In this document: positions 1 to 64,000 of the stretch, piece by piece
Numbering within the stretch: position 1 is the stretch's first letter
How the letters are laid out: each line of letters begins with the position of its first letter
NCBI GenBank assembly: GCA_945787015.1
Contig: CALZGM010000003.1
Coordinates: 1-64,000 of the forward strand
Length of the DNA stretch: 64,000 nucleotides
Direction: 5' to 3'
Origin: an uncultured Roseburia sp.
GTDB lineage: Bacteria; Bacillota; Clostridia; Lachnospirales; Lachnospiraceae
Notes under the pieces: generated by a model
What the model saw: the letters and a program-made list of their open reading frames with translations, nothing else
Database searches by the model: none
What the model was told of the DNA's origin: nothing
Position numbers and translations under genes: made by a program

Positions 1-30
1 TTCTTACAAATCTACATTATGCCTAAAATA

Positions 31-46
31 ATTTAGTGAACTAAAT
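31..46. promoter_or_regulatory. palindrome upstream of eno
   Basis: A perfect 7-bp inverted repeat (ATTTAGT, spacer GA, ACTAAAT) lies about 70 bases before the enolase start. It could be a regulator-binding site or part of a leader hairpin. I do not recognise the regulator and see no convincing promoter boxes next to it. Confidence 0.3.
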
Positions 47-114
47 ATCTATTTTTCATGGAATAATTTTAAAAGATGTGCAAGATACTATGAAAAAAGG
101 AGGTTTCTAGTATC

Positions 115-1470
115 ATGTCTTTGGAAGCAAAAATTGTAGATGTACACGCAAGAGAAATATTAGATTCGAGGGGAACACCAACGGTTGAAGTGACTGTGAC
201 TGCAGAAACAGTGACTACAGGAAAGAAGGTGAGTGCCCATGAGTCTGTTCCTTCCGGCGCCAGCACCGGGCGCTTTGAAGCGATAGAACTTAGGGATGGA
301 GAACCAAGATATTTTGGCCTGGGTGTGCAGAAAGTAGTAGACCATGTTAATACGAAAATCAGGGAGGCCCTGTTGGGGCAGAATGTGTTAAACCAGGCGA
401 AACTGGATCGTATAATGGTAGAACTGGACGGAACGGATAATAAAGGGAATCTGGGTGCAAACGCTATTTTAGGGGTGTCCTTAGCCTGTGCTAAAGCAGC
501 GGCAAAAGTGCTTGATATGCCTCTATATCGTTATCTTGGAGGAGTGGGTGCCCATTTGATGCCCATACCGATGATGAATGTCATCAATGGAGGTGCACAT
601 GCAAAAAATACGCTTGATTTTCAGGAATTTATGATTATGCCGGTTGGTGCAGAGACTTTTCATGATGGACTTCGCATGGGAGCGGAGGTATATCATTTTT
701 TAAAGCATCTTTTAAAGGAAGAGGGAAGGACAATTGCTGTTGGAGATGAAGGCGGGTTTGCTCCGGATTTTAGGGATGCAAGAGAAGTGTTTTCCTATTT
801 GGAAAAGGCAGTAAAAAAAGCAGGATATGAAGTAGGAAAAGATATCGTATTTGCTATGGATGCAGCGGCTAGTGAACTTTATAATCCGGAAAAGAAATGC
901 TATGAGTTTACCGGCGAAGCACAGGCAAGAAAAGAGGAAGAACAGGATGAGGCTTGTGAAAGTATTTGCAGAACAGCAGATGAAATGATTACACTTTATG
1001 AGGAGTTAGTAGAGGAATTTCCGATTATTTCTATTGAGGACGGTTTACATGAAGAGGATTGGGAAGGTTGGCAGAAGCTGACAAAACGCCTTGGTGGAAG
1101 AATACAATTAGTAGGTGATGACTTGTTTGTGACAAATCAGAAGCGCATCAAATGTGGGATTGATTTGTGTGTGGGCAATGCAGTACTAATTAAGGTGAAC
1201 CAGATTGGAACCCTGTCAGAGGCTATGGAGGCAATCGAAATGGCGAAATGTGCGGGCTACCATGCGGTAATCTCCCATCGTTCCGGTGAGACGGAGGATG
1301 CCTTTATTGCAGATCTTGCGGTAGCAGTTAATGCCGGACAGATTAAGACCGGTGCACCATGCCGTGGAGAGCGTACAGCCAAATATAATCAGCTGCTTCG
1401 GATTGAAGAGGAACTGGGGGAACTTTCCCGATATGCAGGAACAGGGAAAAAGAGTGGAAGAACTGCATGA
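115..1470 (+). CDS. eno: enolase (phosphopyruvate hydratase)
   Basis: Glycolytic enolase, converting 2-phosphoglycerate to phosphoenolpyruvate in the cytosol. The N-terminus has the family [12 protein letters not shown] motif, followed by [10 protein letters not shown], the NGGAHAKN loop and the GDEGGFAP segment. The Mg-binding acidic residues are in [14 protein letters not shown] and GDDLFVTN, and the C-terminal signature is [13 protein letters not shown]. It has 451 residues against about 430 in most bacteria. The extra length looks like an insertion after the first metal ligand, at about residues 265-290, which is rich in Glu. The start is set by GGAGG ten bases upstream. It is transcribed alone and ends at a large hairpin shared with the convergent pil operon. 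Confidence 0.97.
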
Positions 1471-1560
1471 ATTAAAAGATTGCTATGAAATGTTCTTCCT
1501 ATAATCTCATAACCACCAAGATATAAATTATAGGAAGAACATTCATAACAATCTTTTAAT
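1471..1560. terminator. long hairpin between convergent eno and pilT
   Basis: Arms 1471-1505 and 1527-1560 are complementary over about 34 bp with one mismatch and one bulged A, around a 21-base loop. The arm begins at the first base after the eno stop and ends inside the pilT stop codon. It probably terminates both convergent transcripts. The stem is much longer than a normal intrinsic terminator. Confidence 0.8.
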
Positions 1561-2614
1561 TCAGTTTTTTCACCATCATTTCCGGATTAGATGCATTTGC
1601 CAATGCCGTTTTCTTATCAATGACACCTTTACGGTACAAGTTAAGGATACTGGTATCCATGGCAATCATACTGTCATTCGTAGAAGCATAAATCATACCA
1701 TCAATCTGGTGGGTTTTCCCCTCACGAATCAGGTTACGGATTGCAGGAGTTAAAATCATAACCTCAAAGGCCGGTACAATTTTCCCGTCTATCGTTGGAA
1801 GAAGACGCTGAGATACAACCGCCTGTAAGACGGTGGCAAGCTGGACCGCTACCTGATGCTGCTGATTTGCAGGGAAAGAGTCAATGATACGGTCAATGGT
1901 ATTTGCAGCGCCGATGGTATGCAGGGTAGAAAAAATTAAATGTCCTGTTTCGGCAGCAGTCATAGCGGTGTTAATTGTCTCGTAGTCACGCATTTCACCA
2001 AGCAAGATGACGTCCGGACTCTGCCTTAGTGCGGCACGTAATGCGGTCAGATAGTTTTCCGTATCGGTACATACTTCTCGCTGGCTTACAATGCTTCGCT
2101 TATGGCTATGCAGGAACTCTAAGGGATCTTCCAAAGTAATGATATGACTTTCCTGTTCACAGTTGATTTTATCAACAAGGCAGGCAAGAGTCGTAGACTT
2201 ACCGCCACCGGCAGGCCCGGTCACGAGTACCAGACCTTTATTAATATTCGCAAGGTCCATAACCATATCAGGGATTCCCAACTCATCCGGATGTGGAAGG
2301 GTAAAGGAGATAATACGGATGACAGCCGAATAAGAACCACGTTGTTTATAGGTACTTACACGAAAACGGGATACGCCTGCTAAGGCAAAGGAAAAATCGT
2401 CATCCCCGGTCTGCTCAAAGGCGTGCATATCACGGTTCCCGGCTAACTCATAAATGTCAGTGACAAACTGCCGGCACATATCCGGCATCATGCGTTCATC
2501 ACTTAATAGCTTCATATTACCGCTTACTTTGTAGGTAAGCGGACGACCTGCTACGATAAAAATATCTGAGGCATTTTCTTTGGTGATTTGTGCTAAGATT
2601 TCTCTCGTGTTCAT
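1556..2614 (-). CDS. pilT: PilT-family type IV pilus retraction ATPase
   Basis: Hexameric ATPase of the PilT/GspE secretion superfamily, expected to drive pilus retraction from the cytoplasmic face. It has 352 residues, the usual PilT length. Seen: an N-terminal PAS-like half, Walker A GPAGGGKST (about 133-141), the Asp box ITLEDP, Walker B DVILLGEMRD (about 201-210), the His box GHLIFSTLHT and the PilT motif AIRNLIREGKTHQI. Walker A has GG where most family members have GS. It is the last gene of a minus-strand operon holding pilC and pilin-like genes. A second PilT lies at 45047-46105. No PilB extension ATPase is in the window. Confidence 0.93.
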   Translation of the reverse strand: MNTREILAQITKENASDIFIVAGRPLTYKVSGNMKLLSDERMMPDMCRQFVTDIYELAGNRDMHAFEQTGDDDFSFALAGVSRFRVSTYKQRGSYSAVIRIISFTLPHPDELGIPDMVMDLANINKGLVLVTGPAGGGKSTTLACLVDKINCEQESHIITLEDPLEFLHSHKRSIVSQREVCTDTENYLTALRAALRQSPDVILLGEMRDYETINTAMTAAETGHLIFSTLHTIGAANTIDRIIDSFPANQQHQVAVQLATVLQAVVSQRLLPTIDGKIVPAFEVMILTPAIRNLIREGKTHQIDGMIYASTNDSMIAMDTSILNLYRKGVIDKKTALANASNPEMMVKKLN

Positions 2615-2636
2615 AAGAAGTTAAGAATCCTTTCAT

Positions 2637-3158
2637 TTATTCTTCGCCGGTATAGAGGTTTAAAAATTCATCCGACTCATCCGGTTCATTTACGGTAACA
2701 GTCTGCCATTGCGCAATGGTAGAAAAACATTCGCTTTCTGCCTTCGGATAGTTGATTTTTAGTGAAACATGTAAGCACTGAACCTCCGAAATAGGAACTG
2801 TATAAGAGATGGTTACAATCTCATATGTAACAGCTGCAGTAATATCTGTGACAGAAGCAGGCGCACCATATGAAAAATCAGTGTCTAAAACAAGTTGATA
2901 ATAATGGTCTGATGTAGAACTGTCGGAATAGATATGGAAAAGCTCTTTGTCAATAAAAGCAGCCATATCTCTTGCAGTAGCATCCGCTTCATAATAATCG
3001 GTAGTTTTTTGAGCCATCTTTTGGCTTAATCGGTAGTCAGAGTGGGCGGTCAGTACAGAAAGTGTTGCGAAGGTCACAAGACAAATCATGATAAAGACCA
3101 TCACAATGGACGAAAACCCTATGTTAATAAAAGAAGATTTCGTCTTTTTGGATTTCAT
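2637..3158 (-). CDS. small membrane-anchored protein of the pil operon
   Basis: 173 residues with a basic N-terminus (MKSKKTK), a single hydrophobic segment at about residues 11-35 and a long extracytoplasmic domain with an acidic C-terminus. I recognise no catalytic motif. The position between pilT and three other one-TM proteins, and the single N-terminal anchor, suggest a minor pilin or pilus-assembly component. The start overlaps the end of the upstream gene by 4 bases (translational coupling). Function is inferred from context only. Confidence 0.75.
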   Translation of the reverse strand: MKSKKTKSSFINIGFSSIVMVFIMICLVTFATLSVLTAHSDYRLSQKMAQKTTDYYEADATARDMAAFIDKELFHIYSDSSTSDHYYQLVLDTDFSYGAPASVTDITAAVTYEIVTISYTVPISEVQCLHVSLKINYPKAESECFSTIAQWQTVTVNEPDESDEFLNLYTGEE

Positions 3159-3607
3159 TGCATGTCACCTCCCATAAGTTCATTCAAAGTTAACGGTACA
3201 TAGGAAGAGACCTCTATAGAATAGAGATTTTCTGTACTGTCAGAAGTACAAAATGAAATCAGGGCGGAATTGTCTGCCACTTTTTCTATCATGGCACGAT
3301 AAGCACCGGATGTTTTCTGACAGGGTACAAAGTTTTCATCAAAATAAATAAGTATGGTATCTTCTAAAAAAAGTGCGTTTGGATAGATACTTAAAATGAT
3401 TTCTTCACCATCTGTGTTACTTTGGTACACTTCTGCAATGGAAGTGCAGGTTGTAACGGCACGATGCAAAACAGAAGTATTTTCCGAAAGCGTATGCGCT
3501 TTAAAAAAAAGCTGCAGGCAGATGGTGACCAGTACTGCAAAGAAGAGAATGTTTATCATAATCTCCATTAGAAATAGACTGGATTTTGGATGTCTGTATT
3601 TATTCAT
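3155..3607 (-). CDS. pseudopilin-like membrane protein
   Basis: 150 residues. The N-terminus is basic, then SSLFLMEIMINILFFAVLV starts a hydrophobic helix with a Glu near its beginning. This resembles class III or pseudopilin signal helices, although no clean prepilin peptidase site (G|FxxxE) is visible. The rest is a soluble domain with no motif I know. It lies inside the pil operon and overlaps the next gene by 4 bases. Likely a minor pilin; specific role unknown. Confidence 0.72.
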   Translation of the reverse strand: MNKYRHPKSSLFLMEIMINILFFAVLVTICLQLFFKAHTLSENTSVLHRAVTTCTSIAEVYQSNTDGEEIILSIYPNALFLEDTILIYFDENFVPCQKTSGAYRAMIEKVADNSALISFCTSDSTENLYSIEVSSYVPLTLNELMGGDMQ

Positions 3608-3631
3608 AATAAAAGAAATGCCTTTCTCTGA

Positions 3632-4117
3632 TTATTTTGCATTCAGTGAAATATAAACCGGGCTGGTATTGCCGTAGGTGTCTGTTAAAATAAAACAATA
3701 CAAATTGCCGGTACAGGCTGTAATGGTAAGGGACGAGGCTTCTATGATTTTCTGACCGGAATCCGGAGTAACCATGGCACCCTCGGATACCGTGATTTCT
3801 CTTAAATATCCGTCATAAGCATAAATGTAGGTAGAATAGCTTCGCTCATTTATTGTCTGACTTAGCGAAATGGCCGGTGTACCATCGATATTCACGATAG
3901 AAACAGAACCGGAAATATCATGCTGGTGAAATTTCTCCACAAGGTAAGACGCTGCCGTTCTGGTTTCGTAGTTTTCAGTCATGCGATTGGCGATTGAATG
4001 ATATTGCCTGGCTCCAATGATGATAACAAGAAAGGAGGTTATGGCAAAAAGTGCCAGCAGTGCAAGAATGAAAAAAGTATCAATTGTACGGCTGTTGCTT
4101 CGGTTTAATCGTACCAT
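3632..4117 (-). CDS. pilus-operon membrane protein, DUF4860-like
   Basis: 161 residues. A short basic N-terminus (VRLNRSNSRTIDTF) precedes one membrane helix (ILALLALFAITSFLVIIIGA) and a C-terminal domain of about 120 residues that should face outward. The N-terminal pattern resembles my recollection of DUF4860 proteins from Lachnospiraceae, which sit in the same context; I could not confirm this. The start overlaps the upstream gene by 13 bases. Probably a minor pilin or assembly factor. Confidence 0.7.
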   Translation of the reverse strand: MVRLNRSNSRTIDTFFILALLALFAITSFLVIIIGARQYHSIANRMTENYETRTAASYLVEKFHQHDISGSVSIVNIDGTPAISLSQTINERSYSTYIYAYDGYLREITVSEGAMVTPDSGQKIIEASSLTITACTGNLYCFILTDTYGNTSPVYISLNAK

Positions 4118-4425
4118 AGTTTTGCATCCTTTTTAATAATGGTGACATCCGGTCTTAAATTAGAACCGATGTACTGATAATCAATAAAATATTCATCTGT
4201 GTCGTAGGTAAGACCATAGTGTTCTTTCAGATAGGCGATATCCGGGGGATAAGCGCCTTCTAAAGCATAGCAGGCAGTTATGCTTCGTGTAAGTGCCTGC
4301 TCTAAAATTTCTGCCTGTTCGGCATCATTTGCACTGCCAATGTGATCCATTGCTTTTACAAAGAAAAAAAGTAGTGCAGTCATACATACGACAGAAAGAA
4401 TCATTGCATAGGGCTTCTTTTTCAT
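4105..4425 (-). CDS. small one-TM protein of the pil operon
   Basis: 106 residues from ATG at 4425. A longer frame to 4518 exists, but it overlaps pilC, and AAAGGAGA lies a few bases before 4425, so I chose the shorter start. It has a basic start (MKKKPYAM), one hydrophobic helix and a soluble C-terminus with a PPDIAYLKEHYGL segment. The gene follows pilC by 13 bases. Likely a pilus-machine component; no family recognised. Confidence 0.72.
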   Translation of the reverse strand: MKKKPYAMILSVVCMTALLFFFVKAMDHIGSANDAEQAEILEQALTRSITACYALEGAYPPDIAYLKEHYGLTYDTDEYFIDYQYIGSNLRPDVTIIKKDAKLWYD

Positions 4426-4438
4426 GGTATATTCTCCT

Positions 4439-5461
4439 TTAACCAATGCTTGACATAATTCCAATAAGTGGTAAAAGGAAGGAAAGCAGAATAAAACCGA
4501 TAATGACAGAGAGTACAATTACAAGCGCCGGTTCCAAACGGGAAACAAAGCGGTTGATTTCATAGTCGATATTGTCCTCATATTCTTTGTAAATGCGGTT
4601 CATAACTGTCTCTAAGGAACCGGTCCGAAAACCGATGTTTAACAAGGAAGCATATGTCTTGGTAAAAATTTTGGTGGAAAGAATGGCATTAGAAAACTGT
4701 TCTCCTTCATCTACCAGTTCTTTACACTTGTGAATACGTTCCTTCATATAGGGATTATCGACTAAACGTTCTGCCATTTCTAAACTTTGTGAGGTATCAA
4801 GACCGCTGCTGATTGCCATTGTCATACAATTGGCAAAACGGCTTGAAGCAGTACTCATAGGAAAACGCATTTTTAAAAGGTGCATGCGGAAGGAGTTTGT
4901 TTTTGTATATGCAAATATGGCAATTACAAGAACAATAAGCATGGTAAGTACAATTGGCGCATAAGCATTTAATGCATTTGAAAAATGCATCATAAGGAGA
5001 GGAAAACCACTTAGTCCGCTACCAAGTTCCGTATAAATCTGGTTGAAAATCGGAAGTACCTTTACTATCAGTACAAATACAACTGCAATCATGATGGCAA
5101 TCATGATAAGAGGATAGGTAACGGCACTTTTAATACTGTTTTTAATTGATTCTTCTCTTTCATAGTATAAGTTCAGCGAATACAGCACTTCTTCCAATTT
5201 TCCGGATAATTCTCCTACTTCGACTAAATCCAGTACATATTGTGGAAAAGCTTCAGATTCAGCGAGGGCATCGTGGAAGGTGCTTCCGGCTTCTAACGGT
5301 TCGTAAATGCGCTGTAACAGGGCCTTTGTTTCTTCGTCTGCTGCATCCTCCATTAAGATAGAGACACCTTCATAGGTCGGCATTCCTGCAGAGACAACAA
5401 GTGCAAGCTGTTCACAGAAAGTGGCAATCTCTAAATTGCCAAGAAGCTTATTTGTTTTCAT
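4439..5461 (-). CDS. pilC: type IV pilus / type II secretion inner membrane platform protein (PilC/GspF family)
   Basis: 340 residues with the duplicated four-helix GspF cytoplasmic domains (about 8-130 and 210-330) separated by membrane helices. The last membrane segment is at the C-terminus (LVIVLSVIIGFILLSFLLPLI). Typical motifs are seen: LALVVSAGMP, LDLVEVGELSGKLEEVL and, in the second copy, MAISSGLDTSQSLEMA and LNIGFRTGSLETVM. PilC is the membrane platform that couples the PilB/PilT motors to the growing pilus. It is second in the operon, 23 bases after the lipoprotein gene. Confidence 0.92.
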   Translation of the reverse strand: MKTNKLLGNLEIATFCEQLALVVSAGMPTYEGVSILMEDAADEETKALLQRIYEPLEAGSTFHDALAESEAFPQYVLDLVEVGELSGKLEEVLYSLNLYYEREESIKNSIKSAVTYPLIMIAIMIAVVFVLIVKVLPIFNQIYTELGSGLSGFPLLMMHFSNALNAYAPIVLTMLIVLVIAIFAYTKTNSFRMHLLKMRFPMSTASSRFANCMTMAISSGLDTSQSLEMAERLVDNPYMKERIHKCKELVDEGEQFSNAILSTKIFTKTYASLLNIGFRTGSLETVMNRIYKEYEDNIDYEINRFVSRLEPALVIVLSVIIGFILLSFLLPLIGIMSSIG

Positions 5462-5484
5462 GGGAAAATCCTTTCTAGCGTCTG

Positions 5485-6450
5485 TTAATAGACATACTTT
5501 GTCGTATATTTATCTGTTTCCATAATAAAGTCTTTGGGTTTTTTGCTGCTGGAAGCAAAAGTAGGATCCATCAGTTTCCACTGCGTACCATCAAATTCAA
5601 TGATTCCATTAATCCAGCCTTGTTCTTCGATGTAGATACTAATCCATGCGTGATATTCTTCTAACATGTAACCGACTTCTAGCCGGGTAGGGATGTTCTG
5701 GGTACGCAGCATGGTTGCCATTACGGAAGCATAGTCAAAACAGATACCGGTTTTCTTTTCTAGAATTTCGTCTACTACCGGAAGATACCCCTTTGGTACC
5801 GTTTTGGCTTTGTCGTAATCATATGTAAAGTTGGAAATGATGTAATTGTATACCAGTTCTACCACCTCTAAATCACTGTCTGCCGATTCTGCAAGCTTAG
5901 CGCCCATTGCGGCAGTAGCAGAATCGGAAGAAAAGTTCACATACTGATTCGAATATAGAAATGGAAGAAGCTCATCTGTTAATGTTACGTCAATACTCTG
6001 TGAAAATAATGAGGAGTAAGAAGTTCCTTCTATATTTTCCCAAACACTGAGCTGGTAGCTGCCATTCCCTGAGGTAAGAGGGAACGTTTCATATCCGCCG
6101 TGCAGATTGTAGGTATAGGTCACCTCATTTGGTCCGGTAAGCTGGAACTTAGGTTTTTGGTTGCTGCCGGTGTAGTTGACCATGATATACCCCTCGTTTT
6201 TATGGGAGGCATCAATTGTAACGGATGCGTTTCCATAGCTTTCTGTGCCATCTGCTGAACCGATATAGGCAACAGGAGTACTGCCTCGTGCTCCGGTGGC
6301 AGAAACCTGAGTCTCGGGTGTATTCGGAGTCGAAGGACTGCTTTTGTCGGAGGATTGGACAGAGGATGTTTTGGGTGTTTCCCCTGCATCACCGCAAGAG
6401 CAGAACATAAAACAGAAGAGGAATAATACAATAAGCAGATTACGCCTCAT
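5485..6450 (-). CDS. transglutaminase-like lipoprotein heading the pil operon
   Basis: 321 residues. A type II signal peptide ends at a lipobox with Cys19 (FMFCSCG), followed by a Ser/Thr/Pro-rich linker (about 25-60), a beta-rich region, and a C-terminal transglutaminase-core domain. The presumed Cys-His-Asp triad is Cys237 (TGICFDYA), His267 (EYHAW) and Asp295 (LMDPTF). This fold is used for peptide cleavage or crosslinking outside the cell. It is the first gene of the operon with pilC, pilin-like genes and pilT, so it may process or anchor the pilus or the wall around it. That link is inference. Confidence 0.85.
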   Translation of the reverse strand: MRRNLLIVLFLFCFMFCSCGDAGETPKTSSVQSSDKSSPSTPNTPETQVSATGARGSTPVAYIGSADGTESYGNASVTIDASHKNEGYIMVNYTGSNQKPKFQLTGPNEVTYTYNLHGGYETFPLTSGNGSYQLSVWENIEGTSYSSLFSQSIDVTLTDELLPFLYSNQYVNFSSDSATAAMGAKLAESADSDLEVVELVYNYIISNFTYDYDKAKTVPKGYLPVVDEILEKKTGICFDYASVMATMLRTQNIPTRLEVGYMLEEYHAWISIYIEEQGWINGIIEFDGTQWKLMDPTFASSSKKPKDFIMETDKYTTKYVY

Positions 6451-6523
6451 ATCTTTCTCCTTTGTGTATGTAGTTATCTATCTTTAAGTATACTTTACAA
6501 AGTGGAAAAAGAAAACGATTATT

Positions 6524-6550
6524 TCAAAAAAATCAAAAAAATCAAAAAAA
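6524..6550. repeat. three tandem 9-bp TCAAAAAAA units
   Basis: Three perfect copies of TCAAAAAAA lie between the divergent pil operon and secG, just upstream of the secG promoter. A phased A-tract of this kind can bend DNA or vary in length. No other role is visible. Confidence 0.7.
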
Positions 6551-6571
6551 TAAGTAAATAAGAAAAAGTAG

Positions 6572-6600
6572 TTGAAAAGTGTAGGGTTTCATGCTATACT
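6572..6600 (+). promoter_or_regulatory. promoter of secG
   Basis: TTGAAA, a 17-base spacer and TATACT lie about 42 bases before the secG start. This fits a vegetative sigma-A promoter. Confidence 0.7.
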
Positions 6601-6642
6601 TTATAAAGTTGTGAATTATTTTGCCGATGGGAGGTATAAATT

Positions 6643-6882
6643 GTGGCAGTTTTGAAGATGATTTTAACAGTAGTATTTATCATAATAAGTATCGCTTTAA
6701 CAGTTATCATTTTGATGCAGCAGGGCAAGAGCGCAGGACTTGGAGCGATTGCCGGTGGTGCAGAGACATACTGGGGCAAGAACAAAGGTCGTTCTATGGA
6801 AGGCATGCTGCATAAGATTACACGTATCTTAGTAGCAGCGTTTATCGTTATTGCAGCAGTACTGAATATGGGAATTTTTTAA
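6643..6882 (+). CDS. secG: protein translocase subunit SecG
   Basis: 79 residues, the usual SecG size. Two membrane helices (about 4-24 and 57-77) flank a short loop with the family pattern LMQQGKSAGLGAIAGGAETYWGKNKGRSMEG. SecG binds the SecYE channel and assists preprotein export. The start is GTG at 6643, set by GGGAGG eight bases upstream; no in-frame ATG fits the family N-terminus. A terminator-like hairpin follows, and rnr lies 63 bases on, an order common in Firmicutes. Confidence 0.93.
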   Translation: MAVLKMILTVVFIIISIALTVIILMQQGKSAGLGAIAGGAETYWGKNKGRSMEGMLHKITRILVAAFIVIAAVLNMGIF

Positions 6883-6896
6883 AGAACGCAAAATGA

Positions 6897-6926
6897 AGCT
6901 GTCGTAGATACTACGGCAGCTTTTTC
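6897..6926 (+). terminator. intrinsic terminator between secG and rnr
   Basis: AGCTGTCGTAG and CTACGGCAGCT form an 11-bp stem with one G-U pair and a 3-base loop, followed by five T. No separate promoter is obvious before rnr, so some readthrough is likely. Confidence 0.82.
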
Positions 6927-6945
6927 TATATACTGGGAGGTTTTT

Positions 6946-9075
6946 ATGGAAAAGGAACTTTTGAAGGAACGAAAAAAAACAATCTATGATTTTATCTGTG
7001 ACGAGTTTTATGTGCCGATGAAAATCAAAGAAATTGCTATTATGTTAAATGTTCCAAAAGCACAACGTCAGGAGCTGCAGGAAGTACTGGATGAACTGGT
7101 TTGTGACGGAAAGATTGAGGTGTCTGCAAAAGGAAAATACAGTAAGGCAGAGGGAAAATTTTTGACAGGAATATTTACTGCACACCAGAGAGGCTTTGGA
7201 TTTGTGACCATTGAGGGAGAAAACGAGGATATTTTTATCCCTGAATCGCAGGTAAACGGTGCGATGCATATGGATACCGTTCAGGTTGCCGTTACAAAGG
7301 GAGCTTCTGTAGAAAAACGCAGAGAAGGAAGCGTTGTTAAGATTTTGAAACGTGGAATGGAACAACTGGTCTGCTATTACGAAGAAAGTAAAAATTATGG
7401 CTTTGCAGTACCGGACAATCCAAGGTTTACACAGGATATTTTTATCCCAAAGGAACATTCCATGGGGGCAGTCCGTGGTCATAAGGTAGTCGTGCAGATT
7501 ACAGAGTATGGTAAAAATGGTAAAAAGCCGGAAGGAAAGATTATAGAAATCTTAGGACATATCAATGACCCGGGTACGGATATTTTATCAATTGTCAGAG
7601 GCTATGACCTTCCGATGGAGTTCCCGGCAAAGGTATTAAAGCAGGCAGAGAGGGTGCCGGATGAAGTAAGTGAGGCCGACATGGCCGGCCGAATGGATTT
7701 ACGTGACTGGCAGACGGTTACAATTGATGGTGAAGATGCGAAGGATTTAGACGATGCCATTACCCTCACAAAGGAAAATGGGAAATATACCCTTGGTGTG
7801 CATATCGCTGATGTGACGAATTATGTGCAGGAAAACAGTGCTTTGGATGTAGAAGCACTAAATCGTGGCACTTCTGTTTATCTGGTAGACCGCGTGATTC
7901 CGATGCTTCCGCACAGGCTTTCAAATGGCATCTGTTCTTTAAATGCAGGAGAAAACCGTCTTGCGTTAAGCTGTATTATGACCATTGATGAAAAGGGAAA
8001 TGTGGTGGACCATACCATTGCAGAGACTGTGATTAAGGTTGACCGCCGTATGAGCTACAACAGTGTGAAAAAAATATTAGAGGATAAGGACGAAGCAGAA
8101 CGGGCGAAATATGAGGAACTCATACCGATGTTTGAACTTATGCAGGAACTGGCAGGGATTCTTCGGAAGAAACGTATGACCAGAGGTTCTATTGATTTTG
8201 ATTTTCCTGAGACAAAAATCATTTTAAATGAGCAGGGAAAACCGGTTGATATCAAGCCTTACGATAGAAATGTAGCAACAAAGATTATTGAGGATTTTAT
8301 GCTGATTGCAAATGAGACAGTAGCACAGGATTATTTCTGGCAGGAGCTTCCGTTTGTTTACCGTACCCATGATAATCCGGATGGAGAAAAGATTAAAAAG
8401 CTTGCTACTTTTATCAATAATTTTGGCTATTCCATTCATATCGGACAGGACGAGGTGCATCCAAAGGAATTGCAGAAGCTTCTGATGAAGATTGAAGGCT
8501 CCACAGAGGAAGCACTCATCAGCCGTTTGACGCTCCGTTCGATGAAACAGGCAAAATATACTACAGTAAGTACCGGACATTTTGGACTGGCAACGCATTA
8601 TTACTGCCATTTCACTTCTCCAATTAGACGTTATCCAGATTTACAGATTCATCGTATTATTAAAGATAATCTGCGTGGACGCATGGACGCGAAAAAAATT
8701 GCACATTATGAAAAAATTTTAGATGAAGTAGCCGATCATTCCAGTAAAACAGAGCGTCGTGCTGAGGAAGCAGAGCGTGAGACAGATAAACTGAAAAAAG
8801 TGGAATATATGTCGGAACGTATTGGAGAATGCTTTGAAGGCGTGATTTCAGGTGTGACGGAATGGGGCTTTTATGTGGAACTTCCGAACACGATTGAAGG
8901 ACTTGTACATGTGACATCCTTAAAAGATGATTATTATCATTATGATGAACGAAGCTATGAACTGATTGGAGAAACCACCAATCACCGGTATAAGCTTGGG
9001 CAGAAGGTGAAGGTAATGGTAGAAGCAACCGATAAATTATTAAGAACCATTGATTTTTGTATCGTGGAAGAATGA
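6946..9075 (+). CDS. rnr: ribonuclease R
   Basis: 709-residue 3'-5' exoribonuclease of the RNB family that degrades structured RNA and acts in tmRNA quality control. Order: N-terminal winged-helix region (1-65), cold-shock domains (about 70-220; GIFTAHQRGFGFV), the RNB catalytic domain with the metal-binding DGEDAKDLDDAI motif and SPIRRYPDLQIHR, and a C-terminal S1 domain (about 625-705; FEGVISGVTEWGFYVEL). Length is normal. The start is supported by GGGAGG. It lies upstream of smpB and ssrA, its functional partners. Confidence 0.96.
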   Translation: MEKELLKERKKTIYDFICDEFYVPMKIKEIAIMLNVPKAQRQELQEVLDELVCDGKIEVSAKGKYSKAEGKFLTGIFTAHQRGFGFVTIEGENEDIFIPESQVNGAMHMDTVQVAVTKGASVEKRREGSVVKILKRGMEQLVCYYEESKNYGFAVPDNPRFTQDIFIPKEHSMGAVRGHKVVVQITEYGKNGKKPEGKIIEILGHINDPGTDILSIVRGYDLPMEFPAKVLKQAERVPDEVSEADMAGRMDLRDWQTVTIDGEDAKDLDDAITLTKENGKYTLGVHIADVTNYVQENSALDVEALNRGTSVYLVDRVIPMLPHRLSNGICSLNAGENRLALSCIMTIDEKGNVVDHTIAETVIKVDRRMSYNSVKKILEDKDEAERAKYEELIPMFELMQELAGILRKKRMTRGSIDFDFPETKIILNEQGKPVDIKPYDRNVATKIIEDFMLIANETVAQDYFWQELPFVYRTHDNPDGEKIKKLATFINNFGYSIHIGQDEVHPKELQKLLMKIEGSTEEALISRLTLRSMKQAKYTTVSTGHFGLATHYYCHFTSPIRRYPDLQIHRIIKDNLRGRMDAKKIAHYEKILDEVADHSSKTERRAEEAERETDKLKKVEYMSERIGECFEGVISGVTEWGFYVELPNTIEGLVHVTSLKDDYYHYDERSYELIGETTNHRYKLGQKVKVMVEATDKLLRTIDFCIVEE

Positions 9076-9107
9076 AAAAATTGTCAAAAAATTGAACCAG
9101 AAGTTTA

Positions 9108-9136
9108 TTGCATTGCAGGCAAACTTGGGGTATACT
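9108..9136 (+). promoter_or_regulatory. promoter upstream of smpB
   Basis: TTGCAT, a 17-base spacer and TATACT lie in the 134-base gap between rnr and smpB, so smpB can be transcribed independently of rnr. Confidence 0.6.
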
Positions 9137-9209
9137 CATAGAGCAGTCAGGTTCCAAGGAGCATTGCTTCCTGGTCTTCCTGCCATAGTATTTGAGAAAG
9201 GAGAGCATC

Positions 9210-9677
9210 ATGGCGAAGGAATCGATAAAGTTAATAGCAAACAACAAGAAAGCCTACCATGATTATTTCCTGGAAGAAAAATACGAGGTAGGCATTGAGC
9301 TGCACGGCACGGAAGTAAAGTCGATACGAATGGGAAAATGCAGCATTAAGGAAGCTTTTGTGCGGATTCAGAATGGGGAAGTTTATATCTATGGAATGCA
9401 TGTCAGTCCGTATGAAAAAGGAAATATTTTCAACAAGGATCCGCTCAGACCGAAAAAGCTTTTGATGCACAAAGCAGAGATTCGTAAGTTGATTGGAAAA
9501 CTGGCAGAACAGGGTTACACGCTGGTACCGGTTGAGGTATACTTGAAGGGAAGCCTTGTAAAAGTTCAGATTGCTCTGGCAAAAGGAAAGAAGCTTTACG
9601 ATAAGCGTCAGGATATCGCTAAAAAAGACATGAAACGTGAAGCAGAGCGAGACTTCAAAGTTCGAAATTTCGGGTAA
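9210..9677 (+). CDS. smpB: SsrA-binding protein SmpB
   Basis: 155 residues. SmpB binds the tRNA-like part of tmRNA and brings it to stalled ribosomes. The family sequence is clear: [20 protein letters not shown] near the N-terminus, [17 protein letters not shown], and the basic C-terminal tail [19 protein letters not shown]. The start is ATG 9210, with GAAAGGAGA upstream; an earlier in-frame start at 9192 would put the ribosome binding site inside the gene. The tmRNA gene follows at 57 bases. Confidence 0.96.
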
Positions 9678-9696
9678 GATTTATAAGTGCTTGTAC

Positions 9697-9718
9697 CGGC
9701 TGTCAGAAACGACAGCCG
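9697..9718. terminator. hairpin between smpB and ssrA
   Basis: CGGCTGTC and GACAGCCG form a perfect 8-bp stem with a six-base loop. No T-run follows, so this may be a processing site for a joint smpB-ssrA transcript rather than a terminator. Confidence 0.5.
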
Positions 9719-9734
9719 TCAAGATAAATAACTT

Positions 9735-10071
9735 GGGCTTGTAATGGTTTCGACAGGGATCATGAAGCTGGAGAAGCGAGTCGCACGGGATGCGTTAAAT
9801 TCCAAAACTAAAAATAAACGCTGAAGATAATTTAGCATACGCTGCCTAGTTGCAGCAGTCTGACCTAGTGCACCTACACATTAGGACCCAGGCTTCGACT
9901 ATGTAGGAAACGACGCCGGCTAAGCTTTGCACCGGCGGGCGTATCATGAAGCTACTGAAGCGGGCATCCTGCCTATGGGAGGTCCGCAGAGGGAATGTCA
10001 GATTGTAGGCTACACTCGTAGAAGGGCAGTGAATTGGTTTCTGGACACGGGTTCGATTCCCGTCAGGTCCA
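9735..10071 (+). ncRNA. ssrA: transfer-messenger RNA (tmRNA)
   Basis: The 5' end GGGCTTG pairs with CAGGTCC at the 3' end to form the acceptor stem, and GGTTCGATTCC is the T loop. The CCA end is not encoded. The tag reading frame ends at TAG 9847-9849, and its C-terminal part reads N-A-E-D-N-L-A-Y-A-A, a typical hydrophobic degradation tag. The exact resume codon is not certain; the frame stays open upstream through ATA AAC GCT. The smpB-ssrA neighbourhood supports the call. An open frame over the 3' half is a shadow. Confidence 0.96.
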
Positions 10072-10079
10072 CTAATGAG

Positions 10080-10136
10080 AAAGTGCCGAAAATCGTTGAT
10101 TTATCAGTAAAATCAATGGTTCTAGGCACTTTTTTA
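10080..10136 (+). terminator. tmRNA terminator
   Basis: AAAGTGCC pairs with GGCACTTT around an inner stem-loop (GATT/AATC), followed by a run of six T. It lies nine bases after the tmRNA end. Confidence 0.85.
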
Positions 10137-10226
10137 TTACTAAAAATTTATCATGAAATAATGAAATTTTGTAATGAAACACACATTTTTTGTTATGAAT
10201 TCGGTGGAATCATAGCCCTACAATAA

Positions 10227-10391
10227 CTATTCATACTTTGGAGGCTTCTTTCCGCAGTCCTCAAGGATTGGAGCGATTAATTCAAGCTTGGCTTTTAAAA
10301 CAGCCTCCAGACATGTGATTTTATCCACCATATCCTGAACAGATTCGTTGAACGCTAATAAATTGTTGATAGATAGAAAAAGGAATACTTT
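10227..10391 (-). pseudogene. 3' remnant of an unknown gene downstream of ssrA
   Basis: A minus-strand frame stays open for about 55 codons, with no usable start codon at its head, and ends at TAG (10227-10229). It reads ...NNLLAFNESVQDMVDKIT, continues with LEAVLKAKLELIAPILEDC and ends in KKPPKYE, which looks like a helical protein tail. It lies right after the ssrA terminator, a favourite integration site for mobile elements, so it may be what remains of one. I do not recognise the parent protein. Confidence 0.4.
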
Positions 10392-10429
10392 TTACTTCAT
10401 ATACGCATCCTATTTCAAGGGGTGATGAC

Positions 10430-10576
10430 ATGAATCAGAAAGAGAAAGAGCAGGTCGAGCGTCAGAAAAATTTGAATGAATTTAATACTGTGACGCAAAA
10501 GGTAAAACCGGAGAACCAGAATCAGACACATAATGTGCGTAAAGAAGGAATCAATCCGATTAATCAAAAGCGATGA
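10430..10576 (+). CDS. 48-residue hydrophilic protein of unknown function
   Basis: A 48-codon frame from ATG 10430, preceded by AAGGGGTGAT, and closed by its own terminator. The protein is rich in Gln, Asn, Lys and Glu (starts MNQKEKEQVERQKNLNEF, ends NPINQKR) with no hydrophobic segment and no cysteine. The composition resembles small spore-associated or unstructured proteins of Clostridia, but I cannot assign a family. A good ribosome binding site, a clean stop and a following terminator argue that it is real. Confidence 0.65.
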   Translation: MNQKEKEQVERQKNLNEFNTVTQKVKPENQNQTHNVRKEGINPINQKR

Positions 10577-10582
10577 TAAAAA

Positions 10583-10619
10583 CCAGCGTTTTCGTTAGAA
10601 AGACGAGGCGCTGTTTTTT
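10583..10619 (+). terminator. terminator of the 48-residue protein gene
   Basis: CAGCG and CGCTG, extended by partial pairing of TTTCGT with ACGAG, form a stem followed by seven T. Confidence 0.75.
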
Positions 10620-10671
10620 ATGTTCAAATGAGAAAGAACAGGATAGTCACACTTTCTTCACAGAAATCATA

Positions 10672-10700
10672 TTGCAAAAGTGTACGCCTTTTTCTATAAT
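10672..10700 (+). promoter_or_regulatory. promoter of the TPR-GGDEF gene
   Basis: TTGCAA, a 17-base spacer and TATAAT lie 62 bases before the start at 10763. Confidence 0.7.
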
Positions 10701-10762
10701 AAAGAATAGGACTTAAAACCTAGATGTGCGTAGGAAAAAGAAGATACGGGGCGGAGAAGGGC

Positions 10763-12232
10763 ATGGAAAAAGAAACAGCAAAATTGGAAATGGCGGATGC
10801 AGTTTTTAGACGTGGTGCAGAGGCTTTTGCCAAAGGAAGGTACCAGGATACAATTAAGGAACTGACACTTTGCATTGGTATGGAAAAAGCAGAGGAATAT
10901 CAATACTTGGACACGGATGCTTACAACATGCTTGGAATGCTGTTCTTCTTTTCCGGATATGAAACGACTGCATTAGACTACTATTTGTCGGCATTAGAGG
11001 CGGCACAAAAAATAGAGAATATTAGCGGTGAAGTGTCTTCTTTATTAAATATTGGACTATTGTATCAGGGATGTAAAGAAAATAGTAGAGCCATGGCTTA
11101 TTATAAACGGGCAAAGGAAGTGGCAGAGCATGATCTGAGAAGTCATGAGATATTATTACTGCTGTATACCAGCATTCAGATTGCGCAGCTTTACTGCCGG
11201 ATGGAACAATTTACAGAAGCGCGCCGTGTCTATACAGAAGTGGATAACTATTACAGAATTGTAATGAAGGATGAGTTTTTACTTCCGAAAGCTATTCTTG
11301 ATATCTTCTTAGCGCAGGAAGCAGGAATATATGAAAAGGTACATGCTTTGGCGGAAGAAGTGACGGAACATCTGCAGCAGGATGAACAGTTTGTGGAGCA
11401 GATAGATTTTTATGTAGATGTCTGTGAATTGCTGTTCCGGTATGGATATCCAAAAGAGACACAACGGATTTTATTACTGCTTTCTGAAAAGATAAAAGAT
11501 ACGGATTTTTTCCGTCTGAAAATGCGCATTGGTCAGGTTGAGACAGAATATCAAAAGACTTACGGAAAAGAAGAAGATTACAAAGAAGCCTGTATGCAAT
11601 ATATTGTATTGCATGAACAGTATGAAAAGGCACTACATGAGCTTCAGAAAGAAAATTTAAATAATATTGATGGAATGCAAAGACTTGAGGAACAAAAGCG
11701 TGAATTTGAGCGCAGAAGCAGATGTGATTTGGCAACGGGGCTACTGAACAAAAAGGCATTTCGTCATGAGGTTGAAAAGGAACTTTTAGAATATTCCAGA
11801 GCAACAACCAATGCCATGGTATTTATGGATATTGATAATTTTAAATTAATGAATGATAGCTATGGTCATTTGTTTGGTGACGAAGTAATTCGTATACTTG
11901 CAGACAAAATTAAGACGTATTTTAAGGATAAATGCATTTGTGGACGTTTTGGCGGAGATGAATTTACTGTATTTATCAGCAAGGTAGAAGATATCTTAAG
12001 TTTCGAGGAACACATTGAAATGTTCCGGGAGGAATTTGCCAAAATTGGATTTGGAAAAGACGGTAATATTCATGTAACTTTAAGTATCGGAGTATCTTAC
12101 AACAGGGGAATGCGGGTATCCTATCAGGCATTGCTTTCCTGTGCAGATGAAGCATTGGAAAAGGCCAAAGAGTATGGAAAGAACCGGGTCTCTTTCTATG
12201 AGATAAAGCGGGGAATACATGGCTATGTTTAA
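10763..12232 (+). CDS. diguanylate cyclase with N-terminal TPR repeats
   Basis: 489 residues from ATG 10763. An in-frame ATG at 10724 lacks a ribosome binding site. The first 300 residues are helical repeats of TPR type (AYNMLGMLFFFSGYETTALDYY, then SSLLNIGLLYQGCKENSRAMAYYKRA). A coiled linker leads to a GGDEF domain beginning at DLATGLLNKKAF, with the catalytic RFGGDEF near residue 395. It should make cyclic di-GMP in response to a protein or peptide bound by the TPRs. The RxxD inhibitory site five residues before GGDEF is absent (KDKC there), so product inhibition may be missing. It overlaps the next gene by 14 bases. Confidence 0.88.
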   Translation: MEKETAKLEMADAVFRRGAEAFAKGRYQDTIKELTLCIGMEKAEEYQYLDTDAYNMLGMLFFFSGYETTALDYYLSALEAAQKIENISGEVSSLLNIGLLYQGCKENSRAMAYYKRAKEVAEHDLRSHEILLLLYTSIQIAQLYCRMEQFTEARRVYTEVDNYYRIVMKDEFLLPKAILDIFLAQEAGIYEKVHALAEEVTEHLQQDEQFVEQIDFYVDVCELLFRYGYPKETQRILLLLSEKIKDTDFFRLKMRIGQVETEYQKTYGKEEDYKEACMQYIVLHEQYEKALHELQKENLNNIDGMQRLEEQKREFERRSRCDLATGLLNKKAFRHEVEKELLEYSRATTNAMVFMDIDNFKLMNDSYGHLFGDEVIRILADKIKTYFKDKCICGRFGGDEFTVFISKVEDILSFEEHIEMFREEFAKIGFGKDGNIHVTLSIGVSYNRGMRVSYQALLSCADEALEKAKEYGKNRVSFYEIKRGIHGYV

Positions 12233-12794
12233 AAAACAAAAAGAACAATACGAGGTAGAAGGATTTATATTTGCAAGCGAGGCGGAGGCGGAGCAGGCAA
12301 AAAAGGAACGGGAAGGCGTGAAATATATCCGCAGCCGGGTTGATATGGATCATCCGGAACAGGTGCTTAAAATCTATAACAGAATGATTGTGGAAAATAT
12401 GTTTTCTACTGCGGTGGGGCTTTCTTATTTAAAGGATTTGCAGGAATATCTGACTACGATTGCTTATGTGCAAAAGGAGGAAATCAGACCGATTCCGGTT
12501 GTTCATCCTTCGGCAGAGGAACAGATAAAAGAAATAAAACAGAAGGAAAAGCAGAAAATCAAAAAGATTACAGAAAAAGCAGTGACAGATAAGGAGTTAC
12601 AGAAAAGGTATCAGGTGTCTTTTGTGGCAAATATTGTGCTGGTAATCTGTGTCGTGCTGATGTTTGCAATCAGTGCTACCAGCAGCCATCCGAATATTTT
12701 AAATTATGAGACGGAGATTATTAACCGTTATTCTGCATGGGAGCAGGAACTAAGCGAGAGAGAAGCGGCATTACGCGAGTTAGAAAATAAATAG
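12219..12794 (+). CDS. single-pass membrane protein of unknown function
   Basis: 191 residues. A soluble N-terminal part contains EGFIFASEAEAEQAKKEREGV, a lysine/glutamate-rich stretch spans about 105-130, one membrane helix lies at about 141-160 (FVANIVLVICVVLMFAISA), and the C-terminus is coiled. I recognise no family. It overlaps the GGDEF gene upstream and lies 10 bases before a response regulator, so it probably belongs to the same signalling operon. Starts at 12219 and 12225 are both possible. Confidence 0.75.
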   Translation: MAMFKKQKEQYEVEGFIFASEAEAEQAKKEREGVKYIRSRVDMDHPEQVLKIYNRMIVENMFSTAVGLSYLKDLQEYLTTIAYVQKEEIRPIPVVHPSAEEQIKEIKQKEKQKIKKITEKAVTDKELQKRYQVSFVANIVLVICVVLMFAISATSSHPNILNYETEIINRYSAWEQELSEREAALRELENK

Positions 12795-12804
12795 GAAGTG
12801 TCAT

Positions 12805-13497
12805 ATGGAAAAGCTGAAAATTCTTGTAGTGGATGATGAGAGCCGTATCAGAAAACTGGTTCGCGATTTTCTGGTAAAAAAAGAATATGAAGTAGTAGAG
12901 GCGTCAGATGGCGAAGAGGCATTGGATGTATTTTACCGGGATAAAAACATTGCGTTGGTGATTTTGGATGTTATGATGCCCAAAATGGATGGATATCAGG
13001 TATGCAGAGAGATTCGGGAAACTTCTTCGGTGCCGATTATTATGCTGACAGCAAAAGCAGAGGAAAGTGATGAGTTGGCTGGTTTTGATACCGGAGCTGA
13101 CGAGTATATTGCAAAGCCATTTTCTCCAAAGATTTTAGTGGCAAGGGTGGAAGCTATTTTAAGGCGGACTGCATCAGGTGAGAAAAAAGATGGACCGATT
13201 GAGATGGGCGGTATCCTGGTAAATAAAGAGGCTCATCAGGCATTTGTAGATGGTGTGCCAATTGAATTAAGCTATAAGGAATTTGAACTGTTAACTTATT
13301 TTATGGAAAATCCGGGAATTGCGTTATCACGTGAAAAGATTCTAAATGGTGTCTGGAATTATGATTACTTTGGAGATGCCAGAACAATTGATACGCATGT
13401 GAAAAAACTGCGGGCGAAGCTGGGAGAGAAAGGTAATAAATACATTCAGACAATCTGGGGGCTGGGGTACAAATTTGAAGTAGTACCAAGGGACTAA
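12805..13497 (+). CDS. OmpR/PhoB-family response regulator
   Basis: 230 residues. Receiver domain (1-120) with acidic pair Asp10-Asp11, phospho-acceptor Asp55 (VILDVMMP), the conserved Thr in MLTAKA and Lys in YIAKPFSP. The C-terminal winged-helix DNA-binding domain (about 130-228) has ELSYKEFELLTYFMENPG and RTIDTHVKKLRAKLG. It should pair with the histidine kinase 52 bases downstream. The controlled genes cannot be read from the sequence; the lipoprotein after the kinase is a candidate part of the circuit. Confidence 0.93.
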   Translation: MEKLKILVVDDESRIRKLVRDFLVKKEYEVVEASDGEEALDVFYRDKNIALVILDVMMPKMDGYQVCREIRETSSVPIIMLTAKAEESDELAGFDTGADEYIAKPFSPKILVARVEAILRRTASGEKKDGPIEMGGILVNKEAHQAFVDGVPIELSYKEFELLTYFMENPGIALSREKILNGVWNYDYFGDARTIDTHVKKLRAKLGEKGNKYIQTIWGLGYKFEVVPRD

Positions 13498-13549
13498 AAT
13501 ATTTGACAACAGACTTAGAATGAAATAGAATAATTAGATAGTATAGGCA

Positions 13550-15058
13550 ATGAAAGAGAAACATGAAATGACAAAAAATGGCTCTTTGATGAAGGAGCTG
13601 GTATTCATTATTGTGGCACTTGTGGCAGGAACGATTTTGCTGTGCTATTTTTTGAATACGACATTTATTGGAAAATATTATGTGCTGAATAAGCAGAAGG
13701 CTTTGCAGGAAGGCTTTCAGATAATAGATGAAGCCAGCGCAGACGGAACGCTTGCTTCCAGCGAGTTTGATGTTACTTTTGACAATTTGTGTGCAAACAG
13801 AAACATTACGATTATGATTATCAATTCGGATACCAGTATTGTACGTTCTTCCGTAAATGATAATAAGGTTATTTTGATGGAATTTATGAATATTCTTTTT
13901 GGCGTGAATGGAAGAAGTGACATTCTCGCAGAAAAGGATAGATATACGATATTAAGGCAGAATGACGTACGGTTAAATTCAGAATACCTTGTTTTGTATG
14001 GAACTCTGCAAAATGGAAATTTGATTTTGATGCGCTCAGCGCTAGAGAGTATCCGCGAGAGCGCTGCGATTTCAAATCAGTTTTTAGCAATGGTAGGAGT
14101 GCTGGCCGTAATTATCAGTTCGATTATTACATTTTTTGTATCCAAAAGCATTACGACACCGATTCGTGAATTGAGTGCCATTTCGGAAAAAATGACACAA
14201 TTGGATTTTGAGGCCAAGTTTTCAAGAAAACGAAAAAAGAAAAACGAAATAGATGAACTTGGAGAACATGTCAACCATCTTTCAGATACGTTAGAAATGA
14301 CAATTTCGGAATTAAAAAGCGCTAATCTTGCTTTACAGAAGGATATTGAAAAAAAGACTCAGATTGATGAGATGCGAAAAGAATTTTTAGCAAATGTATC
14401 TCATGAACTGAAAACACCACTTGCCGTGATTTCGGGTTATGCGGAAGGTTTGGTGGAATGTGTCAATGATGATGTCTCGAGCCGTAATTATTATTGTGAA
14501 GTGATTCAGGATGAAGCGGAAAAGATGAATCAGATGGTAAAACAGCTTTTATCCCTAAATCAGTTGGAATTTGGGCAGGAGACCCTGCAAATGCAGCGGT
14601 TTGATCTGACGGAACTGATACAGGGGACCTTACAACAGGTTGCGATTTTAGTGGAACAAAATGAAATTACGATTGATTTCCCGGAAAAAAAGCCGATGTA
14701 TGTATGGGGCGATGAGTTTAAGATAGAAGAGGTTGTTATTAATTACTTGAGCAACGCAATTCATTATGCGAAGAACGAAAAACAGATTCGTATTTTTTAT
14801 ACTGTAAAAGATGCCTGTGTCAGAGTGCATGTATTTAATACGGGAGATCCGATACCGGAGCAGTCATTAGAACAGGTATGGACGAAGTTTTATAAGGTGG
14901 ACAAAGCAAGAACCAGAGAATATGGTGGTTCCGGAATTGGACTGTCGATTGTAAAAGCGATTATGCAGTCACATAAACAGAAATTTGGTGTAGAAAATCA
15001 CCCGAACGGTGTGGAATTTTGGTTTGAACTAGATCATTCTCAAGGAGGAGAAGCATGA
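13550..15058 (+). CDS. membrane sensor histidine kinase
   Basis: 502 residues. Two membrane helices (about 17-39 and 179-199) enclose an extracellular sensor domain of about 140 residues. They are followed by HAMP (200-255), an H-box FLANVSHELKTPL with phospho-acceptor His285, and an ATPase domain with N-box EVVINYLSNAIHYA, G1 FNTGDPIP and G2 GGSGIGLSIV. It phosphorylates the response regulator encoded just upstream. The ribosome binding site is weak; Met1 or Met7 (13568) could be the start. The stop overlaps the lipoprotein start by 4 bases (ATGA). Confidence 0.92.
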   Translation: MKEKHEMTKNGSLMKELVFIIVALVAGTILLCYFLNTTFIGKYYVLNKQKALQEGFQIIDEASADGTLASSEFDVTFDNLCANRNITIMIINSDTSIVRSSVNDNKVILMEFMNILFGVNGRSDILAEKDRYTILRQNDVRLNSEYLVLYGTLQNGNLILMRSALESIRESAAISNQFLAMVGVLAVIISSIITFFVSKSITTPIRELSAISEKMTQLDFEAKFSRKRKKKNEIDELGEHVNHLSDTLEMTISELKSANLALQKDIEKKTQIDEMRKEFLANVSHELKTPLAVISGYAEGLVECVNDDVSSRNYYCEVIQDEAEKMNQMVKQLLSLNQLEFGQETLQMQRFDLTELIQGTLQQVAILVEQNEITIDFPEKKPMYVWGDEFKIEEVVINYLSNAIHYAKNEKQIRIFYTVKDACVRVHVFNTGDPIPEQSLEQVWTKFYKVDKARTREYGGSGIGLSIVKAIMQSHKQKFGVENHPNGVEFWFELDHSQGGEA

Positions 15059-15771
15059 AACGAAAAAAGTGTTGCGGACTTATATTGGTGCTGGCAGGGT
15101 TGATGCTTACAGGCTGCAGCCAGGAAGCTTTGTATGAATTGACAGAAGAAGAACAGCAGTTGGTTGTAAATTATTCTGCGCATATGGTTTCAAAATTCAA
15201 CACATATCAGAAGGATGGACTTACCTACTTCTCTCAGGAAAATGAACCGGAAGCTATAATAGAGGAAACGGAAATGACAGAAAATACGGAAATGACAACC
15301 GGGGATATGACTTCAGGTGGAGAAATTGCAGACATACCGGAGGAAGGAATTTCTACGACCTTAGAGGAGGTTTTTGAGGATACAGGATTAAAAATCTCCT
15401 ATTCCGGCTGCGAAATCGCAGATACCTATTTGGAGAATGATATCTATGCATTGAAACCGTCATATGGAAAGACTTTTGTAATATTAAAATTGACGGCAGA
15501 GAATGAAAAAGAAGAAGCGGTTATTTTAGACAATATGTCTGCCGGTAATTCTTTCAGTTTAAAGGGAATGCTGGATTCCGGAGACAAATATAACACACCG
15601 GCGGTTATGACCTTACTTACAAATGATTTTGTTACATATGAGGGAACCATTGAGCCACAGGCTGTCGTGGATATGGTTTTAATATTTGAAATTCCGGAAG
15701 GAACAACGAAAATGGATCATCTTGTATTAAAAATCAACAAAAATGACACAATTTTCGAAATAAATTTATAA
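15055..15771 (+). CDS. lipoprotein with DUF4352-like C-terminal domain
   Basis: 238 residues. A type II signal peptide ends at the lipobox LMLTGCS (Cys21). A Glu/Thr-rich linker (about 62-100) leads to a beta-sandwich-like domain with the pattern KTFVILKLTAENEKEEAV, typical of DUF4352 extracellular domains. No enzyme motif is seen. The 4-base overlap with the kinase gene indicates translational coupling, so it is probably an accessory sensor or stress lipoprotein of that two-component system. Function is inferred from position. Confidence 0.8.
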   Translation: MKRKKCCGLILVLAGLMLTGCSQEALYELTEEEQQLVVNYSAHMVSKFNTYQKDGLTYFSQENEPEAIIEETEMTENTEMTTGDMTSGGEIADIPEEGISTTLEEVFEDTGLKISYSGCEIADTYLENDIYALKPSYGKTFVILKLTAENEKEEAVILDNMSAGNSFSLKGMLDSGDKYNTPAVMTLLTNDFVTYEGTIEPQAVVDMVLIFEIPEGTTKMDHLVLKINKNDTIFEINL

Positions 15772-15808
15772 TTTATGGAAAAATCTAGTACAATTTTGAA
15801 AATATATA

Positions 15809-15817
15809 TGGTATAAT
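15809..15817 (+). promoter_or_regulatory. extended -10 promoter of cheV
   Basis: TGGTATAAT gives an extended -10 element 42 bases before the cheV start. No good -35 hexamer is present, as expected for this promoter class. Confidence 0.55.
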
Positions 15818-15858
15818 AGTCACAAATGTTATCAGAACATACAATGGAGGAAAGCATA

Positions 15859-16758
15859 ATGGATACAAACATTCTCTTAGAATCAGGAACAAATGAACTG
15901 GAGGTACTGGAGTTTAAGCTCGGCGAAAGCTATTACGGAATTAATGTGGCAAAAATTCGTGAAATTTTATCTTATATGCCAATTACACCAATTCCAAACG
16001 CACATCCATGTGTAGAAGGTATTTTTATGCCTCGTGACACGATGATGACAGTTGTTAATTTGAGAAAATGTTTGGGAATGCCTGATCTCGATACAGAAGG
16101 TTTGTTTATCATTACAAATTTCAATAAATTAAATATTGCATTTCATGTAGATCAGGTAATCGGTATTCATCGTGTATCATGGGAGGAGATTATAAAACCG
16201 GACTCTACTATTAATGCACAGGAGAATAGTGCAGCAACAGGGGTTATTAAGCTGGATAACAAGTTGGTAGTAATCCTCGATTTTGAAAAGATTATTAGTG
16301 ATATCAGCCCTGAAACGGGACTTAAAGTGTCTGACGTAGATAATATGGAAGGAAGAGAACGAAGTGATTCTACCATTTTGATTGCAGAAGATTCTCCATT
16401 ATTAAGTAAGCTGATTACAGACTGCTTAAGAAAATCCGGATATACCAAGCTGATTATTACGATGAATGGTAAAGAGGCATGGGATAAGCTGAATGAGTAC
16501 AAGAAGGCAGGAAATGTTTGTGATAAAATACAGTGTATTATTACGGATATTGAGATGCCATTGATGGATGGTCACAGACTTACAAAATTGTGCAAGACAG
16601 ATGAGACATTAAAACGGATTCCGCTTATCATTTTCTCATCATTGGTAAATGATGAAATGAGAAAGAAAGGCGAACAGTTAGGTGCGGATGCACAGTTGAC
16701 GAAGCCTGAAATCGGTATGCTGGTGGAAGCAATCGATAATCTGATTAATAAAAATTAG
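15859..16758 (+). CDS. cheV: chemotaxis coupling protein CheV (CheW-receiver fusion)
   Basis: 299 residues from ATG 15859, set by GGAGG ten bases upstream. The N-terminal CheW domain (about 10-155) contains LEVLEFKLGESYYGINVAKIREIL and GIFMPRDTMMTVVNLR. The C-terminal receiver domain (about 175-297) has Glu-Asp ILIAEDSP, phospho-acceptor Asp in CIITDIEMPLMDG, Ser in IIFSSL and Lys in LTKPE. CheV links chemoreceptors to CheA and is adjusted by phosphorylation. No other che genes are in the window, but a FliD-like gene lies 4 kb downstream, so the organism may be motile. Confidence 0.9.
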   Translation: MDTNILLESGTNELEVLEFKLGESYYGINVAKIREILSYMPITPIPNAHPCVEGIFMPRDTMMTVVNLRKCLGMPDLDTEGLFIITNFNKLNIAFHVDQVIGIHRVSWEEIIKPDSTINAQENSAATGVIKLDNKLVVILDFEKIISDISPETGLKVSDVDNMEGRERSDSTILIAEDSPLLSKLITDCLRKSGYTKLIITMNGKEAWDKLNEYKKAGNVCDKIQCIITDIEMPLMDGHRLTKLCKTDETLKRIPLIIFSSLVNDEMRKKGEQLGADAQLTKPEIGMLVEAIDNLINKN

Positions 16759-16780
16759 AATTTAGATTTAGGCATAGCAG

Positions 16781-16810
16781 AGGGTGTGATGTTGCATCAC
16801 ACCCTTATTT
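16781..16810 (+). terminator. terminator of cheV
   Basis: AGGGTGTGATG and CATCACACCCT form a perfect 11-bp stem with a 3-base loop, followed by TATTT. Confidence 0.85.
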
Positions 16811-16834
16811 ATAATAGAAAGGTACGGGCGAAGG

Positions 16835-18295
16835 ATGAATAAATCAGAGGATTACCTGGATCAGTTATTAAAAGGCATGTCAGGACAGGATGAGATTGAG
16901 ACAGAACTTAAAGAAGAGCTGGAAGAGGATGTCTCTGTAGGGGGCACTTCGGAAGAGGAGACATTTGAAGAGGATGCTTTTTCAGATGATATTTTGGCGG
17001 ATGATGATTCGGAAGAGGATTTATTTGATGTAGACGAAGAATTTTTAAAAGAATTCGAATTAGAAATGCAGAAATTGGAAACAGATTCGGAAAATCCATT
17101 TGATGATATAGAGACAGAGGAAATTGCTGTAGATGACGATGCATGGGATTCCGGAGATTTGGATCAGATTTTAACCGGCGCAAAAGAGCAGATGGAAGCA
17201 TTAGAGGAAGAGCCGGATGAAACTGTGTCGGAAGTGTCAGAGGAAACAGGAGAAGTAGAAGCAGAAGAAAAAGAAGGTCCGGCGTCGAAAGGCGATTTCT
17301 CCTTGGATGATTTTTCTTTTGAAGATTTGATGAAAGAAGAGCCATTGATGGAAGAACCACTGACAGAGGAATCAACAGTTGAGGAGCCGGTGGATGAGGA
17401 ACCGGTGACAGAGGAACCAAAAGAAGATGAAGATGTTCTAAAAATTCTGGCAGGTTTGGGTGACATTAACTTAGAGGAAGAAATGGAGGCAGAAGCCGCA
17501 TCGGAAATAGAGCCGGAAATAGAAAATGTGTCGGAAATGGAGCCGGAACCACAGCCGGAAGAACTTACGGATGCCAACATTAGTTTGTTAAAGGAACTGG
17601 ATGATATCGAATCTGCAGAAGAACCGGCACCGGAAGAGGATAAAAAGAAGAAAAGAGAAAAGAAAAAGAAGGAAAAGAAAGAAAAGAAACCAAAACAGAA
17701 GAAGGAAAAGAAACCAAAACCAAAAAAAGAGAAGAAGCCAAAGCCTCCAAAGGAACCGGATAACACACCGCCGTTGCCTAAGAAACCGGTTTTTATGATT
17801 TTCTTATTGGTTGCCTCTGTGGTGGTCCTGATTATGATTGGAACTAATTTGTTTGGTTATGCAAATCAAATGAAAAATGCGAGAAATGCGTATGCCAAGA
17901 AGAATTATAGTGAAGCATTTTCTTATATTTCCGGTTTGGATGTGAAGGAGAAGGATGAAGAAACTTATCATAAATATCAGGTAATGGCGTTGGTGAGTTC
18001 TGAATTAGAAGCATATGAGAGCTTTATGGATGCCAAGTTTTATGATCTGGCACTAGATTGTCTTGTCCGCACGGTTGGACGCTATGAAAAATATAAAGAA
18101 GATGCAGAAATTTATGGTTGCATTGATGAGCTAAATGCATTAGAGTTGGAAGCAGAAACAATTTTAAGCGAAACCTTTGGCGTATCAAAGGAAGAGGCAT
18201 TGGATTTTTATTCTTATAAAAGCCGGAAAGAATACTCTGCTGCACTTTTGAGCGTCATTGAGAAATCTGGGATGATAAGGGTGACAGAGGAATGA
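16835..18295 (+). CDS. highly acidic single-pass membrane protein with Lys-rich linker
   Basis: 486 residues in four parts. There is an extremely acidic, Glu/Asp-dominated region (1-270) with PV(T/D)EEP-like repeats near 165-190. A strongly basic stretch of KK, EKK and KPKP repeats spans about 270-310. One membrane helix lies at about 320-340 (FMIFLLVASVVVLIMIG). A C-terminal helical domain of about 145 residues resembles TPR-like folds (NARNAYAKKNYSEAFSYI). I do not recognise a family. The charge layout suggests a cytoplasmic polyanionic arm next to the membrane. It overlaps hisH by 4 bases, so it is co-transcribed with hisH and hisF. Confidence 0.8.
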   Translation: MNKSEDYLDQLLKGMSGQDEIETELKEELEEDVSVGGTSEEETFEEDAFSDDILADDDSEEDLFDVDEEFLKEFELEMQKLETDSENPFDDIETEEIAVDDDAWDSGDLDQILTGAKEQMEALEEEPDETVSEVSEETGEVEAEEKEGPASKGDFSLDDFSFEDLMKEEPLMEEPLTEESTVEEPVDEEPVTEEPKEDEDVLKILAGLGDINLEEEMEAEAASEIEPEIENVSEMEPEPQPEELTDANISLLKELDDIESAEEPAPEEDKKKKREKKKKEKKEKKPKQKKEKKPKPKKEKKPKPPKEPDNTPPLPKKPVFMIFLLVASVVVLIMIGTNLFGYANQMKNARNAYAKKNYSEAFSYISGLDVKEKDEETYHKYQVMALVSSELEAYESFMDAKFYDLALDCLVRTVGRYEKYKEDAEIYGCIDELNALELEAETILSETFGVSKEEALDFYSYKSRKEYSAALLSVIEKSGMIRVTEE

Positions 18296-18897
18296 TAGCA
18301 ATCATTGATTACGACGCAGGTAATTTAAGAAGTGTAGAAAAGGCACTTGCTTCACTGGGAGAAGAAACCGTGATTACGCGGAATTTTAAAGAAATTTTGA
18401 ATGCCGATAAGGTAATTCTTCCGGGAGTCGGATCTTTTGGAGATGCCATGGCACAACTGAAAAAATACGAGCTGGACAAGGTAGTTCATGAGGTGGCGGA
18501 AAAGGAGACGCCTTTCCTTGGTATTTGTCTGGGACTTCAGCTTTTGTTTGAGAGCAGTGAGGAGACACCGGGGGTAGAAGGGCTACATCTGTTGGATGGA
18601 CATATTTTACGGATTCCGGAAGAGGAAGGATTAAAAATACCGCATATCGGATGGAACTCACTGGATTTTCCAAATAAGGGAAGACTTTTCGAAGGAATTG
18701 CAGAACAGTCCTATGTGTATTTTGTACATTCTTATTATTTAAAGGCTGCAGAAGAATCAATTGTTACAGCGACAACAGAGTATGGTACCCATATTCATGC
18801 ATCAGTTGAAAAAGAAAATATTTTTGCTTGCCAGTTTCATCCGGAAAAAAGCAGTACGATGGGATTGCAGATTCTTAAAAATTTTGCAAAGCTGTAG
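18292..18897 (+). CDS. hisH: imidazole glycerol phosphate synthase, glutamine amidotransferase subunit
   Basis: 201 residues, a normal HisH. Class I amidotransferase with nucleophile Cys in LGICLGLQLLF, and the His-Glu pair in CQFHPEKSS. It supplies ammonia from glutamine to HisF in histidine synthesis. The N-terminus IAIIDYDAGNLRSVEKAL and PGVGSFGDAM are diagnostic. The gene overlaps the upstream gene by 4 bases and is followed by hisF after 18 bases. No other his genes are in the window. Confidence 0.96.
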   Translation: MIAIIDYDAGNLRSVEKALASLGEETVITRNFKEILNADKVILPGVGSFGDAMAQLKKYELDKVVHEVAEKETPFLGICLGLQLLFESSEETPGVEGLHLLDGHILRIPEEEGLKIPHIGWNSLDFPNKGRLFEGIAEQSYVYFVHSYYLKAAEESIVTATTEYGTHIHASVEKENIFACQFHPEKSSTMGLQILKNFAKL

Positions 18898-18915
18898 AAA
18901 CCGGAGGAAAAAGAG

Positions 18916-19680
18916 ATGTTTACAAAAAGAATTATTCCTTGTCTGGATGTAAATGCAGGCAGGGTGGTAAAGGGTGTTAATTTCGTAGATTTAAAGGACG
19001 CAGGGGATCCGGTAGAAATTGCGGCGGCTTATGATAAAGCCGGAGCAGATGAACTGGTCTTTCTGGATATTACGGCAACCAGTGATGCAAGAGGGACGGT
19101 CGTGGATATGGTTCGAAGAGTTGCGGAAAAGGTGTTTATCCCTTTTACGGTAGGCGGCGGTATTCGCACCGTAGAGGATTTTAAGATGCTTCTTCGGGAA
19201 GGGGCAGATAAGATTTCAATCAATTCCGCAGCAATTAACAATCCGAATTTAATCAGCGAGGCTGCAGATAAGTTTGGCAGTCAGTGCGTAGTGGTGGCAA
19301 TTGACGCCAAAAGAAGAGCGGACGGCTCGGGCTGGAATGTATATAAAAATGGTGGGAGAATTGACACCGGATTAGATGCCATTGAATGGGCGATGAAAGC
19401 AGATCGACTTGGAGCTGGAGAAATCCTGTTAACGAGTATGGATTGCGATGGTACGAAAGCAGGGTATGATCTGGAGGTCACCAGCCAGATTGCAAAAAAT
19501 GTGTCCATTCCGGTCATTGCATCAGGTGGTGCAGGTACCATGGAACATTTTTATGATGCGTTAACGATAGGAGGAGCGGATGCGGCTTTAGCAGCGTCGC
19601 TATTCCATTATAAAGAATTGGAAATTATGGAGTTAAAGAAGTATCTGTCAGAAAGAGGGGTATCTGTCAGATGTCAATGA
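18916..19680 (+). CDS. hisF: imidazole glycerol phosphate synthase, cyclase subunit
   Basis: 254 residues with the (beta/alpha)8-barrel pattern. Catalytic Asp is in [16 protein letters not shown] near the N-terminus and the second in [15 protein letters not shown]. Phosphate-binding loops are VGGGIRT and [11 protein letters not shown]. It converts PRFAR plus ammonia from HisH to IGP and AICAR. The gene has a GGAGGA ribosome binding site and overlaps ung by 10 bases. Confidence 0.96.
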
Positions 19681-20348
19681 TTACAAATGACTGGCTTGCA
19701 CCGATGCAGGCTGAATTTAAGAAACCATATTATGCAAAGCTCTATCAGTTTGTGAAGGAGGAATACAGTAAGGCAGTCGTGTATCCTCCGGCAGATGATA
19801 TTTTTAATGCCATGCATTTTACACCGCTTCATGAGGTGAAGGTAGTCATTTTAGGACAGGACCCATACCATAACGTGAATCAGGCACATGGACTTAGTTT
19901 TTCCGTGCCGGTTTCTCAAAAAGAGATTCCACCATCCTTACAGAATATTTATAAGGAATTGGAATCAGATTTGGGCTGCTATATACCGAATAACGGATAT
20001 TTAAAAAAATGGGCAGACCAGGGAGTACTGCTGTTAAATACCGTATTGACGGTACGGGCGCATCAGGCGAATTCCCATCAGGGAAAAGGCTGGGAGGAAT
20101 TTACGGATGCAATTATCCGCGCGGTAAATGAGCAGGATAGACCGGTTGTATATTTGCTTTGGGGAAGACCTGCACAGAGTAAAATTCCAATGTTGACGAA
20201 TCCAAAGCATTTGATTTTAACGGCACCTCACCCAAGTCCGTTATCTGCTTACCGCGGATTTTTCGGTTGTAAGCATTTTAGTCAGACCAACGATTTTTTA
20301 GTGAAAAACGGAATTGCACCAATTGACTGGCAGATTGAAAACGTATAA
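19671..20348 (+). CDS. ung: uracil-DNA glycosylase
   Basis: 225 residues, family 1 UDG that removes uracil from DNA. Motifs: catalytic [18 protein letters not shown] (Asp as general base), [17 protein letters not shown], and the [21 protein letters not shown] loop with the catalytic His. Length is normal. It is translationally linked to hisF through a 10-base overlap, an unusual functional pairing that probably reflects operon packing only. Confidence 0.96.
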
Positions 20349-20363
20349 AAAATGTGTTAAAAT
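20335..20363 (+). promoter_or_regulatory. promoter of the FliD-like gene
   Basis: TTGAAA, a 17-base spacer and TAAAAT overlap the end of ung and lie 45 bases before the next start. Confidence 0.55.
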
Positions 20364-20407
20364 AAAATAGAAAAGAACCGATAGTAATAGAAGAAGGAGG
20401 GATACTT

Positions 20408-21157
20408 ATGGCAGCAATTTCAGGTTATGATTCATCAAGTCTTAGTGTATTATTTTCAAGTTTAAATAAAAACGCAGGCAGTTCCAATGTCAGTCTGCTT
20501 GGCGGTGGCAGTGATTTATTAGGTATTAATTACAGTGATTATGCGACCATCAGAAACGGCTCTTATTTGAAGCTGATGAAATCATATTATAGTCTGGATG
20601 CTTCGGATGAAGTGAAAGATGCTGTTTCCAAAAAGACGACCTCTACTTCAAAGGATGATACAGAGACCTTGGCCAAAATAGAGGATGCAGCAGAGGCAAT
20701 GAAGACATCTGCAGATACATTGCTTGAAAAAGGTCAGAAATCCGTATTTGCGACAGGAGATACAGAGAAAATTTACAATGCAGTAGATAAATTTGTGACC
20801 GATTATAACAGCCTTCTAAAGAAAGCTTCCGATTCAGAGACTTCCAATATCTCCGGCGCAGCAGAACGCATGGTTCGTATGACAAAGTCCAATGAGAAGA
20901 TGTTAAATTCCATTGGTATTACCATTGGAGAAGATAACCAGCTTAAGATTGATAAAGAAGCCTTTGGAAAAGCCGATACGAGTGTGGTAAAGGGCATGTT
21001 CCAGGCGACAGGAGGTTTCGGTTATCAGGTTTCTGCACAGGCTTCTATGATTAATTATTATGCGGAAAATGAAGCGTCAAAGTCTAATACTTATAGCAAT
21101 GCAGGTACCTATACCTATAATTATAATTCAGGTGCTTTATACAATGAAGGAATTTAG
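20408..21157 (+). CDS. FliD-like (flagellar cap-like) protein, short form
   Basis: 249 residues, Ser/Asn/Thr-rich with no signal peptide and no cysteine. The C-terminal half resembles the end of flagellar cap protein FliD: VDKFVTDYNSLLKKA, NSIGITIGEDNQLKIDKEAF and SVVKGMFQATGGFGYQVSAQA. This fits the FliD order of a short loop, then LGI..dG.L.iD...., then helices. At 249 residues it is far shorter than a real FliD (usually over 450) and lacks the middle domains. It may be a flagellum-associated or spore protein. The AGGAGG ribosome binding site is strong. Confidence 0.6.
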   Translation: MAAISGYDSSSLSVLFSSLNKNAGSSNVSLLGGGSDLLGINYSDYATIRNGSYLKLMKSYYSLDASDEVKDAVSKKTTSTSKDDTETLAKIEDAAEAMKTSADTLLEKGQKSVFATGDTEKIYNAVDKFVTDYNSLLKKASDSETSNISGAAERMVRMTKSNEKMLNSIGITIGEDNQLKIDKEAFGKADTSVVKGMFQATGGFGYQVSAQASMINYYAENEASKSNTYSNAGTYTYNYNSGALYNEGI

Positions 21158-21169
21158 GAATTATTAAAT

Positions 21170-22228
21170 ATGACAAAGAAAGTAGTAGTAGGGCTGTCCG
21201 GCGGAGTTGATTCGTCTGTGGCAGCCTATTTATTGAAAAAAGAAGGTTATGAAGTAATCGGCGTGACGATGTTGACCTGGCAGGAACGGGAAGCAGATGG
21301 CAGCGAACTTACAATGGTAAAGGATGCAAGGGCGGTAGCAGAGCGCTTGGGAATCGAATATCATGTGGTGGATTTTCGCGAGGAGTTCAAAAAACATGTC
21401 ATGGACTATTTTGTAGAGGAATACCTGCAGGGAAGAACACCGAATCCCTGTGTGGTGTGTAACCGCTATGTGAAGTGGGAGGCTCTTCTTAGCCGTTGTA
21501 AAGAGTTTGGCGCGGAATATGTCGCCACAGGCCACTATGCCCGAATTGACAAGCTTCCAAACGGCAGATATGCGATTCGCAATTCGATTACAGCAGCGAA
21601 GGACCAGACCTATGCACTTTATAATTTAAAGCAGGAGCAGCTTGCCCATACGATCATGCCGATTGGTGCTTATCACAAGGAAGAAGTGCGTACCATGGCA
21701 GAAGAAATCGGCCTTAATGTGGCACAGAAAAAGGACAGCATGGAGGTCTGCTTTATTCCGGATGATGATTATGCTGCTTTTATTGAAGCGCAGGCAGGCG
21801 AACGGGTATCGCTACCGGGAAATTTTGTCTCTGTAACAGGAAAAGTGTTAGGACAGCATAAAGGAATTACACATTATACCATCGGTCAGCGTAAGGGGCT
21901 TGGAATTGCACTTGGAGCGCCGGCTTTTGTGGTAGAGATTCGTCCGGAAACAAATGAGGTAGTATTAGGGACAAATGAGGATGTTTTTACGACAACGCTT
22001 TATGCAAATCAGTTAAATGCCATGGCAATTCCGGAATTTGCGAACGGAATGGAGCTTGTGGCAAAAATCCGCTATTCTCATGCAGGAACGGCATGTCGCG
22101 TTTATAAGACAGGGGAAGATGAAATCCGCTGTGAGTTTTTAGAACCGGTCCGAGCTGTGACACCGGGACAGGCAGTTGTTTTTTATACGGGAGAATATGT
22201 GGCAGGTGGCGGACGGATTATTAGATAA
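21170..22228 (+). CDS. mnmA: tRNA-specific 2-thiouridylase MnmA
   Basis: 352 residues. It adds sulfur to U34 of Lys, Glu and Gln tRNAs. The N-terminal PP-loop ATPase motif is GLSGGVDSSVAAYLL, with catalytic Cys in GRTPNPCVVCNRYVKW and the second Cys in KKDSMEVCFIPD. TGHYARID and the C-terminal barrel (GQRKGLGIALG) are also typical. No strong ribosome binding site is visible (AGGAATTA), and it lies 12 bases after the FliD-like gene. Confidence 0.96.
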   Translation: MTKKVVVGLSGGVDSSVAAYLLKKEGYEVIGVTMLTWQEREADGSELTMVKDARAVAERLGIEYHVVDFREEFKKHVMDYFVEEYLQGRTPNPCVVCNRYVKWEALLSRCKEFGAEYVATGHYARIDKLPNGRYAIRNSITAAKDQTYALYNLKQEQLAHTIMPIGAYHKEEVRTMAEEIGLNVAQKKDSMEVCFIPDDDYAAFIEAQAGERVSLPGNFVSVTGKVLGQHKGITHYTIGQRKGLGIALGAPAFVVEIRPETNEVVLGTNEDVFTTTLYANQLNAMAIPEFANGMELVAKIRYSHAGTACRVYKTGEDEIRCEFLEPVRAVTPGQAVVFYTGEYVAGGGRIIR

Positions 22229-22250
22229 ATTTTTATAGAGTAAAAATAGC

Positions 22251-22278
22251 TTGACAATTGAATAAAGAAAGGTATAAT
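22251..22278 (+). promoter_or_regulatory. consensus promoter of the metal-exporter operon
   Basis: TTGACA, a 16-base spacer and TATAAT match the vegetative consensus exactly. A large operator palindrome starts two bases downstream, so transcription starts inside it. Confidence 0.85.
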
Positions 22279-22280
22279 AC

Positions 22281-22320
22281 AAAATGCAAACAATTTGCAA
22301 ATACAAATTGTTTGCATTTT
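22281..22320. promoter_or_regulatory. double Fur-family operator
   Basis: A 40-base perfect palindrome with 17-bp arms and a 6-base centre. It can be read as two opposed 15-bp boxes, TGCAAACAATTTGCA (22285-22299) and TACAAATTGTTTGCA (22302-22316), each close to the 7-1-7 dyad bound by Fur-family repressors. The Fur-type regulator encoded in the same operon is the likely ligand. It would block the transcription start when bound. Confidence 0.75.
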
Positions 22321-22348
22321 TAACGTTCTGTGAGGAAAGGTCAGGAGA

Positions 22349-23218
22349 ATGATGTTACACATTTTAGAACATACACTGGAGCATACAATAGAAGATGTCA
22401 TAGGTTTATTGCCGTTTTTGTTCCTTACGTATCTGGTAATGGAACTGCTGGAACATTTTGCGGGAAGTAAGTTTTCAAATAAGATAAAAAATGCAGGAAA
22501 ATTTGGCCCCGCATGGGGCGCCCTTTTAGGAGTCATGCCACAGTGCGGTTTTTCCGCAGCCGCAGCGAGTTTTTATTCCGGTCACGTGATTGGCGTGGGC
22601 ACTTTAATCGCAGTCTTTTTATCGACTTCGGATGAGATGCTCCCGATTTTATTATCCGAGTCGGTGCCGCTTGCTACCATTGCAGGGATTCTGGCGACGA
22701 AAGTAGTGATTGCCTGTATATCAGGTTTTCTGGCAGAATTTGTTTATGAACAGCTGTTTCATAAGAAGGAAGCAGAGATGGATATTCATATTGTGTGTGA
22801 AGAAGAACATTGTAGTTGCGAAGACGGAGTTCTGTTGTCCGCAGTAAAGCACACAATCAAAATCTTTTTCTATATTTTTGTGATTGCGTTTGTTTTGAAT
22901 GGTGTCATTGAAATCATTGGTGAAGATGCCTTATCTCAGCTGTTTTTTAATGTGCCGGTAATGGGACAGATGATTGCGGCACTGGTGGGGCTGATTCCAA
23001 ACTGTGCATCTTCCGTTGTCATTACACAGCTTTACTTAAGCGGTGTAATTAGCGCAGGAATGATGATGTCAGGACTTTTGGTAAATGCAGGAATCGGAAC
23101 TCTTGTATTGTTGCGTTTGAACCGGAACGGAAGGCAGAATGCCGGAATTATCGGTGCTATGTATGCTTTTGGTGTAGTTTGGGGCATTTTAATTGATCTA
23201 TTAGGAATTGTTTTTTAA
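22349..23218 (+). CDS. putative metal/arsenic exporter (ArsP_2-type, 'putative manganese transporter')
   Basis: 289 residues, about eight membrane helices in two related halves. Each half holds a PxCG/PNC motif: VMPQCGFSAAAAS and LIPNCASSVVITQ. The N-terminus is His-rich (HILEHTLEHT), and the central loop has a Cys/His/Glu cluster HIVCEEEHCSCEDG, a probable metal-binding site. This matches the heavy-metal exporter family that NCBI calls arsenic efflux protein or putative manganese transporter. A Fur-family gene follows 37 bases on, and a double operator covers the promoter, so it is probably metal-responsive. The metal cannot be told from sequence. Confidence 0.78.
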   Translation: MMLHILEHTLEHTIEDVIGLLPFLFLTYLVMELLEHFAGSKFSNKIKNAGKFGPAWGALLGVMPQCGFSAAAASFYSGHVIGVGTLIAVFLSTSDEMLPILLSESVPLATIAGILATKVVIACISGFLAEFVYEQLFHKKEAEMDIHIVCEEEHCSCEDGVLLSAVKHTIKIFFYIFVIAFVLNGVIEIIGEDALSQLFFNVPVMGQMIAALVGLIPNCASSVVITQLYLSGVISAGMMMSGLLVNAGIGTLVLLRLNRNGRQNAGIIGAMYAFGVVWGILIDLLGIVF

Positions 23219-23255
23219 GGTGTGAAACTTTGGTCAGAGAGACAGGAGCGAAAAA

Positions 23256-23663
23256 ATGACAAACTCTGGATATGCAACAGCAAGCAGAAAAAAGATATTA
23301 GATTTTTTAAAGGAAAATAAGAATCGTACTCTTACGGTTTTGGATATTGATGCATACTTGAAGGAATGTGACAACGAAGTAAATCTTACAACGATTTACC
23401 GCTACTTAGACAAACTGGAAAAAGAGGGGACTGTTATGAAGTATGTGGCGAAAAAAGGCAGTCAGGCCACTTACCAGTTTGTGGAATCGGGGCATCATTG
23501 TGAGGAACATCTGCATTTGCAGTGTGTCAAGTGTGGGCGTATTATTCATTTGGAATGCAATTTTATGCAGGAGATTCTGGAACATGTGGAAAAAGAGCAT
23601 GGTTTTGTGATGCAGTGTAAGAATTCCATTGTGTACGGAACGTGCAGGGAGTGCGCGAAATAA
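23256..23663 (+). CDS. Fur-family metal-responsive repressor (Zur/Fur-like)
   Basis: 135 residues. An N-terminal winged helix (SRKKILDFLKENKNRTLTV to TTIYRYLDKLEKEG) is followed by a dimerisation domain with a His-rich sensory site (ESGHHCEEHLHLQC) and two structural-zinc CxxC pairs (CVKC and CREC). It probably represses its own operon through the 22281-22320 palindrome when metal is bound. Whether it senses zinc, manganese or iron is unclear; the CEEHLHLQC arrangement fits Zur-like members. The start follows an AGGAG site. Confidence 0.88.
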   Translation: MTNSGYATASRKKILDFLKENKNRTLTVLDIDAYLKECDNEVNLTTIYRYLDKLEKEGTVMKYVAKKGSQATYQFVESGHHCEEHLHLQCVKCGRIIHLECNFMQEILEHVEKEHGFVMQCKNSIVYGTCRECAK

Positions 23664-23671
23664 TTTGGAAG

Positions 23672-23715
23672 AAAAGCTGTCATGGAATCCGATAGGAGGA
23701 TATGGCAGCTTTTGT
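23672..23715 (+). terminator. terminator of the exporter-Fur operon
   Basis: AAAAGCTGTCAT and ATGGCAGCTTTT form a 12-bp stem with one G-U pair around an 18-base loop; the right arm ends in a short T-run. Confidence 0.75.
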
Positions 23716-23739
23716 TGTTCAAGATATAAGAAAAAACTC

Positions 23740-23768
23740 TTGACATATATAGACTGACTATATATAAT
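23740..23768 (+). promoter_or_regulatory. consensus promoter of padR
   Basis: TTGACA, a 17-base spacer and TATAAT are a perfect consensus. The spacer is filled by an operator dyad. Confidence 0.88.
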
Positions 23769-23791
23769 CACATATATAGACAGCCTATATA
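23746..23791. promoter_or_regulatory. paired PadR operators
   Basis: Two 19-bp imperfect dyads of the form TATATAGACnGnCTATATA lie at 23746-23764 and 23773-23791, with centres 27 bp apart. The first fills the promoter spacer and the second covers the transcription start. This is what an autorepressing PadR regulator would use. Confidence 0.75.
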
Positions 23792-23814
23792 GAAAAGAAA
23801 CAGGAGGGAATAAC

Positions 23815-24144
23815 ATGGCAATCGATAAGACACTAATTCAGGGGAGTCTTACCATGCTGATTTTGCGTTTGCTTGAGGAAAAGGATATGTACGGATATGA
23901 GATGATTGAGAATCTGCGTGGGAAGTCAAACAATGTGTTTGAATTGAAAGCAGGCTCACTTTATCCGCTCTTACATTCGCTGGAGGAGAAACAGTTTGTG
24001 ACCTCTTACGAAGACGATTCCACCGGAAAAATGAGAAAGTACTATCATCTGTCAGCGGAGGGAAAACGTTTCTTAAAAGAGAAAAAGGAAGAGTGGAAAA
24101 TTTATAGTGCGGCGGTCAGCAGTGTATTGACCTTTGCGTGGTAG
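23815..24144 (+). CDS. PadR-family transcriptional repressor
   Basis: 109 residues, a PadR-s1 type winged-helix protein. Typical segments: LIQGSLTMLILRLLEEKDMYGYEMIENL, FELKAGSLYPLLHSLEEKQFVTSYE and RKYYHLSAEGKRFLKEKKEEW. It should bind the two dyads in its own promoter. It precedes the membrane-protein gene by 18 bases, the usual arrangement in which PadR controls a membrane partner and is released by a ligand or by antibiotic stress. Confidence 0.93.
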   Translation: MAIDKTLIQGSLTMLILRLLEEKDMYGYEMIENLRGKSNNVFELKAGSLYPLLHSLEEKQFVTSYEDDSTGKMRKYYHLSAEGKRFLKEKKEEWKIYSAAVSSVLTFAW

Positions 24145-24162
24145 GAAAGGCGTGGGAGTTTT

Positions 24163-25533
24163 ATGGAATTTGAAGAATATATGTCGAGTCTGGCAGAACA
24201 GATTCACGACAAACGTGCAAAGAAACTGGTGGCGGAAGAAATTAAAAACCACATTGAGGAGCAGGCGAAGGACTATGAGGCAGAGGGTTTAAGTCCTGTA
24301 GAGGCATTAAAAGAAGCGGTGCGTCAGATGGGAAATCCGATAGAAACAGGAATGGAATTAAATAAAATCCATAAACCGAAAATGCCATGGGCAATGCTTG
24401 CTTTGGTGATTTTTATTATGACAGCATCCATTGTGATGCAGGCCGTGATTTTTGCAGAGGGAGGAAACAATAACAGCAGCTGGGCAGGTTTACCGACGAC
24501 AATCATCTATAATTGTGTTGGTTTTGCGGTGATATTAGTGTTACTGTATATGGACTATAACTTTATTGCAAAGTATGCCTATCAATTCTATGGTGTATTT
24601 ATGGTAGGCGTGCCGGTGTTTTTATTTGTGGCGAAGTTGTTTAGCGAGGTTGGTAGAGTAACAGCAGGTACGGCATATTATGGGGCACAACTGCTGTTTC
24701 CGATTCTTTTTGCAGGGATTATTTACAAAAACCGTAACCGCGGAATACGCGGAATCGGAATCTGCCTTATGTTCGGATTTGCAGAATTATTGTGGTATCG
24801 CATGGTTTATGAAGTGATAGGAACGACGGGACGTTACAGCTGTTATCCGGCGCTGGTGGAAAGTATTTTAAGCATAGGACTCATTCTTTTATTTGCGGTT
24901 TGGAAGGGCATATTCGGAAAAGATAAAAAGAAGCAGGTAGTGTTGCTTTTGGTGATTGTGGGAGTTTTGTCTGGTATATGTATGCTGCTTCTTTTGGGAA
25001 GCGGAGGGATGAGGCACTATGTCCTGGCGCGTGTTGCTGCGTTCTTTAGAGGAACGGAAGACAGTTACCTTAGCACACTGATTCAAAAGTCTGTCTCAGA
25101 TGCACCATGGCTGGGCGGGCAGACATTCCTTTTAGGGGAACCAAACAATGAGACCTATGGCTTATTCGTATTAAATAGTATTTTTACTTATTTTGGTAAG
25201 CTTGCCGGTGTTATTGTGATTGCGGCATATCTGTTGTTTCTTTGCATGGCGCTTCGCACGTCTTGCAAGCAGAATAACCGTATTGGCTTTTTGGTTGGAA
25301 CAGCCTGTACCTTAAGTATTCTGGTACGATTTACGGCTTATCTTGTAATCAACCTAGGCTTCGGACTTTGGTGGACGACACTGGTTCCGTTTTTAAGTTA
25401 TGGAAGGGTCAGTGCGGTCATGAATGGCATTTATATTGGTTTGATTCTGTGCGTTTATCGAAATAGTGGGATTTTGAAAGAGGAATATGTACCGCAGAAG
25501 CGGCTGCCGAAGATTCGGGTGACGGTAGAGTAA
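24163..25533 (+). CDS. SEDS-like (FtsW/RodA-type) membrane protein with permease prefix domain
   Basis: 456 residues. The first 70 residues form a soluble helical 'permease prefix' domain (VAEEIKNHIEEQAKDYEAEGLSPVEALKEAVRQMGNPIE). About ten membrane helices follow. The C-terminal part resembles FtsW/RodA/SpoVE proteins: NLGFGLWWTTLVPFLSYGRVSAVMNGIYIGLIL, where the family normally has PFISYGGSS, so the Gly-Ser-Ser is replaced. It may be a divergent SEDS glycosyltransferase or a related flippase-like protein under PadR control. The catalytic residues of SEDS enzymes cannot be assigned by eye. Confidence 0.75.
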   Translation: MEFEEYMSSLAEQIHDKRAKKLVAEEIKNHIEEQAKDYEAEGLSPVEALKEAVRQMGNPIETGMELNKIHKPKMPWAMLALVIFIMTASIVMQAVIFAEGGNNNSSWAGLPTTIIYNCVGFAVILVLLYMDYNFIAKYAYQFYGVFMVGVPVFLFVAKLFSEVGRVTAGTAYYGAQLLFPILFAGIIYKNRNRGIRGIGICLMFGFAELLWYRMVYEVIGTTGRYSCYPALVESILSIGLILLFAVWKGIFGKDKKKQVVLLLVIVGVLSGICMLLLLGSGGMRHYVLARVAAFFRGTEDSYLSTLIQKSVSDAPWLGGQTFLLGEPNNETYGLFVLNSIFTYFGKLAGVIVIAAYLLFLCMALRTSCKQNNRIGFLVGTACTLSILVRFTAYLVINLGFGLWWTTLVPFLSYGRVSAVMNGIYIGLILCVYRNSGILKEEYVPQKRLPKIRVTVE

Positions 25534-25652
25534 GAATGTGAATGTAATTTGTATGCTGCAAACAGTTCTATATGGATTGGCATTGTGATAGGCTAAGGAC
25601 TACAAATGTAGCAATTGTAAATGTATTATGTAAATTGCTTTCATCAGGTGTT

Positions 25653-25813
25653 GGGGCATAAAAGGCGATTCTGCTGTTTGATTGCCCCGTGGAATGACCC
25701 TATATGTGAAAAATGGGGCACTGGAGGCTGGAAATCCGTTGCTGATGCCCCGTTTTTCCGATTTTTATAATAAAAGTGGGGCATTAGAGGAAGAAAAGGC
25801 TGTCTAGTGCCCC
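25653..25813. repeat. three tandem GGGGCA...TGCCCC hairpin units
   Basis: Three segments begin with GGGGCA and end with TGCCCC: 25653-25688, 25715-25751 and 25778-25813. Their lengths are 36, 37 and 36 bases, and their starts are 62 and 63 bases apart. The interiors are only loosely alike (A/G-rich then AGG on the left, CYGT on the right). In the third unit the stem extends to ten pairs. Regular spacing with conserved arms suggests an array of one repeat family, not chance. Confidence 0.75.
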
Positions 25814-25876
25814 AAAGGTACTTCAGCCAATAATAGAAAACTCATTCTGTGAACTTTCTATTGACACAAATAAAAT

Positions 25877-25902
25877 AGGAATACTGAAATATCAGTATTC
25901 CT
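25877..25902 (-). terminator. hairpin, original tRNA-Leu(CAG) terminator
   Basis: AGGAATACTG and CAGTATTCCT form a perfect 10-bp stem with a six-base loop. It sits nine bases from the attL copy of the tRNA 3' end. On the minus strand a T-rich tract follows, so it was probably the tRNA terminator before the element separated them. Confidence 0.6.
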
Positions 25903-25910
25903 ATAAAAAG

Positions 25911-25931
25911 TGCAGGAGATGGGACTTGAAC
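25911..25931. repeat. attL: left 21-bp direct repeat
   Basis: Identical over 21 bases to 30879-30899 (begins TGCAGGAGATGGGACTT, ends GAAC). The repeat is the T-arm and acceptor 3' strand of tRNA-Leu. It is the host's original tRNA end, now cut off from the tRNA body by the element. Confidence 0.9.
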
Positions 25932-25990
25932 ACCTCCCCAGAGACCAGAAAACGCTAAAATAAAGGATTACAGGGGCATCGACACCACTG

Positions 25991-26009
25991 GTCTCACCCT
26001 AGGTCACAC
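25991..26009. repeat. left arm-type repeat of the element
   Basis: GTCTCACCCTAGGTCACAC lies 60 bases inside attL, directly after the stop of the left recombinase gene. It contains two GTCNCAC units. The same arrangement occurs at 30786-30803. These are candidate integrase arm sites. The flanking bases GAGACCAG (25941-25948) and CTGGTCTC (25988-25995) also form an 8-bp inverted repeat. Confidence 0.6.
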
Positions 26010-26010
26010 C

Positions 26011-26880
26011 CTAAAGATTATACAAATATGAATTTGCTATTACATCAATTCTATTATGTCCTAATTGGCGTGACGCATATAGCATCGCCTGTCGGTCATA
26101 TCTCACCCCGGCCATATCTCCCCGGCAACAATATGTATCTTCTCGTGTAAGACTATCGAGCGGACGAGCTACACTCCGATAAGCTCGGCACGCATATTCC
26201 GCACGGCAATGGTGCTCATCGAAAGCACTATGTACATGAGAAAAGACTTTCCCGGTGCCAGCAGAATGCATCATCTTTATAACCATCGACAGCTCCTCTC
26301 TACTGCCATGGAGGTCGATATCCCGAACTTTTCCACCTTTCCCTTTTATGTTGCGTAGAATCGGATTCCCGTTCTTGTCAAAAGCAAGGCTATCGCCGTG
26401 CAAGGCTTCCAGCTCATGACGACGAAGACCAGAGCACTTGGCAAGCGTCGTTAATTCGAGATTTGAAACCTCACTGAAATGTGCATCTCTTTTTGCTGCA
26501 AATCTACTCCTCTTAATATCTGCGCGTTCCCTTTTGGGTGCGGTGTACTCTATTTGCGTCGTGCTAACACCCCATGCTTTCGCCAGAGCGTTCATTGCCG
26601 TTGATATTGTCCATGCACTTTTCCCTTGAGACTCCAACGCTCGGAGATATGCCGGAATCATGTTCCATGCGATATCCTTGTCAGATATCCCTACCGAGGT
26701 CAACCAATCGGCAAAATGATTGCACTGTGACAAATAGGTCTTATAAGTCACATGGGAGTGAATGTAAGGGCTCGCATTGTGCACGTCCTTTAATCCATGT
26801 TTGGGGCGACCATGCCCTTGCTCATATTTCTCGCGCAATTGGTCACGCATCCATTTTCTAACCTTGATTTTCTTTCCCAT
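26011..26880 (-). CDS. tyrosine recombinase A of the element
   Basis: 289 residues. An N-terminal core-binding domain (about 35-115; YKTYLSQCNHFADWL) is followed by a catalytic domain. The presumed active residues are Arg153/154 (SGLRRHELEAL), Lys181 or Lys184 (KGKGGK), His223-x-x-Arg226 (HHCR), His275 (QLGHNR) and Tyr285 near the C-terminus. It is short and has little sequence in common with recombinase B of the same element. It may excise, resolve or integrate the element. The start has AAAGGA upstream. The stop lies next to the arm-type repeat. Confidence 0.82.
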   Translation of the reverse strand: MGKKIKVRKWMRDQLREKYEQGHGRPKHGLKDVHNASPYIHSHVTYKTYLSQCNHFADWLTSVGISDKDIAWNMIPAYLRALESQGKSAWTISTAMNALAKAWGVSTTQIEYTAPKRERADIKRSRFAAKRDAHFSEVSNLELTTLAKCSGLRRHELEALHGDSLAFDKNGNPILRNIKGKGGKVRDIDLHGSREELSMVIKMMHSAGTGKVFSHVHSAFDEHHCRAEYACRAYRSVARPLDSLTREDTYCCRGDMAGVRYDRQAMLYASRQLGHNRIDVIANSYLYNL

Positions 26881-26928
26881 AGTGCTGTCCTTTCTGTGTT
26901 AAGAATTGTTTCGCCTTGTTAGGGTTAC

Positions 26929-27126
26929 TTACTGGTTCCTTTGGTTACTATGATTCGCCACGCACCCGATGAACTCATTGTCGGTATGTTTATGCGATTT
27001 CTTCGTCTTGGCAACTCCCTCTAACAGCATTGCGCCTGCCACCGCGCAATCCATTTCGCTTACTGAATGATGAGCTATGGGGTCGACACGTTCGTCGTGC
27101 TCATCCTTGCACCTACTCGGTGCCAT
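26929..27126 (-). CDS. 65-residue protein of the element, unknown
   Basis: 65 residues, hydrophilic, with many His and several Cys/Asp/Glu (MAPSRCKDEHDER...). It has no membrane helix and no motif I recognise. The start has AAAGGAGA eight bases upstream, and it lies 48 bases before recombinase A in the same direction. It could be a small regulator or excision factor. The reading frame is short, so moderate confidence. Confidence 0.55.
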   Translation of the reverse strand: MAPSRCKDEHDERVDPIAHHSVSEMDCAVAGAMLLEGVAKTKKSHKHTDNEFIGCVANHSNQRNQ

Positions 27127-27216
27127 TTATGTGTCTCCTTTCTTTCAATAGCCTTTTAAAGTCTGCCATCCTAGTATGTTATAAATATGTGACCTATGCC
27201 CGGTTGGTATCGGTTA

Positions 27217-27254
27217 ATCTGTTTATTCGTACATAGATGCCCGAATAAACAGAT
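27217..27254. repeat. perfect 13-bp inverted repeat in the element
   Basis: ATCTGTTTATTCG and CGAATAAACAGAT enclose a 12-base loop (TACATAGATGCC). It sits in the 205-base gap between the two small genes. There is no T-run, so a terminator is less likely than a replication hairpin (single- or double-strand origin) or a promoter operator. Confidence 0.65.
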
Positions 27255-27289
27255 AGTAATGGTTGCGACCCAATAGGGCGGGATGGAAC

Positions 27290-27320
27290 AAAAAGAGCCA
27301 GCAACCATCAAGCTACTGGC
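27290..27320 (-). terminator. terminator of the rep operon
   Basis: On the minus strand GCCAG and CTGGC form a stem (further pairing TAGC/GTTG is weak), followed by TCTTTTTG. It lies 11 bases after the stop of the 76-residue gene. Confidence 0.7.
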
Positions 27321-27331
27321 ATCTTTTCTAG

Positions 27332-27562
27332 CTATTCAATTGTTTCCCGAATCCATCCCAAATAATCAATGTTCTCGGTGATCGCCATCTGATTTGGGCT
27401 CGTCAAGAGCTCCTCGTAATCGACATTCCCAGCAATCCATTCCAGCACAATATTTACATCCGCAAAAGAGTGGAACAATTCTTTGTTGAGGTCGTCGGTC
27501 ATTAACGTTTGAATTACATTGATTGCAGTTGCTATCTGTTCTTTCGTTAAGTATTCGCTCAT
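27332..27562 (-). CDS. 76-residue acidic protein co-transcribed with rep
   Basis: 76 residues from ATG 27562, chosen over an upstream in-frame start because a near-perfect AAAGGAGGTGATT ribosome binding site fills the 16 bases between the rep stop and this ATG. The protein is acidic and helical (MSEYLTKEQIATAINVIQTLMTDDL). It contains no DNA-binding motif that I can name. The position after rep suggests copy control, replication or ssDNA-related roles. Unknown family. Confidence 0.75.
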   Translation of the reverse strand: MSEYLTKEQIATAINVIQTLMTDDLNKELFHSFADVNIVLEWIAGNVDYEELLTSPNQMAITENIDYLGWIRETIE

Positions 27563-27578
27563 CTTAATCACCTCCTTT

Positions 27579-29216
27579 CTACTGATACACAACACTGCTT
27601 TGAGGAATGTCGCCAAGTGTCTGGCGGATGATTGCTTTTATTGAATCCGTCTCCGGTACTTTCAACCAAAGAACGTCTTCGTTAGTGTCTTTGCCATGTT
27701 CCTCAACAGCTTTGATACCGGGACAAGACATTGCTAGGAGCCTAACAATATCTCCCTGTGTGGAATATTGCACTCCATCCTGTTTGATTGTGGTCGAGGA
27801 CATTTCCACTTCACTTGCACAAGAGATTACCACTTGTTGCGGTAATACAACATCCCCTATCACTGTGTCTGGATGTTGATTTATTGGAGGCTTGCGACTG
27901 AATAGATATGCCACCTCATTTTGCACTGAAATTTGCGAATGAGACCTATCGTTCACTAACGCAAATAATCTGCCAGTATCAGGGCGAATGTAACCTTTTA
28001 CATATTCCTCAAACAAGTCCCGAAAGGTGATATATCGCTTGACACGCTCTTTTAATACAGCCTCTGTACCTCGATTTGATGCACTTTCACATAGGAGGAT
28101 GGTTTCGCCTTTATCATTTTTCGCGATTGAACACACGAAAAAACGTGAACGCACCGCATCTAACTGACTATTGCTACAGCCGCATTGCTTTGCCCATTCA
28201 TCGAAAGGTAAGTTAGAGGTTACGACAATTGCTTTACCTGTGAAAGGCCTGTCATTACTATTGCGTCGATAGGCCTTCACAACTCGATTGTCGCATAAAT
28301 TAAGAATAGCAGGAGCTGTCTGGTCATCAATGATTATGGCCTCTGTTCCCGCTTTTAGAGTGTCAAATTTTCCACTCCCCTGGCGGTCTATGACCAGTAT
28401 CTTATTCATTCCCATCGCGCGCAAAACCAAATCACTGGTGTAGGTCTTTCCGTCATTGCCGTTACCACGGATGTAAATACACAGACGGGCAACACGGCAA
28501 GGGTCTTCCTCCAGACGTCTGTCAAGCCCACGGTCGTATCGCTCACCCAACACCTTATTTAATGTCCTGTCGAGATGTACACGAGCACAAAGCTGGTCGT
28601 GCCAATCGTCGTAATCCTTGAGGTCATAACCCAATTGAGTTGCGGTTTCCATTAGCTCTGCTTTGTCTTCCAGTGTCAGCTTACTGGTTTGAGCTGATAC
28701 TCGGGTATACCCATCTCGAATCATCTTGACCTCTTCGGGGGTCAAGTTGCTGACGATTTCGTCTTCTTCGTAGTGCTCCTTGCCATCGGCGATTGCTTGC
28801 GGAGTCTCGTGTGTTAAGTACATCGCATACGCGGCAAAATTACGCACCGTTTCGATTCCGTGCTTTTCAATCATTTTGACGTCTTCCGGACGGAACACAA
28901 CGTGTAAATCTTTTAGGATTTGGCGAACATGCAGTCCAGATTTAGAGACGTTTTGTCCGGACTTGCCGTCCATAACTCGTACAATGATGTGGTAATGGGC
29001 TTTTTCAACGGACGGCCGAAAAAAGTCGTCACCAAGGGTATCTCTGTCATGCCGAATTGCTAGGATTTGATACCTAGCTTTACTGATTGAGCGGATGAGC
29101 TTCTTTAGCGATTCCCAACCGTTTGGGAGTTGCTCGTCGTATATCTTTAGTGCGAGTGTTTTGACGTTGCGATTAAGGGTCATCTCCATGTTTTTTTCTA
29201 CTTCTTTTTTTTTCAT
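27579..29216 (-). CDS. rolling-circle replication initiator: HUH nuclease fused to SF3 helicase
   Basis: 545 residues from ATG 29216 (GGGAGG upstream). The N-terminal nuclease (about 15-170) has motif II His74-Tyr-His76 (KAHYHIIV) and motif III AAYAMYLTHE with candidate nicking tyrosines Tyr130 and Tyr133. This Y-x-x-Y-L-T-H form recalls Rep_2 proteins of pE194/pMV158 plasmids. The helicase (about 240-400) has Walker A GNGNDGKT (251-258), Walker B AIIIDD (293-298), motif C VVTSN (Asn335) and arginines in AVRSRFF. The nuclease would nick the origin and the helicase unwind it. The fusion is the CRESS-DNA Rep layout. The last 140 residues match nothing I know. Confidence 0.85.
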   Translation of the reverse strand: MKKKEVEKNMEMTLNRNVKTLALKIYDEQLPNGWESLKKLIRSISKARYQILAIRHDRDTLGDDFFRPSVEKAHYHIIVRVMDGKSGQNVSKSGLHVRQILKDLHVVFRPEDVKMIEKHGIETVRNFAAYAMYLTHETPQAIADGKEHYEEDEIVSNLTPEEVKMIRDGYTRVSAQTSKLTLEDKAELMETATQLGYDLKDYDDWHDQLCARVHLDRTLNKVLGERYDRGLDRRLEEDPCRVARLCIYIRGNGNDGKTYTSDLVLRAMGMNKILVIDRQGSGKFDTLKAGTEAIIIDDQTAPAILNLCDNRVVKAYRRNSNDRPFTGKAIVVTSNLPFDEWAKQCGCSNSQLDAVRSRFFVCSIAKNDKGETILLCESASNRGTEAVLKERVKRYITFRDLFEEYVKGYIRPDTGRLFALVNDRSHSQISVQNEVAYLFSRKPPINQHPDTVIGDVVLPQQVVISCASEVEMSSTTIKQDGVQYSTQGDIVRLLAMSCPGIKAVEEHGKDTNEDVLWLKVPETDSIKAIIRQTLGDIPQSSVVYQ

Positions 29217-29232
29217 ATTGTGCCTCCCAATA

Positions 29233-29337
29233 GTGACCACCTGACAACCTAGTGACCACCTCTTAGCCGTAGCTCGGTGGTCACGCGCAAAAGCAGTGTT
29301 TACAAGCTTTAGAAGGTTATGTGACCACCTGACCACC
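29233..29337. repeat. iterons upstream of rep (candidate origin)
   Basis: GTGACCACC occurs at 29233-29241, 29252-29260 and 29321-29329, its reverse complement at 29276-29284, and a shortened TGACCACC at 29330-29337. The repeats start 17 bases before the rep start codon. Clustered iterons here fit Rep binding for origin recognition and autoregulation. Confidence 0.8.
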
Positions 29338-29373
29338 ATGTTTTTATTAGTTACGCTCTAAATATGGTATGAG

Positions 29374-29459
29374 GGGGGCGTCCATATGTTTTAGAGTTAA
29401 TAAGTGAGGTACATATTGACGTAAGTGACTCGTCCATATTTTGTACGTAGGGGGCGTCC
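29374..29459. repeat. second repeat pair between rep and recombinase B
   Basis: GGGGGCGTCC occurs at 29374-29383 and 29450-29459; CGTCCATAT occurs at 29379-29387 and 29431-29439. They overlap partly. They lie in the intergenic origin region and could be nick-site or regulator-binding repeats for recombinase B, whose start is 25 bases downstream. Confidence 0.6.
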
Positions 29460-29483
29460 CCTGGTCAGAAAATGGAGTTACAT

Positions 29484-30866
29484 ATGAACAATGACGATAT
29501 GAGAAAGGTATTACATGATTTATCTTCAGAGAGAGCATCTATACAACGCCAGCTAGAATGTGGTATCATTACTGCTGTCGATGCCTCTATGGAAGAGGAG
29601 AACATTATGACCAAAGAAAGGAAGATTAAAGAGCAGTTGGTTCTTTCCGCTCATATAACCAAGAGCGGAACCCCACGAAAAATTGAATACAAAGAAGGAA
29701 AGGGATTGTGGATGACCATCCTTCCCAACGATAAGAGATTGTACGCGAAGACGCGTGATATCCTTATCGACAAGCTGTTTGATTATTATGGACTATGCGT
29801 TGCAGATTGCACTATCAAGGGTATATTCGAGTTGGCATTGAATGAGAAGCAAGCAACCCAGAATGTAAACGCCGGAACAATCAAGAGAGACCGTTATCAA
29901 TTCGAGCGATTTATCTCATCGGAGTTTGCTTGTCGAGACATTCGCTCTATCTCCAAGACTGATTTGCAAACATATACACAAGACATGGTTAATCGTATTC
30001 GCCCAATCGAGTCAGCATTTAAAGCATACAAAGGGATTCTTAATCTTATCTTTTGTTATGCTCTCGAATACGACATCATTAGTGTTAACCCAGTTCAGTT
30101 TCTCAAGAATGCTATTTACCTCAAGGGATGTGACCGCACGAAAGCAAAGCCCGAGGACAAGATACTATCCCCGGAAGAGATAGCGTGTGTAATTCATGCT
30201 GTACGGGAAAGAATGACGCAGAAACGATATCATGGATATTTCATTAACGGGTACGCGATTTTGCTATCTATTGAAACCGGAATGAGGGTTGGGGAGCTGT
30301 GCGCTCTCAAATGGAGTGACATCAAAGACAATGTAATCCATATCCATGCGCAACAGTTAATGTACAAGGACAATGGGCGGAATTACTATTATGTCGGTTG
30401 GACGAAAGATGAGAAAGGCCGGAGTCAAGGCGGACGTGAATTTCCTATCACTGATAAAATCAGAAGTATCTTAACCGAGATACGGGAACTGCAATCCTCT
30501 CTTGATATTGAATCCGAATTTGTATTTTGTAATACAGATGGACGATGGATTTATGCGAAAGCCTATGAGGATTGTTTGAGAGGGCTCTGTAAAGCACTCG
30601 GACTGAATGTGACGAATAATCATGCATTTCGCATGTCACTTAACAGCAATGTGCTTATTCCGCTTGGTATTCCCGTCACGGAGCGAGCACAATTGCTCGG
30701 ACACTCGGTTGAGACCAACCAAAAGTACTATAGCTACGCACAAAAGGATTCCAAAGACCAAATCTGTGCACTGCTAAATAGTCAAGTCACACCTAGGTCA
30801 CACTCAAATATAGTGCCCTTTAAACAAAAAGAAAGCCCCGAGACCGCTATTCTCAAGGCTTTCTAG
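29484..30866 (+). CDS. int: tyrosine recombinase B (Tn916-type integrase) of the element
   Basis: 460 residues from ATG 29484; GGAG lies five bases upstream. An in-frame ATG at 29472 would overlap that site. An N-terminal coiled and arm-binding region (1-105) is followed by a core-binding SAM-like domain (about 112-215) and a catalytic domain with Arg268 (TGMRVGE), Lys308, His380-x-x-Arg383 (HAFR), His407 (LLGHS) and Tyr416. It is the likely enzyme for insertion at tRNA-Leu, since its gene ends 12 bases before attR. The C-terminal coding bases contain the right arm-type repeat. Confidence 0.92.
   Translation: MNNDDMRKVLHDLSSERASIQRQLECGIITAVDASMEEENIMTKERKIKEQLVLSAHITKSGTPRKIEYKEGKGLWMTILPNDKRLYAKTRDILIDKLFDYYGLCVADCTIKGIFELALNEKQATQNVNAGTIKRDRYQFERFISSEFACRDIRSISKTDLQTYTQDMVNRIRPIESAFKAYKGILNLIFCYALEYDIISVNPVQFLKNAIYLKGCDRTKAKPEDKILSPEEIACVIHAVRERMTQKRYHGYFINGYAILLSIETGMRVGELCALKWSDIKDNVIHIHAQQLMYKDNGRNYYYVGWTKDEKGRSQGGREFPITDKIRSILTEIRELQSSLDIESEFVFCNTDGRWIYAKAYEDCLRGLCKALGLNVTNNHAFRMSLNSNVLIPLGIPVTERAQLLGHSVETNQKYYSYAQKDSKDQICALLNSQVTPRSHSNIVPFKQKESPETAILKAF
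30786..30803. repeat. right arm-type repeat of the element
   Basis: GTCACACCTAGGTCACAC, two GTCACAC units in direct order, lies 76 bases inside attR and inside the 3' end of the recombinase B gene. It matches the left copy in 12 consecutive bases (CCTAGGTCACAC). Confidence 0.6.
30830..30863 (+). terminator. hairpin at the end of recombinase B
   Basis: AGAAAGCC and GGCTTTCT flank a loop with inner GAG/CTC pairing, ending just before the int stop codon. There is no T-run; it may stop transcription from int entering the convergent tRNA gene. Confidence 0.5.
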
Positions 30867-30878
30867 TAAAGTGATGAA

Positions 30879-30962
30879 TGCAGGAGATGGGACTTGAACC
30901 CACACGACATTGCTGCCACAGGCACCTGAAGCCTGCGCGTCTGCCAATTCCACCACTCCTGC
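30879..30962 (-). tRNA. tRNA-Leu (anticodon CAG)
   Basis: 84 bases on the minus strand. The acceptor stem is GCAGGAG/CTCCTGC, the anticodon stem CAGGC/GCCTG with loop TTCAGGT (anticodon CAG), a long variable arm typical of tRNA-Leu, and a T-arm GTGGGTTCAAGTCCCAT. CCA is not encoded. Its 3' 21 bases are the attR copy, so the element rebuilt an intact tRNA on entry. Confidence 0.95.
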
Positions 30963-30973
30963 AAGCAAAAACT

Positions 30974-31002
30974 ATTGTATCTGTTTTAACGAGAGAAGTC
31001 AA
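30974..31002 (-). promoter_or_regulatory. promoter of tRNA-Leu(CAG)
   Basis: On the minus strand: TTGACT, a 17-base spacer and TACAAT, ending 12 bases before the tRNA 5' end. Confidence 0.75.
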
Positions 31003-31065
31003 GAGCAAAATAATAAAATGTTCCAATTGTTCAAAAAATAAATGAAATTTATTTTAAAATACTTA

Positions 31066-31094
31066 TTGACAATTCTTTTCTCGTTTGCTATGAT
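31066..31094 (+). promoter_or_regulatory. promoter of tRNA-Leu(AAG)
   Basis: TTGACA, a 17-base spacer and TATGAT, 26 bases before the tRNA 5' end. It is divergent from the promoter of the neighbouring tRNA-Leu. Confidence 0.8.
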
Positions 31095-31120
31095 ATACAA
31101 GTCGTCACGAAGTGATGTAT

Positions 31121-31204
31121 GCGGAAGTGTCGGAACTGGCAGACGAGCAAGACTAAGGATCTTGTGGTGGTTACATCGTGTGGGTTCAAGTCCCATCTTC
31201 CGCA
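31121..31204 (+). tRNA. tRNA-Leu (anticodon AAG)
   Basis: 84 bases. The acceptor stem is GCGGAAG/CTTCCGC, the anticodon stem CAAGA/TCTTG with loop CTAAGGA (anticodon AAG), with a long variable arm and the same T-arm sequence as tRNA-Leu(CAG). CCA is not encoded. A34 would be modified to inosine. Confidence 0.93.
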
Positions 31205-31216
31205 TTTGTTATGGAA

Positions 31217-31248
31217 AGCCTTGAGTTTAACAGACTCAGGGCTTTTTT
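31217..31248 (+). terminator. terminator of tRNA-Leu(AAG)
   Basis: AGCCTTGAGT and ACTCAGGGCT form a 10-bp stem with one G-U pair, followed by a T-run. Confidence 0.88.
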
Positions 31249-31373
31249 GTGTCTAAAATGGATGCCATTTAAGCTTTAGCATTGCAAGGAGTTTTGTTCT
31301 ATCAAACTATGAAATATTGAAAATAACTGATATAATGCTCATAGGCTGAATTTGAATTTAATGGAGAATGGGT

Positions 31374-32402
31374 ATGTTTGAGTTGAGGAGACTTTCTGTT
31401 AAGGACGGAATGGATATTTATGAGATGTTACAGGAGATTCCTGCCGAAGAGAATAATATGCACAATAGTGTAAATGGAATTTCGTTTGAAGCGTATAAAG
31501 ATTTTTTGGCTGAGAGCGAGGAAGAGTCTAAGAGGGATGGAATCATTGATGGATGGAGGGTTCCTTCAACAAGATACTGGCTTTACGTGGATAAAAAGCC
31601 GGTTGGGTTCGCTGACATAAGACATTTCTTAACACCTGCACTGAAACAGGCTGGCGGAAATATTGGTTATGCAATCAGGCCTACGGAACGAGGTAAGGGC
31701 TATGGCAAAAAGTTATTAGAACTTTTGTTAGTGAAGGCCAGAGAAAAGGGACTTGAAAAAGTATTAATTACTGCACTTCCTACAAATGCAGCCTCAATAG
31801 GTGTAGCTAAGGCTAATGGCGGACAACTAATCAAGCAGACTGAGGAACGTGTATATATCTGGATTCCGCTTGCAGACTACTCTGATGTAAAACTTGAAAC
31901 GAAGGATTTAGTCCTTAAGAAGGCTAAACCTGAGGACTGGGAAGCTCTCTATCATAATCTCTGGAAACACGCAGAAAGTGCTAAATATATGCTCTGGACA
32001 CCTGCAGAAAGCGAAGAGGAAGCTAAAGACCGCATGAACAAAACAGTAGCATTTCAGAAGATAGAGAAATACACATTTTTAGTATATCTTCGTGAAACGG
32101 GTGAACCTATTGGGAATGCCGGAATGAGAGACGCAGGCGGTGGAATCTACGAAGAAACAGGAATTGCTTTAGGACCGAACTTTGTGAGAAAGGGTTACGG
32201 CAGACAGATTCTAAATGCTCTGACAGAGGAAGCAAAGCGTATGGGTGCCACCAGATTCCTGGCTGGTAACAGAGTTAAAAATGAAGCTTCTCGTGGACTT
32301 CAGATGGCCTGCGGATTTTCTTTTGACCACTTATCCGAGGAAAAGACAGACCCTAGAACCGGTGAGAAATATTTCATAGAGAATCATATTAAAATACTTT
32401 AA
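31374..32402 (+). CDS. tandem-domain GNAT acetyltransferase
   Basis: 342 residues from ATG 31374, with GGAGA six bases upstream. Two GNAT domains lie in series. The first (about 1-160) has the acetyl-CoA loop RPTERGKGYGKKLLELLL. The second (about 180-340), RimJ/RimL-like, has GPNFVRKGYGRQILNALTEEA and ends NEASRGLQMACGFSFDH. Substrates of such fusions are not predictable; amines, peptides or antibiotics are possible. It follows the tRNA-Leu gene, has no clear promoter and is followed by another GNAT gene. Confidence 0.85.
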   Translation: MFELRRLSVKDGMDIYEMLQEIPAEENNMHNSVNGISFEAYKDFLAESEEESKRDGIIDGWRVPSTRYWLYVDKKPVGFADIRHFLTPALKQAGGNIGYAIRPTERGKGYGKKLLELLLVKAREKGLEKVLITALPTNAASIGVAKANGGQLIKQTEERVYIWIPLADYSDVKLETKDLVLKKAKPEDWEALYHNLWKHAESAKYMLWTPAESEEEAKDRMNKTVAFQKIEKYTFLVYLRETGEPIGNAGMRDAGGGIYEETGIALGPNFVRKGYGRQILNALTEEAKRMGATRFLAGNRVKNEASRGLQMACGFSFDHLSEEKTDPRTGEKYFIENHIKIL

Positions 32403-32456
32403 ATCAGTATTTGTTGATTTGGCAAATTTCTGTTTAAATGAATGAAGGTGATAAAA

Positions 32457-33224
32457 ATGACTAATAAAGAAATACTGGATATTGCTATGCATCAATCGGC
32501 AATAGATATAAACGCAGATGTTTCTGACTTTACGAAAGATGAAAATGTAATTGTAAAGTCAGGAGTGGGTCCACTGGCAAGAAAATATTACAAAGAACCC
32601 ATTGCATGTAATTTAGTTTCATATGGAAATAATATTGTGGCTTCGGTGAAAGAGGAATACAAAGATATTGTAAAAGAGTATTTAGAAAAATTTGAATTCT
32701 ATCATTGCTTTGAAACACCTAATATGCACTGGATTGACGAACGAATGAGGACACAAGGTCAGCGGGTTTGCTTTATGGCAGAATATTTCTTGCCGGATGT
32801 TAATGTTATAAAAAGGTTACACTCTAATTATCAACTCAAAGTGCTATCACATGAGGATTTTGCAGAATTATATATGCCGACATGGAGCAATGCATTATGT
32901 GAGGATAGAAAAGAACTGGATGTTCTCGGGGTTGGGGCTTTTGACAATGGAAAATTAATTGGGCTTGCTGCTTGTTCAGCTGATTGTGATGATATGTGGC
33001 AGATAGGAGTGGATGTATTGCCGGAATATCGTAGACAAGGAGTTGCATCTTCGCTAACAAGTAATTTGGCAGTTGAAATAATGGATAGAGGAAAAGTACC
33101 GTTTTACTGTTGTGCATGGTCAAATATTAGATCAGTCAAAAATGCATTAAAAAGCGGTTTCATGCCGGCTTGGATAGAAATGACGGTAAAGCCTGCCAGT
33201 ATGGTAGAGAATATGAATCAATAA
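32457..33224 (+). CDS. GNAT-family acetyltransferase
   Basis: 255 residues from ATG 32457, with AAGGTGAT upstream; an in-frame ATG at 32442 lies before this site. The C-terminal half (about 130-250) is a GNAT domain with LIGLAACSADCDDMWQIGVDVLPEYRRQGVASSLTSNLAVEIM, containing the Q/RxxGxxS acetyl-CoA loop (RRQGVAS), and YCCAWSNIRSVKNALKSGF. The N-terminal half has no motif I know. Substrate unknown. Confidence 0.85.
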   Translation: MTNKEILDIAMHQSAIDINADVSDFTKDENVIVKSGVGPLARKYYKEPIACNLVSYGNNIVASVKEEYKDIVKEYLEKFEFYHCFETPNMHWIDERMRTQGQRVCFMAEYFLPDVNVIKRLHSNYQLKVLSHEDFAELYMPTWSNALCEDRKELDVLGVGAFDNGKLIGLAACSADCDDMWQIGVDVLPEYRRQGVASSLTSNLAVEIMDRGKVPFYCCAWSNIRSVKNALKSGFMPAWIEMTVKPASMVENMNQ

Positions 33225-33252
33225 AAAACGAAAAATAATTGGTGGTGACAAT

Positions 33253-33702
33253 ATGCAAATTTTCGTAGACGCGGACGCATGCCCTGTGGTCCATATCATT
33301 GAAAAGATAGCTAAAAAATACCAAGTTGCCGTTACATTGCTTTGTGATACCAATCATATATTGGATTCGGAGTATAGTGAGGTAATGGTAGTTGGAGCCG
33401 GTGCTGATGCAGTGGACTATAAATTAATCAGCATATGCCATAAGGGAGATATTGTCGTATCCCAGGATTATGGAGTTGCGGCAATGGCATTGGGGAAAGG
33501 TGCATACGCAATTCATCAGTCAGGGAAATGGTATACGGATGAGAACATTGACCAGATGCTAATGGAACGGCATCTGAATAAAAAGGCAAGGCGGAGCAGT
33601 TCAAAGAATCATATAAAAGGGCCAAGAAAACGAACAGAAGAAGATGATAATAGATTTGCGGAGAGTTTTGAAAAAATGATTTGCAAGGCTATAGGAGTAT
33701 AG
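33253..33702 (+). CDS. YaiI/YqxD family protein (DUF188)
   Basis: 149 residues. The start MQIFVDADACPVV with its DADACP motif, GADAVDYKLI, GDIVVSQDYGVAAMAL and the tail GPRKRTEEDDNRFAESFEKMI are diagnostic of the UPF0178 family. The fold is PIN-like, and a nucleic-acid role is suspected, but the biochemical function is not known. It is probably co-transcribed with the upstream acetyltransferase (28-base gap). Confidence 0.92.
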   Translation: MQIFVDADACPVVHIIEKIAKKYQVAVTLLCDTNHILDSEYSEVMVVGAGADAVDYKLISICHKGDIVVSQDYGVAAMALGKGAYAIHQSGKWYTDENIDQMLMERHLNKKARRSSSKNHIKGPRKRTEEDDNRFAESFEKMICKAIGV

Positions 33703-33824
33703 CAACTAAAGTTAACATATTTCCATTCAATTTGACAAGTTTCGTTGGTAGATTATCACGCAACTAAATTTTATAATAATCGTAAAAGTAGTAAACATAA
33801 GAATTGTAGTAATTTGGAGGCGTT

Positions 33825-34937
33825 ATGGAGAACAGAAAAGCGTGGCTGGATAATATTCGATGGATGACAATTGTTATCGTGGTGGTTTATCATGTGTTTT
33901 ACTATTACCACAATATTGGAATAGAGCCGATGTTTGCAAGATTAGCACCAAATCCGGCAGAAGAAGGGGCAAAAGCTACCGTTACAGAGGTTGCATTGTT
34001 TCAATATTTTGTATACCCATGGTTTATGATGCTGCTTTTTGTTGTGAGCGGAATCGTTGCAAATATGGTACTTCAAAGAAAAGGCATGAAAGAGTTTCTG
34101 GCAGAAAGGGTAAATAAACTTCTGGTGCCATCTACTTTAGGAATCCTTTTCATTCAGTGGGTGGGCGGATATCTCATTTCTCTGAACTTCCTTACGGCAG
34201 AAGCAAAGGCCGGGATACCGGAATTCGTGTTGTATTTCATTTATTGCGCATCAGGAATCGGTGCATTATGGTTTTGCCAGGTGTTATTTTTATGCAGCCT
34301 ACTTCTTGCTTTGATAAAAATCATAGATAAAAAGGACAAACTTTTGGCACTGGGCAGTAAGGCAAACTTCCTTGTACTAGTGCTTCTTACGGTAGTTGTC
34401 GTTGGAGCGGCACAGCTTCTCAATACGCCGATTACGACCTATAGAATGTGCTTATATCCGGTAGTCTTTTTGCTTGGATATTATGTGTTTTCAAATGAAA
34501 GTGTACAGCAGATTGTAAAAAAATATGCGTACCTGTTTCTGACAATAGGAATCCTTGCAGATTTTGCATACATCGTAAAAGATTATGGTAAGTACTATGC
34601 GAATAACGAAGTGCAAAATGATTCTATTGCAGTCGTTGCAGCCTGGTTTATGGTACTTGGAATTCTTGGAATGGCGCAGCGGGTATTAGACTTTAGCAAT
34701 CCTTTTACAAGCTATATGAACAGAGCCGGCTGGGGCATTTATATCATACATATCAATGTGATGCTTTTTACAAATACCATGCTAAAACCGGTAGCCTATT
34801 CCTTACCAATTGGCGTAATCTATCTGATTGAACTGGTTGCCGGGCTTGCAGGAAGTGTGCTATTATGGGAGATACTAAGAAGAATACCAATCATCAGATG
34901 GCTGCTTTTTGGAATCAGGAGAGAGAAACATGTTTAA
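33825..34937 (+). CDS. integral membrane acyltransferase (OafA-type family 3)
   Basis: 370 residues, about ten membrane helices. The family start is seen: WLDNIRWMTIVIVVVYHVFYYYHN, whose His is the expected catalytic residue, then VVSGIVANMVLQRKGMKEFLAERVNKLLVPS (R-x10-H region and the family Arg). It would transfer acyl groups to extracellular or envelope glycans or lipids. GGAGG lies ahead of the start. It overlaps the next gene by 8 bases. Confidence 0.87.
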   Translation: MENRKAWLDNIRWMTIVIVVVYHVFYYYHNIGIEPMFARLAPNPAEEGAKATVTEVALFQYFVYPWFMMLLFVVSGIVANMVLQRKGMKEFLAERVNKLLVPSTLGILFIQWVGGYLISLNFLTAEAKAGIPEFVLYFIYCASGIGALWFCQVLFLCSLLLALIKIIDKKDKLLALGSKANFLVLVLLTVVVVGAAQLLNTPITTYRMCLYPVVFLLGYYVFSNESVQQIVKKYAYLFLTIGILADFAYIVKDYGKYYANNEVQNDSIAVVAAWFMVLGILGMAQRVLDFSNPFTSYMNRAGWGIYIIHINVMLFTNTMLKPVAYSLPIGVIYLIELVAGLAGSVLLWEILRRIPIIRWLLFGIRREKHV

Positions 34938-35367
34938 GGAAAATATCATTATGCTTAGAAAGGCAAACAACCTATCGCAGGAGGAGGTTGCCGAAAAAAT
35001 TAATATCTCAAGGCAGGCCTATGCGAAGTGGGAAAAGGGAGAAACCATACCGGACATTGAAAAATGTGCGGCTTTGGCAGAACTTTACGGTACAACCTTA
35101 AATGATTTGTGCAAGGAAGAAAAACTGCAGGACGGAAAAGATATCATGCCTGCTCCGAAGGGAAAACATCTGTTTGGAACAGTTACGGTAAATGACAAGG
35201 GACAGATTGTAATTCCTAAGAAGGCCAGAGAGGTAATGAATATTAATCCGGGCGATGATTTGATTGTGCTGGCGGATGAGCAAAGCGGGCTGGCACTGGT
35301 AAAGGCGAATTGGTTTGAAAAACATCTGATGAATATGTTGAGTAAAATGGGAGAACGGGAAGAGTAA
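34930..35367 (+). CDS. XRE helix-turn-helix regulator fused to an AbrB domain
   Basis: 145 residues from ATG 34930, with CAGGAGAG upstream. An XRE domain (about 5-60; LRKANNLSQEEVAEKINISRQAYAKWEKG) is followed by an AbrB/SpoVT swapped-hairpin domain (about 80-125; GTVTVNDKGQIVIPKKAREVMNINPGDDLIVLAD). Each can bind DNA. The overlap with the acyltransferase gene suggests it controls that membrane enzyme, perhaps with its own operon. It ends at a clear terminator. Confidence 0.9.
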   Translation: MFKENIIMLRKANNLSQEEVAEKINISRQAYAKWEKGETIPDIEKCAALAELYGTTLNDLCKEEKLQDGKDIMPAPKGKHLFGTVTVNDKGQIVIPKKAREVMNINPGDDLIVLADEQSGLALVKANWFEKHLMNMLSKMGEREE

Positions 35368-35376
35368 AGTTTGTTG

Positions 35377-35409
35377 AAAAAGCAAGTCCATAGCGGCTTG
35401 CTTTTTTTT
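35377..35409 (+). terminator. terminator of the acyltransferase-regulator operon
   Basis: AAGCAAG and CTTGCTT form a stem with a 10-base loop, followed by a run of T. Confidence 0.88.
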
Positions 35410-35457
35410 GCGAGTCTGTCTGGCGGCGCACGTTTCCCAAAATGTAAATTTTCCCTC

Positions 35458-35486
35458 TTTACATCCTCTAAATTTTTTGCTAACAT
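35458..35486 (+). promoter_or_regulatory. promoter of the SOS operon
   Basis: TTTACA, a 17-base spacer and TAACAT. A LexA box starts six bases after the -10 element. Confidence 0.6.
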
Positions 35487-35491
35487 AAAAT

Positions 35492-35505
35492 CGAACAAAT
35501 GTTCT
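35492..35505. promoter_or_regulatory. LexA (DinR-type) SOS box
   Basis: CGAACAAATGTTCT matches the Gram-positive LexA consensus CGAACNNNNGTTCG in all but the last base. It overlaps the expected transcription start of the operon that holds the Y-family polymerase, so the operon should be damage-inducible. Confidence 0.85.
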
Positions 35506-35527
35506 GGACGAAAGGCAGGTGAGAGGA

Positions 35528-35839
35528 ATGGAAGATGCATCCGTAAAGCAGGGTGTAAAGTTTGGGGATTTGTGTCCGGTGAATATTCCGGTTCAGATGA
35601 TGTCGGTTACGGATCGGGATGGGAAGGTGACACCGCTTTGGTTCCGGTTTGAGACAGAGGAGCATGTCATTGAAAAGGTAGTCATTGAAAAAACGATATC
35701 CAGAGATGAATGCTGTTTTATGGGGATTCGCGAGAAACGCTTTGTCTGCTCGGTTGTGTTAGGAGAGACGCGGAGAATCGTAGAGATACGGTATCATGTG
35801 GAGAATCAGAGGTGGAGAATCTTCCAGTTCCTGTCTTAA
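35528..35839 (+). CDS. small unknown protein heading the SOS operon
   Basis: 103 residues from ATG 35528 with GAGAGGA upstream. Soluble, mostly beta-rich by pattern (WFRFETEEHVIEKVVIEKTI, FVCSVVLGETRRIVEIRYHV), no membrane helix, no catalytic motif that I know. Its stop codon overlaps the polymerase start (TAATG), so the two are translationally coupled. It lies behind a LexA box and is probably an accessory factor for the polymerase or for damage tolerance. Family not recognised. Confidence 0.75.
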   Translation: MEDASVKQGVKFGDLCPVNIPVQMMSVTDRDGKVTPLWFRFETEEHVIEKVVIEKTISRDECCFMGIREKRFVCSVVLGETRRIVEIRYHVENQRWRIFQFLS

Positions 35840-37131
35840 TGAGCGACAGATATGTGTTTCATGTTGATGTTAATAGTGCGTTCCTTAGCTGGAGCGCAGC
35901 ATATCGTGTGAATGTACTGGGGGAGAAAGAGGACTTGCGCCTGATTCCGAGCATCGTGGGCGGAGATCAGGAGAAGCGGCATGGAATTGTTCTGGCAAAA
36001 AGTATTCCGGCGAAGAAGTATGGTATTCAGACAGGCGAAGCCATTGTGACCGCTGCTAAAAAATGTCCCAATTTGGTGGTGATTCCACCGGACTATGGGT
36101 TATATGTGAATGCATCCAGGGCATTTATCAACCGATTAAAAAAGTATTCAGACCATGTGATTCAGTACAGTATTGATGAGGCATGGGCCATTTTTGACGG
36201 GTTTGAAAAGGTATACGGAAGAGGTCAGATGGTAAAGCTTGCAACAGATTTAAAAAATGAGATTCGGGAGGAACTGGGTTTTACCGTAAATATCGGCATT
36301 TCCACCAATTTCCTCTTATCAAAAATGGCGGGAGATTTTTCAAAACCGGATAAAGTGCATACCCTATTTCCGGAGGAGATGGAAAAAAAGCTGTGGCCGC
36401 TTCCGGTTTCAGAATTGTTTTTTGTGGGAAGAAGCACGACACAGAAACTTTTTTCCCTTGGAATTAAGACAATTGGAGAATTGGCAAAGGCAGATGAGCA
36501 GGTGATAAAAGCACATTTAAAGACACCGGGTTTAGTGATTCAGGGATATGCCAGAGGGGAAGATTTACAACCCTACATTTACGGACACGAATCAAATAAA
36601 GGATATGGCAACAGTATGACGGCACCTAGGGACATTGTCACGATGGATTATGCGAAGCATCTGCTTTTATCTTTATGCGAAACCGTAGGTGCGAGACTTC
36701 GGGCAGACCGGGTTAAAATCAGTGTGGTGGCGGTTCATATTACGACCTTTGAATTTAAGTATGTTAATAAGCAAATGCAGCTGTCTACGGCTACAGATGT
36801 TACGGAAGAATTGTACCGGGCCGCGTGCCGGATTTTTTCCGATTTATGGGATAAGAAAACACCAATCAGACAAATCGGAGTCCATACGACAAAGGTGCAG
36901 ACGGATGCAGGAAGGCAATATAATTTGTTCGATATGGAATGTTTTGACCGGTTGGAATTATTAAATAAAACAGTAGATGAGATAAGGGAGCGATATGGAG
37001 AAGATGCAGTGAAAAGAGCTTGTTTCCTAAAGGGGGACGTATCCCATATGAGTGGCGGACTGGATAAGGAACGCAGATCCGGTGTGACAGTAGGAATCGA
37101 TGTGGAACATGAAAAGACGAGAATTATATAG
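35839..37131 (+). CDS. Y-family DNA polymerase (DinB/UmuC-like)
   Basis: 430 residues from ATG 35839. A longer frame from 35710 overlaps the upstream gene in another phase and is not used. The catalytic start YVFHVDVNSAFLSWSA supplies the first Asp, and VIQYSIDEAW supplies the second acidic pair. The thumb and little-finger parts follow (ELFFVGRSTTQKLFSLGIKTIGELAK). Canonical Pol IV has HVDMDAFFASVE at the start, so this belongs to a divergent branch. It should copy past damaged bases. LexA-boxed promoter upstream; followed by an SRAP protein. Confidence 0.92.
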   Translation: MSDRYVFHVDVNSAFLSWSAAYRVNVLGEKEDLRLIPSIVGGDQEKRHGIVLAKSIPAKKYGIQTGEAIVTAAKKCPNLVVIPPDYGLYVNASRAFINRLKKYSDHVIQYSIDEAWAIFDGFEKVYGRGQMVKLATDLKNEIREELGFTVNIGISTNFLLSKMAGDFSKPDKVHTLFPEEMEKKLWPLPVSELFFVGRSTTQKLFSLGIKTIGELAKADEQVIKAHLKTPGLVIQGYARGEDLQPYIYGHESNKGYGNSMTAPRDIVTMDYAKHLLLSLCETVGARLRADRVKISVVAVHITTFEFKYVNKQMQLSTATDVTEELYRAACRIFSDLWDKKTPIRQIGVHTTKVQTDAGRQYNLFDMECFDRLELLNKTVDEIRERYGEDAVKRACFLKGDVSHMSGGLDKERRSGVTVGIDVEHEKTRII

Positions 37132-37140
37132 GAGGGTAAC

Positions 37141-37743
37141 ATGTGTGGGAGATTTTATGTAGATGATGAGACTGCAAGGGAAATTGAGCGGCTCACCAGA
37201 GAAGTGGACGAACGAATCAAAAGGGAGGCAAAGAAGGGGGATATACATCCGACAGAGACAGCAGTAGTGTTATCAGCGGAACAAGGCCAAATTGTAGGAA
37301 ATGAGATGCGTTGGGGATTTCCGGTGATAAAAGATGCGAAGGCTATCATCAACGCAAGGGCAGAGTCTGCTTTGGAGAAGAAACTGTTTCGGCAGAATCT
37401 ATTAAGCCGGCGGCTCATTATTCCGGCTGCGGGCTTTTATGAATGGAATCGAAATAAAGAGAAAGTTACATTTACAGCAGAAGAGATGAAGGAAGGAAAA
37501 CCATCGACTTTATATATGGCGGGTTTTTATGGGTGCATCGAGGGGGAAAACCGCTTTGTTATTTTGACAACAGCAGCAAATTTCTCTATGCGGGAGGTTC
37601 ATAACAGAATGCCTCTTATTTTGGAACGGGGAGAAATTGAAGCGTGGCTATTTCAGAAGGAGCGGTTGGAGAATTTGCTGAAAAAGGTACCGGCACCATT
37701 AAATAAGAAGATGGAATACGAGCAGCAGTGCCTGCTTTTCTAA
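37141..37743 (+). CDS. SRAP-family (YedK/HMCES) abasic-site protein
   Basis: 200 residues. After removal of Met1, Cys2 (MCGRF) becomes the N-terminal catalytic residue that forms a thiazolidine link with abasic sites in ssDNA. Other family marks: MRWGFPVI, NARAESALEKKLF, IIPAAGFYEWNR with the conserved Glu, and a NRMPLIL motif with HNRMP where the catalytic His lies. It protects abasic sites at forks. It is third in the SOS operon, nine bases after the polymerase, with GGAGG in the gap. Confidence 0.95.
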   Translation: MCGRFYVDDETAREIERLTREVDERIKREAKKGDIHPTETAVVLSAEQGQIVGNEMRWGFPVIKDAKAIINARAESALEKKLFRQNLLSRRLIIPAAGFYEWNRNKEKVTFTAEEMKEGKPSTLYMAGFYGCIEGENRFVILTTAANFSMREVHNRMPLILERGEIEAWLFQKERLENLLKKVPAPLNKKMEYEQQCLLF

Positions 37744-37899
37744 CGGAATAGAATTTGCCAGAGTAACTTCTAGGGGAAAATGAAATAAATTCGTCGAAAA
37801 AAGTTTTTAAAGAAAAAAGGAAATCAAAAAATCTCGCAGAATATTAGTTATGTAGGCTGTCCATAAACATGATCACAGGGAGAGATATGGAGGAATAGC

Positions 37900-38913
37900 A
37901 TGACAATACGAGAAGAATTAGAGCAGATGGAGCGGGAGAATCTGAGTGAGTTTGCAACCTTAAGCGTAAATTCAAGAGGGCGAGAGATTCAGGAGGAACC
38001 ATGCGATGTGAGACCGGTATTTCAAAGAGACCGTGATCGTATTTTGCATTGTAAAGCGTTTCGACGCCTGAAAAATAAGACACAGGTTTTTTTAACACCG
38101 AAGGGTGACCATTATCGTACCAGATTATCCCATACCTTAGAGGTATCTCAGAATGCCAGAACGATTGCAAAAGCCTTACGTCTGAACGAGGATTTAGTGG
38201 AGGCAATTGCTCTTGGACACGATTTGGGGCATACACCATTTGGTCATGCGGGAGAACATGTTTTAGACAGCATTTGTTCTGAAGGTTTTAAGCACAATGA
38301 GCAGAGCGTGCGAATTGTGGAGAAACTGGAGAAGGATGGAAAGGGCCTGAATCTGACATGGGAGGTAAGAGATGGTATTTTAAATCATCAGTCGAGCTCC
38401 CTGCCTCACACGTTAGAGGGAAAAATTGTACGTTTTTCAGATAAGATTGCGTACATTAATCATGATATTGACGATGCGATTCGCGCACAGATTATGCAGG
38501 AAGAGGATATCCCATTGGAAATCCGGAAAACATTGGGATTTAATACAAAGCAGCGACTGAACACTCTGGTACACAGCCTGATTCGAAACAGCAGGGGAAA
38601 AGACGATATTATTATGGCCCAGGATGCACAGGAAGCCATGATAGAACTTAGAAGCTTTATGTACGCCCATGTGTATAAAAATCCGGTGGCAAAAAGCGAA
38701 GAAGTGAAAGCAAAGGCCATGATTGAGCAGTTGTTTAACTTTTATATGGAGCATCCGAAATTTTTGCCGGATAAATTTAAACGTATGATTGATACCGGAG
38801 AGTCGCAGGAACGAGTGATTTGTGATTATATTTCCGGTATGACAGACCAGTATGCGATTGAAAAGTTTTCGGAGTATTTTCTGCCGAAAGCATGGCAGGT
38901 AGACGGATACTAA
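37900..38913 (+). CDS. dgt: dGTP triphosphohydrolase-like HD protein
   Basis: 337 residues. HD-domain deoxynucleotide triphosphohydrolase, expected to remove triphosphate from dGTP or other dNTPs. Metal-binding motifs: TRLSHTLEVSQNARTIAKAL (His), ALGHDLGHTPFGHAGE (His-Asp and catalytic His), and RFSDKIAYINHDIDDAI (Asp). The length fits the short Gram-positive form. GGAGG lies ahead of the start. It begins a block with dnaG and rpoD. Confidence 0.93.
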   Translation: MTIREELEQMERENLSEFATLSVNSRGREIQEEPCDVRPVFQRDRDRILHCKAFRRLKNKTQVFLTPKGDHYRTRLSHTLEVSQNARTIAKALRLNEDLVEAIALGHDLGHTPFGHAGEHVLDSICSEGFKHNEQSVRIVEKLEKDGKGLNLTWEVRDGILNHQSSSLPHTLEGKIVRFSDKIAYINHDIDDAIRAQIMQEEDIPLEIRKTLGFNTKQRLNTLVHSLIRNSRGKDDIIMAQDAQEAMIELRSFMYAHVYKNPVAKSEEVKAKAMIEQLFNFYMEHPKFLPDKFKRMIDTGESQERVICDYISGMTDQYAIEKFSEYFLPKAWQVDGY

Positions 38914-38963
38914 AACTGAAATTGCTTTCGGCATGGAAGGCATGGCAGGTGGATGGATATTAA
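38890..38963. repeat. partial duplication of the dgt 3' end
   Basis: 38890-38913 (GCATGGCAGGT... to the TAA) and 38940-38963 are similar copies 50 bases apart. Both encode W-Q-V-D-G-Y-stop, with three third-position or nearby changes. The second copy lies after the dgt stop and is not translated with it. It looks like a small tandem duplication or replacement of the old gene end. Confidence 0.7.
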
Positions 38964-38986
38964 ATTTGTAAAGAAGGGAGATTTAA

Positions 38987-40789
38987 ATGCCATATTTTTC
39001 AGAAGAAATTGTAGAAGAAGTGCGTCAGCGGAATGACATTGTGGATGTAGTCTCCCAGTATGTACATTTGACAAAGAAGGGTAGCACCTATTTTGGGCTA
39101 TGCCCTTTTCATAATGAAAAAACCGGCTCCTTTTCGGTTTCACCGCATAAGCAAATGTATTATTGTTTTGGGTGCGGCGCGGGAGGAAATGTTTTTACCT
39201 TTTTGATGCAGTATGAGAACTTCACTTTTGGAGAAGCCATGGAGGTTTTGGCGGACAGGGCCGGGGTGACATTACCTAAATATGAGATGACAGCACAGCA
39301 GAAAAAAGAGGCGGACAAGAAACAGCGCCTTTTAGAGATTAATAAAGAGGCGGCGAAGTATTTTTATACCTTGCTTCGCAGTGACAGAGGAAAACTTGCA
39401 TATTCCTATTTTTCAAAGCGACAGTTAAGTGATGAGACCATGAGAAAGTTTGGGCTTGGTTATTCAGACCAGTATAGTGATGATTTGTATCGCTATCTTA
39501 GGAAAAAGGGATATGACGATGAAATTTTAAAAGAATCGGGGCTGGTTAGTATTGACGAGCGCCGTGGCGGGTATGATAAGTTTTGGAATCGTGCCATGTT
39601 CCCCATTATGGATGTGCATAATAAAGTAATCGGATTTGGCGGACGAGTGATGGGCGATGGTGAACCGAAATATCTGAATTCACCTGAGACACCAATTTTT
39701 GATAAGAGCCGCAATCTATATGGCCTGAATTTTGCAAGAAGCACCAAAAAACAGCAACTTTTGTTGTGTGAGGGCTATATGGATGTCATAGCACTGCATC
39801 AGGCAGGCTTTGATAATGCGGTAGCATCACTTGGAACGGCACTTACGTCGGGTCATGCAAATCTGCTAAAGCGTTATACGAAAGAGGTATATCTGACCTA
39901 TGACAGCGATGGAGCAGGAACAAAAGCAGCACTTCGGGCAATCCCGATTTTAAAGGAAGTGGGACTGACTACGAAGGTAATCAATATGAAGCCGTATAAG
40001 GACCCGGATGAATTTATTAAGGCATTGGGCCCAGAGGCTTACCAGAAACGGATTGACGAGGCAGAGAACAGCTTCTTATTCGAGATTCGTATGATGGAAA
40101 AGAATTTTGATTTAACGGATCCGGAAGGAAAAGCCAAGTTTTATAATGAAGTAGCAAAGAAGCTCTGTTCTTTTACAGAAAAAATAGAACGCGACATTTA
40201 TGTAGAGGCGGTGGCTAAGAAGTATCAGATTGCTGTGGCAGATCTGCAAAAATTAGTAGGCCGGTATGGCATGCAGATGGCAAGCGGTGATACAGAGAGA
40301 ACGCGATTAAAGTCCGGAATCAATGAAAATAACACGCAAAGAAATGGATTAAAGAAAAACGAGGGCATGAAACAGTCCCAGAAACTGCTTTTGACGTGGT
40401 TGATTGAATACACCGGATTATATCAAAAAATAAAGAAATATATTGCACCGGAAGATTTTACTGAGGAACTGTATCATAAGGTGGCAGAAATTCTTTTCCA
40501 TCAATTTGAGGAATCAGGCAATGCAAACCCGGCACAGATTATTAATTGCTTCGAGGAAGAGGAAGAACAAAAAGAGGTCGCTGGTCTGTTCAATGCAAGA
40601 ATTCATGAGGTTGAGACAAAGGAAGAGATGGAAAAAGCATTAAAGGAGACCATACTTCGAATAAAGGAAAACAGTATGAAGTATCGCTCCGAGCATCTGG
40701 CACCAACCGATATGGAAGGACTGATGAAGTTAGTCAGCGATAAGAAGAGCCTGGAAGAATTGGAAAAGATGCATATTTCTATTGGGTAA
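38987..40789 (+). CDS. dnaG: DNA primase
   Basis: 600 residues. The CHC2 zinc ribbon is seen at CPFHNEKTGSFSVSPHKQMYYCFGCGAGG (about 40-68). The TOPRIM catalytic core holds LLLCEGYMDVIAL (Glu) and YLTYDSDGAGTKA (Asp-x-Asp) at about 260-310, and a helicase-binding helical domain is at the C-terminus. It makes RNA primers for replication. The order dgt-dnaG-rpoD is typical of Firmicutes. GAAGGGAG lies upstream of the start. Confidence 0.96.
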   Translation: MPYFSEEIVEEVRQRNDIVDVVSQYVHLTKKGSTYFGLCPFHNEKTGSFSVSPHKQMYYCFGCGAGGNVFTFLMQYENFTFGEAMEVLADRAGVTLPKYEMTAQQKKEADKKQRLLEINKEAAKYFYTLLRSDRGKLAYSYFSKRQLSDETMRKFGLGYSDQYSDDLYRYLRKKGYDDEILKESGLVSIDERRGGYDKFWNRAMFPIMDVHNKVIGFGGRVMGDGEPKYLNSPETPIFDKSRNLYGLNFARSTKKQQLLLCEGYMDVIALHQAGFDNAVASLGTALTSGHANLLKRYTKEVYLTYDSDGAGTKAALRAIPILKEVGLTTKVINMKPYKDPDEFIKALGPEAYQKRIDEAENSFLFEIRMMEKNFDLTDPEGKAKFYNEVAKKLCSFTEKIERDIYVEAVAKKYQIAVADLQKLVGRYGMQMASGDTERTRLKSGINENNTQRNGLKKNEGMKQSQKLLLTWLIEYTGLYQKIKKYIAPEDFTEELYHKVAEILFHQFEESGNANPAQIINCFEEEEEQKEVAGLFNARIHEVETKEEMEKALKETILRIKENSMKYRSEHLAPTDMEGLMKLVSDKKSLEELEKMHISIG

Positions 40790-40825
40790 GGACAAAATAG
40801 TAGAAAACTTGAGAGGATGAAACAA

Positions 40826-42130
40826 ATGGCGAAGAAGAACGAAAAAGAAACAAACCAGACAGCGGAAGTTTTGGCAGAAGAAAATACAAATGGCGTAAAA
40901 GATGCTGCCACAGAGGAAGCAGCAAAAGAGAAATTTCAGCAGAAATTAAAAGAGCTGCTTGCGTTGGCTAAGAAGAAAAAGAATATGCTTGAGTATCAGG
41001 AAATCAATGATTTCTTTGCAGACATGCAGTTAGATGCAGAGCAGCTGGAAAAAGTACTGGATTTCTTAGAGGTAAGCAATGTAGATGTGCTCCGTATCAC
41101 CGATGATGATGCAGATGATGATATTTTATTGGAGCTTGACGATGACGATGAAGTTGAGGTTGAAAAAATTGACCTTTCCGTTCCGGACGGTGTATCCATT
41201 GAGGACCCTGTCCGCATGTATTTAAAGGAAATCGGTAAAGTGCCGTTATTAAGTGCAGAAGAAGAAATTGAACTTGCACAGAAAATGGAAAATGGTGTGG
41301 TTGCCAGAGAAAAAATAGCGATTTTAAAGAAGCGTGAAGAAAACGGGGAAGCAGAAGAGGATACACAGGAAGAAATCGAAAGACTTACGAAAGAAGCAAA
41401 TGAAGGGGACGATGCAAAGAAACGTCTTGCAGAAGCAAACCTTCGTCTGGTGGTATCAATTGCAAAGCGTTATGTAGGCCGTGGTATGCTTTTCCTCGAT
41501 TTGATTCAGGAAGGAAACTTAGGTCTTATAAAGGCTGTAGAAAAATTTGATTACAGAAAGGGATATAAGTTCTCTACGTATGCGACATGGTGGATTCGTC
41601 AGGCAATTACAAGAGCAATTGCAGATCAGGCAAGAACAATCCGTATTCCGGTTCATATGGTGGAAACTATTAATAAATTAATCCGCGTATCCAGACAGCT
41701 GCTTCAGGAGTTGGGCCGCGAGCCAAGTCCGGAAGAAATTGCTGCTGAGATGAATATGCCGGTAGAACGTGTCCGTGAAATTTTAAAAATATCTCAGGAA
41801 CCGGTATCCCTTGAAACCCCGATTGGTGAAGAGGAAGACAGCCACTTGGGAGATTTTATTCAGGATGATAATGTTCCGGTACCTGCAGATGCAGCTGCAT
41901 TTACCTTGTTAAAGGAGCAGTTAGAGGAAGTACTTGGTACGTTAACAGAGCGTGAACAGAAAGTATTGACCCTTCGTTTCGGTTTAGAAGATGGACGCGC
42001 ACGGACTTTGGAAGAAGTTGGAAAAGAGTTTAATGTAACACGTGAGCGTATTCGTCAGATTGAGGCAAAGGCACTGCGCAAGCTTCGTCATCCAAGCAGA
42101 AGCCGTAAATTAAAGGATTATTTAGAATAA
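40826..42130 (+). CDS. rpoD: primary sigma factor SigA (RpoD)
   Basis: 434 residues from ATG 40826; ATG 40817 lies directly against GAGAGG with no spacing, so it is less likely. Region 1.1 is short and acidic ([17 protein letters not shown]). Region 2 has the -10 recognition helix ([37 protein letters not shown]), region 3 [13 protein letters not shown], and region 4 the -35 helix-turn-helix [30 protein letters not shown]. Its stop overlaps the trmK start (TAATG). Confidence 0.97.
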
Positions 42131-42837
42131 TGGTAAAGTTATCGAATAGATTATTGTCAGTAGCTTCTTTTGTAACAAAGGGGAATGTATTAGCTGATGT
42201 TGGGACAGATCATGGCTATATTCCGATTTATCTGATGCAGGAGGGCCGCATTGAGCGGGCGATAGCCATGGATATTAATGTCGGACCGCTAAAGAGAGCA
42301 AAAGAGCATATTGCGCACTATGGTTTAGAAGATTACATAGAGACCAGATTGTCGGACGGAGTGGCTGCGCTGACACCCGGTGAGGCAGATAGTATTTTGA
42401 TTGCCGGCATGGGAGGCGGCTTGGTTTTACATATCTTAGAAGAGGGAGATATGGTATGCAGGCAGGCAAAGGAACTGATTTTGCAGCCACAGTCCGAGAT
42501 TGAGCGTGTCAGAGCCTGGCTCTATAACGCCGGATATGTGATTTTGGAAGAAAATATCGTATTTGAGGATGAAAAATTTTATCCGATGATGCATGTGCAG
42601 TATCAGGGAATAAAAGACGAAAAAAGTGCAGAAAATGTATTGTTTTGCCGCTATGGCAGACATTTACTTAAGACGGCACATCCGGTATTAAAGCAGTATC
42701 TGGAGAGAGAAGCAAGGCTGTATTCGGATATTTATGAAGAAATGAAGCAGGCACCACTCTCTGAAAAAGTAAAAACAAGGATGGAAGAAGTAGAGGATTT
42801 GCTGCACTTAAATGGAGAAGCTTTGAAGTTTTTTTAG
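42130..42837 (+). CDS. trmK: tRNA (adenine22-N1)-methyltransferase TrmK
   Basis: 235 residues. Class I SAM-dependent methyltransferase with KGNVLADVGTDHGYIPIYL as the SAM-binding loop, ISVG-like AMDINVGPLKRAKEHIA, and SILIAGMGGGLVLHIL. The TrmK family methylates A22 in tRNAs of Gram-positive bacteria. It overlaps rpoD by one base, a usual Firmicute arrangement. Confidence 0.92.
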   Translation: MVKLSNRLLSVASFVTKGNVLADVGTDHGYIPIYLMQEGRIERAIAMDINVGPLKRAKEHIAHYGLEDYIETRLSDGVAALTPGEADSILIAGMGGGLVLHILEEGDMVCRQAKELILQPQSEIERVRAWLYNAGYVILEENIVFEDEKFYPMMHVQYQGIKDEKSAENVLFCRYGRHLLKTAHPVLKQYLEREARLYSDIYEEMKQAPLSEKVKTRMEEVEDLLHLNGEALKFF

Positions 42838-42855
42838 AAGAAAGCGGGGGTTTTC

Positions 42856-44535
42856 ATGGAACAGGATGTTAGACTGGTGATTGACGGTGAGGAAAAAGTA
42901 TATCCAAAGGGGACAACATTTTTTCAAATTGCAAAAGAGTACCAGAAGAATTATACGGATGATATCATTCTCGTATTAGTGGGAAGCAGGCTTAGGGAAC
43001 TGGGTAAGGTTGTGGACGAAGAGGGAGAACTATCCTTTGTTACGACTGCAGATAAGATAGGGAAAAAAACTTACCGCAGAAGTGTCATCCTCTTAATGCA
43101 AAAAGCAATTTATAATTTGTATGGAAAGGATGGAATTGACGTACGTGTAAAGTATTCCATTGGTCAGGGATATTATTGTGAACTTGTCAGCAAGACTGAT
43201 GCCGCAGAAAAAGCAACGGCGTTTCTTCCGGAACACGTAGAAGAGATAAAGGCAGAAATGCTTCGTATGGTAAAAGAGGACCTACCGATAAAAAAGGAAA
43301 GCTGGAATACGGATAAGGCTGTGGAATTATTTAAAGAACAGGCAATGCCGGATAAGGAGCGGCTATTCCGCTATCGTAGAAGCTCCAGAGTGAATATTTA
43401 TAATCTGGATGGTTATAGGGATTATTTTTATGGCTATATGGCACCTTCTACAGGAGGACTGAAGTATTTTGATATTTTGGCAGAGGCAGAAGGCTTTATG
43501 CTGCTGTTCCCGGACGTTGATACAAAAGTGGTGGCGGAGTATGAACCGAGACCAAAGCTTTTTGCAACATTAAAATCTTCCAGAGACTGGGGAAAAATGC
43601 TGGATATTGACAGTATTGGTGCCCTAAATGACCGGATTTCTGCCGGAGATACACAGGATATGATTTTAACACAGGAGGCTCTTTTTGAGGAACGAATTGG
43701 TAATCTGGCACAGCAGATAGTATCTGCCGGTAATCACAAATTTATTATGATTGCCGGACCATCTTCTTCCGGGAAAACCACATTTTCTCATCGGCTTTCT
43801 ATTCAGCTTCAGGCAAAGGGACTGAAACCACATCCGTTCCCTTTGGATAATTATTATAAGAACCGGAGTGATTGCCCAAGGGATGAGTTTGGCAATTATG
43901 ACTTGGAGTGTTTAGAGTCCATTGATGTAGAATTGTTCAATCATGATATGCAGGAGCTTCTTGCAGGAAAACAAGTGGAACTTCCGATTTTTAATTTTAA
44001 GACCGGAAGACGTGAATATAAGAACCGTTTTATGCAGTTGGGGAAGGAAGATGTGCTTGTAATTGAAGGAATACATGGCTTAAATCCAAAGCTTTCCTAC
44101 TCACTCCCGGACGAGAGCAAATTCAGAATCTATATCAGCGCGCTGACGCAACTAAATATTGATGAGCATAACTGTCTTCCGACAGCGGATGCCAGACTGA
44201 TTCGCAGACTGGTGCGGGATGCAAGAACCAGAGGCACCTCGGCAAAGGAAACCATTGCAATGTGGGATTCTGTGCGAAGAGGAGAGGAACGTTATATTTT
44301 TCCATTTCAGGAAGGTGCAGATGTGATGTTTAATTCGGCATTAATCTATGAACTTGCCGTATTGAAAATATACGCAGAACCTTTGCTGTTTGCAATTGAA
44401 AAAGATTGCCCGGAATACCTAGAAGCAAAGAGGCTCTTAAAATTTTTAGACTATTTTCTCCCAATGCCGTCAGAGGGAATTACGCAGAATTCGATTTTGC
44501 GTGAGTTTATTGGTGGAAGTTGCTTCAATGTATAA
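42856..44535 (+). CDS. nucleoside kinase: TGS/ThrRS-like N-terminus with uridine kinase-like domain
   Basis: 559 residues. The first 65 residues look like a TGS domain (VRLVIDGEEKVYPKGTTFFQIAKEY), followed by a region like the second additional domain of threonyl-tRNA synthetase. The kinase domain (about 290-500) has Walker A AGPSSSGKTTFSHRL, then FPLDNYYKNR and VLVIEGIHGLNP, typical of uridine kinase/phosphoribulokinase proteins. The family is widespread in Clostridia; the exact substrate is unclear. It ends 54 bases before the rnpB gene. Confidence 0.9.
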   Translation: MEQDVRLVIDGEEKVYPKGTTFFQIAKEYQKNYTDDIILVLVGSRLRELGKVVDEEGELSFVTTADKIGKKTYRRSVILLMQKAIYNLYGKDGIDVRVKYSIGQGYYCELVSKTDAAEKATAFLPEHVEEIKAEMLRMVKEDLPIKKESWNTDKAVELFKEQAMPDKERLFRYRRSSRVNIYNLDGYRDYFYGYMAPSTGGLKYFDILAEAEGFMLLFPDVDTKVVAEYEPRPKLFATLKSSRDWGKMLDIDSIGALNDRISAGDTQDMILTQEALFEERIGNLAQQIVSAGNHKFIMIAGPSSSGKTTFSHRLSIQLQAKGLKPHPFPLDNYYKNRSDCPRDEFGNYDLECLESIDVELFNHDMQELLAGKQVELPIFNFKTGRREYKNRFMQLGKEDVLVIEGIHGLNPKLSYSLPDESKFRIYISALTQLNIDEHNCLPTADARLIRRLVRDARTRGTSAKETIAMWDSVRRGEERYIFPFQEGADVMFNSALIYELAVLKIYAEPLLFAIEKDCPEYLEAKRLLKFLDYFLPMPSEGITQNSILREFIGGSCFNV

Positions 44536-44555
44536 AATTTTTGAATTTAAAAAAT

Positions 44556-44584
44556 TTGACAACAGAAATAAAGTAAGTTAATCT
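44556..44584 (+). promoter_or_regulatory. promoter of rnpB
   Basis: TTGACA, a 17-base spacer and TAATCT, six bases before the predicted 5' end of the RNA. Confidence 0.75.
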
Positions 44585-44589
44585 ATAAC

Positions 44590-44968
44590 AGCAAGTAGGA
44601 CAAATGATCGCGGCTGCAAGTGTCGAAAGACCGCAGGTGAGGAAAGTCCGGGCTTCATAGGGCAGGATGCCGGATAACGTCCGGTGGAGGCGACTCTAAG
44701 GAAAGTGCAACAGAAATATACCGCCAGAGCAATCTGGTAAGGGTGGAAGGGCAGTGTAAGAGACTACCGCCTTCCTGGTAACAGGAGGGGCACATGTAAA
44801 CCCCATCCGAAGCAAGACCGAATAAAAGCGTTGACGTGGCCCGCTAGCTTTAGGTAGGTCGCTTGAGATAATTGGCAACAGTTATCCTAGAAAGATGATC
44901 ATTGCAGGAGATTCTGGGAGATTTTCCAAAATCTCCTGAACATAACCCGGCTTATCGTCCTGCTTGCT
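44590..44968 (+). ncRNA. rnpB: RNase P RNA
   Basis: About 379 bases. The ends AGCAAGTAGGAC and GTCCTGCTTGCT pair as helix P1. Conserved core parts are GAGGAAAGTCCGGGC near the 5' end, ACAGAAATATACCGCC, GGTAAGGGTGGAAGGG, the CAGGAGGGG region and AACCCGGCTTATCG near the 3' end. Together they fit the bacterial RNase P catalytic RNA. The 3' arm of P1 is shared with a following hairpin. Confidence 0.95.
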
Positions 44969-45027
44969 TTATTGTATAAAGCAAGCACGCTCCGCGAGCG
45001 CGCAGAATACCGGATATGCCGGTATTC
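44961..45027 (+). terminator. three consecutive hairpins between rnpB and pilT
   Basis: Hairpin 1 (44961-44987) is a 12-bp stem, TGCTTGCTTTAT against ATAAAGCAAGCA (the last pairs close a 3-base loop). Its left arm overlaps the 3' strand of rnpB helix P1. Hairpin 2 (44988-45000) is CGCTC/GAGCG. Hairpin 3 (45005-45027) is GAATACCGG/CCGGTATTC, directly before the pilT ribosome binding site. There is no long T-run, so transcription may continue into pilT, with RNA processing at hairpin 1. Confidence 0.6.
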
Positions 45028-45046
45028 ATCAAAAGGAGTGTTCTAC

Positions 45047-46105
45047 ATGCAGATAGAAGAAATTTTACGATTGGCAAAAGAGATAGATGCGTCCGATATT
45101 CATATGGCGCCGGGAAGCTCTTTAATGTTCCGCATTAATGGAAGACTAGTTCCGCAGAATGCAGAGATTATGAAACCAAAGGAAGTCGAAGATATCATTC
45201 GCCCGGTTATGACAGAGGAGCAGATTGCAGATTTGGAGCGGATTGGAGAATTAGATTTTGCTTTTTCTATTCCTGGATTTTCACGTGTACGTGTGAACAT
45301 TTTCAGTCAGCGTGGTACTTATGCCGCATCACTTCGTATTTTGTCATATGAGGTACCATCACCGGAGAACCTGGGAATTCCAAAAGCGGTTGTGGAACTT
45401 ACAAACCGTAAGCGAGGACTGATTCTGGTGACGGGAACTGCAGGAAGCGGGAAGTCCACTACTTTAGCAAGCCTGATAGAAGTAATCGCAGAACGTGATT
45501 ACAAGAATATTATTACGTTAGAAGATCCGATTGAATATTTACATTCTCATAAAAAATCCATTGTGAGCCAGCGAGAAATAGGTTGTGATACGAATGATTA
45601 TGCAGATGGAATCCGTGCAGCCTTGCGACAGGACCCGGATGTAATCATGGTGGGAGAGCTTTATGATATAGCTACGATTTCTATGGCACTTGCAGCAGCG
45701 GAGACCGGGCATTTGGTATTTTCAACATTACATACCAGTAACACGGTTGATGCGATTGCCAGAATGATTGATGTTTTTCCGCCTTATCAGCAACAGCAGG
45801 TGAGGGTGCAGCTTGCTTCCGTACTAAGCGGAATTGTTGCACAACAATTACTGCCGCGCTCTGATATTAGAGGCAGAATAGCAACTTTTGAAGTACTGCT
45901 TGCAAATGAGTCTGTTCGTAACATGATTCGGGAAGGAAAAAATCATCAGATTCCGGGCCTTATTTCAAACAGTAGAAAAGAAGGCATGCAGAGTATGGAC
46001 GATGCAATTTTAGATGCTTATATGCGGAGCGAGATTGCGATGGAAACCGCAGTTTCTTATGCACAGGATGCAGATAGTATGGAGCGAAAAGTCCGCATTT
46101 TTTGA
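45047..46105 (+). CDS. pilT: second PilT-family ATPase
   Basis: 352 residues from ATG 45047, with AAAAGGAG upstream; an earlier in-frame start at 44972 would run through the hairpins. Walker A GTAGSGKST (130-138), ITLEDP, Walker B DVIMVGELYD (198-207), His box GHLVFSTLHT, and the PilT hallmark SVRNMIREGKNHQI. The usual GEMRD is GELYD here, so one conserved Arg is replaced. It is the same length as the copy at 1556-2614. No pil genes adjoin it. Confidence 0.9.
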   Translation: MQIEEILRLAKEIDASDIHMAPGSSLMFRINGRLVPQNAEIMKPKEVEDIIRPVMTEEQIADLERIGELDFAFSIPGFSRVRVNIFSQRGTYAASLRILSYEVPSPENLGIPKAVVELTNRKRGLILVTGTAGSGKSTTLASLIEVIAERDYKNIITLEDPIEYLHSHKKSIVSQREIGCDTNDYADGIRAALRQDPDVIMVGELYDIATISMALAAAETGHLVFSTLHTSNTVDAIARMIDVFPPYQQQQVRVQLASVLSGIVAQQLLPRSDIRGRIATFEVLLANESVRNMIREGKNHQIPGLISNSRKEGMQSMDDAILDAYMRSEIAMETAVSYAQDADSMERKVRIF

Positions 46106-46189
46106 GGAAATGGAAATTATTATCAAATTCTAAAATGTTTCTTAAAAGACAATAGAACCATTGACGGAAGTTTTTGAAGGAAGTAAGAT

Positions 46190-46226
46190 AAAACGGTATC
46201 ATATATGAAATGGTATCGTTTTTATT
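46190..46226 (+). terminator. terminator of the second pilT
   Basis: AAAACGGTATCAT and ATGGTATCGTTTT form a 13-bp stem with two G-U pairs and a seven-base-plus loop, and end in a T-run. Confidence 0.8.
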
Positions 46227-46248
46227 ATGTGTGTCTAATGACACACAT
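46227..46248. promoter_or_regulatory. perfect hairpin before the zinc-ribbon membrane protein
   Basis: ATGTGTGTC and GACACACAT form a perfect 9-bp stem with a TAAT loop, 18 bases before the next start codon. It may be an operator or a translation-control hairpin. Confidence 0.45.
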
Positions 46249-46266
46249 TTGATGTAGGTGGATAAG

Positions 46267-46695
46267 ATGAAACAGAAATTTCAATCAATGATGTATCGGT
46301 TAAATACAAAAATGCAGCAGTTTATGGTGGGACGTTATGGCGCGGATGAGTTGGGAAGATTTATATCAGTAAGTACGCTTGTATGTCTTTTGCTATCCTT
46401 GTTTACCAAGTGGGGAATTCTTTACTGGATTGGATTATTTTTGATTTTCTATACCTATTTTCGTATGTTTTCAAAAAATGTGTCTAAAAGATACCAGGAA
46501 AACCAGAAATTTTTAACACTTCGGTATAAAGTTGTGGCGAAATGGAGTCTCATGAAAAAACATTTTTCGGAACGAAAAATGTATCGCTTTTTTAAATGCC
46601 CACAGTGCAAACAGAAGGTGCGTGTGCCAAAGGGAAGAGGAAAAATTTGTATTACCTGTCCAAAGTGCAGAACGGAATTTGTGAAGAAGAGCTAG
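46267..46695 (+). CDS. membrane protein with C-terminal zinc ribbon
   Basis: 142 residues from ATG 46267, with AGGTGG six bases upstream; a GTG at 46258 is in frame but lies on that site. Two membrane helices (about 35-75) are followed by a basic linker and a C-terminal zinc ribbon with CPQC and CPKC pairs (MYRFFKCPQCKQKVRVPKGRGKI). Function unknown. It leads into DUF5685 and DnaJ genes, so it probably belongs to the same operon. Confidence 0.75.
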   Translation: MKQKFQSMMYRLNTKMQQFMVGRYGADELGRFISVSTLVCLLLSLFTKWGILYWIGLFLIFYTYFRMFSKNVSKRYQENQKFLTLRYKVVAKWSLMKKHFSERKMYRFFKCPQCKQKVRVPKGRGKICITCPKCRTEFVKKS

Positions 46696-46713
46696 AATGA
46701 AGGAGAAGGTCTG

Positions 46714-47592
46714 ATGTTTGGATATATTAATATCAACGGTTCAGAACTGTCAGAAGAAAATAAAAAAGCATATCAGGCTTATTACTGCGGGTTGTGCCGG
46801 AGGCTGAAGGCAGATTGTGGTACAAAGGGTCAGATGCTGTTAAGCTATGATTTGACATTTTTGATTGTACTTTTAACAGGTTTATATGAGCTGCCAAATG
46901 AGGAGACAGAGTTTACCTGTCCGTTGCATCCGACAAAACGTCGGACCGCTTATATAAATGAAGCGACAGAATATGCTGCTGATATGAATCTGATTCTGGC
47001 ATATCATAATTTTATAGATGACTGGAAAGACGAGCGCTCTTATGCAAAAAAAGCACTTGTAAAAATTTTGGATAAAGATTATGCTCGTATTATGGAAAAA
47101 TATCCAAGACAGATTGCAGCAGTGGAGCGTTATATGCAGCAGATTGAAGAACTGGAAAAGCGCAGGGAAAGCAATTTGGATTTAATCAGCGGTCTGACAG
47201 GCGAGATGCTTGGCGAGGTATTTTGCTGGAAAGAGGATGTTTGGAAGGATGAATTAAAAACCCTTGGTTTTTATATGGGTAAATTTATATATCTGATGGA
47301 TGCCTATGAGGATTTTGAAAAGGACAAGAAAAAGAATGCCTATAATCCGCTAAATTATATGGAGACGGATGGAAATCAGGATTTTGAGACGATTTGCAAG
47401 TTACTGTTGACCAGTATGATGTCAGAGTGTGCAAAGTCCTTTGAGCGGCTTCCGATTCTATTACATGCAGATATTTTGCGAAATATTTTGTATTCCGGTG
47501 TCTGGTCAAAATATGAATATTTACAGATGAAAAAGAAAAAACTGGAAGAAAAGCAGAAGAAATATCATACTGTGGAAATGGAGAAAAAATGA
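46714..47592 (+). CDS. DUF5685 family protein
   Basis: 292 residues. The N-terminus [31 protein letters not shown] holds a CxxC pair (CGLC), and CPLHPTKR adds another Cys/His pair. An acidic helical region [17 protein letters not shown] and [12 protein letters not shown] resembles isoprenoid-synthase-like helix packing, but no activity is proven. I assign it to DUF5685 by pattern. It overlaps the DnaJ gene by 4 bases; the pairing is common in Lachnospiraceae. Confidence 0.85.
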
Positions 47593-48236
47593 GAGATCCA
47601 TATCAGGTGCTTGGCGTATCGCCCGGTGCCTCTGACGATGAAATTAAAAAAGCATATCGTAATTTAAGCCGCAAATATCATCCGGATGCAAATATCAATA
47701 ATCCGAATAAAGAAGCTGCGGAGGAAAAGTTTAAAGAAGTACAGCAGGCTTACGACCAGATTATGAAGGAAAAACAGTCCGGCGGTAATTACGGTGGTGG
47801 ATATAATTATGGATACGGCGGTACTGGTTATCGATATACGTATCATAATTCGGGTTATGGTTCCGCTGATACGGAATCTGTGCAAATGCGTGCGGCTGCA
47901 AATTATATTGCAAATGGCTGTTACAGAGAAGCCGTAAATGTGTTAAACCAAATGGCAGAATCGGAACGAAACGCCCGTTGGTATTACTATAGTGCGTTGG
48001 CAAATCAGGGACTTGGTAATAATATTATGGCCAAGCAGTATGCACAGAAAGCAGTTGACATGGAACCGAGCAATTCTCAGTATCGCCAGTTTTTGCAGCA
48101 TTTAGAATATGGCGGTACCTGGTATACCAATATGGGCAGCAGTTATGAGAGACCTTATGCAAGTACAGGCAGTTGGTGCTTAAGTATGCTGTTTTTAAAT
48201 ATGCTTTGCAATTGCTGTTGCTGTAGACCGTGTTAA
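47589..48236 (+). CDS. J-domain protein with C-terminal cysteine cluster
   Basis: 215 residues. An N-terminal J domain (1-70) has the essential HPD motif (RKYHPDANI), which stimulates Hsp70 ATPase. A Gly/Tyr-rich linker (about 72-90) leads to a helical TPR-like part ([19 protein letters not shown]). The end is [11 protein letters not shown], six cysteines in eleven residues, suggesting metal binding, an iron-sulfur cluster or lipidation. It is not a classical DnaJ (no central zinc finger). It overlaps the DUF5685 gene, so the two probably act together. Confidence 0.88.
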
Positions 48237-48239
48237 AAG

Positions 48240-48267
48240 AAAAGGTGCGCCGTTAGGCGCACTTTTC
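48240..48267. terminator. bidirectional terminator between DnaJ-like gene and pyrI
   Basis: AAAAGGTGCGCC and GGCGCACTTTT form a strong stem with a four-base loop and A/T flanks. It lies between convergent genes and can serve both. Confidence 0.88.
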
Positions 48268-48704
48268 TATCTTTTCCTTGGATTTGCGTACTTCTCTTCA
48301 CAGTACTTGCAGCGGTAGACTTCTTTTTCAGAGTCGGAGAGAATAAAAATCTGGTCAAGCTCCTGCTCAATTGAGGTGATACAACGTGGATTCTTACATT
48401 TGATAACATTTTTCACCTGTTTCGGAAGATGCAGTATTTTTTTCTCAACAATCGAATTGTCTTTGATGACATTTACGGTAATATTGTGGTCGATGAAACC
48501 GAGAATATCCAAGTCAAGTGCTTCTACCGGACATTCCACTTTTAAAATGTCTTTTCTGCCCATTTTATTACTTTTTACATTCTTAATGATAGCAACGGTA
48601 CAGTCGAGCTCGTCTAATTTTAAATCATGATAAATCTGAAGGCTCATGCCTGCCTGAATATGGTCAAGTACAAAACCTTCCTGAATTCCGCTAATTGTTA
48701 ACAT
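48267..48704 (-). CDS. pyrI: aspartate carbamoyltransferase regulatory subunit
   Basis: 145 residues. The C-terminal zinc domain has four Cys in CKNPRCIT and CKYCEEKY, which join PyrI to PyrB. The N-terminal half (about 1-95) is the nucleotide-binding domain that senses CTP/ATP (DHIQAGMSLQIYHDL). A separate PyrI is found in many Clostridia and Proteobacteria. It is downstream of pyrB by 25 bases. Confidence 0.95.
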   Translation of the reverse strand: MLTISGIQEGFVLDHIQAGMSLQIYHDLKLDELDCTVAIIKNVKSNKMGRKDILKVECPVEALDLDILGFIDHNITVNVIKDNSIVEKKILHLPKQVKNVIKCKNPRCITSIEQELDQIFILSDSEKEVYRCKYCEEKYANPRKR

Positions 48705-48729
48705 TGCAATTTTCCTTTCTTTGCAGATA

Positions 48730-49650
48730 TTATTCTACTGTGATTCCAAGTAGAGTAAGAATCAGAGCCATACGGACATAGACACCATATTGTGCCTGAC
48801 GGAAGTAGGCTGCTCTTGGATCGTCATCCACTTCTACAGAAATTTCATTGACACGAGGAAGCGGGTGGAGAACTAACATATCCTTTTTTGCCAGTTCCAT
48901 TTTGGATTTTGTCAGGACATAGAAGTCTTTTAAGCGGATATATTCCTCTTCGTTGAAGAAACGTTCCTTCTGAACACGGGTCATATAGAGAATATCTAAT
49001 TCGGGCATAGCATCCTCTAAACGTTCTACTTCTGTATAGGATATATGGTTTGCTTCCAATACATCTTCACGAATGTAACTTGGAACACGTAATTCTTCCG
49101 GTGATATCAGCACGAAGCGTACATTTGGATAACGGATTAATGCATGAATCAGAGAATGTACGGTTCGTCCAAATTTTAAATCGCCACAGAGACCGATGGT
49201 AATATTGCCTAATTCGCCCTTAAGGGAACGGATCGTTAATAAATCGGTTAATGTCTGGGTTGGATGTTGATGACCGCCGTCACCGGCATTGATAACTGGA
49301 ATGGTTGATTTTTGTGAAGCAACTAAAGGTGCACCTTCTTTTGGGTGACGCATTGCACAGATGTCTGCGTAACAGGAAATAACTCGAATGGTATCGGAAA
49401 CACTTTCTCCTTTGGCAGCAGAACTGGAATCTGCACTGGAGAAACCTAAAACAGAACCGCCAAGATTTAGCATGGCAGCTTCAAAACTTAATCTGGTACG
49501 AGTACTCGGTTCGTAGAAACAGGTTGCAAGTTTCTTACCGGCACAGGCATGAGCGTATTTTTCGGGATGCTTTTCGATGTCATTGGCTAAATCCAAAAGA
49601 GCATCCAGCTCCTCAACGGAGAAGTCTAAAGGACTCATTAAATGTCGCAT
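48730..49650 (-). CDS. pyrB: aspartate carbamoyltransferase catalytic subunit
   Basis: 306 residues. Carbamoyl phosphate site STRTRLSFE, then [26 protein letters not shown], and [10 protein letters not shown]. It catalyses the first committed step of pyrimidine synthesis: carbamoyl phosphate plus aspartate. With PyrI it forms the allosteric complex. The start has AGGAGT upstream. I see no attenuator or PyrR site. Confidence 0.97.
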
Positions 49651-49680
49651 AAATTTACTCCTTTATTTCGTATTTTTTAT

Positions 49681-49709
49681 ATCTTATAATAATAAAATGC
49701 GATTTGCAA
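49681..49709 (-). promoter_or_regulatory. promoter of pyrBI
   Basis: On the minus strand: TTGCAA, a 17-base spacer and TAAGAT, 30 bases upstream of the pyrB start. Confidence 0.6.
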
Positions 49710-49788
49710 GAGTAAAAAATAATTAGTTGCAGAGGAAGGGAAGGAAGAGTAAAATAGAGGCAAAAGGAAGCAAAGGAGATTGGTGATT

Positions 49789-50226
49789 ATGGCAGAGGAA
49801 AAGAATACAGAAAACATGGAATTAAAGGAAGAACCGGTATATAGAGAGCGCAAGCGTCTGTTATTTTTTGGACTTCCCTGGACTTTTACGAAATATGCGC
49901 TTACAGATGATATGCTAACCATTCAGGAGGGATTACTAAAAACAGAAGAGAATGACTGTTATATGTATAAGATTCAGGATGTAAAGCTTGTGACTACATT
50001 GATAGAGCGTATATTTGGGCTGGGAACGGTCATCTGCTATACAGGAGATGTGACCAATCCTGAGATACATTTAGAACATATCAAGCATGCAAAAGAAATA
50101 AAAAACTATATCTTAAAAGCGTCAGAAGCTGCCCGCATTAAGAGACGTACCCTTAATACGGTGGATATCGGTGCAATTGTAGAGGGAGATACAGACTGTA
50201 TCTGTGACCATATCGATGCAGATTAA
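49789..50226 (+). CDS. PH-domain-like (bPH2) protein
   Basis: 145 residues from ATG 49789, with AAAGGAGAT upstream. The sequence KYALTDDMLTIQEGLLKTEENDCYMYKIQDVKLVTTLIERIFGLGTVICYTGD matches bacterial PH-like (bPH2/YdbS) domains. There is no membrane helix of its own. It could bind lipids or protein partners near the membrane. Its last 4 bases overlap those of the convergent gene. Confidence 0.75.
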   Translation: MAEEKNTENMELKEEPVYRERKRLLFFGLPWTFTKYALTDDMLTIQEGLLKTEENDCYMYKIQDVKLVTTLIERIFGLGTVICYTGDVTNPEIHLEHIKHAKEIKNYILKASEAARIKRRTLNTVDIGAIVEGDTDCICDHIDAD

Positions 50227-50609
50227 TCGCGTGTGACAATGCGTTCAAAAAGCAGGCCTGCAAGTGCCCAAAGCGGTGCATAATCCAAGCGGATAACACC
50301 ATTTATGTTAGTGGGAGAGTTACTGTAATCCCAGGGACATAAATGGTGTTTTTTTAAGAGCATACCGCTTGCATATTCACATGCAAGGATGCCAAGAGAA
50401 TAGATGCCGCCACGTAACAGCAATGGCAGTTTTTTTATGATTTCATAAAGGGGCTTGATGAATGCAGCCAAACCATAGATGGGAAACATCCAAAGTGAGG
50501 TTTGCCCAATTAAGCGCAGATCTCCCCTCAAAAAGGCGCCAAGAGAGGTAAAAATAATTTCGATACACCAGCCGGTCAGACCGCAGATGAGAAAGTTTTT
50601 GCGAAACAT
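50223..50609 (-). CDS. putative ABC transporter permease-like membrane protein
   Basis: 128 residues, about four membrane helices. The family pattern FGLTGWCIEIIFTS, WMFPIYGLAAFIKPLYE, CPWDYSNSPTNINGVIRLDYAPLWALAGLLFERI is that of the CmpB-type 'putative ABC transporter permease' proteins of Clostridia. No ATPase partner is next to it. The start is preceded by AGGAGG. Confidence 0.8.
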   Translation of the reverse strand: MFRKNFLICGLTGWCIEIIFTSLGAFLRGDLRLIGQTSLWMFPIYGLAAFIKPLYEIIKKLPLLLRGGIYSLGILACEYASGMLLKKHHLCPWDYSNSPTNINGVIRLDYAPLWALAGLLFERIVTRD

Positions 50610-50705
50610 GAAATCCTCCTAACATTACTTATTTGGTTAGTATTTCCAAATGTAAAAAAAACATGCAAAAAGTGTTATGTTTTTCTTAATTAAATGGTCA
50701 AAAAC

Positions 50706-50734
50706 TTGTAAATTCGGGACATCTGACATATAAT
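50706..50734 (+). promoter_or_regulatory. promoter of the priA operon
   Basis: TTGTAA, a 17-base spacer and TATAAT, 36 bases before the priA start. Confidence 0.75.
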
Positions 50735-50770
50735 CAAATATTAGTAGTAATTTTGCAAAAGAGGTGGCAG

Positions 50771-52999
50771 ATGGCACAGTACGCCAATATCATTGTTGAT
50801 ATTTCACATGAAAAATTAGATAAGACTTTTCAATACAGGGTGCCGGAACGTATGAGGGAGCGCCTTGCATTGGGGATGCAGGTATATATTCCTTTTGGAG
50901 CCAGAAAGGTAAAGGGCTATGTCGTAGAGCTTACCGATGTGCCGGAATACGATGTTACAAAGCTAAAGGATATTATTGGGATTGTAACGGATAGCGTTCC
51001 TATTGAGAGCCACTTAATTGCCTTAGCGGGATGGATGCGCCGCAACTATGGCGGGACGATGAATCAGGCATTAAAGACCGTCCTTCCGATTAAGAAAAAA
51101 ATGGCAGCAGTAGAACACAAGACGGTGCGCCTTTTACTTAGGCCAATAGAAGCGAAAAATCAGCTGGCAGAGTTTGAACGAAACAAACGAAGCACTGCAA
51201 GAGCAAGGCTTTTGGCAGCGCTGATAGAAGAGCAGGAATTAGATTGGGAAATTATTACAAAGAAGCTCAATGTGACAGGAACTGTCATTCGGGCACTGGA
51301 AGAACTTGGAATCGTTGCAATTGATACAGCAAATTCCTATCGCAATCCGGTAGACCATTTGGAAAGCAAAGGGTATCATCTTACACTAAATGAGGCGCAG
51401 CAGGCAGTTGTGGACGCGGTGACAGAGAATTTGGAAAAGAATCTTCCAAAGGCCTATCTGTTAAAGGGTGTTACCGGAAGCGGTAAGACGGAAGTCTATA
51501 TGGAGCTGATTGCAAAAATATTAGCAGAAGGGAAACAGGCAATTGTCCTGATTCCGGAGATTGCATTAACCTATCAGACCGTCATGCGTTTTTATAACCG
51601 CTTTGGCAGTCGTGTGTCGATTCTAAATTCCAGGTTGTCGGCAGGAGAGCGTTTCGACCAGTATGAGCGGGCAAAAAAAGGGGACATTGATATTATGATT
51701 GGTCCAAGGTCGGCATTATTTACGCCATTTCAGAAGCTTGGACTCATTATTATAGATGAAGAGCACGAGAGCAGCTATAAGAGTGAAACCATACCACGGT
51801 ATCACGCAAGGGAAACGGCCATTGAACGGGCGAAGATGTGTGGCGCAAGTGTTGTTTTAGGATCAGCTACTCCTTCTGTGGACAGTTATTACAAAGCAGT
51901 AAATGGTGAATATCAGCTTCTTGAGTTAAAACAGCGTGCATCGAGTGCAGTTCTTCCTACCTGTCATGTGGTGGACTTGCGTGAGGAATTGCGTAGGGGG
52001 AATCGTTCTATTCTAAGCATTCGGTTACAGGAACTGATGGAAGACAGATTAAAAAAGAAACAGCAAATCATGCTTTTCTTAAACCGAAGAGGCGTGTCCG
52101 GTTTTGTTTCTTGCAGAGCCTGCGGTCATGTGATAAAATGTCCGCATTGCGATGTTTCGCTAAGCCAGCATAACAACGGAAAAATGATTTGTCATTATTG
52201 CGGATATGAAGAACCGGAAGCGAAGGTTTGTCCGTCCTGCGGCTCAAAATATATCAGTGGATTTAAAGCAGGAACGCAAAAAATTGAAGCAATTGTAAAA
52301 GAGCGTTTTAAAGAGGCGCGGGTGCTTCGCATGGACTTTGATACCACCCGTAACAAAGATGACTACGAACAGATTTTATCAGCATTTGCCAATCAGGAAG
52401 CGGATATTCTGATTGGAACACAGATGATTGTAAAAGGACACGATTTCCCGAATGTGACACTGGTAGGTGTACTGGCAGCAGACTTATCCCTTTATGTCAG
52501 TGACTACAGAGCTTCCGAGAGAACTTTTCAGCTGCTGACACAGGCGGCCGGACGTGCAGGAAGAGGAAAGGAACACGGTGAGGTCGTGATACAGACATAT
52601 CAGCCGGAGCATTACAGCATTCTTACAGCAAAAGAGCAGAATTACGAAGCCTTTTACGAACAGGAAATTGTCTATCGCAAGATGTTGCGTTATCCGCCAA
52701 GTTGTCATATGCTGGTTGTTTTATGCGCCGGAAAATCAGAAGAGACTGTTGCAGAAACAGCAAAGAAGCTGGCAGGGCTTATAAGAGAACGAGAGCAAAA
52801 GGAAATTTCTTTGCTGGGGCCTGTTGATGCAGCCATCGCAAAGGTAAATGACATCTATAAGAAAGTGATTTATCTGCGTGCAAACAATTATGACAGGCTG
52901 GTGGAAGTAAAGGATTTCGTAGAAGCACAAGTGACAGACAATGCGGCTTATAAAAATATAATGATACAATTTGATTTTGACCCGATGAACGGGTTTTAA
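50771..52999 (+). CDS. priA: primosomal protein N' (replication restart helicase)
   Basis: 742 residues from ATG 50771 (AGAGGTGG upstream). N-terminal DNA-binding domain, then SF2 helicase with Walker A VTGSGKTEVY and DEEH (LIIIDEEHESSYK), the zinc-binding region with CRACGHVIKCPHCD and CHYCGYEEPEAKVCPSCG, and motif VI QAAGRAGRG. It restarts stalled forks. It is the first gene of a long operon through thiN. Confidence 0.96.
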   Translation: MAQYANIIVDISHEKLDKTFQYRVPERMRERLALGMQVYIPFGARKVKGYVVELTDVPEYDVTKLKDIIGIVTDSVPIESHLIALAGWMRRNYGGTMNQALKTVLPIKKKMAAVEHKTVRLLLRPIEAKNQLAEFERNKRSTARARLLAALIEEQELDWEIITKKLNVTGTVIRALEELGIVAIDTANSYRNPVDHLESKGYHLTLNEAQQAVVDAVTENLEKNLPKAYLLKGVTGSGKTEVYMELIAKILAEGKQAIVLIPEIALTYQTVMRFYNRFGSRVSILNSRLSAGERFDQYERAKKGDIDIMIGPRSALFTPFQKLGLIIIDEEHESSYKSETIPRYHARETAIERAKMCGASVVLGSATPSVDSYYKAVNGEYQLLELKQRASSAVLPTCHVVDLREELRRGNRSILSIRLQELMEDRLKKKQQIMLFLNRRGVSGFVSCRACGHVIKCPHCDVSLSQHNNGKMICHYCGYEEPEAKVCPSCGSKYISGFKAGTQKIEAIVKERFKEARVLRMDFDTTRNKDDYEQILSAFANQEADILIGTQMIVKGHDFPNVTLVGVLAADLSLYVSDYRASERTFQLLTQAAGRAGRGKEHGEVVIQTYQPEHYSILTAKEQNYEAFYEQEIVYRKMLRYPPSCHMLVVLCAGKSEETVAETAKKLAGLIREREQKEISLLGPVDAAIAKVNDIYKKVIYLRANNYDRLVEVKDFVEAQVTDNAAYKNIMIQFDFDPMNGF

Positions 53000-53015
53000 C
53001 AGAAAGGAATAAAAA

Positions 53016-53492
53016 ATGGCACTTAGAACAATTCGTTTGCAGGGAGATCCTGTATTAGAGAAAAAATGTAAAGAAGTAAAAGAAATCACGCCAAAAATCG
53101 AAGAATTAATTGATGATATGTTAGAAACGATGTATGAGGCAAATGGGGTAGGACTTGCAGCACCTCAGGTCGGAGTATTAAAAAGACTGGTTGTGATTGA
53201 TATCGGAGAGGGACCGGTGATTATGATTAACCCGGAGATTTTAGAGACCTCCGGCGAGCAGACAGGAGATGAGGGCTGTCTTAGCCTTCCGGGAAAAGCG
53301 GGATGTGTTACCCGTCCGAACTATGTAAAAGCCCGTGCTTTTGATGAAAATATGGAAGAATATATCATCGAAGGGGAAGAATTGATGGCAAGGGCAATCT
53401 GTCACGAGCTAGATCATTTAGATGGACATATGTACACAGAAAAGGTAGAAGGTCAGATTCATGATGTGACCTATGAAGAGGAAGATGAATAG
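53016..53492 (+). CDS. def: peptide deformylase
   Basis: 158 residues. Three family motifs: GVGLAAPQVG, EGCLSLPG (metal-binding Cys), and CHELDHLDG (HExxH). It removes the formyl group from nascent proteins, working with Fmt, whose gene starts directly after the def stop. Confidence 0.97.
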   Translation: MALRTIRLQGDPVLEKKCKEVKEITPKIEELIDDMLETMYEANGVGLAAPQVGVLKRLVVIDIGEGPVIMINPEILETSGEQTGDEGCLSLPGKAGCVTRPNYVKARAFDENMEEYIIEGEELMARAICHELDHLDGHMYTEKVEGQIHDVTYEEEDE

Positions 53493-54428
53493 ATGAAAGT
53501 TGTTTTTATGGGAACGCCGGATATTGCAGTTCCGGCATTGGAAAAAATAATAGAAGCAGGACATGAGGTAGTTCTGGTGGTATCGCAGCCGGATAAACCG
53601 GTTGGCAGAAGTAAAGCATTAAAGCCTACTCCGGTAAAGGAATGTGCTCTCTCTCACGGAATTGAAGTATATCAGCCGGAACGGATTCGTACAGAGGAGA
53701 GCATTGCATATCTGAAAAAATTTGAGGCAGATGTTTTTGTTGTAGAGGCATTTGGACAGATTGTTTCACAGGCAGTTTTAGATCTTCCAAAATACTGCTG
53801 CGTCAATATTCACACGTCGCTTTTACCGAAATATCGAGGAGCAGCTCCGATTCAGTGGGCTGTCTTAAATGGCGACTTGGTAACCGGCGTGACAACCATG
53901 CGTATGGATGCCGGAATTGATACGGGTGATATCATGATGCGGCAGGAGGTTATTGTGAATGAAGGCGAAACCAGTGGCTCCTTATATGACCGCCTGGCGA
54001 TAGAAGGTGCAAAACTTATCGTAAAGACATTGTCTGCTTTGGAAGATGGAACTGTGGTTTATACACCACAGGATGAGTCTAAAGCAACCCATACTTCTAA
54101 AATTACAAAAGAAATGGGCAGCATCGACTGGAACAAGAGCGCAGAAGAAATCGAACGCCTGATTCGGGGAATGAATCCATGGCCGAGTGCATACACCAAG
54201 CTGGATGATAAAAACGTAAAGATTTGGAAGGCAAAGGCATTATCACAAGATGCTGCGGCAAATCCGGGAACGATTACGGAAATTACAAAAGATGGTATTT
54301 ATGTACAGACGGGAGAAGGAACCCTTGCAGTCTTGGAATTGCAGATGGAAGGGAAAAAACGTATGACAACAGATGCTTTTTTACGAGGCTATGAGGTAAA
54401 GACAGGGACTGTTTTAAGACGTGGTTAA
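53493..54428 (+). CDS. fmt: methionyl-tRNA formyltransferase
   Basis: 311 residues. Formyl-THF domain (1-200) with KVVFMGTPDIAVPALEKI, the NIHTSLLPKYRGAAPIQWA catalytic loop (Asn-His) and DTGDIM. The C-terminal tRNA-binding domain starts at about 205. It formylates initiator Met-tRNA. The start follows the def stop directly, with a GAAGAGG site in def. Confidence 0.97.
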   Translation: MKVVFMGTPDIAVPALEKIIEAGHEVVLVVSQPDKPVGRSKALKPTPVKECALSHGIEVYQPERIRTEESIAYLKKFEADVFVVEAFGQIVSQAVLDLPKYCCVNIHTSLLPKYRGAAPIQWAVLNGDLVTGVTTMRMDAGIDTGDIMMRQEVIVNEGETSGSLYDRLAIEGAKLIVKTLSALEDGTVVYTPQDESKATHTSKITKEMGSIDWNKSAEEIERLIRGMNPWPSAYTKLDDKNVKIWKAKALSQDAAANPGTITEITKDGIYVQTGEGTLAVLELQMEGKKRMTTDAFLRGYEVKTGTVLRRG

Positions 54429-54454
54429 AGCAAAATTGGAAGGAGACGATAGAT

Positions 54455-55156
54455 ATGTATTTTTATGGTCTTGACTGGACTTATTTTTTGGTAATTATTG
54501 GTGCGATAATCTGTATGATTGCTTCTGCGAGAGTAAACAGCACTTTTAAGAAGTATTCGAAATATCGCAGCATGACGGGAATGACGGGAGCACAGGCAGC
54601 AGCGCGTATTTTAAATTACGCAGGTATCTATGATGTGACGATTCAGCATGTTTCAGGAAATCTGACGGATCATTATAATCCAAAACAGAAAACGTTGAAC
54701 TTGTCTGATTCTGTATACAATTCCACCTCGGTTGCAGCAATCGGTGTGGCTGCCCATGAGTGCGGACATGCCATTCAGCATCAGCAGGAATATGCACCGC
54801 TTAACATTCGCTCTGCAATTGTTCCTGTGGCAAATATTGGTTCACAGCTGGCATGGCCATTGATTTTAATTGGGCTGTTTATCAGCAGCAACACAGGTGA
54901 TTTATTCATCAATCTTGGAATTATTGCATTTTCTTTTGCAGTTATTTTTCAGTTAGTGACCTTACCGGTGGAATTTAATGCCTCAGGGAGAGCCCTTCGG
55001 ATTTTAGGAGATACGGGTATTTTGGCAGAAAGCGAGCTGCCTTATACTAAAAAGGTGTTAAGTGCAGCTGCCTTAACTTATGTGGCAAGCGCAGCAGCTG
55101 CAATTTTGCAGTTGTTACGTTTGATTTTATTAACGAATAGAAGAAGAAACGACTAA
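54455..55156 (+). CDS. YugP-family zinc metallopeptidase
   Basis: 233 residues. The N-terminal membrane helix (LDWTYFLVIIGAIICMIASA) is followed by a zinc-peptidase site AAHECGHAIQH (HExxH) and two or more C-terminal membrane helices. The pattern ITGAQAA-like TGAQAAARILNYAG and HYNPKQKTLNLSDSVY is diagnostic of the Zn_peptidase_2 family. Membrane-bound protease of unknown substrate. In an operon after fmt; gap 26 bases. Confidence 0.9.
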   Translation: MYFYGLDWTYFLVIIGAIICMIASARVNSTFKKYSKYRSMTGMTGAQAAARILNYAGIYDVTIQHVSGNLTDHYNPKQKTLNLSDSVYNSTSVAAIGVAAHECGHAIQHQQEYAPLNIRSAIVPVANIGSQLAWPLILIGLFISSNTGDLFINLGIIAFSFAVIFQLVTLPVEFNASGRALRILGDTGILAESELPYTKKVLSAAALTYVASAAAAILQLLRLILLTNRRRND

Positions 55157-55168
55157 TTAGGAGAATTT

Positions 55169-56485
55169 ATGGTAAATACAAGAGAACTGATTCTCGGAAT
55201 TCTATTAGAGGTAATGGAAGAGGGAAACTACAGCCATCTGGTGATTCGCAGTGTACTGGATAAGTACCAGTACTTAGAAAAACAGGAGCGCGCCTTTATT
55301 ACCCGTGTAGCGGAAGGAACGATTCAGACCGCAATCGAACTGGATTATGTGATTAATCAGTATTCTAAGATAAAAGTAAAAAAGATGAAGCCGGTTATCC
55401 GTAACCTCTTACGTATGAGTGTTTACCAAATCAAATACATGGATGCGGTTCCGGATTCAGCGGTATGTAATGAGGCTGTAAAGCTGGCTAAAAAGAAAGG
55501 ATTTTCTTCCTTAAGCGGCTTTGTAAACGGAGTGTTGCGCAATATCAGCCGAAATCCACAAACACAGCTGCCGGATATGGAACATTTTCCGGTGGAGTAT
55601 TATTCCATCAAATACTCCATGCCGGAGTGGATTGTGGAGCAGTGGCTTAGCGATTATGGTATTCCTGTATTAAAGGAGACGTTAGAAGCCTTTTCCAAAG
55701 AGGCACCGATTACCGTCCGTACGAATTTAGAAAAAATCACGCCGGATGCATTGGAGGAACGCTTCCATGCGGAAAGAGTAAAAGCAGAAAAAATTCAGGT
55801 GGCAGAGTGCCCGAGCCTTGATTACGCGTTTGCTATCTCAGGTTTTGATTATTTAAATGCATTGCCAAGTTTTACAGAAGGTCTTTTTTATGTGCAGGAT
55901 ATCAGCTCTATGATGGTGGCAGAGTATGCCGCGCCAAAAGAGGGGGACTATATTATTGATGTTTGTGCCGCTCCGGGTGGAAAAAGTACGCATTTAGCAG
56001 AAAAGTTACATGGAAGCGGTATGGTAGAAGCCAGAGACCTGACAGAATATAAAGTAGGTTTGATTGAAGAAAACAGGAAGAGGCATGCCTGCACAAATAT
56101 GAAAGCCGTTTTGATGGATGCAACGGTATTTGATGAAGCGTCTTCCGGGAAGGCAGATATTGTCATTGCAGATTTGCCATGTTCCGGACTTGGTGTTTTG
56201 CGTAAGAAAACAGATATTAAGTATAAAATGACGCCGGAGAAAGCAGCTTCTTTGGCGGATTTACAAAAAAACATGCTGGATACGGTATGTGGTTATGTAA
56301 AGGAGCATGGAACACTTATTTATTCCACCTGTACCATAAACCGTAAGGAAAATGAAGAAAATGCAGCGTGGTTTTTAAACAGACATAAAGAATTTAAACT
56401 GGAAGAAATGAAACAGATTTTTCCAAAGCAGGATTTAGGTGATGGATTTTTCATTGCTAAATTTATCAAAAGTGGAGAACAATAA
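55169..56485 (+). CDS. rsmB: 16S rRNA m5C967 methyltransferase
   Basis: 438 residues. An N-terminal NusB-like domain (1-140) precedes a Rossmann methyltransferase: DVCAAPGGKSTHLAEKL, VIADLPCSGLGVLRKK (motif IV with a TC-type Cys in PCSG) and LIYSTCTINRKENE (motif VI catalytic Cys). It methylates C967 of 16S rRNA. Usual place between yugP and rlmN. Confidence 0.95.
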   Translation: MVNTRELILGILLEVMEEGNYSHLVIRSVLDKYQYLEKQERAFITRVAEGTIQTAIELDYVINQYSKIKVKKMKPVIRNLLRMSVYQIKYMDAVPDSAVCNEAVKLAKKKGFSSLSGFVNGVLRNISRNPQTQLPDMEHFPVEYYSIKYSMPEWIVEQWLSDYGIPVLKETLEAFSKEAPITVRTNLEKITPDALEERFHAERVKAEKIQVAECPSLDYAFAISGFDYLNALPSFTEGLFYVQDISSMMVAEYAAPKEGDYIIDVCAAPGGKSTHLAEKLHGSGMVEARDLTEYKVGLIEENRKRHACTNMKAVLMDATVFDEASSGKADIVIADLPCSGLGVLRKKTDIKYKMTPEKAASLADLQKNMLDTVCGYVKEHGTLIYSTCTINRKENEENAAWFLNRHKEFKLEEMKQIFPKQDLGDGFFIAKFIKSGEQ

Positions 56486-56487
56486 TT

Positions 56488-57537
56488 ATGAAAGCGGATA
56501 TCAAATCCCTTGATTTAAGAGAACTGACTGCCTTTGTGGAAATACTGGGAGAGAAGCCATTTCGCGCGAAACAGATTTACCAGTGGCTGCATGTAAAACA
56601 GGTTTCATCTTTTGAAGAGATGACGAACATTTCCAAGGCGTTTGTTGAAAAACTAAAGGAAGAAGCAGAATTGGTTACATTAAGCATGGAAGAGGTGCAG
56701 GAATCCAAAATTGACGGAACCAGAAAGTATCTGTTTGGATTAGAGGACGGCAACGTAATAGAGAGTGTTCTGATGCGTTATAAGCATGGAAATTCTGTGT
56801 GTATTTCTTCGCAGGTGGGATGCCGGATGGGCTGCAGATTTTGCGCATCCACTTTGGATGGACTGGTTCGGAATTTAAGACCATCGGAAATGCTTGACCA
56901 GATTTACCAGATTGGAAAGGATATTGGGGAACGTATTTCAAATGTAGTGGTGATGGGAACCGGAGAACCAATGGATAATTTTGAAAATCTGTTAAAGTTT
57001 ATTGAACTATTGACAGATGAAAATGGTTTAAATATCAGTCAGAGAAACCTTACGGTTTCAACCTGCGGAATTGTTCCGAGAATGAAAGAACTTGCAGAAA
57101 AAAAACTGCAGATAACTCTGGCGTTATCTCTACATGCTTCAACACAGGAAAAACGCTTACAGCTGATGCCGGTTGCAAACAAATATGAAATTCATGAAGT
57201 AATTGATGCATGCAGATACTATTTTGAAAAAACAGGAAGACGTGTGACTTTTGAGTATAGTCTGGTGGGCGGTGTAAACGATACGGATACAGATGTGAAA
57301 AATCTTTGCGCTTTAATAGAGGGCTTAAATTGTCATGTAAATCTGATTCCGGTTAATCCAATCAAAGAAAGAACGTTCGTTTCACCGGATAGCAGTGTCA
57401 CACTTGCGTTTAAAAATAAACTTGAAAAAAACGGAATAAATGTTACTATTAGAAGAGAAATGGGCCGCGATATTGACGGGGCCTGTGGACAACTGCGAAA
57501 GCGGTATATGGGGCAGCAAAAGGGGAGGTTAGCATGA
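56488..57537 (+). CDS. rlmN: dual-specificity 23S rRNA/tRNA m2A methyltransferase
   Basis: 349 residues, radical SAM. The [4Fe-4S] motif CxxxCxxC is CRMGCRFCAS; MGTGEPMDN, STCGIVPRM and a C-terminal Cys region (GACGQLRKRY) with the second catalytic Cys are seen. It methylates A2503 in 23S rRNA and A37 in some tRNAs. It overlaps the phosphatase gene by 4 bases. Confidence 0.97.
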   Translation: MKADIKSLDLRELTAFVEILGEKPFRAKQIYQWLHVKQVSSFEEMTNISKAFVEKLKEEAELVTLSMEEVQESKIDGTRKYLFGLEDGNVIESVLMRYKHGNSVCISSQVGCRMGCRFCASTLDGLVRNLRPSEMLDQIYQIGKDIGERISNVVVMGTGEPMDNFENLLKFIELLTDENGLNISQRNLTVSTCGIVPRMKELAEKKLQITLALSLHASTQEKRLQLMPVANKYEIHEVIDACRYYFEKTGRRVTFEYSLVGGVNDTDTDVKNLCALIEGLNCHVNLIPVNPIKERTFVSPDSSVTLAFKNKLEKNGINVTIRREMGRDIDGACGQLRKRYMGQQKGRLA

Positions 57538-58262
57538 AGACGTTTTCTATGACGGATGTCGGAAGAGCACGCGATATGAATCAGGATTACCTGTTCACGT
57601 CAGAAACGGCAGTTGGAAGGCTTCCAAATTTATTCCTTGTAGCAGATGGCATGGGAGGCCATAAGGCAGGAGAATATGCGTCAAAAGCAGCAGTAGAGAC
57701 GATTGTACAATCGATTACAAAAGCTAAGACCGGGCAGCCTGTATCTTTATTGAAAAAGGCAATTACAGAAGCAAACCAAAGACTGTTGAAAGAAGCAATA
57801 ATTGACATAGAGAAAGAAGGAATGGGCACCACAATTGTAGCAGCAACTATTATTGGAAGCAAACTGGTAGCTGCAAATGTTGGGGACAGCCGTCTGTATC
57901 TAATTAATGGTCAGAATATTACACAGATAACAAGAGATCATTCTTATGTAGAGGAATTGATTCGAAGTGGCAGATTAAAAAAAGCAGATGCGAAGAATCA
58001 TCCGTATAAAAACAAGATAACAAGAGCAGTCGGAGTATTTCAGACGTTGGATATCGATTTTTTTGAGGTAGAATTGGAAGAATCGGATATTATTTTAATG
58101 TGTACGGATGGACTAACAAATATGGTAGAAGATGAGGATGTCAGGAGAATTGTTTTAGGTCAGCGGGATATTGTTGAAAAAACAGCAACATTGGTAAACG
58201 AAGCAAATAAGAATGGCGGAAAAGATAATATTACCGTATTGTTAATAGAACCATTTGTTTAA
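57534..58262 (+). CDS. prpC: PP2C-type Ser/Thr phosphatase (PrpC/Stp)
   Basis: 242 residues. Metal-binding motifs: GRARDMNQDYLF, LVADGMGGHKAGEYAS, GDSRLYLING, CTDGLTNMV and NGGKDNITVL. It reverses phosphorylation by the kinase encoded next, the usual pairing in Firmicutes. Confidence 0.96.
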   Translation: MKTFSMTDVGRARDMNQDYLFTSETAVGRLPNLFLVADGMGGHKAGEYASKAAVETIVQSITKAKTGQPVSLLKKAITEANQRLLKEAIIDIEKEGMGTTIVAATIIGSKLVAANVGDSRLYLINGQNITQITRDHSYVEELIRSGRLKKADAKNHPYKNKITRAVGVFQTLDIDFFEVELEESDIILMCTDGLTNMVEDEDVRRIVLGQRDIVEKTATLVNEANKNGGKDNITVLLIEPFV

Positions 58263-58274
58263 TTGGAGGTTAAA

Positions 58275-60542
58275 ATGATAACACAGGGCATGATTATTGC
58301 AGATAGATATGAAATAATTGGAAAAATCGGCGCTGGCGGAATGTCAGATGTATATAAGGCAAAAGATACTACACTGGGCAGATATGTGGCAATTAAAGTA
58401 TTAAAGTCTGAATTTTCAGAGGACATGAATTTTGTAACAAAATTCAGAACGGAAGCATCTTCTGCAGCAGGTTTGGAGCATCCGAATATTGTAAATATTT
58501 ATGATGTCGGAAGTGAAAATGAAATTCATTATATTGTAATGGAATACGTTGAGGGTATTACCTTAAAGACTTATATTGAGAAAAAAGGCCAGTTGAGCTT
58601 TAAAGAAGCAGTCAGCATTGCCATTCAGGTCGGCCGCGGCATTGAAGCTGCACATAACAAAGGAATCATTCATCGTGATATTAAGCCACAGAATATTATT
58701 ATCTCAACAGAGGGAAAAGTAAAGGTAACAGATTTCGGTATTGCAAAAGCTGCTACCTCTAATACAATTAGTTCAGATGTGATGGGCTCTGTACATTATA
58801 CTTCTCCGGAGCAGGCAAGAAATGGCTATGTGGATGGCAAGAGTGATATTTATTCCCTTGGTATTGTCATGTATGAAATGGTAACCGGGCGTGTGCCATT
58901 TAATGGAGATACAACAGTGGCGGTTGCAATCCAACATTTACAGGAAGAGATGGAGTCTCCGAAAACGTATGCGCCTGATCTTCCAATCAGCATGGAAAAA
59001 ATCATTTTAAAATGTACACAGAAAAATCCGGATCGCCGCTATGAATCTATTACGGCTTTATTATCTGATTTGCGCAAGGCATTGATTAATCCAACGGAAG
59101 ATTTTGTTGTAATTGCGCCAATTCCACAGGATAAAACACGTGTAATCGGCATGGATGAAGTAAATAAGATTAAGCAGAAAACAGGAAATATTTATGTAGA
59201 TGAGGCTGCTTTAGTAGAAAGCGCCATGAGAGAAGAGAATGCGGAAGAACCGGATGACGCAGAGGAAAGTGATGATTACGATGAGGAAGAGGATATCGAC
59301 CCAACGATGGATAAAGCCATTACCATTTTAGGTATTGGAGCGGGTGTAGTAATCGTAATTTTAATTATTGTAATTTTAGTTAATTTCCTTGGAGGGTTTG
59401 GTTCTAAGAATAAGAATCAGAATACACAGCAGAATACCGCTACAACTGTTACAGAAACACAGAAGACAACAGAAGGCGATATTGAAGTGATTGATTTAAG
59501 CGGTCTTACATTTGAAGATGCAAAAGAAATATTAAATGCAGCAGGTCTTGGCATCAAACGTGCGGGAACAATTGCATCTGACGAATATGAAGAAGGGGAA
59601 ATCGTAAGTCAGTCACCGGAAGCAGGCAGTTTTGTAGATGCTAAGACAACCATAGAGGTTGTCATCAGCAGCGGTCCGGCTATGATTGAAATTCCAAGCG
59701 TGAAGGGTCTTGATGAAACTACGGCATATAATAAACTGGTAAATGCCGGATTTAAACCGGTAAAAGAGCTGGAGTATAGTGAGTCTGTAGAAATCGGTTA
59801 TGTCATTTCACAGTCACCGGCCGGTTCTTCCTTAGGAAATGAAGGAGATCTTGTTACGATTGTTGTCAGCCAGGGACCGAAGCTTGTAAAAGTTCCTAAT
59901 GTGGTGAATATGACACAGGAAAATGCTACAAGTACTTTAACCGAAGCAGGACTTAAGATTGGAGAAGTGACAACTGATTACAGTGATAAGGTTGAAAAGG
60001 GAAATGTCATCAGTCAGAGTGTGAGTGCTGATACACAGGTTGCAAAGGGTTCTACGATAAATCTTGTGGTAAGCCTTGGAAAGAAGCAGGTGGAAGTGCC
60101 AAATGTAGAAGGTCAGGCGCGTAGCAGTGCGGAAGAGGCGTTAAAAAATTTAGGACTGAATGTAACAGTAAAAGAGGCTTATAGTGATACAGTAGCAGCA
60201 GGGACTGTCATTAGCCAGAACGTTCAAAGCGGAAGTAAGGTTGAGAGTGGCTCTACGATTGAGATTGTGGTTAGTCTTGGAAAGGAACAGATTACAGTTC
60301 CAAATGTCGTAAGTTATACAAAAGACAGAGCAATTCAGGAATTGAATGGGCTGAATATTACTGTGAAAGAGATAAACAGTGATGAAGCAGTCGGAATAGT
60401 AATTGCCCAGAGCGTAATTGGAGGCACAAAGGTTGATAAAGGAACAACAATTGAGATTACAGTTAGTCTCGGACCAGCACCAAGCTCTGAAACTTCCGGC
60501 GACAGTACAACTGGTGGCGCAAGCGATGTAACAACCCCATAA
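58275..60542 (+). CDS. prkC: Ser/Thr protein kinase with five PASTA domains (PrkC/PknB type)
   Basis: 755 residues from ATG 58275 (GGAGG upstream; a TTG at 58263 lies on that site). The kinase domain (about 8-270) has the glycine loop GKIGAGGMSDVY, IIHRDIKPQN, DFGIAKA, and SPEQARNGYVDGKSD. An acidic linker (about 310-340) precedes one membrane helix at about 350-372. Five extracellular PASTA repeats (about 405-735) follow, ending in a Ser/Thr tail. It senses muropeptides or lipid II at division and growth sites. Confidence 0.96.
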   Translation: MITQGMIIADRYEIIGKIGAGGMSDVYKAKDTTLGRYVAIKVLKSEFSEDMNFVTKFRTEASSAAGLEHPNIVNIYDVGSENEIHYIVMEYVEGITLKTYIEKKGQLSFKEAVSIAIQVGRGIEAAHNKGIIHRDIKPQNIIISTEGKVKVTDFGIAKAATSNTISSDVMGSVHYTSPEQARNGYVDGKSDIYSLGIVMYEMVTGRVPFNGDTTVAVAIQHLQEEMESPKTYAPDLPISMEKIILKCTQKNPDRRYESITALLSDLRKALINPTEDFVVIAPIPQDKTRVIGMDEVNKIKQKTGNIYVDEAALVESAMREENAEEPDDAEESDDYDEEEDIDPTMDKAITILGIGAGVVIVILIIVILVNFLGGFGSKNKNQNTQQNTATTVTETQKTTEGDIEVIDLSGLTFEDAKEILNAAGLGIKRAGTIASDEYEEGEIVSQSPEAGSFVDAKTTIEVVISSGPAMIEIPSVKGLDETTAYNKLVNAGFKPVKELEYSESVEIGYVISQSPAGSSLGNEGDLVTIVVSQGPKLVKVPNVVNMTQENATSTLTEAGLKIGEVTTDYSDKVEKGNVISQSVSADTQVAKGSTINLVVSLGKKQVEVPNVEGQARSSAEEALKNLGLNVTVKEAYSDTVAAGTVISQNVQSGSKVESGSTIEIVVSLGKEQITVPNVVSYTKDRAIQELNGLNITVKEINSDEAVGIVIAQSVIGGTKVDKGTTIEITVSLGPAPSSETSGDSTTGGASDVTTP

Positions 60543-60557
60543 CAGTACAGGTGAAGA

Positions 60558-61436
60558 ATGCAGGGAAAGATTGTAAAAGGAATTTCCGGATTCTACTACG
60601 TTCATGTAGTAGAATCCGGAATTTATGAATGTAAGGCAAAAGGCGTTTTCAGAAATCAAAACATTAAACCGCTGGTAGGTGATGATGTAGAAATTGCCAT
60701 TATTGATGAAGAAAACAAAAAAGGAAATATCGAGTCGATTTTGCCGAGAAAAAATGAACTTATCCGGCCGGCAGTAGCCAATATTGATTTGGCACTCGTG
60801 ATTTTTGCTGCGGCGAAACCACAACCGAATTTTAACCTGTTGGACCGATTCCTGATTATGATGGAATACCAGAGGGTTCCGGTTGTAATTTGTTTTAATA
60901 AACAGGATCTCGTGACAGAAGATGCATTAAGAGAGATTGCCGGAGTATATGAAAACTGTGGCTATACGGTGATGCATACCAGTGCATGTGAGGGTCAGGG
61001 GATTGAGGAATTAAAAACCTTATTACGGGGGAGAACAACAGCGGTGGCAGGTCCTTCCGGTGTTGGAAAATCTTCGCTGGTGAACTGTCTGCAGCCGAAT
61101 ATTCAGATGGAGACCGGAAGCATCAGCAAAAAAATTGAACGCGGAAAGCACACAACCAGACATTCTGAGATTATTCCGATTGAAGGGGATACCTATATTA
61201 TGGATACACCGGGGTTTAGTACTTTATATATTCCCGGATTTCAAAAAGAGGATTTGCAGCAGTTTTATCCTGAATTTGCAGTGCATGAGCCTTATTGCAG
61301 ATTCAAAGGCTGTAGTCATATAAATGAACCCGAGTGTGGTGTCAAAGAGGCAGTTGCACGGGGGGATATCAGTAAGATTCGATATGAGAATTATAAGCTA
61401 TTGTACCAGGAATTAAAGGACGTAAAGAAATATTAG
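60558..61436 (+). CDS. rsgA: ribosome small-subunit GTPase RsgA
   Basis: 292 residues. Circularly permuted GTPase: an OB domain (1-70), then G4 CFNKQD, G1 GPSGVGKSSL, G3 DTPGFST, and the zinc motif CRFKGCSHINEPECGV. It matures the 30S subunit. Its first codons (about 9-22) coincide with a perfect 16-bp inverted repeat, while the encoded residues (SGFYYVHVVESGIYEC) still match the family. Follows prkC by 15 bases. Confidence 0.96.
   Translation: MQGKIVKGISGFYYVHVVESGIYECKAKGVFRNQNIKPLVGDDVEIAIIDEENKKGNIESILPRKNELIRPAVANIDLALVIFAAAKPQPNFNLLDRFLIMMEYQRVPVVICFNKQDLVTEDALREIAGVYENCGYTVMHTSACEGQGIEELKTLLRGRTTAVAGPSGVGKSSLVNCLQPNIQMETGSISKKIERGKHTTRHSEIIPIEGDTYIMDTPGFSTLYIPGFQKEDLQQFYPEFAVHEPYCRFKGCSHINEPECGVKEAVARGDISKIRYENYKLLYQELKDVKKY
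60584..60621. repeat. perfect 16-bp inverted repeat inside rsgA
   Basis: TTCCGGATTCTACTAC (60584-60599) and its exact complement (60606-60621) enclose GTTCAT. The stem begins 26 bases after the rsgA start. In mRNA it would fold very stably near the initiation region, so it may influence rsgA translation or mRNA stability. Confidence 0.9.
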
Positions 61437-61440
61437 GAGA

Positions 61441-61507
61441 AACAAGGAGGCTAAATCCTCTCCTCACCAAGTGGTTCGGATTTTGCTTCGCAAAACAAGG
61501 AGGATAT
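61441..61507 (+). promoter_or_regulatory. duplicated Shine-Dalgarno leader before rpe
   Basis: ACAAGGAGG occurs twice, at 61442-61450 and 61495-61503. Only the second is followed by a start codon. Between them are a CCTCTCCTC segment that could pair with either copy and a small hairpin TTTTGC/GCAAAA (61481-61495). This may tune rpe translation, or be a leftover of a duplicated start. Confidence 0.45.
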
Positions 61508-62161
61508 ATGAACTGTCTATCACCATCTATTTTAGCTGCTGATTTTTCAAATTTGGGCGAGCAAATCAGACTGCTCGATGAAGCAGGTGCGCAGTATGTA
61601 CATATTGATGTTATGGATGGACTGTTTGTCCCAAGCATTTCTTTTGGGATGCCAGTAATGAAATCAATCCGTGGATGCACAGACCGTATTTTTGATGTAC
61701 ATTTAATGATTGAAGAGCCGGACCGGTATATCAATGATTTCGCAGAAGCGGGAGCAGATTTAATTACAGTACATGCAGAGGCATGTAAACATCTGGATCG
61801 TACCATTTCAGCCATCAAGGAAAAGGGATTGTTAGCAGGAGTTGCGCTAAATCCGGCCACTCCGCTTTCTGAAATTGAGTGGGTATTACCGAAGGTGGAT
61901 ATGGTTTTACTTATGTCTGTAAATCCGGGATTTGGTGGACAGACTTATATTTCTTATGTAACAGATAAGATTCGCGAATTAAAGAAACTGATTGACAAAA
62001 AGGGGCTTAAAACAGATATTGAAGTAGATGGCGGTATCAACCACGAGAATGTGACAGAAGTATTGGATGCAGGTGCCAATATTATTGTTGCAGGCAGTGC
62101 AGTTTTCCGTGGAGATATCGAAGAGAATGTAGAGCGTTTTCTGTCTATTTTAAGTGAATAG
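61508..62161 (+). CDS. rpe: ribulose-phosphate 3-epimerase
   Basis: 217 residues, TIM barrel. SPSILAADFSNLGEQI, VHIDVMDGLFVPSISFG, DVHLMIEEP, VNPGFGGQTY and IEVDGGINHENV hold the catalytic Asp pair and the metal ligands. It interconverts ribulose-5-P and xylulose-5-P. It is followed by thiN, and shares the rsgA-rpe-thiN order of Firmicutes. Confidence 0.97.
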   Translation: MNCLSPSILAADFSNLGEQIRLLDEAGAQYVHIDVMDGLFVPSISFGMPVMKSIRGCTDRIFDVHLMIEEPDRYINDFAEAGADLITVHAEACKHLDRTISAIKEKGLLAGVALNPATPLSEIEWVLPKVDMVLLMSVNPGFGGQTYISYVTDKIRELKKLIDKKGLKTDIEVDGGINHENVTEVLDAGANIIVAGSAVFRGDIEENVERFLSILSE

Positions 62162-62174
62162 AGGCAATAGAATC

Positions 62175-62828
62175 ATGTATCAAAGAATATTGATTGTTTC
62201 TGGTGGAAGCATAGAAGATACATTCGCCAAGAATTGGATGATACAATATCATCCGGGTTATACGATTGCAGCAGATTCTGGAATGGAGTTTTTTTATCGA
62301 GTGGGAAGAGTGCCAGATATGATTATCGGTGATTTCGATTCGGTAAATTCAGATACATTACATTATTTTAAAGAAAAAGAAACAATCATCTGGAAAGAAT
62401 TAAATCCAATCAAAGATGATACCGATACGGAATTTGCAATTCGACAGGCAATTGCATTAGGTGCAGAAGAGATTACCGTTTTAGGTGGAACAGGAAGCCG
62501 GCTTGATCATGTTATGGGGAATGTTTCGCTACTTGGTATTGGCCTAAAAGAGCAGGTTTTCATTCAATTAGTTGATGCACATAACAGAATACGGATGATA
62601 AATAAGTCTATTTCTATAAAAAAGGATGAACAGTTTGGAAATTATGTATCACTCATTCCATATCAGGGAAATGTAACACATATGTATCTGAAAGGGTTTA
62701 AGTATCCATTAGAAGATTTTACCATGGAGCCATTTTGTTCTATTGGTATTAGTAATGAGATTTTAGAAGAGGAAGCAGAAATCCTTTTTGAAGAAGGAAC
62801 TTTATTAGTAATTGAAGCGCGAGATTAG
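62175..62828 (+). CDS. thiN: thiamine pyrophosphokinase
   Basis: 217 residues from ATG 62175; a GTG at 62154 overlaps the rpe stop but is less like the family start. The pattern ILIVSGGSIED, AADSGMEFFYRVGRVPDMIIGDFDSV, DDTDTEFAIRQAI and GGTGSRLDHVMGNVSLL is diagnostic. It makes thiamine diphosphate from thiamine and ATP. Last gene of the priA operon. Confidence 0.93.
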   Translation: MYQRILIVSGGSIEDTFAKNWMIQYHPGYTIAADSGMEFFYRVGRVPDMIIGDFDSVNSDTLHYFKEKETIIWKELNPIKDDTDTEFAIRQAIALGAEEITVLGGTGSRLDHVMGNVSLLGIGLKEQVFIQLVDAHNRIRMINKSISIKKDEQFGNYVSLIPYQGNVTHMYLKGFKYPLEDFTMEPFCSIGISNEILEEEAEILFEEGTLLVIEARD

Positions 62829-62915
62829 GGACATTTCTTCTGCCACGATGAGAGCCTTTGGTCACGACGAGTGTTCCTTAGCGATGACTCTTTCAATCAC
62901 TCCACGAGGTGTCCC

Positions 62916-62955
62916 GGTAAGGCGGTTTAGCTGCCGAACTTAAGATACCTTTTTT
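62916..62955 (+). terminator. terminator of the priA-thiN operon
   Basis: GGTA pairs with TACC around an inner GGCGG/CTGCC stem-loop, followed by six T. Confidence 0.6.
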
Positions 62956-63001
62956 ATGTAGAAATATGTTGGATGAACGTACATATTCGATTTTATGTTG
63001 A

Positions 63002-63109
63002 AGATTGCAGTTGGAATTAAACATAACAGACGAAGCACTTGAACAGCATCTGGAATCGAATATTGTTTTTTTACGATTAGATGATGAAAAAAGGAAAATT
63101 CATAAGTAG
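63002..63109 (+). pseudogene. 3' gene remnant (unknown)
   Basis: A plus-strand frame opens right after a TGA and ends at TAG 63107-63109, with no start codon. It reads LELNITDEALEQHLE, then SNIVFLRLDDEKRKIHK, like the soluble tail of a small protein. Parent family not recognised. Confidence 0.4.
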
Positions 63110-63196
63110 TGATTTTTATATGGAAGGATGATTGTAGATTAGATATATAATGCGATTACCTTCCATATTTCAATTTATTGAAATAATTAGTAGTGA

Positions 63197-63358
63197 GTCA
63201 TCTTGCAGTTTAACTTACTGTGCGAGCATAAGGAAACTTATGGTAGATATATTGCAGTCAATCAAGACAATGACATTATCTTTGTTATGAAAAAATGGTC
63301 ATCGAGTTATAAAGGTGACAGTGATTATTCCGGAAATGCGATTCCATTACGGAAATAG
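63197..63358 (+). pseudogene. second 3' gene remnant (unknown)
   Basis: A plus-strand frame of about 53 codons between TGA (63194-63196) and TAG (63356-63358), with no start codon near its head. It reads QFNLLCEHKETYGRYIAVN, then QDNDIIFVMKKWSSSYKGDS. It looks like a true protein end separated from its beginning. Not recognised. Confidence 0.4.
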
Positions 63359-63397
63359 AAACTTCAGGTTGTACCTGAGAATAGTATAAATAATTAG

Positions 63398-63425
63398 AGC
63401 CGGTGGGAATCCCATCGGCTTTAAC
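63398..63425 (+). terminator. terminator-like hairpin
   Basis: AGCCGGTGGG and CCCATCGGCT form a 10-bp stem with one G-U pair and a 3-base loop, then TTTAA. It follows the second remnant and was probably its terminator. Confidence 0.65.
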
Positions 63426-63541
63426 TATTATCCGGGCTGTTTGGAATGGTCCAGATACATTCATTCATTCAAATAATACGACATAATGACCGGCTTAAGG
63501 TATCCTCGATGAGTTTACAGTGAAACTCAATTTGTTGTTTG

Positions 63542-63579
63542 CTTTCTCGCTTAAATATGTTGGAACTTGAGCGAGAAAG
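63542..63579. repeat. 10-bp inverted repeat
   Basis: CTTTCTCGCT and AGCGAGAAAG enclose an 18-base loop, 34 bases before the promoter of the AbiEi-like gene. It could be an upstream regulator site or an old terminator. Confidence 0.5.
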
Positions 63580-63612
63580 TAATGGAAATAAAATATTTGC
63601 CGGAAAAATCCT

Positions 63613-63640
63613 TTGACAATAAAGAAAAATTGGATATAAT
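63613..63640 (+). promoter_or_regulatory. promoter of the AbiEi-like gene
   Basis: TTGACA, a 16-base spacer and TATAAT. Confidence 0.85.
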
Positions 63641-63653
63641 AAAAGTGAAATAG

Positions 63654-63669
63654 ACAATTTCAAAATTGT
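63654..63669. promoter_or_regulatory. candidate autoregulatory operator
   Basis: ACAATTT and AAATTGT, separated by CA, form a 7-bp dyad just after the -10 element and before the ribosome binding site. AbiEi-type antitoxins repress their own promoter through inverted repeats, so this is a fitting target. Confidence 0.55.
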
Positions 63670-63685
63670 GAGAGGAGAGTTCTGT

Positions 63686-64000
63686 ATGTTATATGATTAT
63701 ATTATTACCAATTATCAAAAAGATGAACCAATCTTTCTTGCAGAGCTTCCTGGCAAATCCAGAGAATCTGTTAGGCAAGAGATGAAGAAACTTACAGACG
63801 AAGGAAAAATAGAGCGGTTATACAATGGCGTGTATTATCGTTCTTACAAAACTATTTTGGGAACTAAGGGAAAAGTTTCGGTTGATAAATTTATACAAAA
63901 GAGGTATCTGGAAGCGAATGGCGAGATATTCGGATATATCACAGGTATCCAACTTGCCAATATGTATGGTTTTACAACGCAAAATCCGTCTTGCTATGAG
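63686..64000 (+). CDS. AbiEi-like antitoxin / DUF6088 regulator (partial, cut by window end)
   Basis: 105 codons are present; the gene runs off the window. GAGAGGAGAG precedes ATG 63686. The N-terminal winged helix is seen (FLAELPGKSRESVRQEMKKLTDEGKIERLYNGVYYR), followed by VDKFIQKRYLEANGEIFGYITGIQLANMYGF, the pattern of DUF6088 / AbiEi-family proteins of type IV toxin-antitoxin systems. A nucleotidyltransferase toxin gene (AbiEii-like) would be expected just outside the window. Role in phage defence is by family analogy only. Confidence 0.75.
   Translation, partial: MLYDYIITNYQKDEPIFLAELPGKSRESVRQEMKKLTDEGKIERLYNGVYYRSYKTILGTKGKVSVDKFIQKRYLEANGEIFGYITGIQLANMYGFTTQNPSCYE

Follow-up and report, generated by a model that had tools for sequence, protein, structure and literature searches.

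A 5-kb unit integrated beside tRNA-Leu in the 64,000-nucleotide stretch of Roseburia sp. DNA analysed here (the window) is, with a probability of about 0.85, an integrative plasmid that replicates by the rolling-circle mode and belongs to the YLxH (pCRESS4-8-like) type. It encodes a Rep, an integrase (Int), a second tyrosine recombinase (Rec1) and two small ORFs. What appears to be new here is a predicted copy-start signal common to relatives of the element, a hairpin whose loop hardly varies; literature searches found no description of where such bacterial-plasmid Reps start replication.

Integration site and gene content

The unit is bounded by an exact 21-bp direct repeat, with copies at 25911–25931 (attL, plus strand) and 30879–30899 (attR, plus strand) spaced 4,968 bp apart. 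At attR the repeat forms the 3′ terminus of an intact tRNA-Leu(CAG) gene (30878–30963, minus strand; ARAGORN, Rfam), the integration target, and attL is a second copy of that terminus. With up to three mismatches allowed, the 64-kb window has one additional match, at the 3′ terminus of the adjoining tRNA-Leu(AAG); three matches did not arise in any of 100 shuffles. These exact repeats and the intact tRNA bear out the sequence-only reading, which had proposed a unit of about 5 kb between 21-bp repeats at tRNA-Leu. The locus differs between species of the genus: the element is absent from the same locus in one same-genus genome. Three further genomes within the genus have related integrases adjoining tRNA-Leu.

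The int gene (29472–30866, plus strand) encodes a 464-aa tyrosine integrase (PF00589, 1.3e-17; PHROG integrase, 4.2e-40), without a match to plasmids at 1e-20, and its stop codon lies 12 bp before attR. Possible integrase arm-type repeats (repeat search) lie 66 bp inside attL (25998–26014, plus strand) and 70 bp inside attR (30792–30808, plus strand); these repeats near the att sites, the second recombinase and the origin hairpin described below are absent from the sequence-only reading. A terminator scan placed one terminator-like hairpin immediately outside attL (25875–25904, minus strand) and another where int ends, which in the integrated state lies downstream of tRNA-Leu (30830–30864, minus strand), with nine such sites found in the region versus 4.7 expected. 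The former is perhaps the original tRNA terminator, and a hairpin is present, as read by eye, at the tRNA of the element-free relative.

Rec1 (26011–26880, minus strand), a tyrosine recombinase of 289 aa, belongs to a family that occurs on small plasmids, as judged from profile and plasmid matches. Its SAM-like and XerC matches are weak and fall under curated cut-offs; it matches 22 plasmid records, 20 of which cover at least 80% of the query, and has no match in phages, while a viral-contig scan confirmed no relatives. From this small-plasmid family comes the guess that Rec1 possibly resolves dimers of the circle. An inverted-repeat listing around 13 Rec1 homologues gave one 12-bp repeat in two Streptococcus suis plasmids (L087 and L088), and among the best repeats, compared by eye, no shared recombination site was seen that recurred more widely in the surroundings of these homologues or matched the palindrome of the window. 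That 38-bp near-palindrome (27217–27254; repeat search) lies between the two small ORFs, neither of which belongs to a significant family in family searches. The 65-aa ORF (26929–27126, minus strand) has no family match and is possibly spurious. The 76-aa ORF downstream of rep (27332–27562, minus strand; ORF list) resembles only weakly, at E 0.0036 at best, families whose function is unknown; its listed alternative is a 94-aa form extending to 27616 with a TTG start, and the shorter start was picked by eye via an upstream GGAGG. Domain search recognised neither a canonical relaxase nor a coupling protein (TcpA) in the unit, no excisionase or cargo genes were recognised there, and its five proteins have no match in PADLOC at 0.01.

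The Rep protein

The longest rep ORF spans 586 aa (27579–29339, minus strand), and the 545-aa reading used here begins at 29216 (27579–29216, minus strand); there is one rep copy in the genome. By sequence comparison, the N-terminal part of Rep is a pMV158-RepB-type HUH domain: its score with PF01719 (Rep_2; Pfam Rep_OBD), 27.2 bits, exceeds the cut-off of 24.6, and a profile of Rep matches the solved RepB of pMV158 at E 3.6e-7. A nuclease of Rep_2/pMV158 type had been proposed earlier, and every residue then cited is found in the 545-aa form under its stated number, with H74, H76, Y133, T135, H136, G256–K257, D298, and N335 invariant across six Reps. H-x-H occurs in all 13 aligned Reps; motif III reads YLTH in the window Rep, YLxH in 11 of the 13 and YATH in the other two.

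Rep extends about 390 residues past the HUH domain, and this extension carries ATPase motifs that are in order and invariant in 11 Reps, and missing from two of the 13 aligned. In hhalign comparisons of the helicase half, the best match is L097, another HUH-plus-helicase Rep (P 2.7e-5). The second such Rep, L099 (3.3e-4), is however outscored by two AAA+ controls (1.3e-4). PF00910 was detected in one of the 13 Reps (E 0.082). The C-terminal part is weakly indicated to be an SF3 helicase: of the HUH-plus-SF3 architecture originally proposed, the HUH part is supported, and the SF3 part comes down to ordered, invariant motifs and a weak profile match with AAA+ controls close by. Alignment A5 excludes L019, an HUH protein that lacks the ATPase motifs, and L024, in which Walker A has been lost; both stay in the origin count below. 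PF00910 was also tried as a marker for SF3 Reps and dropped, being positive in 179 of 187 genomes and seven of 14 controls; among 20 PF00910 loci that were translated, two (L097 and L099) encode HUH-plus-helicase Reps, and most others resemble, by eye, DnaA- or RarA-type proteins.

Plasmids of the pMV158/pE194 type are extrachromosomal, whereas the window element is integrated. The two share the HUH domain and a nick motif in a hairpin loop accompanied by direct repeats (PMC5030251, PMC9943647); the pMV158/pE194 Rep has no helicase domain, in contrast to the ATPase motifs found beyond the HUH domain in the window Rep.

The predicted origin

The predicted double-strand origin is a hairpin (29252–29284, minus strand) with a 9-bp stem and a 15-nt loop containing GCTACGGC (29266–29273), positioned upstream of the 545-aa start yet within the 586-aa ORF. 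Because pMV158 is nicked within a hairpin loop, at TACTACG/AC (PMC5030251), the hairpin of the window is the probable origin of replication, with a nick expected at GCTACG/GC; the predicted nick, between 29268 and 29267, takes its position from pMV158, with which the loop has CTACG alone in common. Iterons, GTGACCACC, surround the hairpin (exact-copy search, enrichment): the 64 kb contains four exact copies, every one of them within 29233–29337, and two form the hairpin arms. GCTACGGC has a single occurrence in the 64 kb, which taken alone is no more than chance. In single-strand DNA folding, the origin region did no better than shuffles, with a z of −1.10 and 26 of 200 shuffles equally good, and the best fold pairs different iteron copies.

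In 11 of 14 Rep loci (the window counted), the rep-sense strand has GCTACGG in the loop of a hairpin with a 7–14-bp stem, a motif discovered and tested on the same set of loci. Stems and flanking repeats vary from locus to locus, and the loop heptamer is constant in these 11; the remaining GCTACGG copies in the searched loci have stems of 2–5 bp. A stem of at least 7 bp is found at 55 of 3000 random positions. The k-mer count leaves out L014, a near-copy of L018. The hairpin was not found within the 500 bp searched upstream of rep in G003 and L019, nor in L020, where merely 213 bp were searchable. In four of the 11 loci (the window, L012, L014, and L018) the hairpin sits within the longest possible rep ORF, so that its placement before rep presumes a later start. 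L117, a Rep_2 plasmid without helicase intended as a positive control, has no CTACG hairpin with a stem of at least 6 bp, and CTACG hairpins in L097 and L099 have stems of just 6 bp. Those found about 1.5 kb from rep in L009, and within another ORF in L019, may be chance occurrences and were left aside.

The plasmid pRGI00651 (HG796354.1) encodes a Rep that is 39.8% identical over query residues 14–409 and has the same origin hairpin. Unlike the window element, it is a free circular 3.2-kb record with a MOBV relaxase and a small ORF between hairpin and rep; its three annotated genes (relaxase, a small one, and rep) include no integrase.

Relatives and nature of the element

The element fits, on present comparison, the published YLxH supergroup, and integrated plasmids of this kind are already known. 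The YLxH signature in motif III of the HUH domain, the order of nuclease and predicted helicase, site-specific integration and the lack of a capsid were all published for pCRESS4-8 (PMC6668415), so the earlier suggestion of a new group is unsupported. A difference from pCRESS4-8 is the second, plasmid-type recombinase seen in the window element. The main text of PMC6668415 mentions neither a stem-loop nor a nonanucleotide, and its mentions of a nick are unrelated to pCRESS origins. In a tree of 13 Reps, resolution is too low to fix the position of the window Rep among its relatives. Three relatives are flanked by 22–24-bp direct repeats at tRNA-Pro, -Ser, and -Gly.

For the integrative plasmid, we envisage that Int would recombine attP with the tRNA-Leu(CAG) 3′ end, leaving the tRNA whole. 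By analogy with pMV158 and from the conserved parts, the 4,968-bp circle would be copied after excision: Rep would bind its private iterons, the hairpin would extrude, and the HUH tyrosine Y133 would cut within the loop, at GCTACG/GC; unwinding of the strand would fall to the SF3-type domain, with Rec1 as a possible resolver of circle dimers. Transfer would depend on a helper or on Rep being put to a second use, since the unit has no recognised capsid, canonical relaxase or cargo.

That second use is the core of an unlikely alternative, an integrative mobilizable element (IME) whose Rep is mainly a non-canonical relaxase that nicks the hairpin for transfer via a helper ICE, replication being secondary. 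Small integrated elements of streptococci likewise carry a Rep_2-plus-helicase protein, and the PF01719–PF00910 protein of 15 reported IMEs, four with a TcpA coupling protein, was interpreted as a relaxase (PMC5357655, PMC5704250); the want of a recognised canonical relaxase in the window element would suit such a role. However, a separate relaxase is present in eight of the 10 elements whose neighbouring ORFs were scanned (a set leaving out L019, L020, L023, and L024), the window and L012 being the two in which none was recognised. Seven have Mob_Pre (pRGI00651, L009, L014, L015, L016, L017, and L018, with L014 and L018 near-copies), and L011, an element of unknown borders, has MobA_MobL about 2.3 kb from rep. 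The free circle of pRGI00651, with its own relaxase, also argues against this alternative, as does the lack of a recognised coupling protein in the window element, which lies at tRNA-Leu, in contrast to two listed streptococcal IMEs at rpsI, one with TcpA.

Somewhat less probable still is a decayed remnant, integrated and unable to excise or replicate. It would account for the failure to recognise an excisionase or relaxase and for the single Rep in the genome, but no stop codon interrupts the reading frames of Rep, Int, and Rec1, the two att copies do not differ, and both the origin hairpin and the repeats are intact. An integrated ssDNA virus (CRESS-like prophage) would share the nuclease–helicase order of its Rep with CRESS-DNA viruses (PMC6668415), but is very improbable given that no capsid or other structural virus gene was recognised among the ORFs of the unit, that 50,697 phage records contain nothing matching Rep, that viral-contig scans with the Rep protein and with the Rep alignment confirmed no relatives, and that eight of nine scanned relatives carry plasmid-type relaxases. 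These results, together with the integration at tRNA-Leu, agree with the initial description of the element as lacking a visible capsid gene and as plasmid-like rather than phage-like.

A further proposal is tentative, close to an even bet: helicase-bearing integrative plasmids of Lachnospiraceae and their kin may use a two-part origin code, in which a near-constant nick loop, GCTACGGC, a derivative of the pMV158-type nick site, is set in element-private hairpins and iterons, and the same Rep may start transfer where a relaxase is absent. Since the predicted nick site has one scissile bond, the start of replication is testable by a short oligonucleotide, and the loop hairpin is usable as a marker for finding further elements. 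If true, the two-part code would supply the origin so far missing for the YLxH supergroup, or at least for this branch. The Reps of CRESS-DNA viruses have been proposed to come from bacterial plasmids of this kind (PMC6668415), and the code would provide DNA-level evidence that the Reps of this branch derive from pMV158-like plasmids.

Boundaries and gene content of the integrated element

The element had been read from sequence as a unit of approximately 5 kb (25911–30899) bounded by 21-bp repeats at a tRNA-Leu gene, and this holds: the two repeat copies are identical, their starts are spaced 4,968 bp apart, and the right copy (attR) forms the 3′ end of an intact tRNA-Leu(CAG). Genome-wide (3.3 Mb, 59 contigs), at up to two mismatches, the repeat occurs only in these two copies and the neighboring tRNA-Leu(AAG), and Rep has a single match. 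The leftward genes are rep (27579–29216, minus strand), two successive small ORFs, and rec1 (26011–26880, minus strand); the rightward gene, int (29472–30866, plus strand), stops 12 bp short of attR. Inward of the two att copies, at distances of 66 and 70 bp, are two imperfect 17-bp direct repeats (88% alike) that resemble integrase arm sites; TAGGTCACAC, common to both, has exact copies at those two places only within the 64 kb. Terminator-like hairpins, one close to the outer edge of attL and one where int ends (nine such sites in the region vs. 4.7 expected), suggest that integration may have severed tRNA-Leu from its own terminator, with the element supplying a replacement. The small ORFs are separated by a 38-bp near-palindrome (27217–27254), a possible recombination site or operator. 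Another two imperfect repeats, containing GGGGGCGTCC and CGTCCATAT, lie in the gap from rep to int (29357–29459), outside the candidate origin hairpin, and may be an operator or a lagging-strand origin. The element is an integrated plasmid of a kind already published (PMC6668415) and, judged by its sequence, is intact.

Rec1, the second tyrosine recombinase (289 aa), matched no solved structure; by eye, it keeps the R, K, H, and Y of the recombinases, with YxxR replacing HxxR. Of 298 family genomes, 11 gave a match, counting the own genome and one weak match; 22 plasmid records matched at 25–39% identity, and 21 of these records are 3.5–28 kb in size. Based on this distribution, our guess is that Rec1 resolves dimers; no widely shared Rec1 recombination site was found. 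The replication proteins annotated, if any, in six of these records that were viewed go by different names (RepL, replication initiation factor domain, and Rep family), and the element's Rep matched none of the 22 records at 1e-3. Two small Streptococcus suis plasmids with Rec1 homologues (L087, L088) also list a RelE/ParE-family toxin gene, and one of the two records additionally lists erm(B).

The two halves of Rep and the distribution of its relatives

The assignment of the nuclease half of Rep (545 aa) to the Rep_2/pMV158-type HUH domains is upheld by PF01719, which is over its cut-off in this Rep (and, at E up to 1, is seen in nine of the 13 Reps aligned), and by solved pMV158 RepB, which was matched by an 11-Rep profile at E 3.6e-7 (0.038 only by single-sequence search). 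The other half is a candidate SF3 helicase, with the ATPase residues G251, G256–K257, D298, N335, and R358 invariant in all 11 profile Reps. PF00910 was detected in one of 13 Reps (E 0.082), and no helicase structure was matched by sequence search. The best hhalign match (P 2.7e-5, 153 columns) was to the HUH-plus-helicase protein of L097, itself over the PF00910 cut-off, whereas that of L099 (P 3.3e-4) ranked below two RarA-like controls (1.3e-4 over 17 columns). Part of this SF3/AAA+ ambiguity is expected, because the helicase domains of the YLxH supergroup are described as connecting to bacterial AAA+ ATPases (PMC6668415). One Rep relative (L019, 7800–9128) has the HUH part and YLTH without ATPase motifs; another (L024, 1474–2625) has lost Walker A, yet the origin hairpin is present, with the loop GCTACGGT.

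Rep was matched in 2/62 genomes in the genus, 5/396 in the family, 7/393 in the order (three weak, ~1e-4), and 4/393 in the class (two weak); these samples overlap, and the own genome is counted each time. A contig-level scan gave seven loci. Circular pRGI00651 was the sole match among 72,556 plasmid records, and none of 50,697 phage records matched. At three loci, direct repeats that overlap a tRNA gene flank the rep–int region: L012 (tRNA-Pro, 24 bp, spacing 6.7 kb), L015 (tRNA-Ser, 23 bp, 7.3 kb), and L017 (tRNA-Gly, 22 bp, 6.3 kb). No such repeat was found at the tmRNA of L009, which has a serine recombinase where others have the tyrosine integrase, nor any direct repeats in the two flanking stretches searched for L014, L016, and L018. 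A Mob_Pre relaxase is present in pRGI00651, L009, and L014–L018, and a MobA_MobL relaxase lies near L011; no relaxase was recognized in the window element or L012.

A candidate replication origin

At 14 loci including the window, the origin search ran from 500 bp upstream to 150 bp downstream of the point where the longest rep ORF starts (the 545-aa start in the window). The octamer GCTACGGC was found in 9 of 13 loci when near-copy L014 was omitted, whereas no 8-mer exceeded six loci in any of 20 shuffled sets. Counting L014, 10 of the 14 loci contain the octamer and 11 contain the heptamer GCTACGG. GCTACGG is absent from G003 and L019 (within 500 bp upstream) and from L020 (213 bp available). 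In all 11, the heptamer sits on the rep-sense strand within a loop closed by a perfect 7–14-bp stem (hairpin at 29252–29284 in the window), while the remaining 10 GCTACGG rows in the same loci have stems of 2–5 bp (two rows are doubled, L010 being the L018 contig). A stem of at least 7 bp occurred at 55 of 3,000 random positions. In the wider set of loci, 12 of 38 GCTACGG rows have such a stem (mostly rows already counted above, with one contig entered twice); the rate was 1.6% across 60 permuted heptamers and 5/61 for the highest of them. Because the hairpin falls within the longest possible rep ORF in the window, L012, L014, and L018, its placement before rep assumes a later start there; in pRGI00651, a small ORF separates the two.

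Short repeats beside the hairpin vary: GGTGGTCA in the window, GTGTAACA in pRGI00651, TGTGTCCC in L014, L016, and L018, ACCGGCAC in L012, and TGTAGCCA in L023. The repeats are less strongly enriched in L011 and L024, and in L015 and L017 their enrichment was no better than in shuffles. All four exact copies of GTGACCACC in the window lie within 97 bp, two being the hairpin arms; at up to one mismatch, its count of 10 is not unusual (6/100 shuffles).

In pMV158, RepB is described as cutting TACTACG/AC in a hairpin loop (PMC5030251), and mycoplasma plasmids of this family as sharing TACTAC(C)G/A (PMC3541243). The loop of the element shares CTACG with the pMV158 nick site, which suggests a cut at GCTACG/GC. 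Counting against an origin, the hairpin is not favored in a single-strand fold of the 121-nt region (z −1.10), L097 and L099 have CTACG with 6-bp stems only, and the Rep_2 plasmid L117 has no CTACG hairpin with a stem of at least 6 bp. From the comparison made here, the hairpin is probably the replication origin of the element. Among the papers listed on pCRESS origins, on the octamer, and on Clostridia/Lachnospiraceae elements of this type, a coverage that was incomplete, we found no account of this origin (one may exist elsewhere, including in the supplements of PMC6668415); the one paper listed for the octamer itself concerns a ribozyme.

Variability of the tRNA-Leu locus

The tRNA region was sought in 62 same-genus genomes including the own, with a match in 61, and the stretches of 12 were compared. 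Variability of the locus between related genomes was found in G017 (69% complete), which is another species rather than a sister strain: its tRNA region is ~80% identical and the left-flank genes keep their order up to the tRNA pair, with a different 391-aa ORF in between and rep and rec1 absent. In the other 11 stretches, Rep, Rec1, and Int were all unmatched at 1e-8, and the left flanks differ from that of the window. Past its tRNA pair, G017 has an integrase at 22.5% identity to Int (464 aa), adjoining tRNA-Leu(AAG) (L058, 8112–9428). Integrases related to Int (E up to 1e-40) occur in four other genomes of the 62, at 32–48% identity over the matched part. In the three genomes inspected, they adjoin tRNA-Leu(CAG) in G027 and tRNA-Leu(AAG) in G009 and G040, the latter two with direct repeats of 26 bp spaced 8.4 kb (L125, 162–8615) and 24 bp spaced 11.2 kb (L124, 6756–17955), respectively. 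Given an element-free genome with another integrase beside tRNA-Leu(AAG), the tRNA-Leu(CAG)/(AAG) pair may be an integration hotspot.
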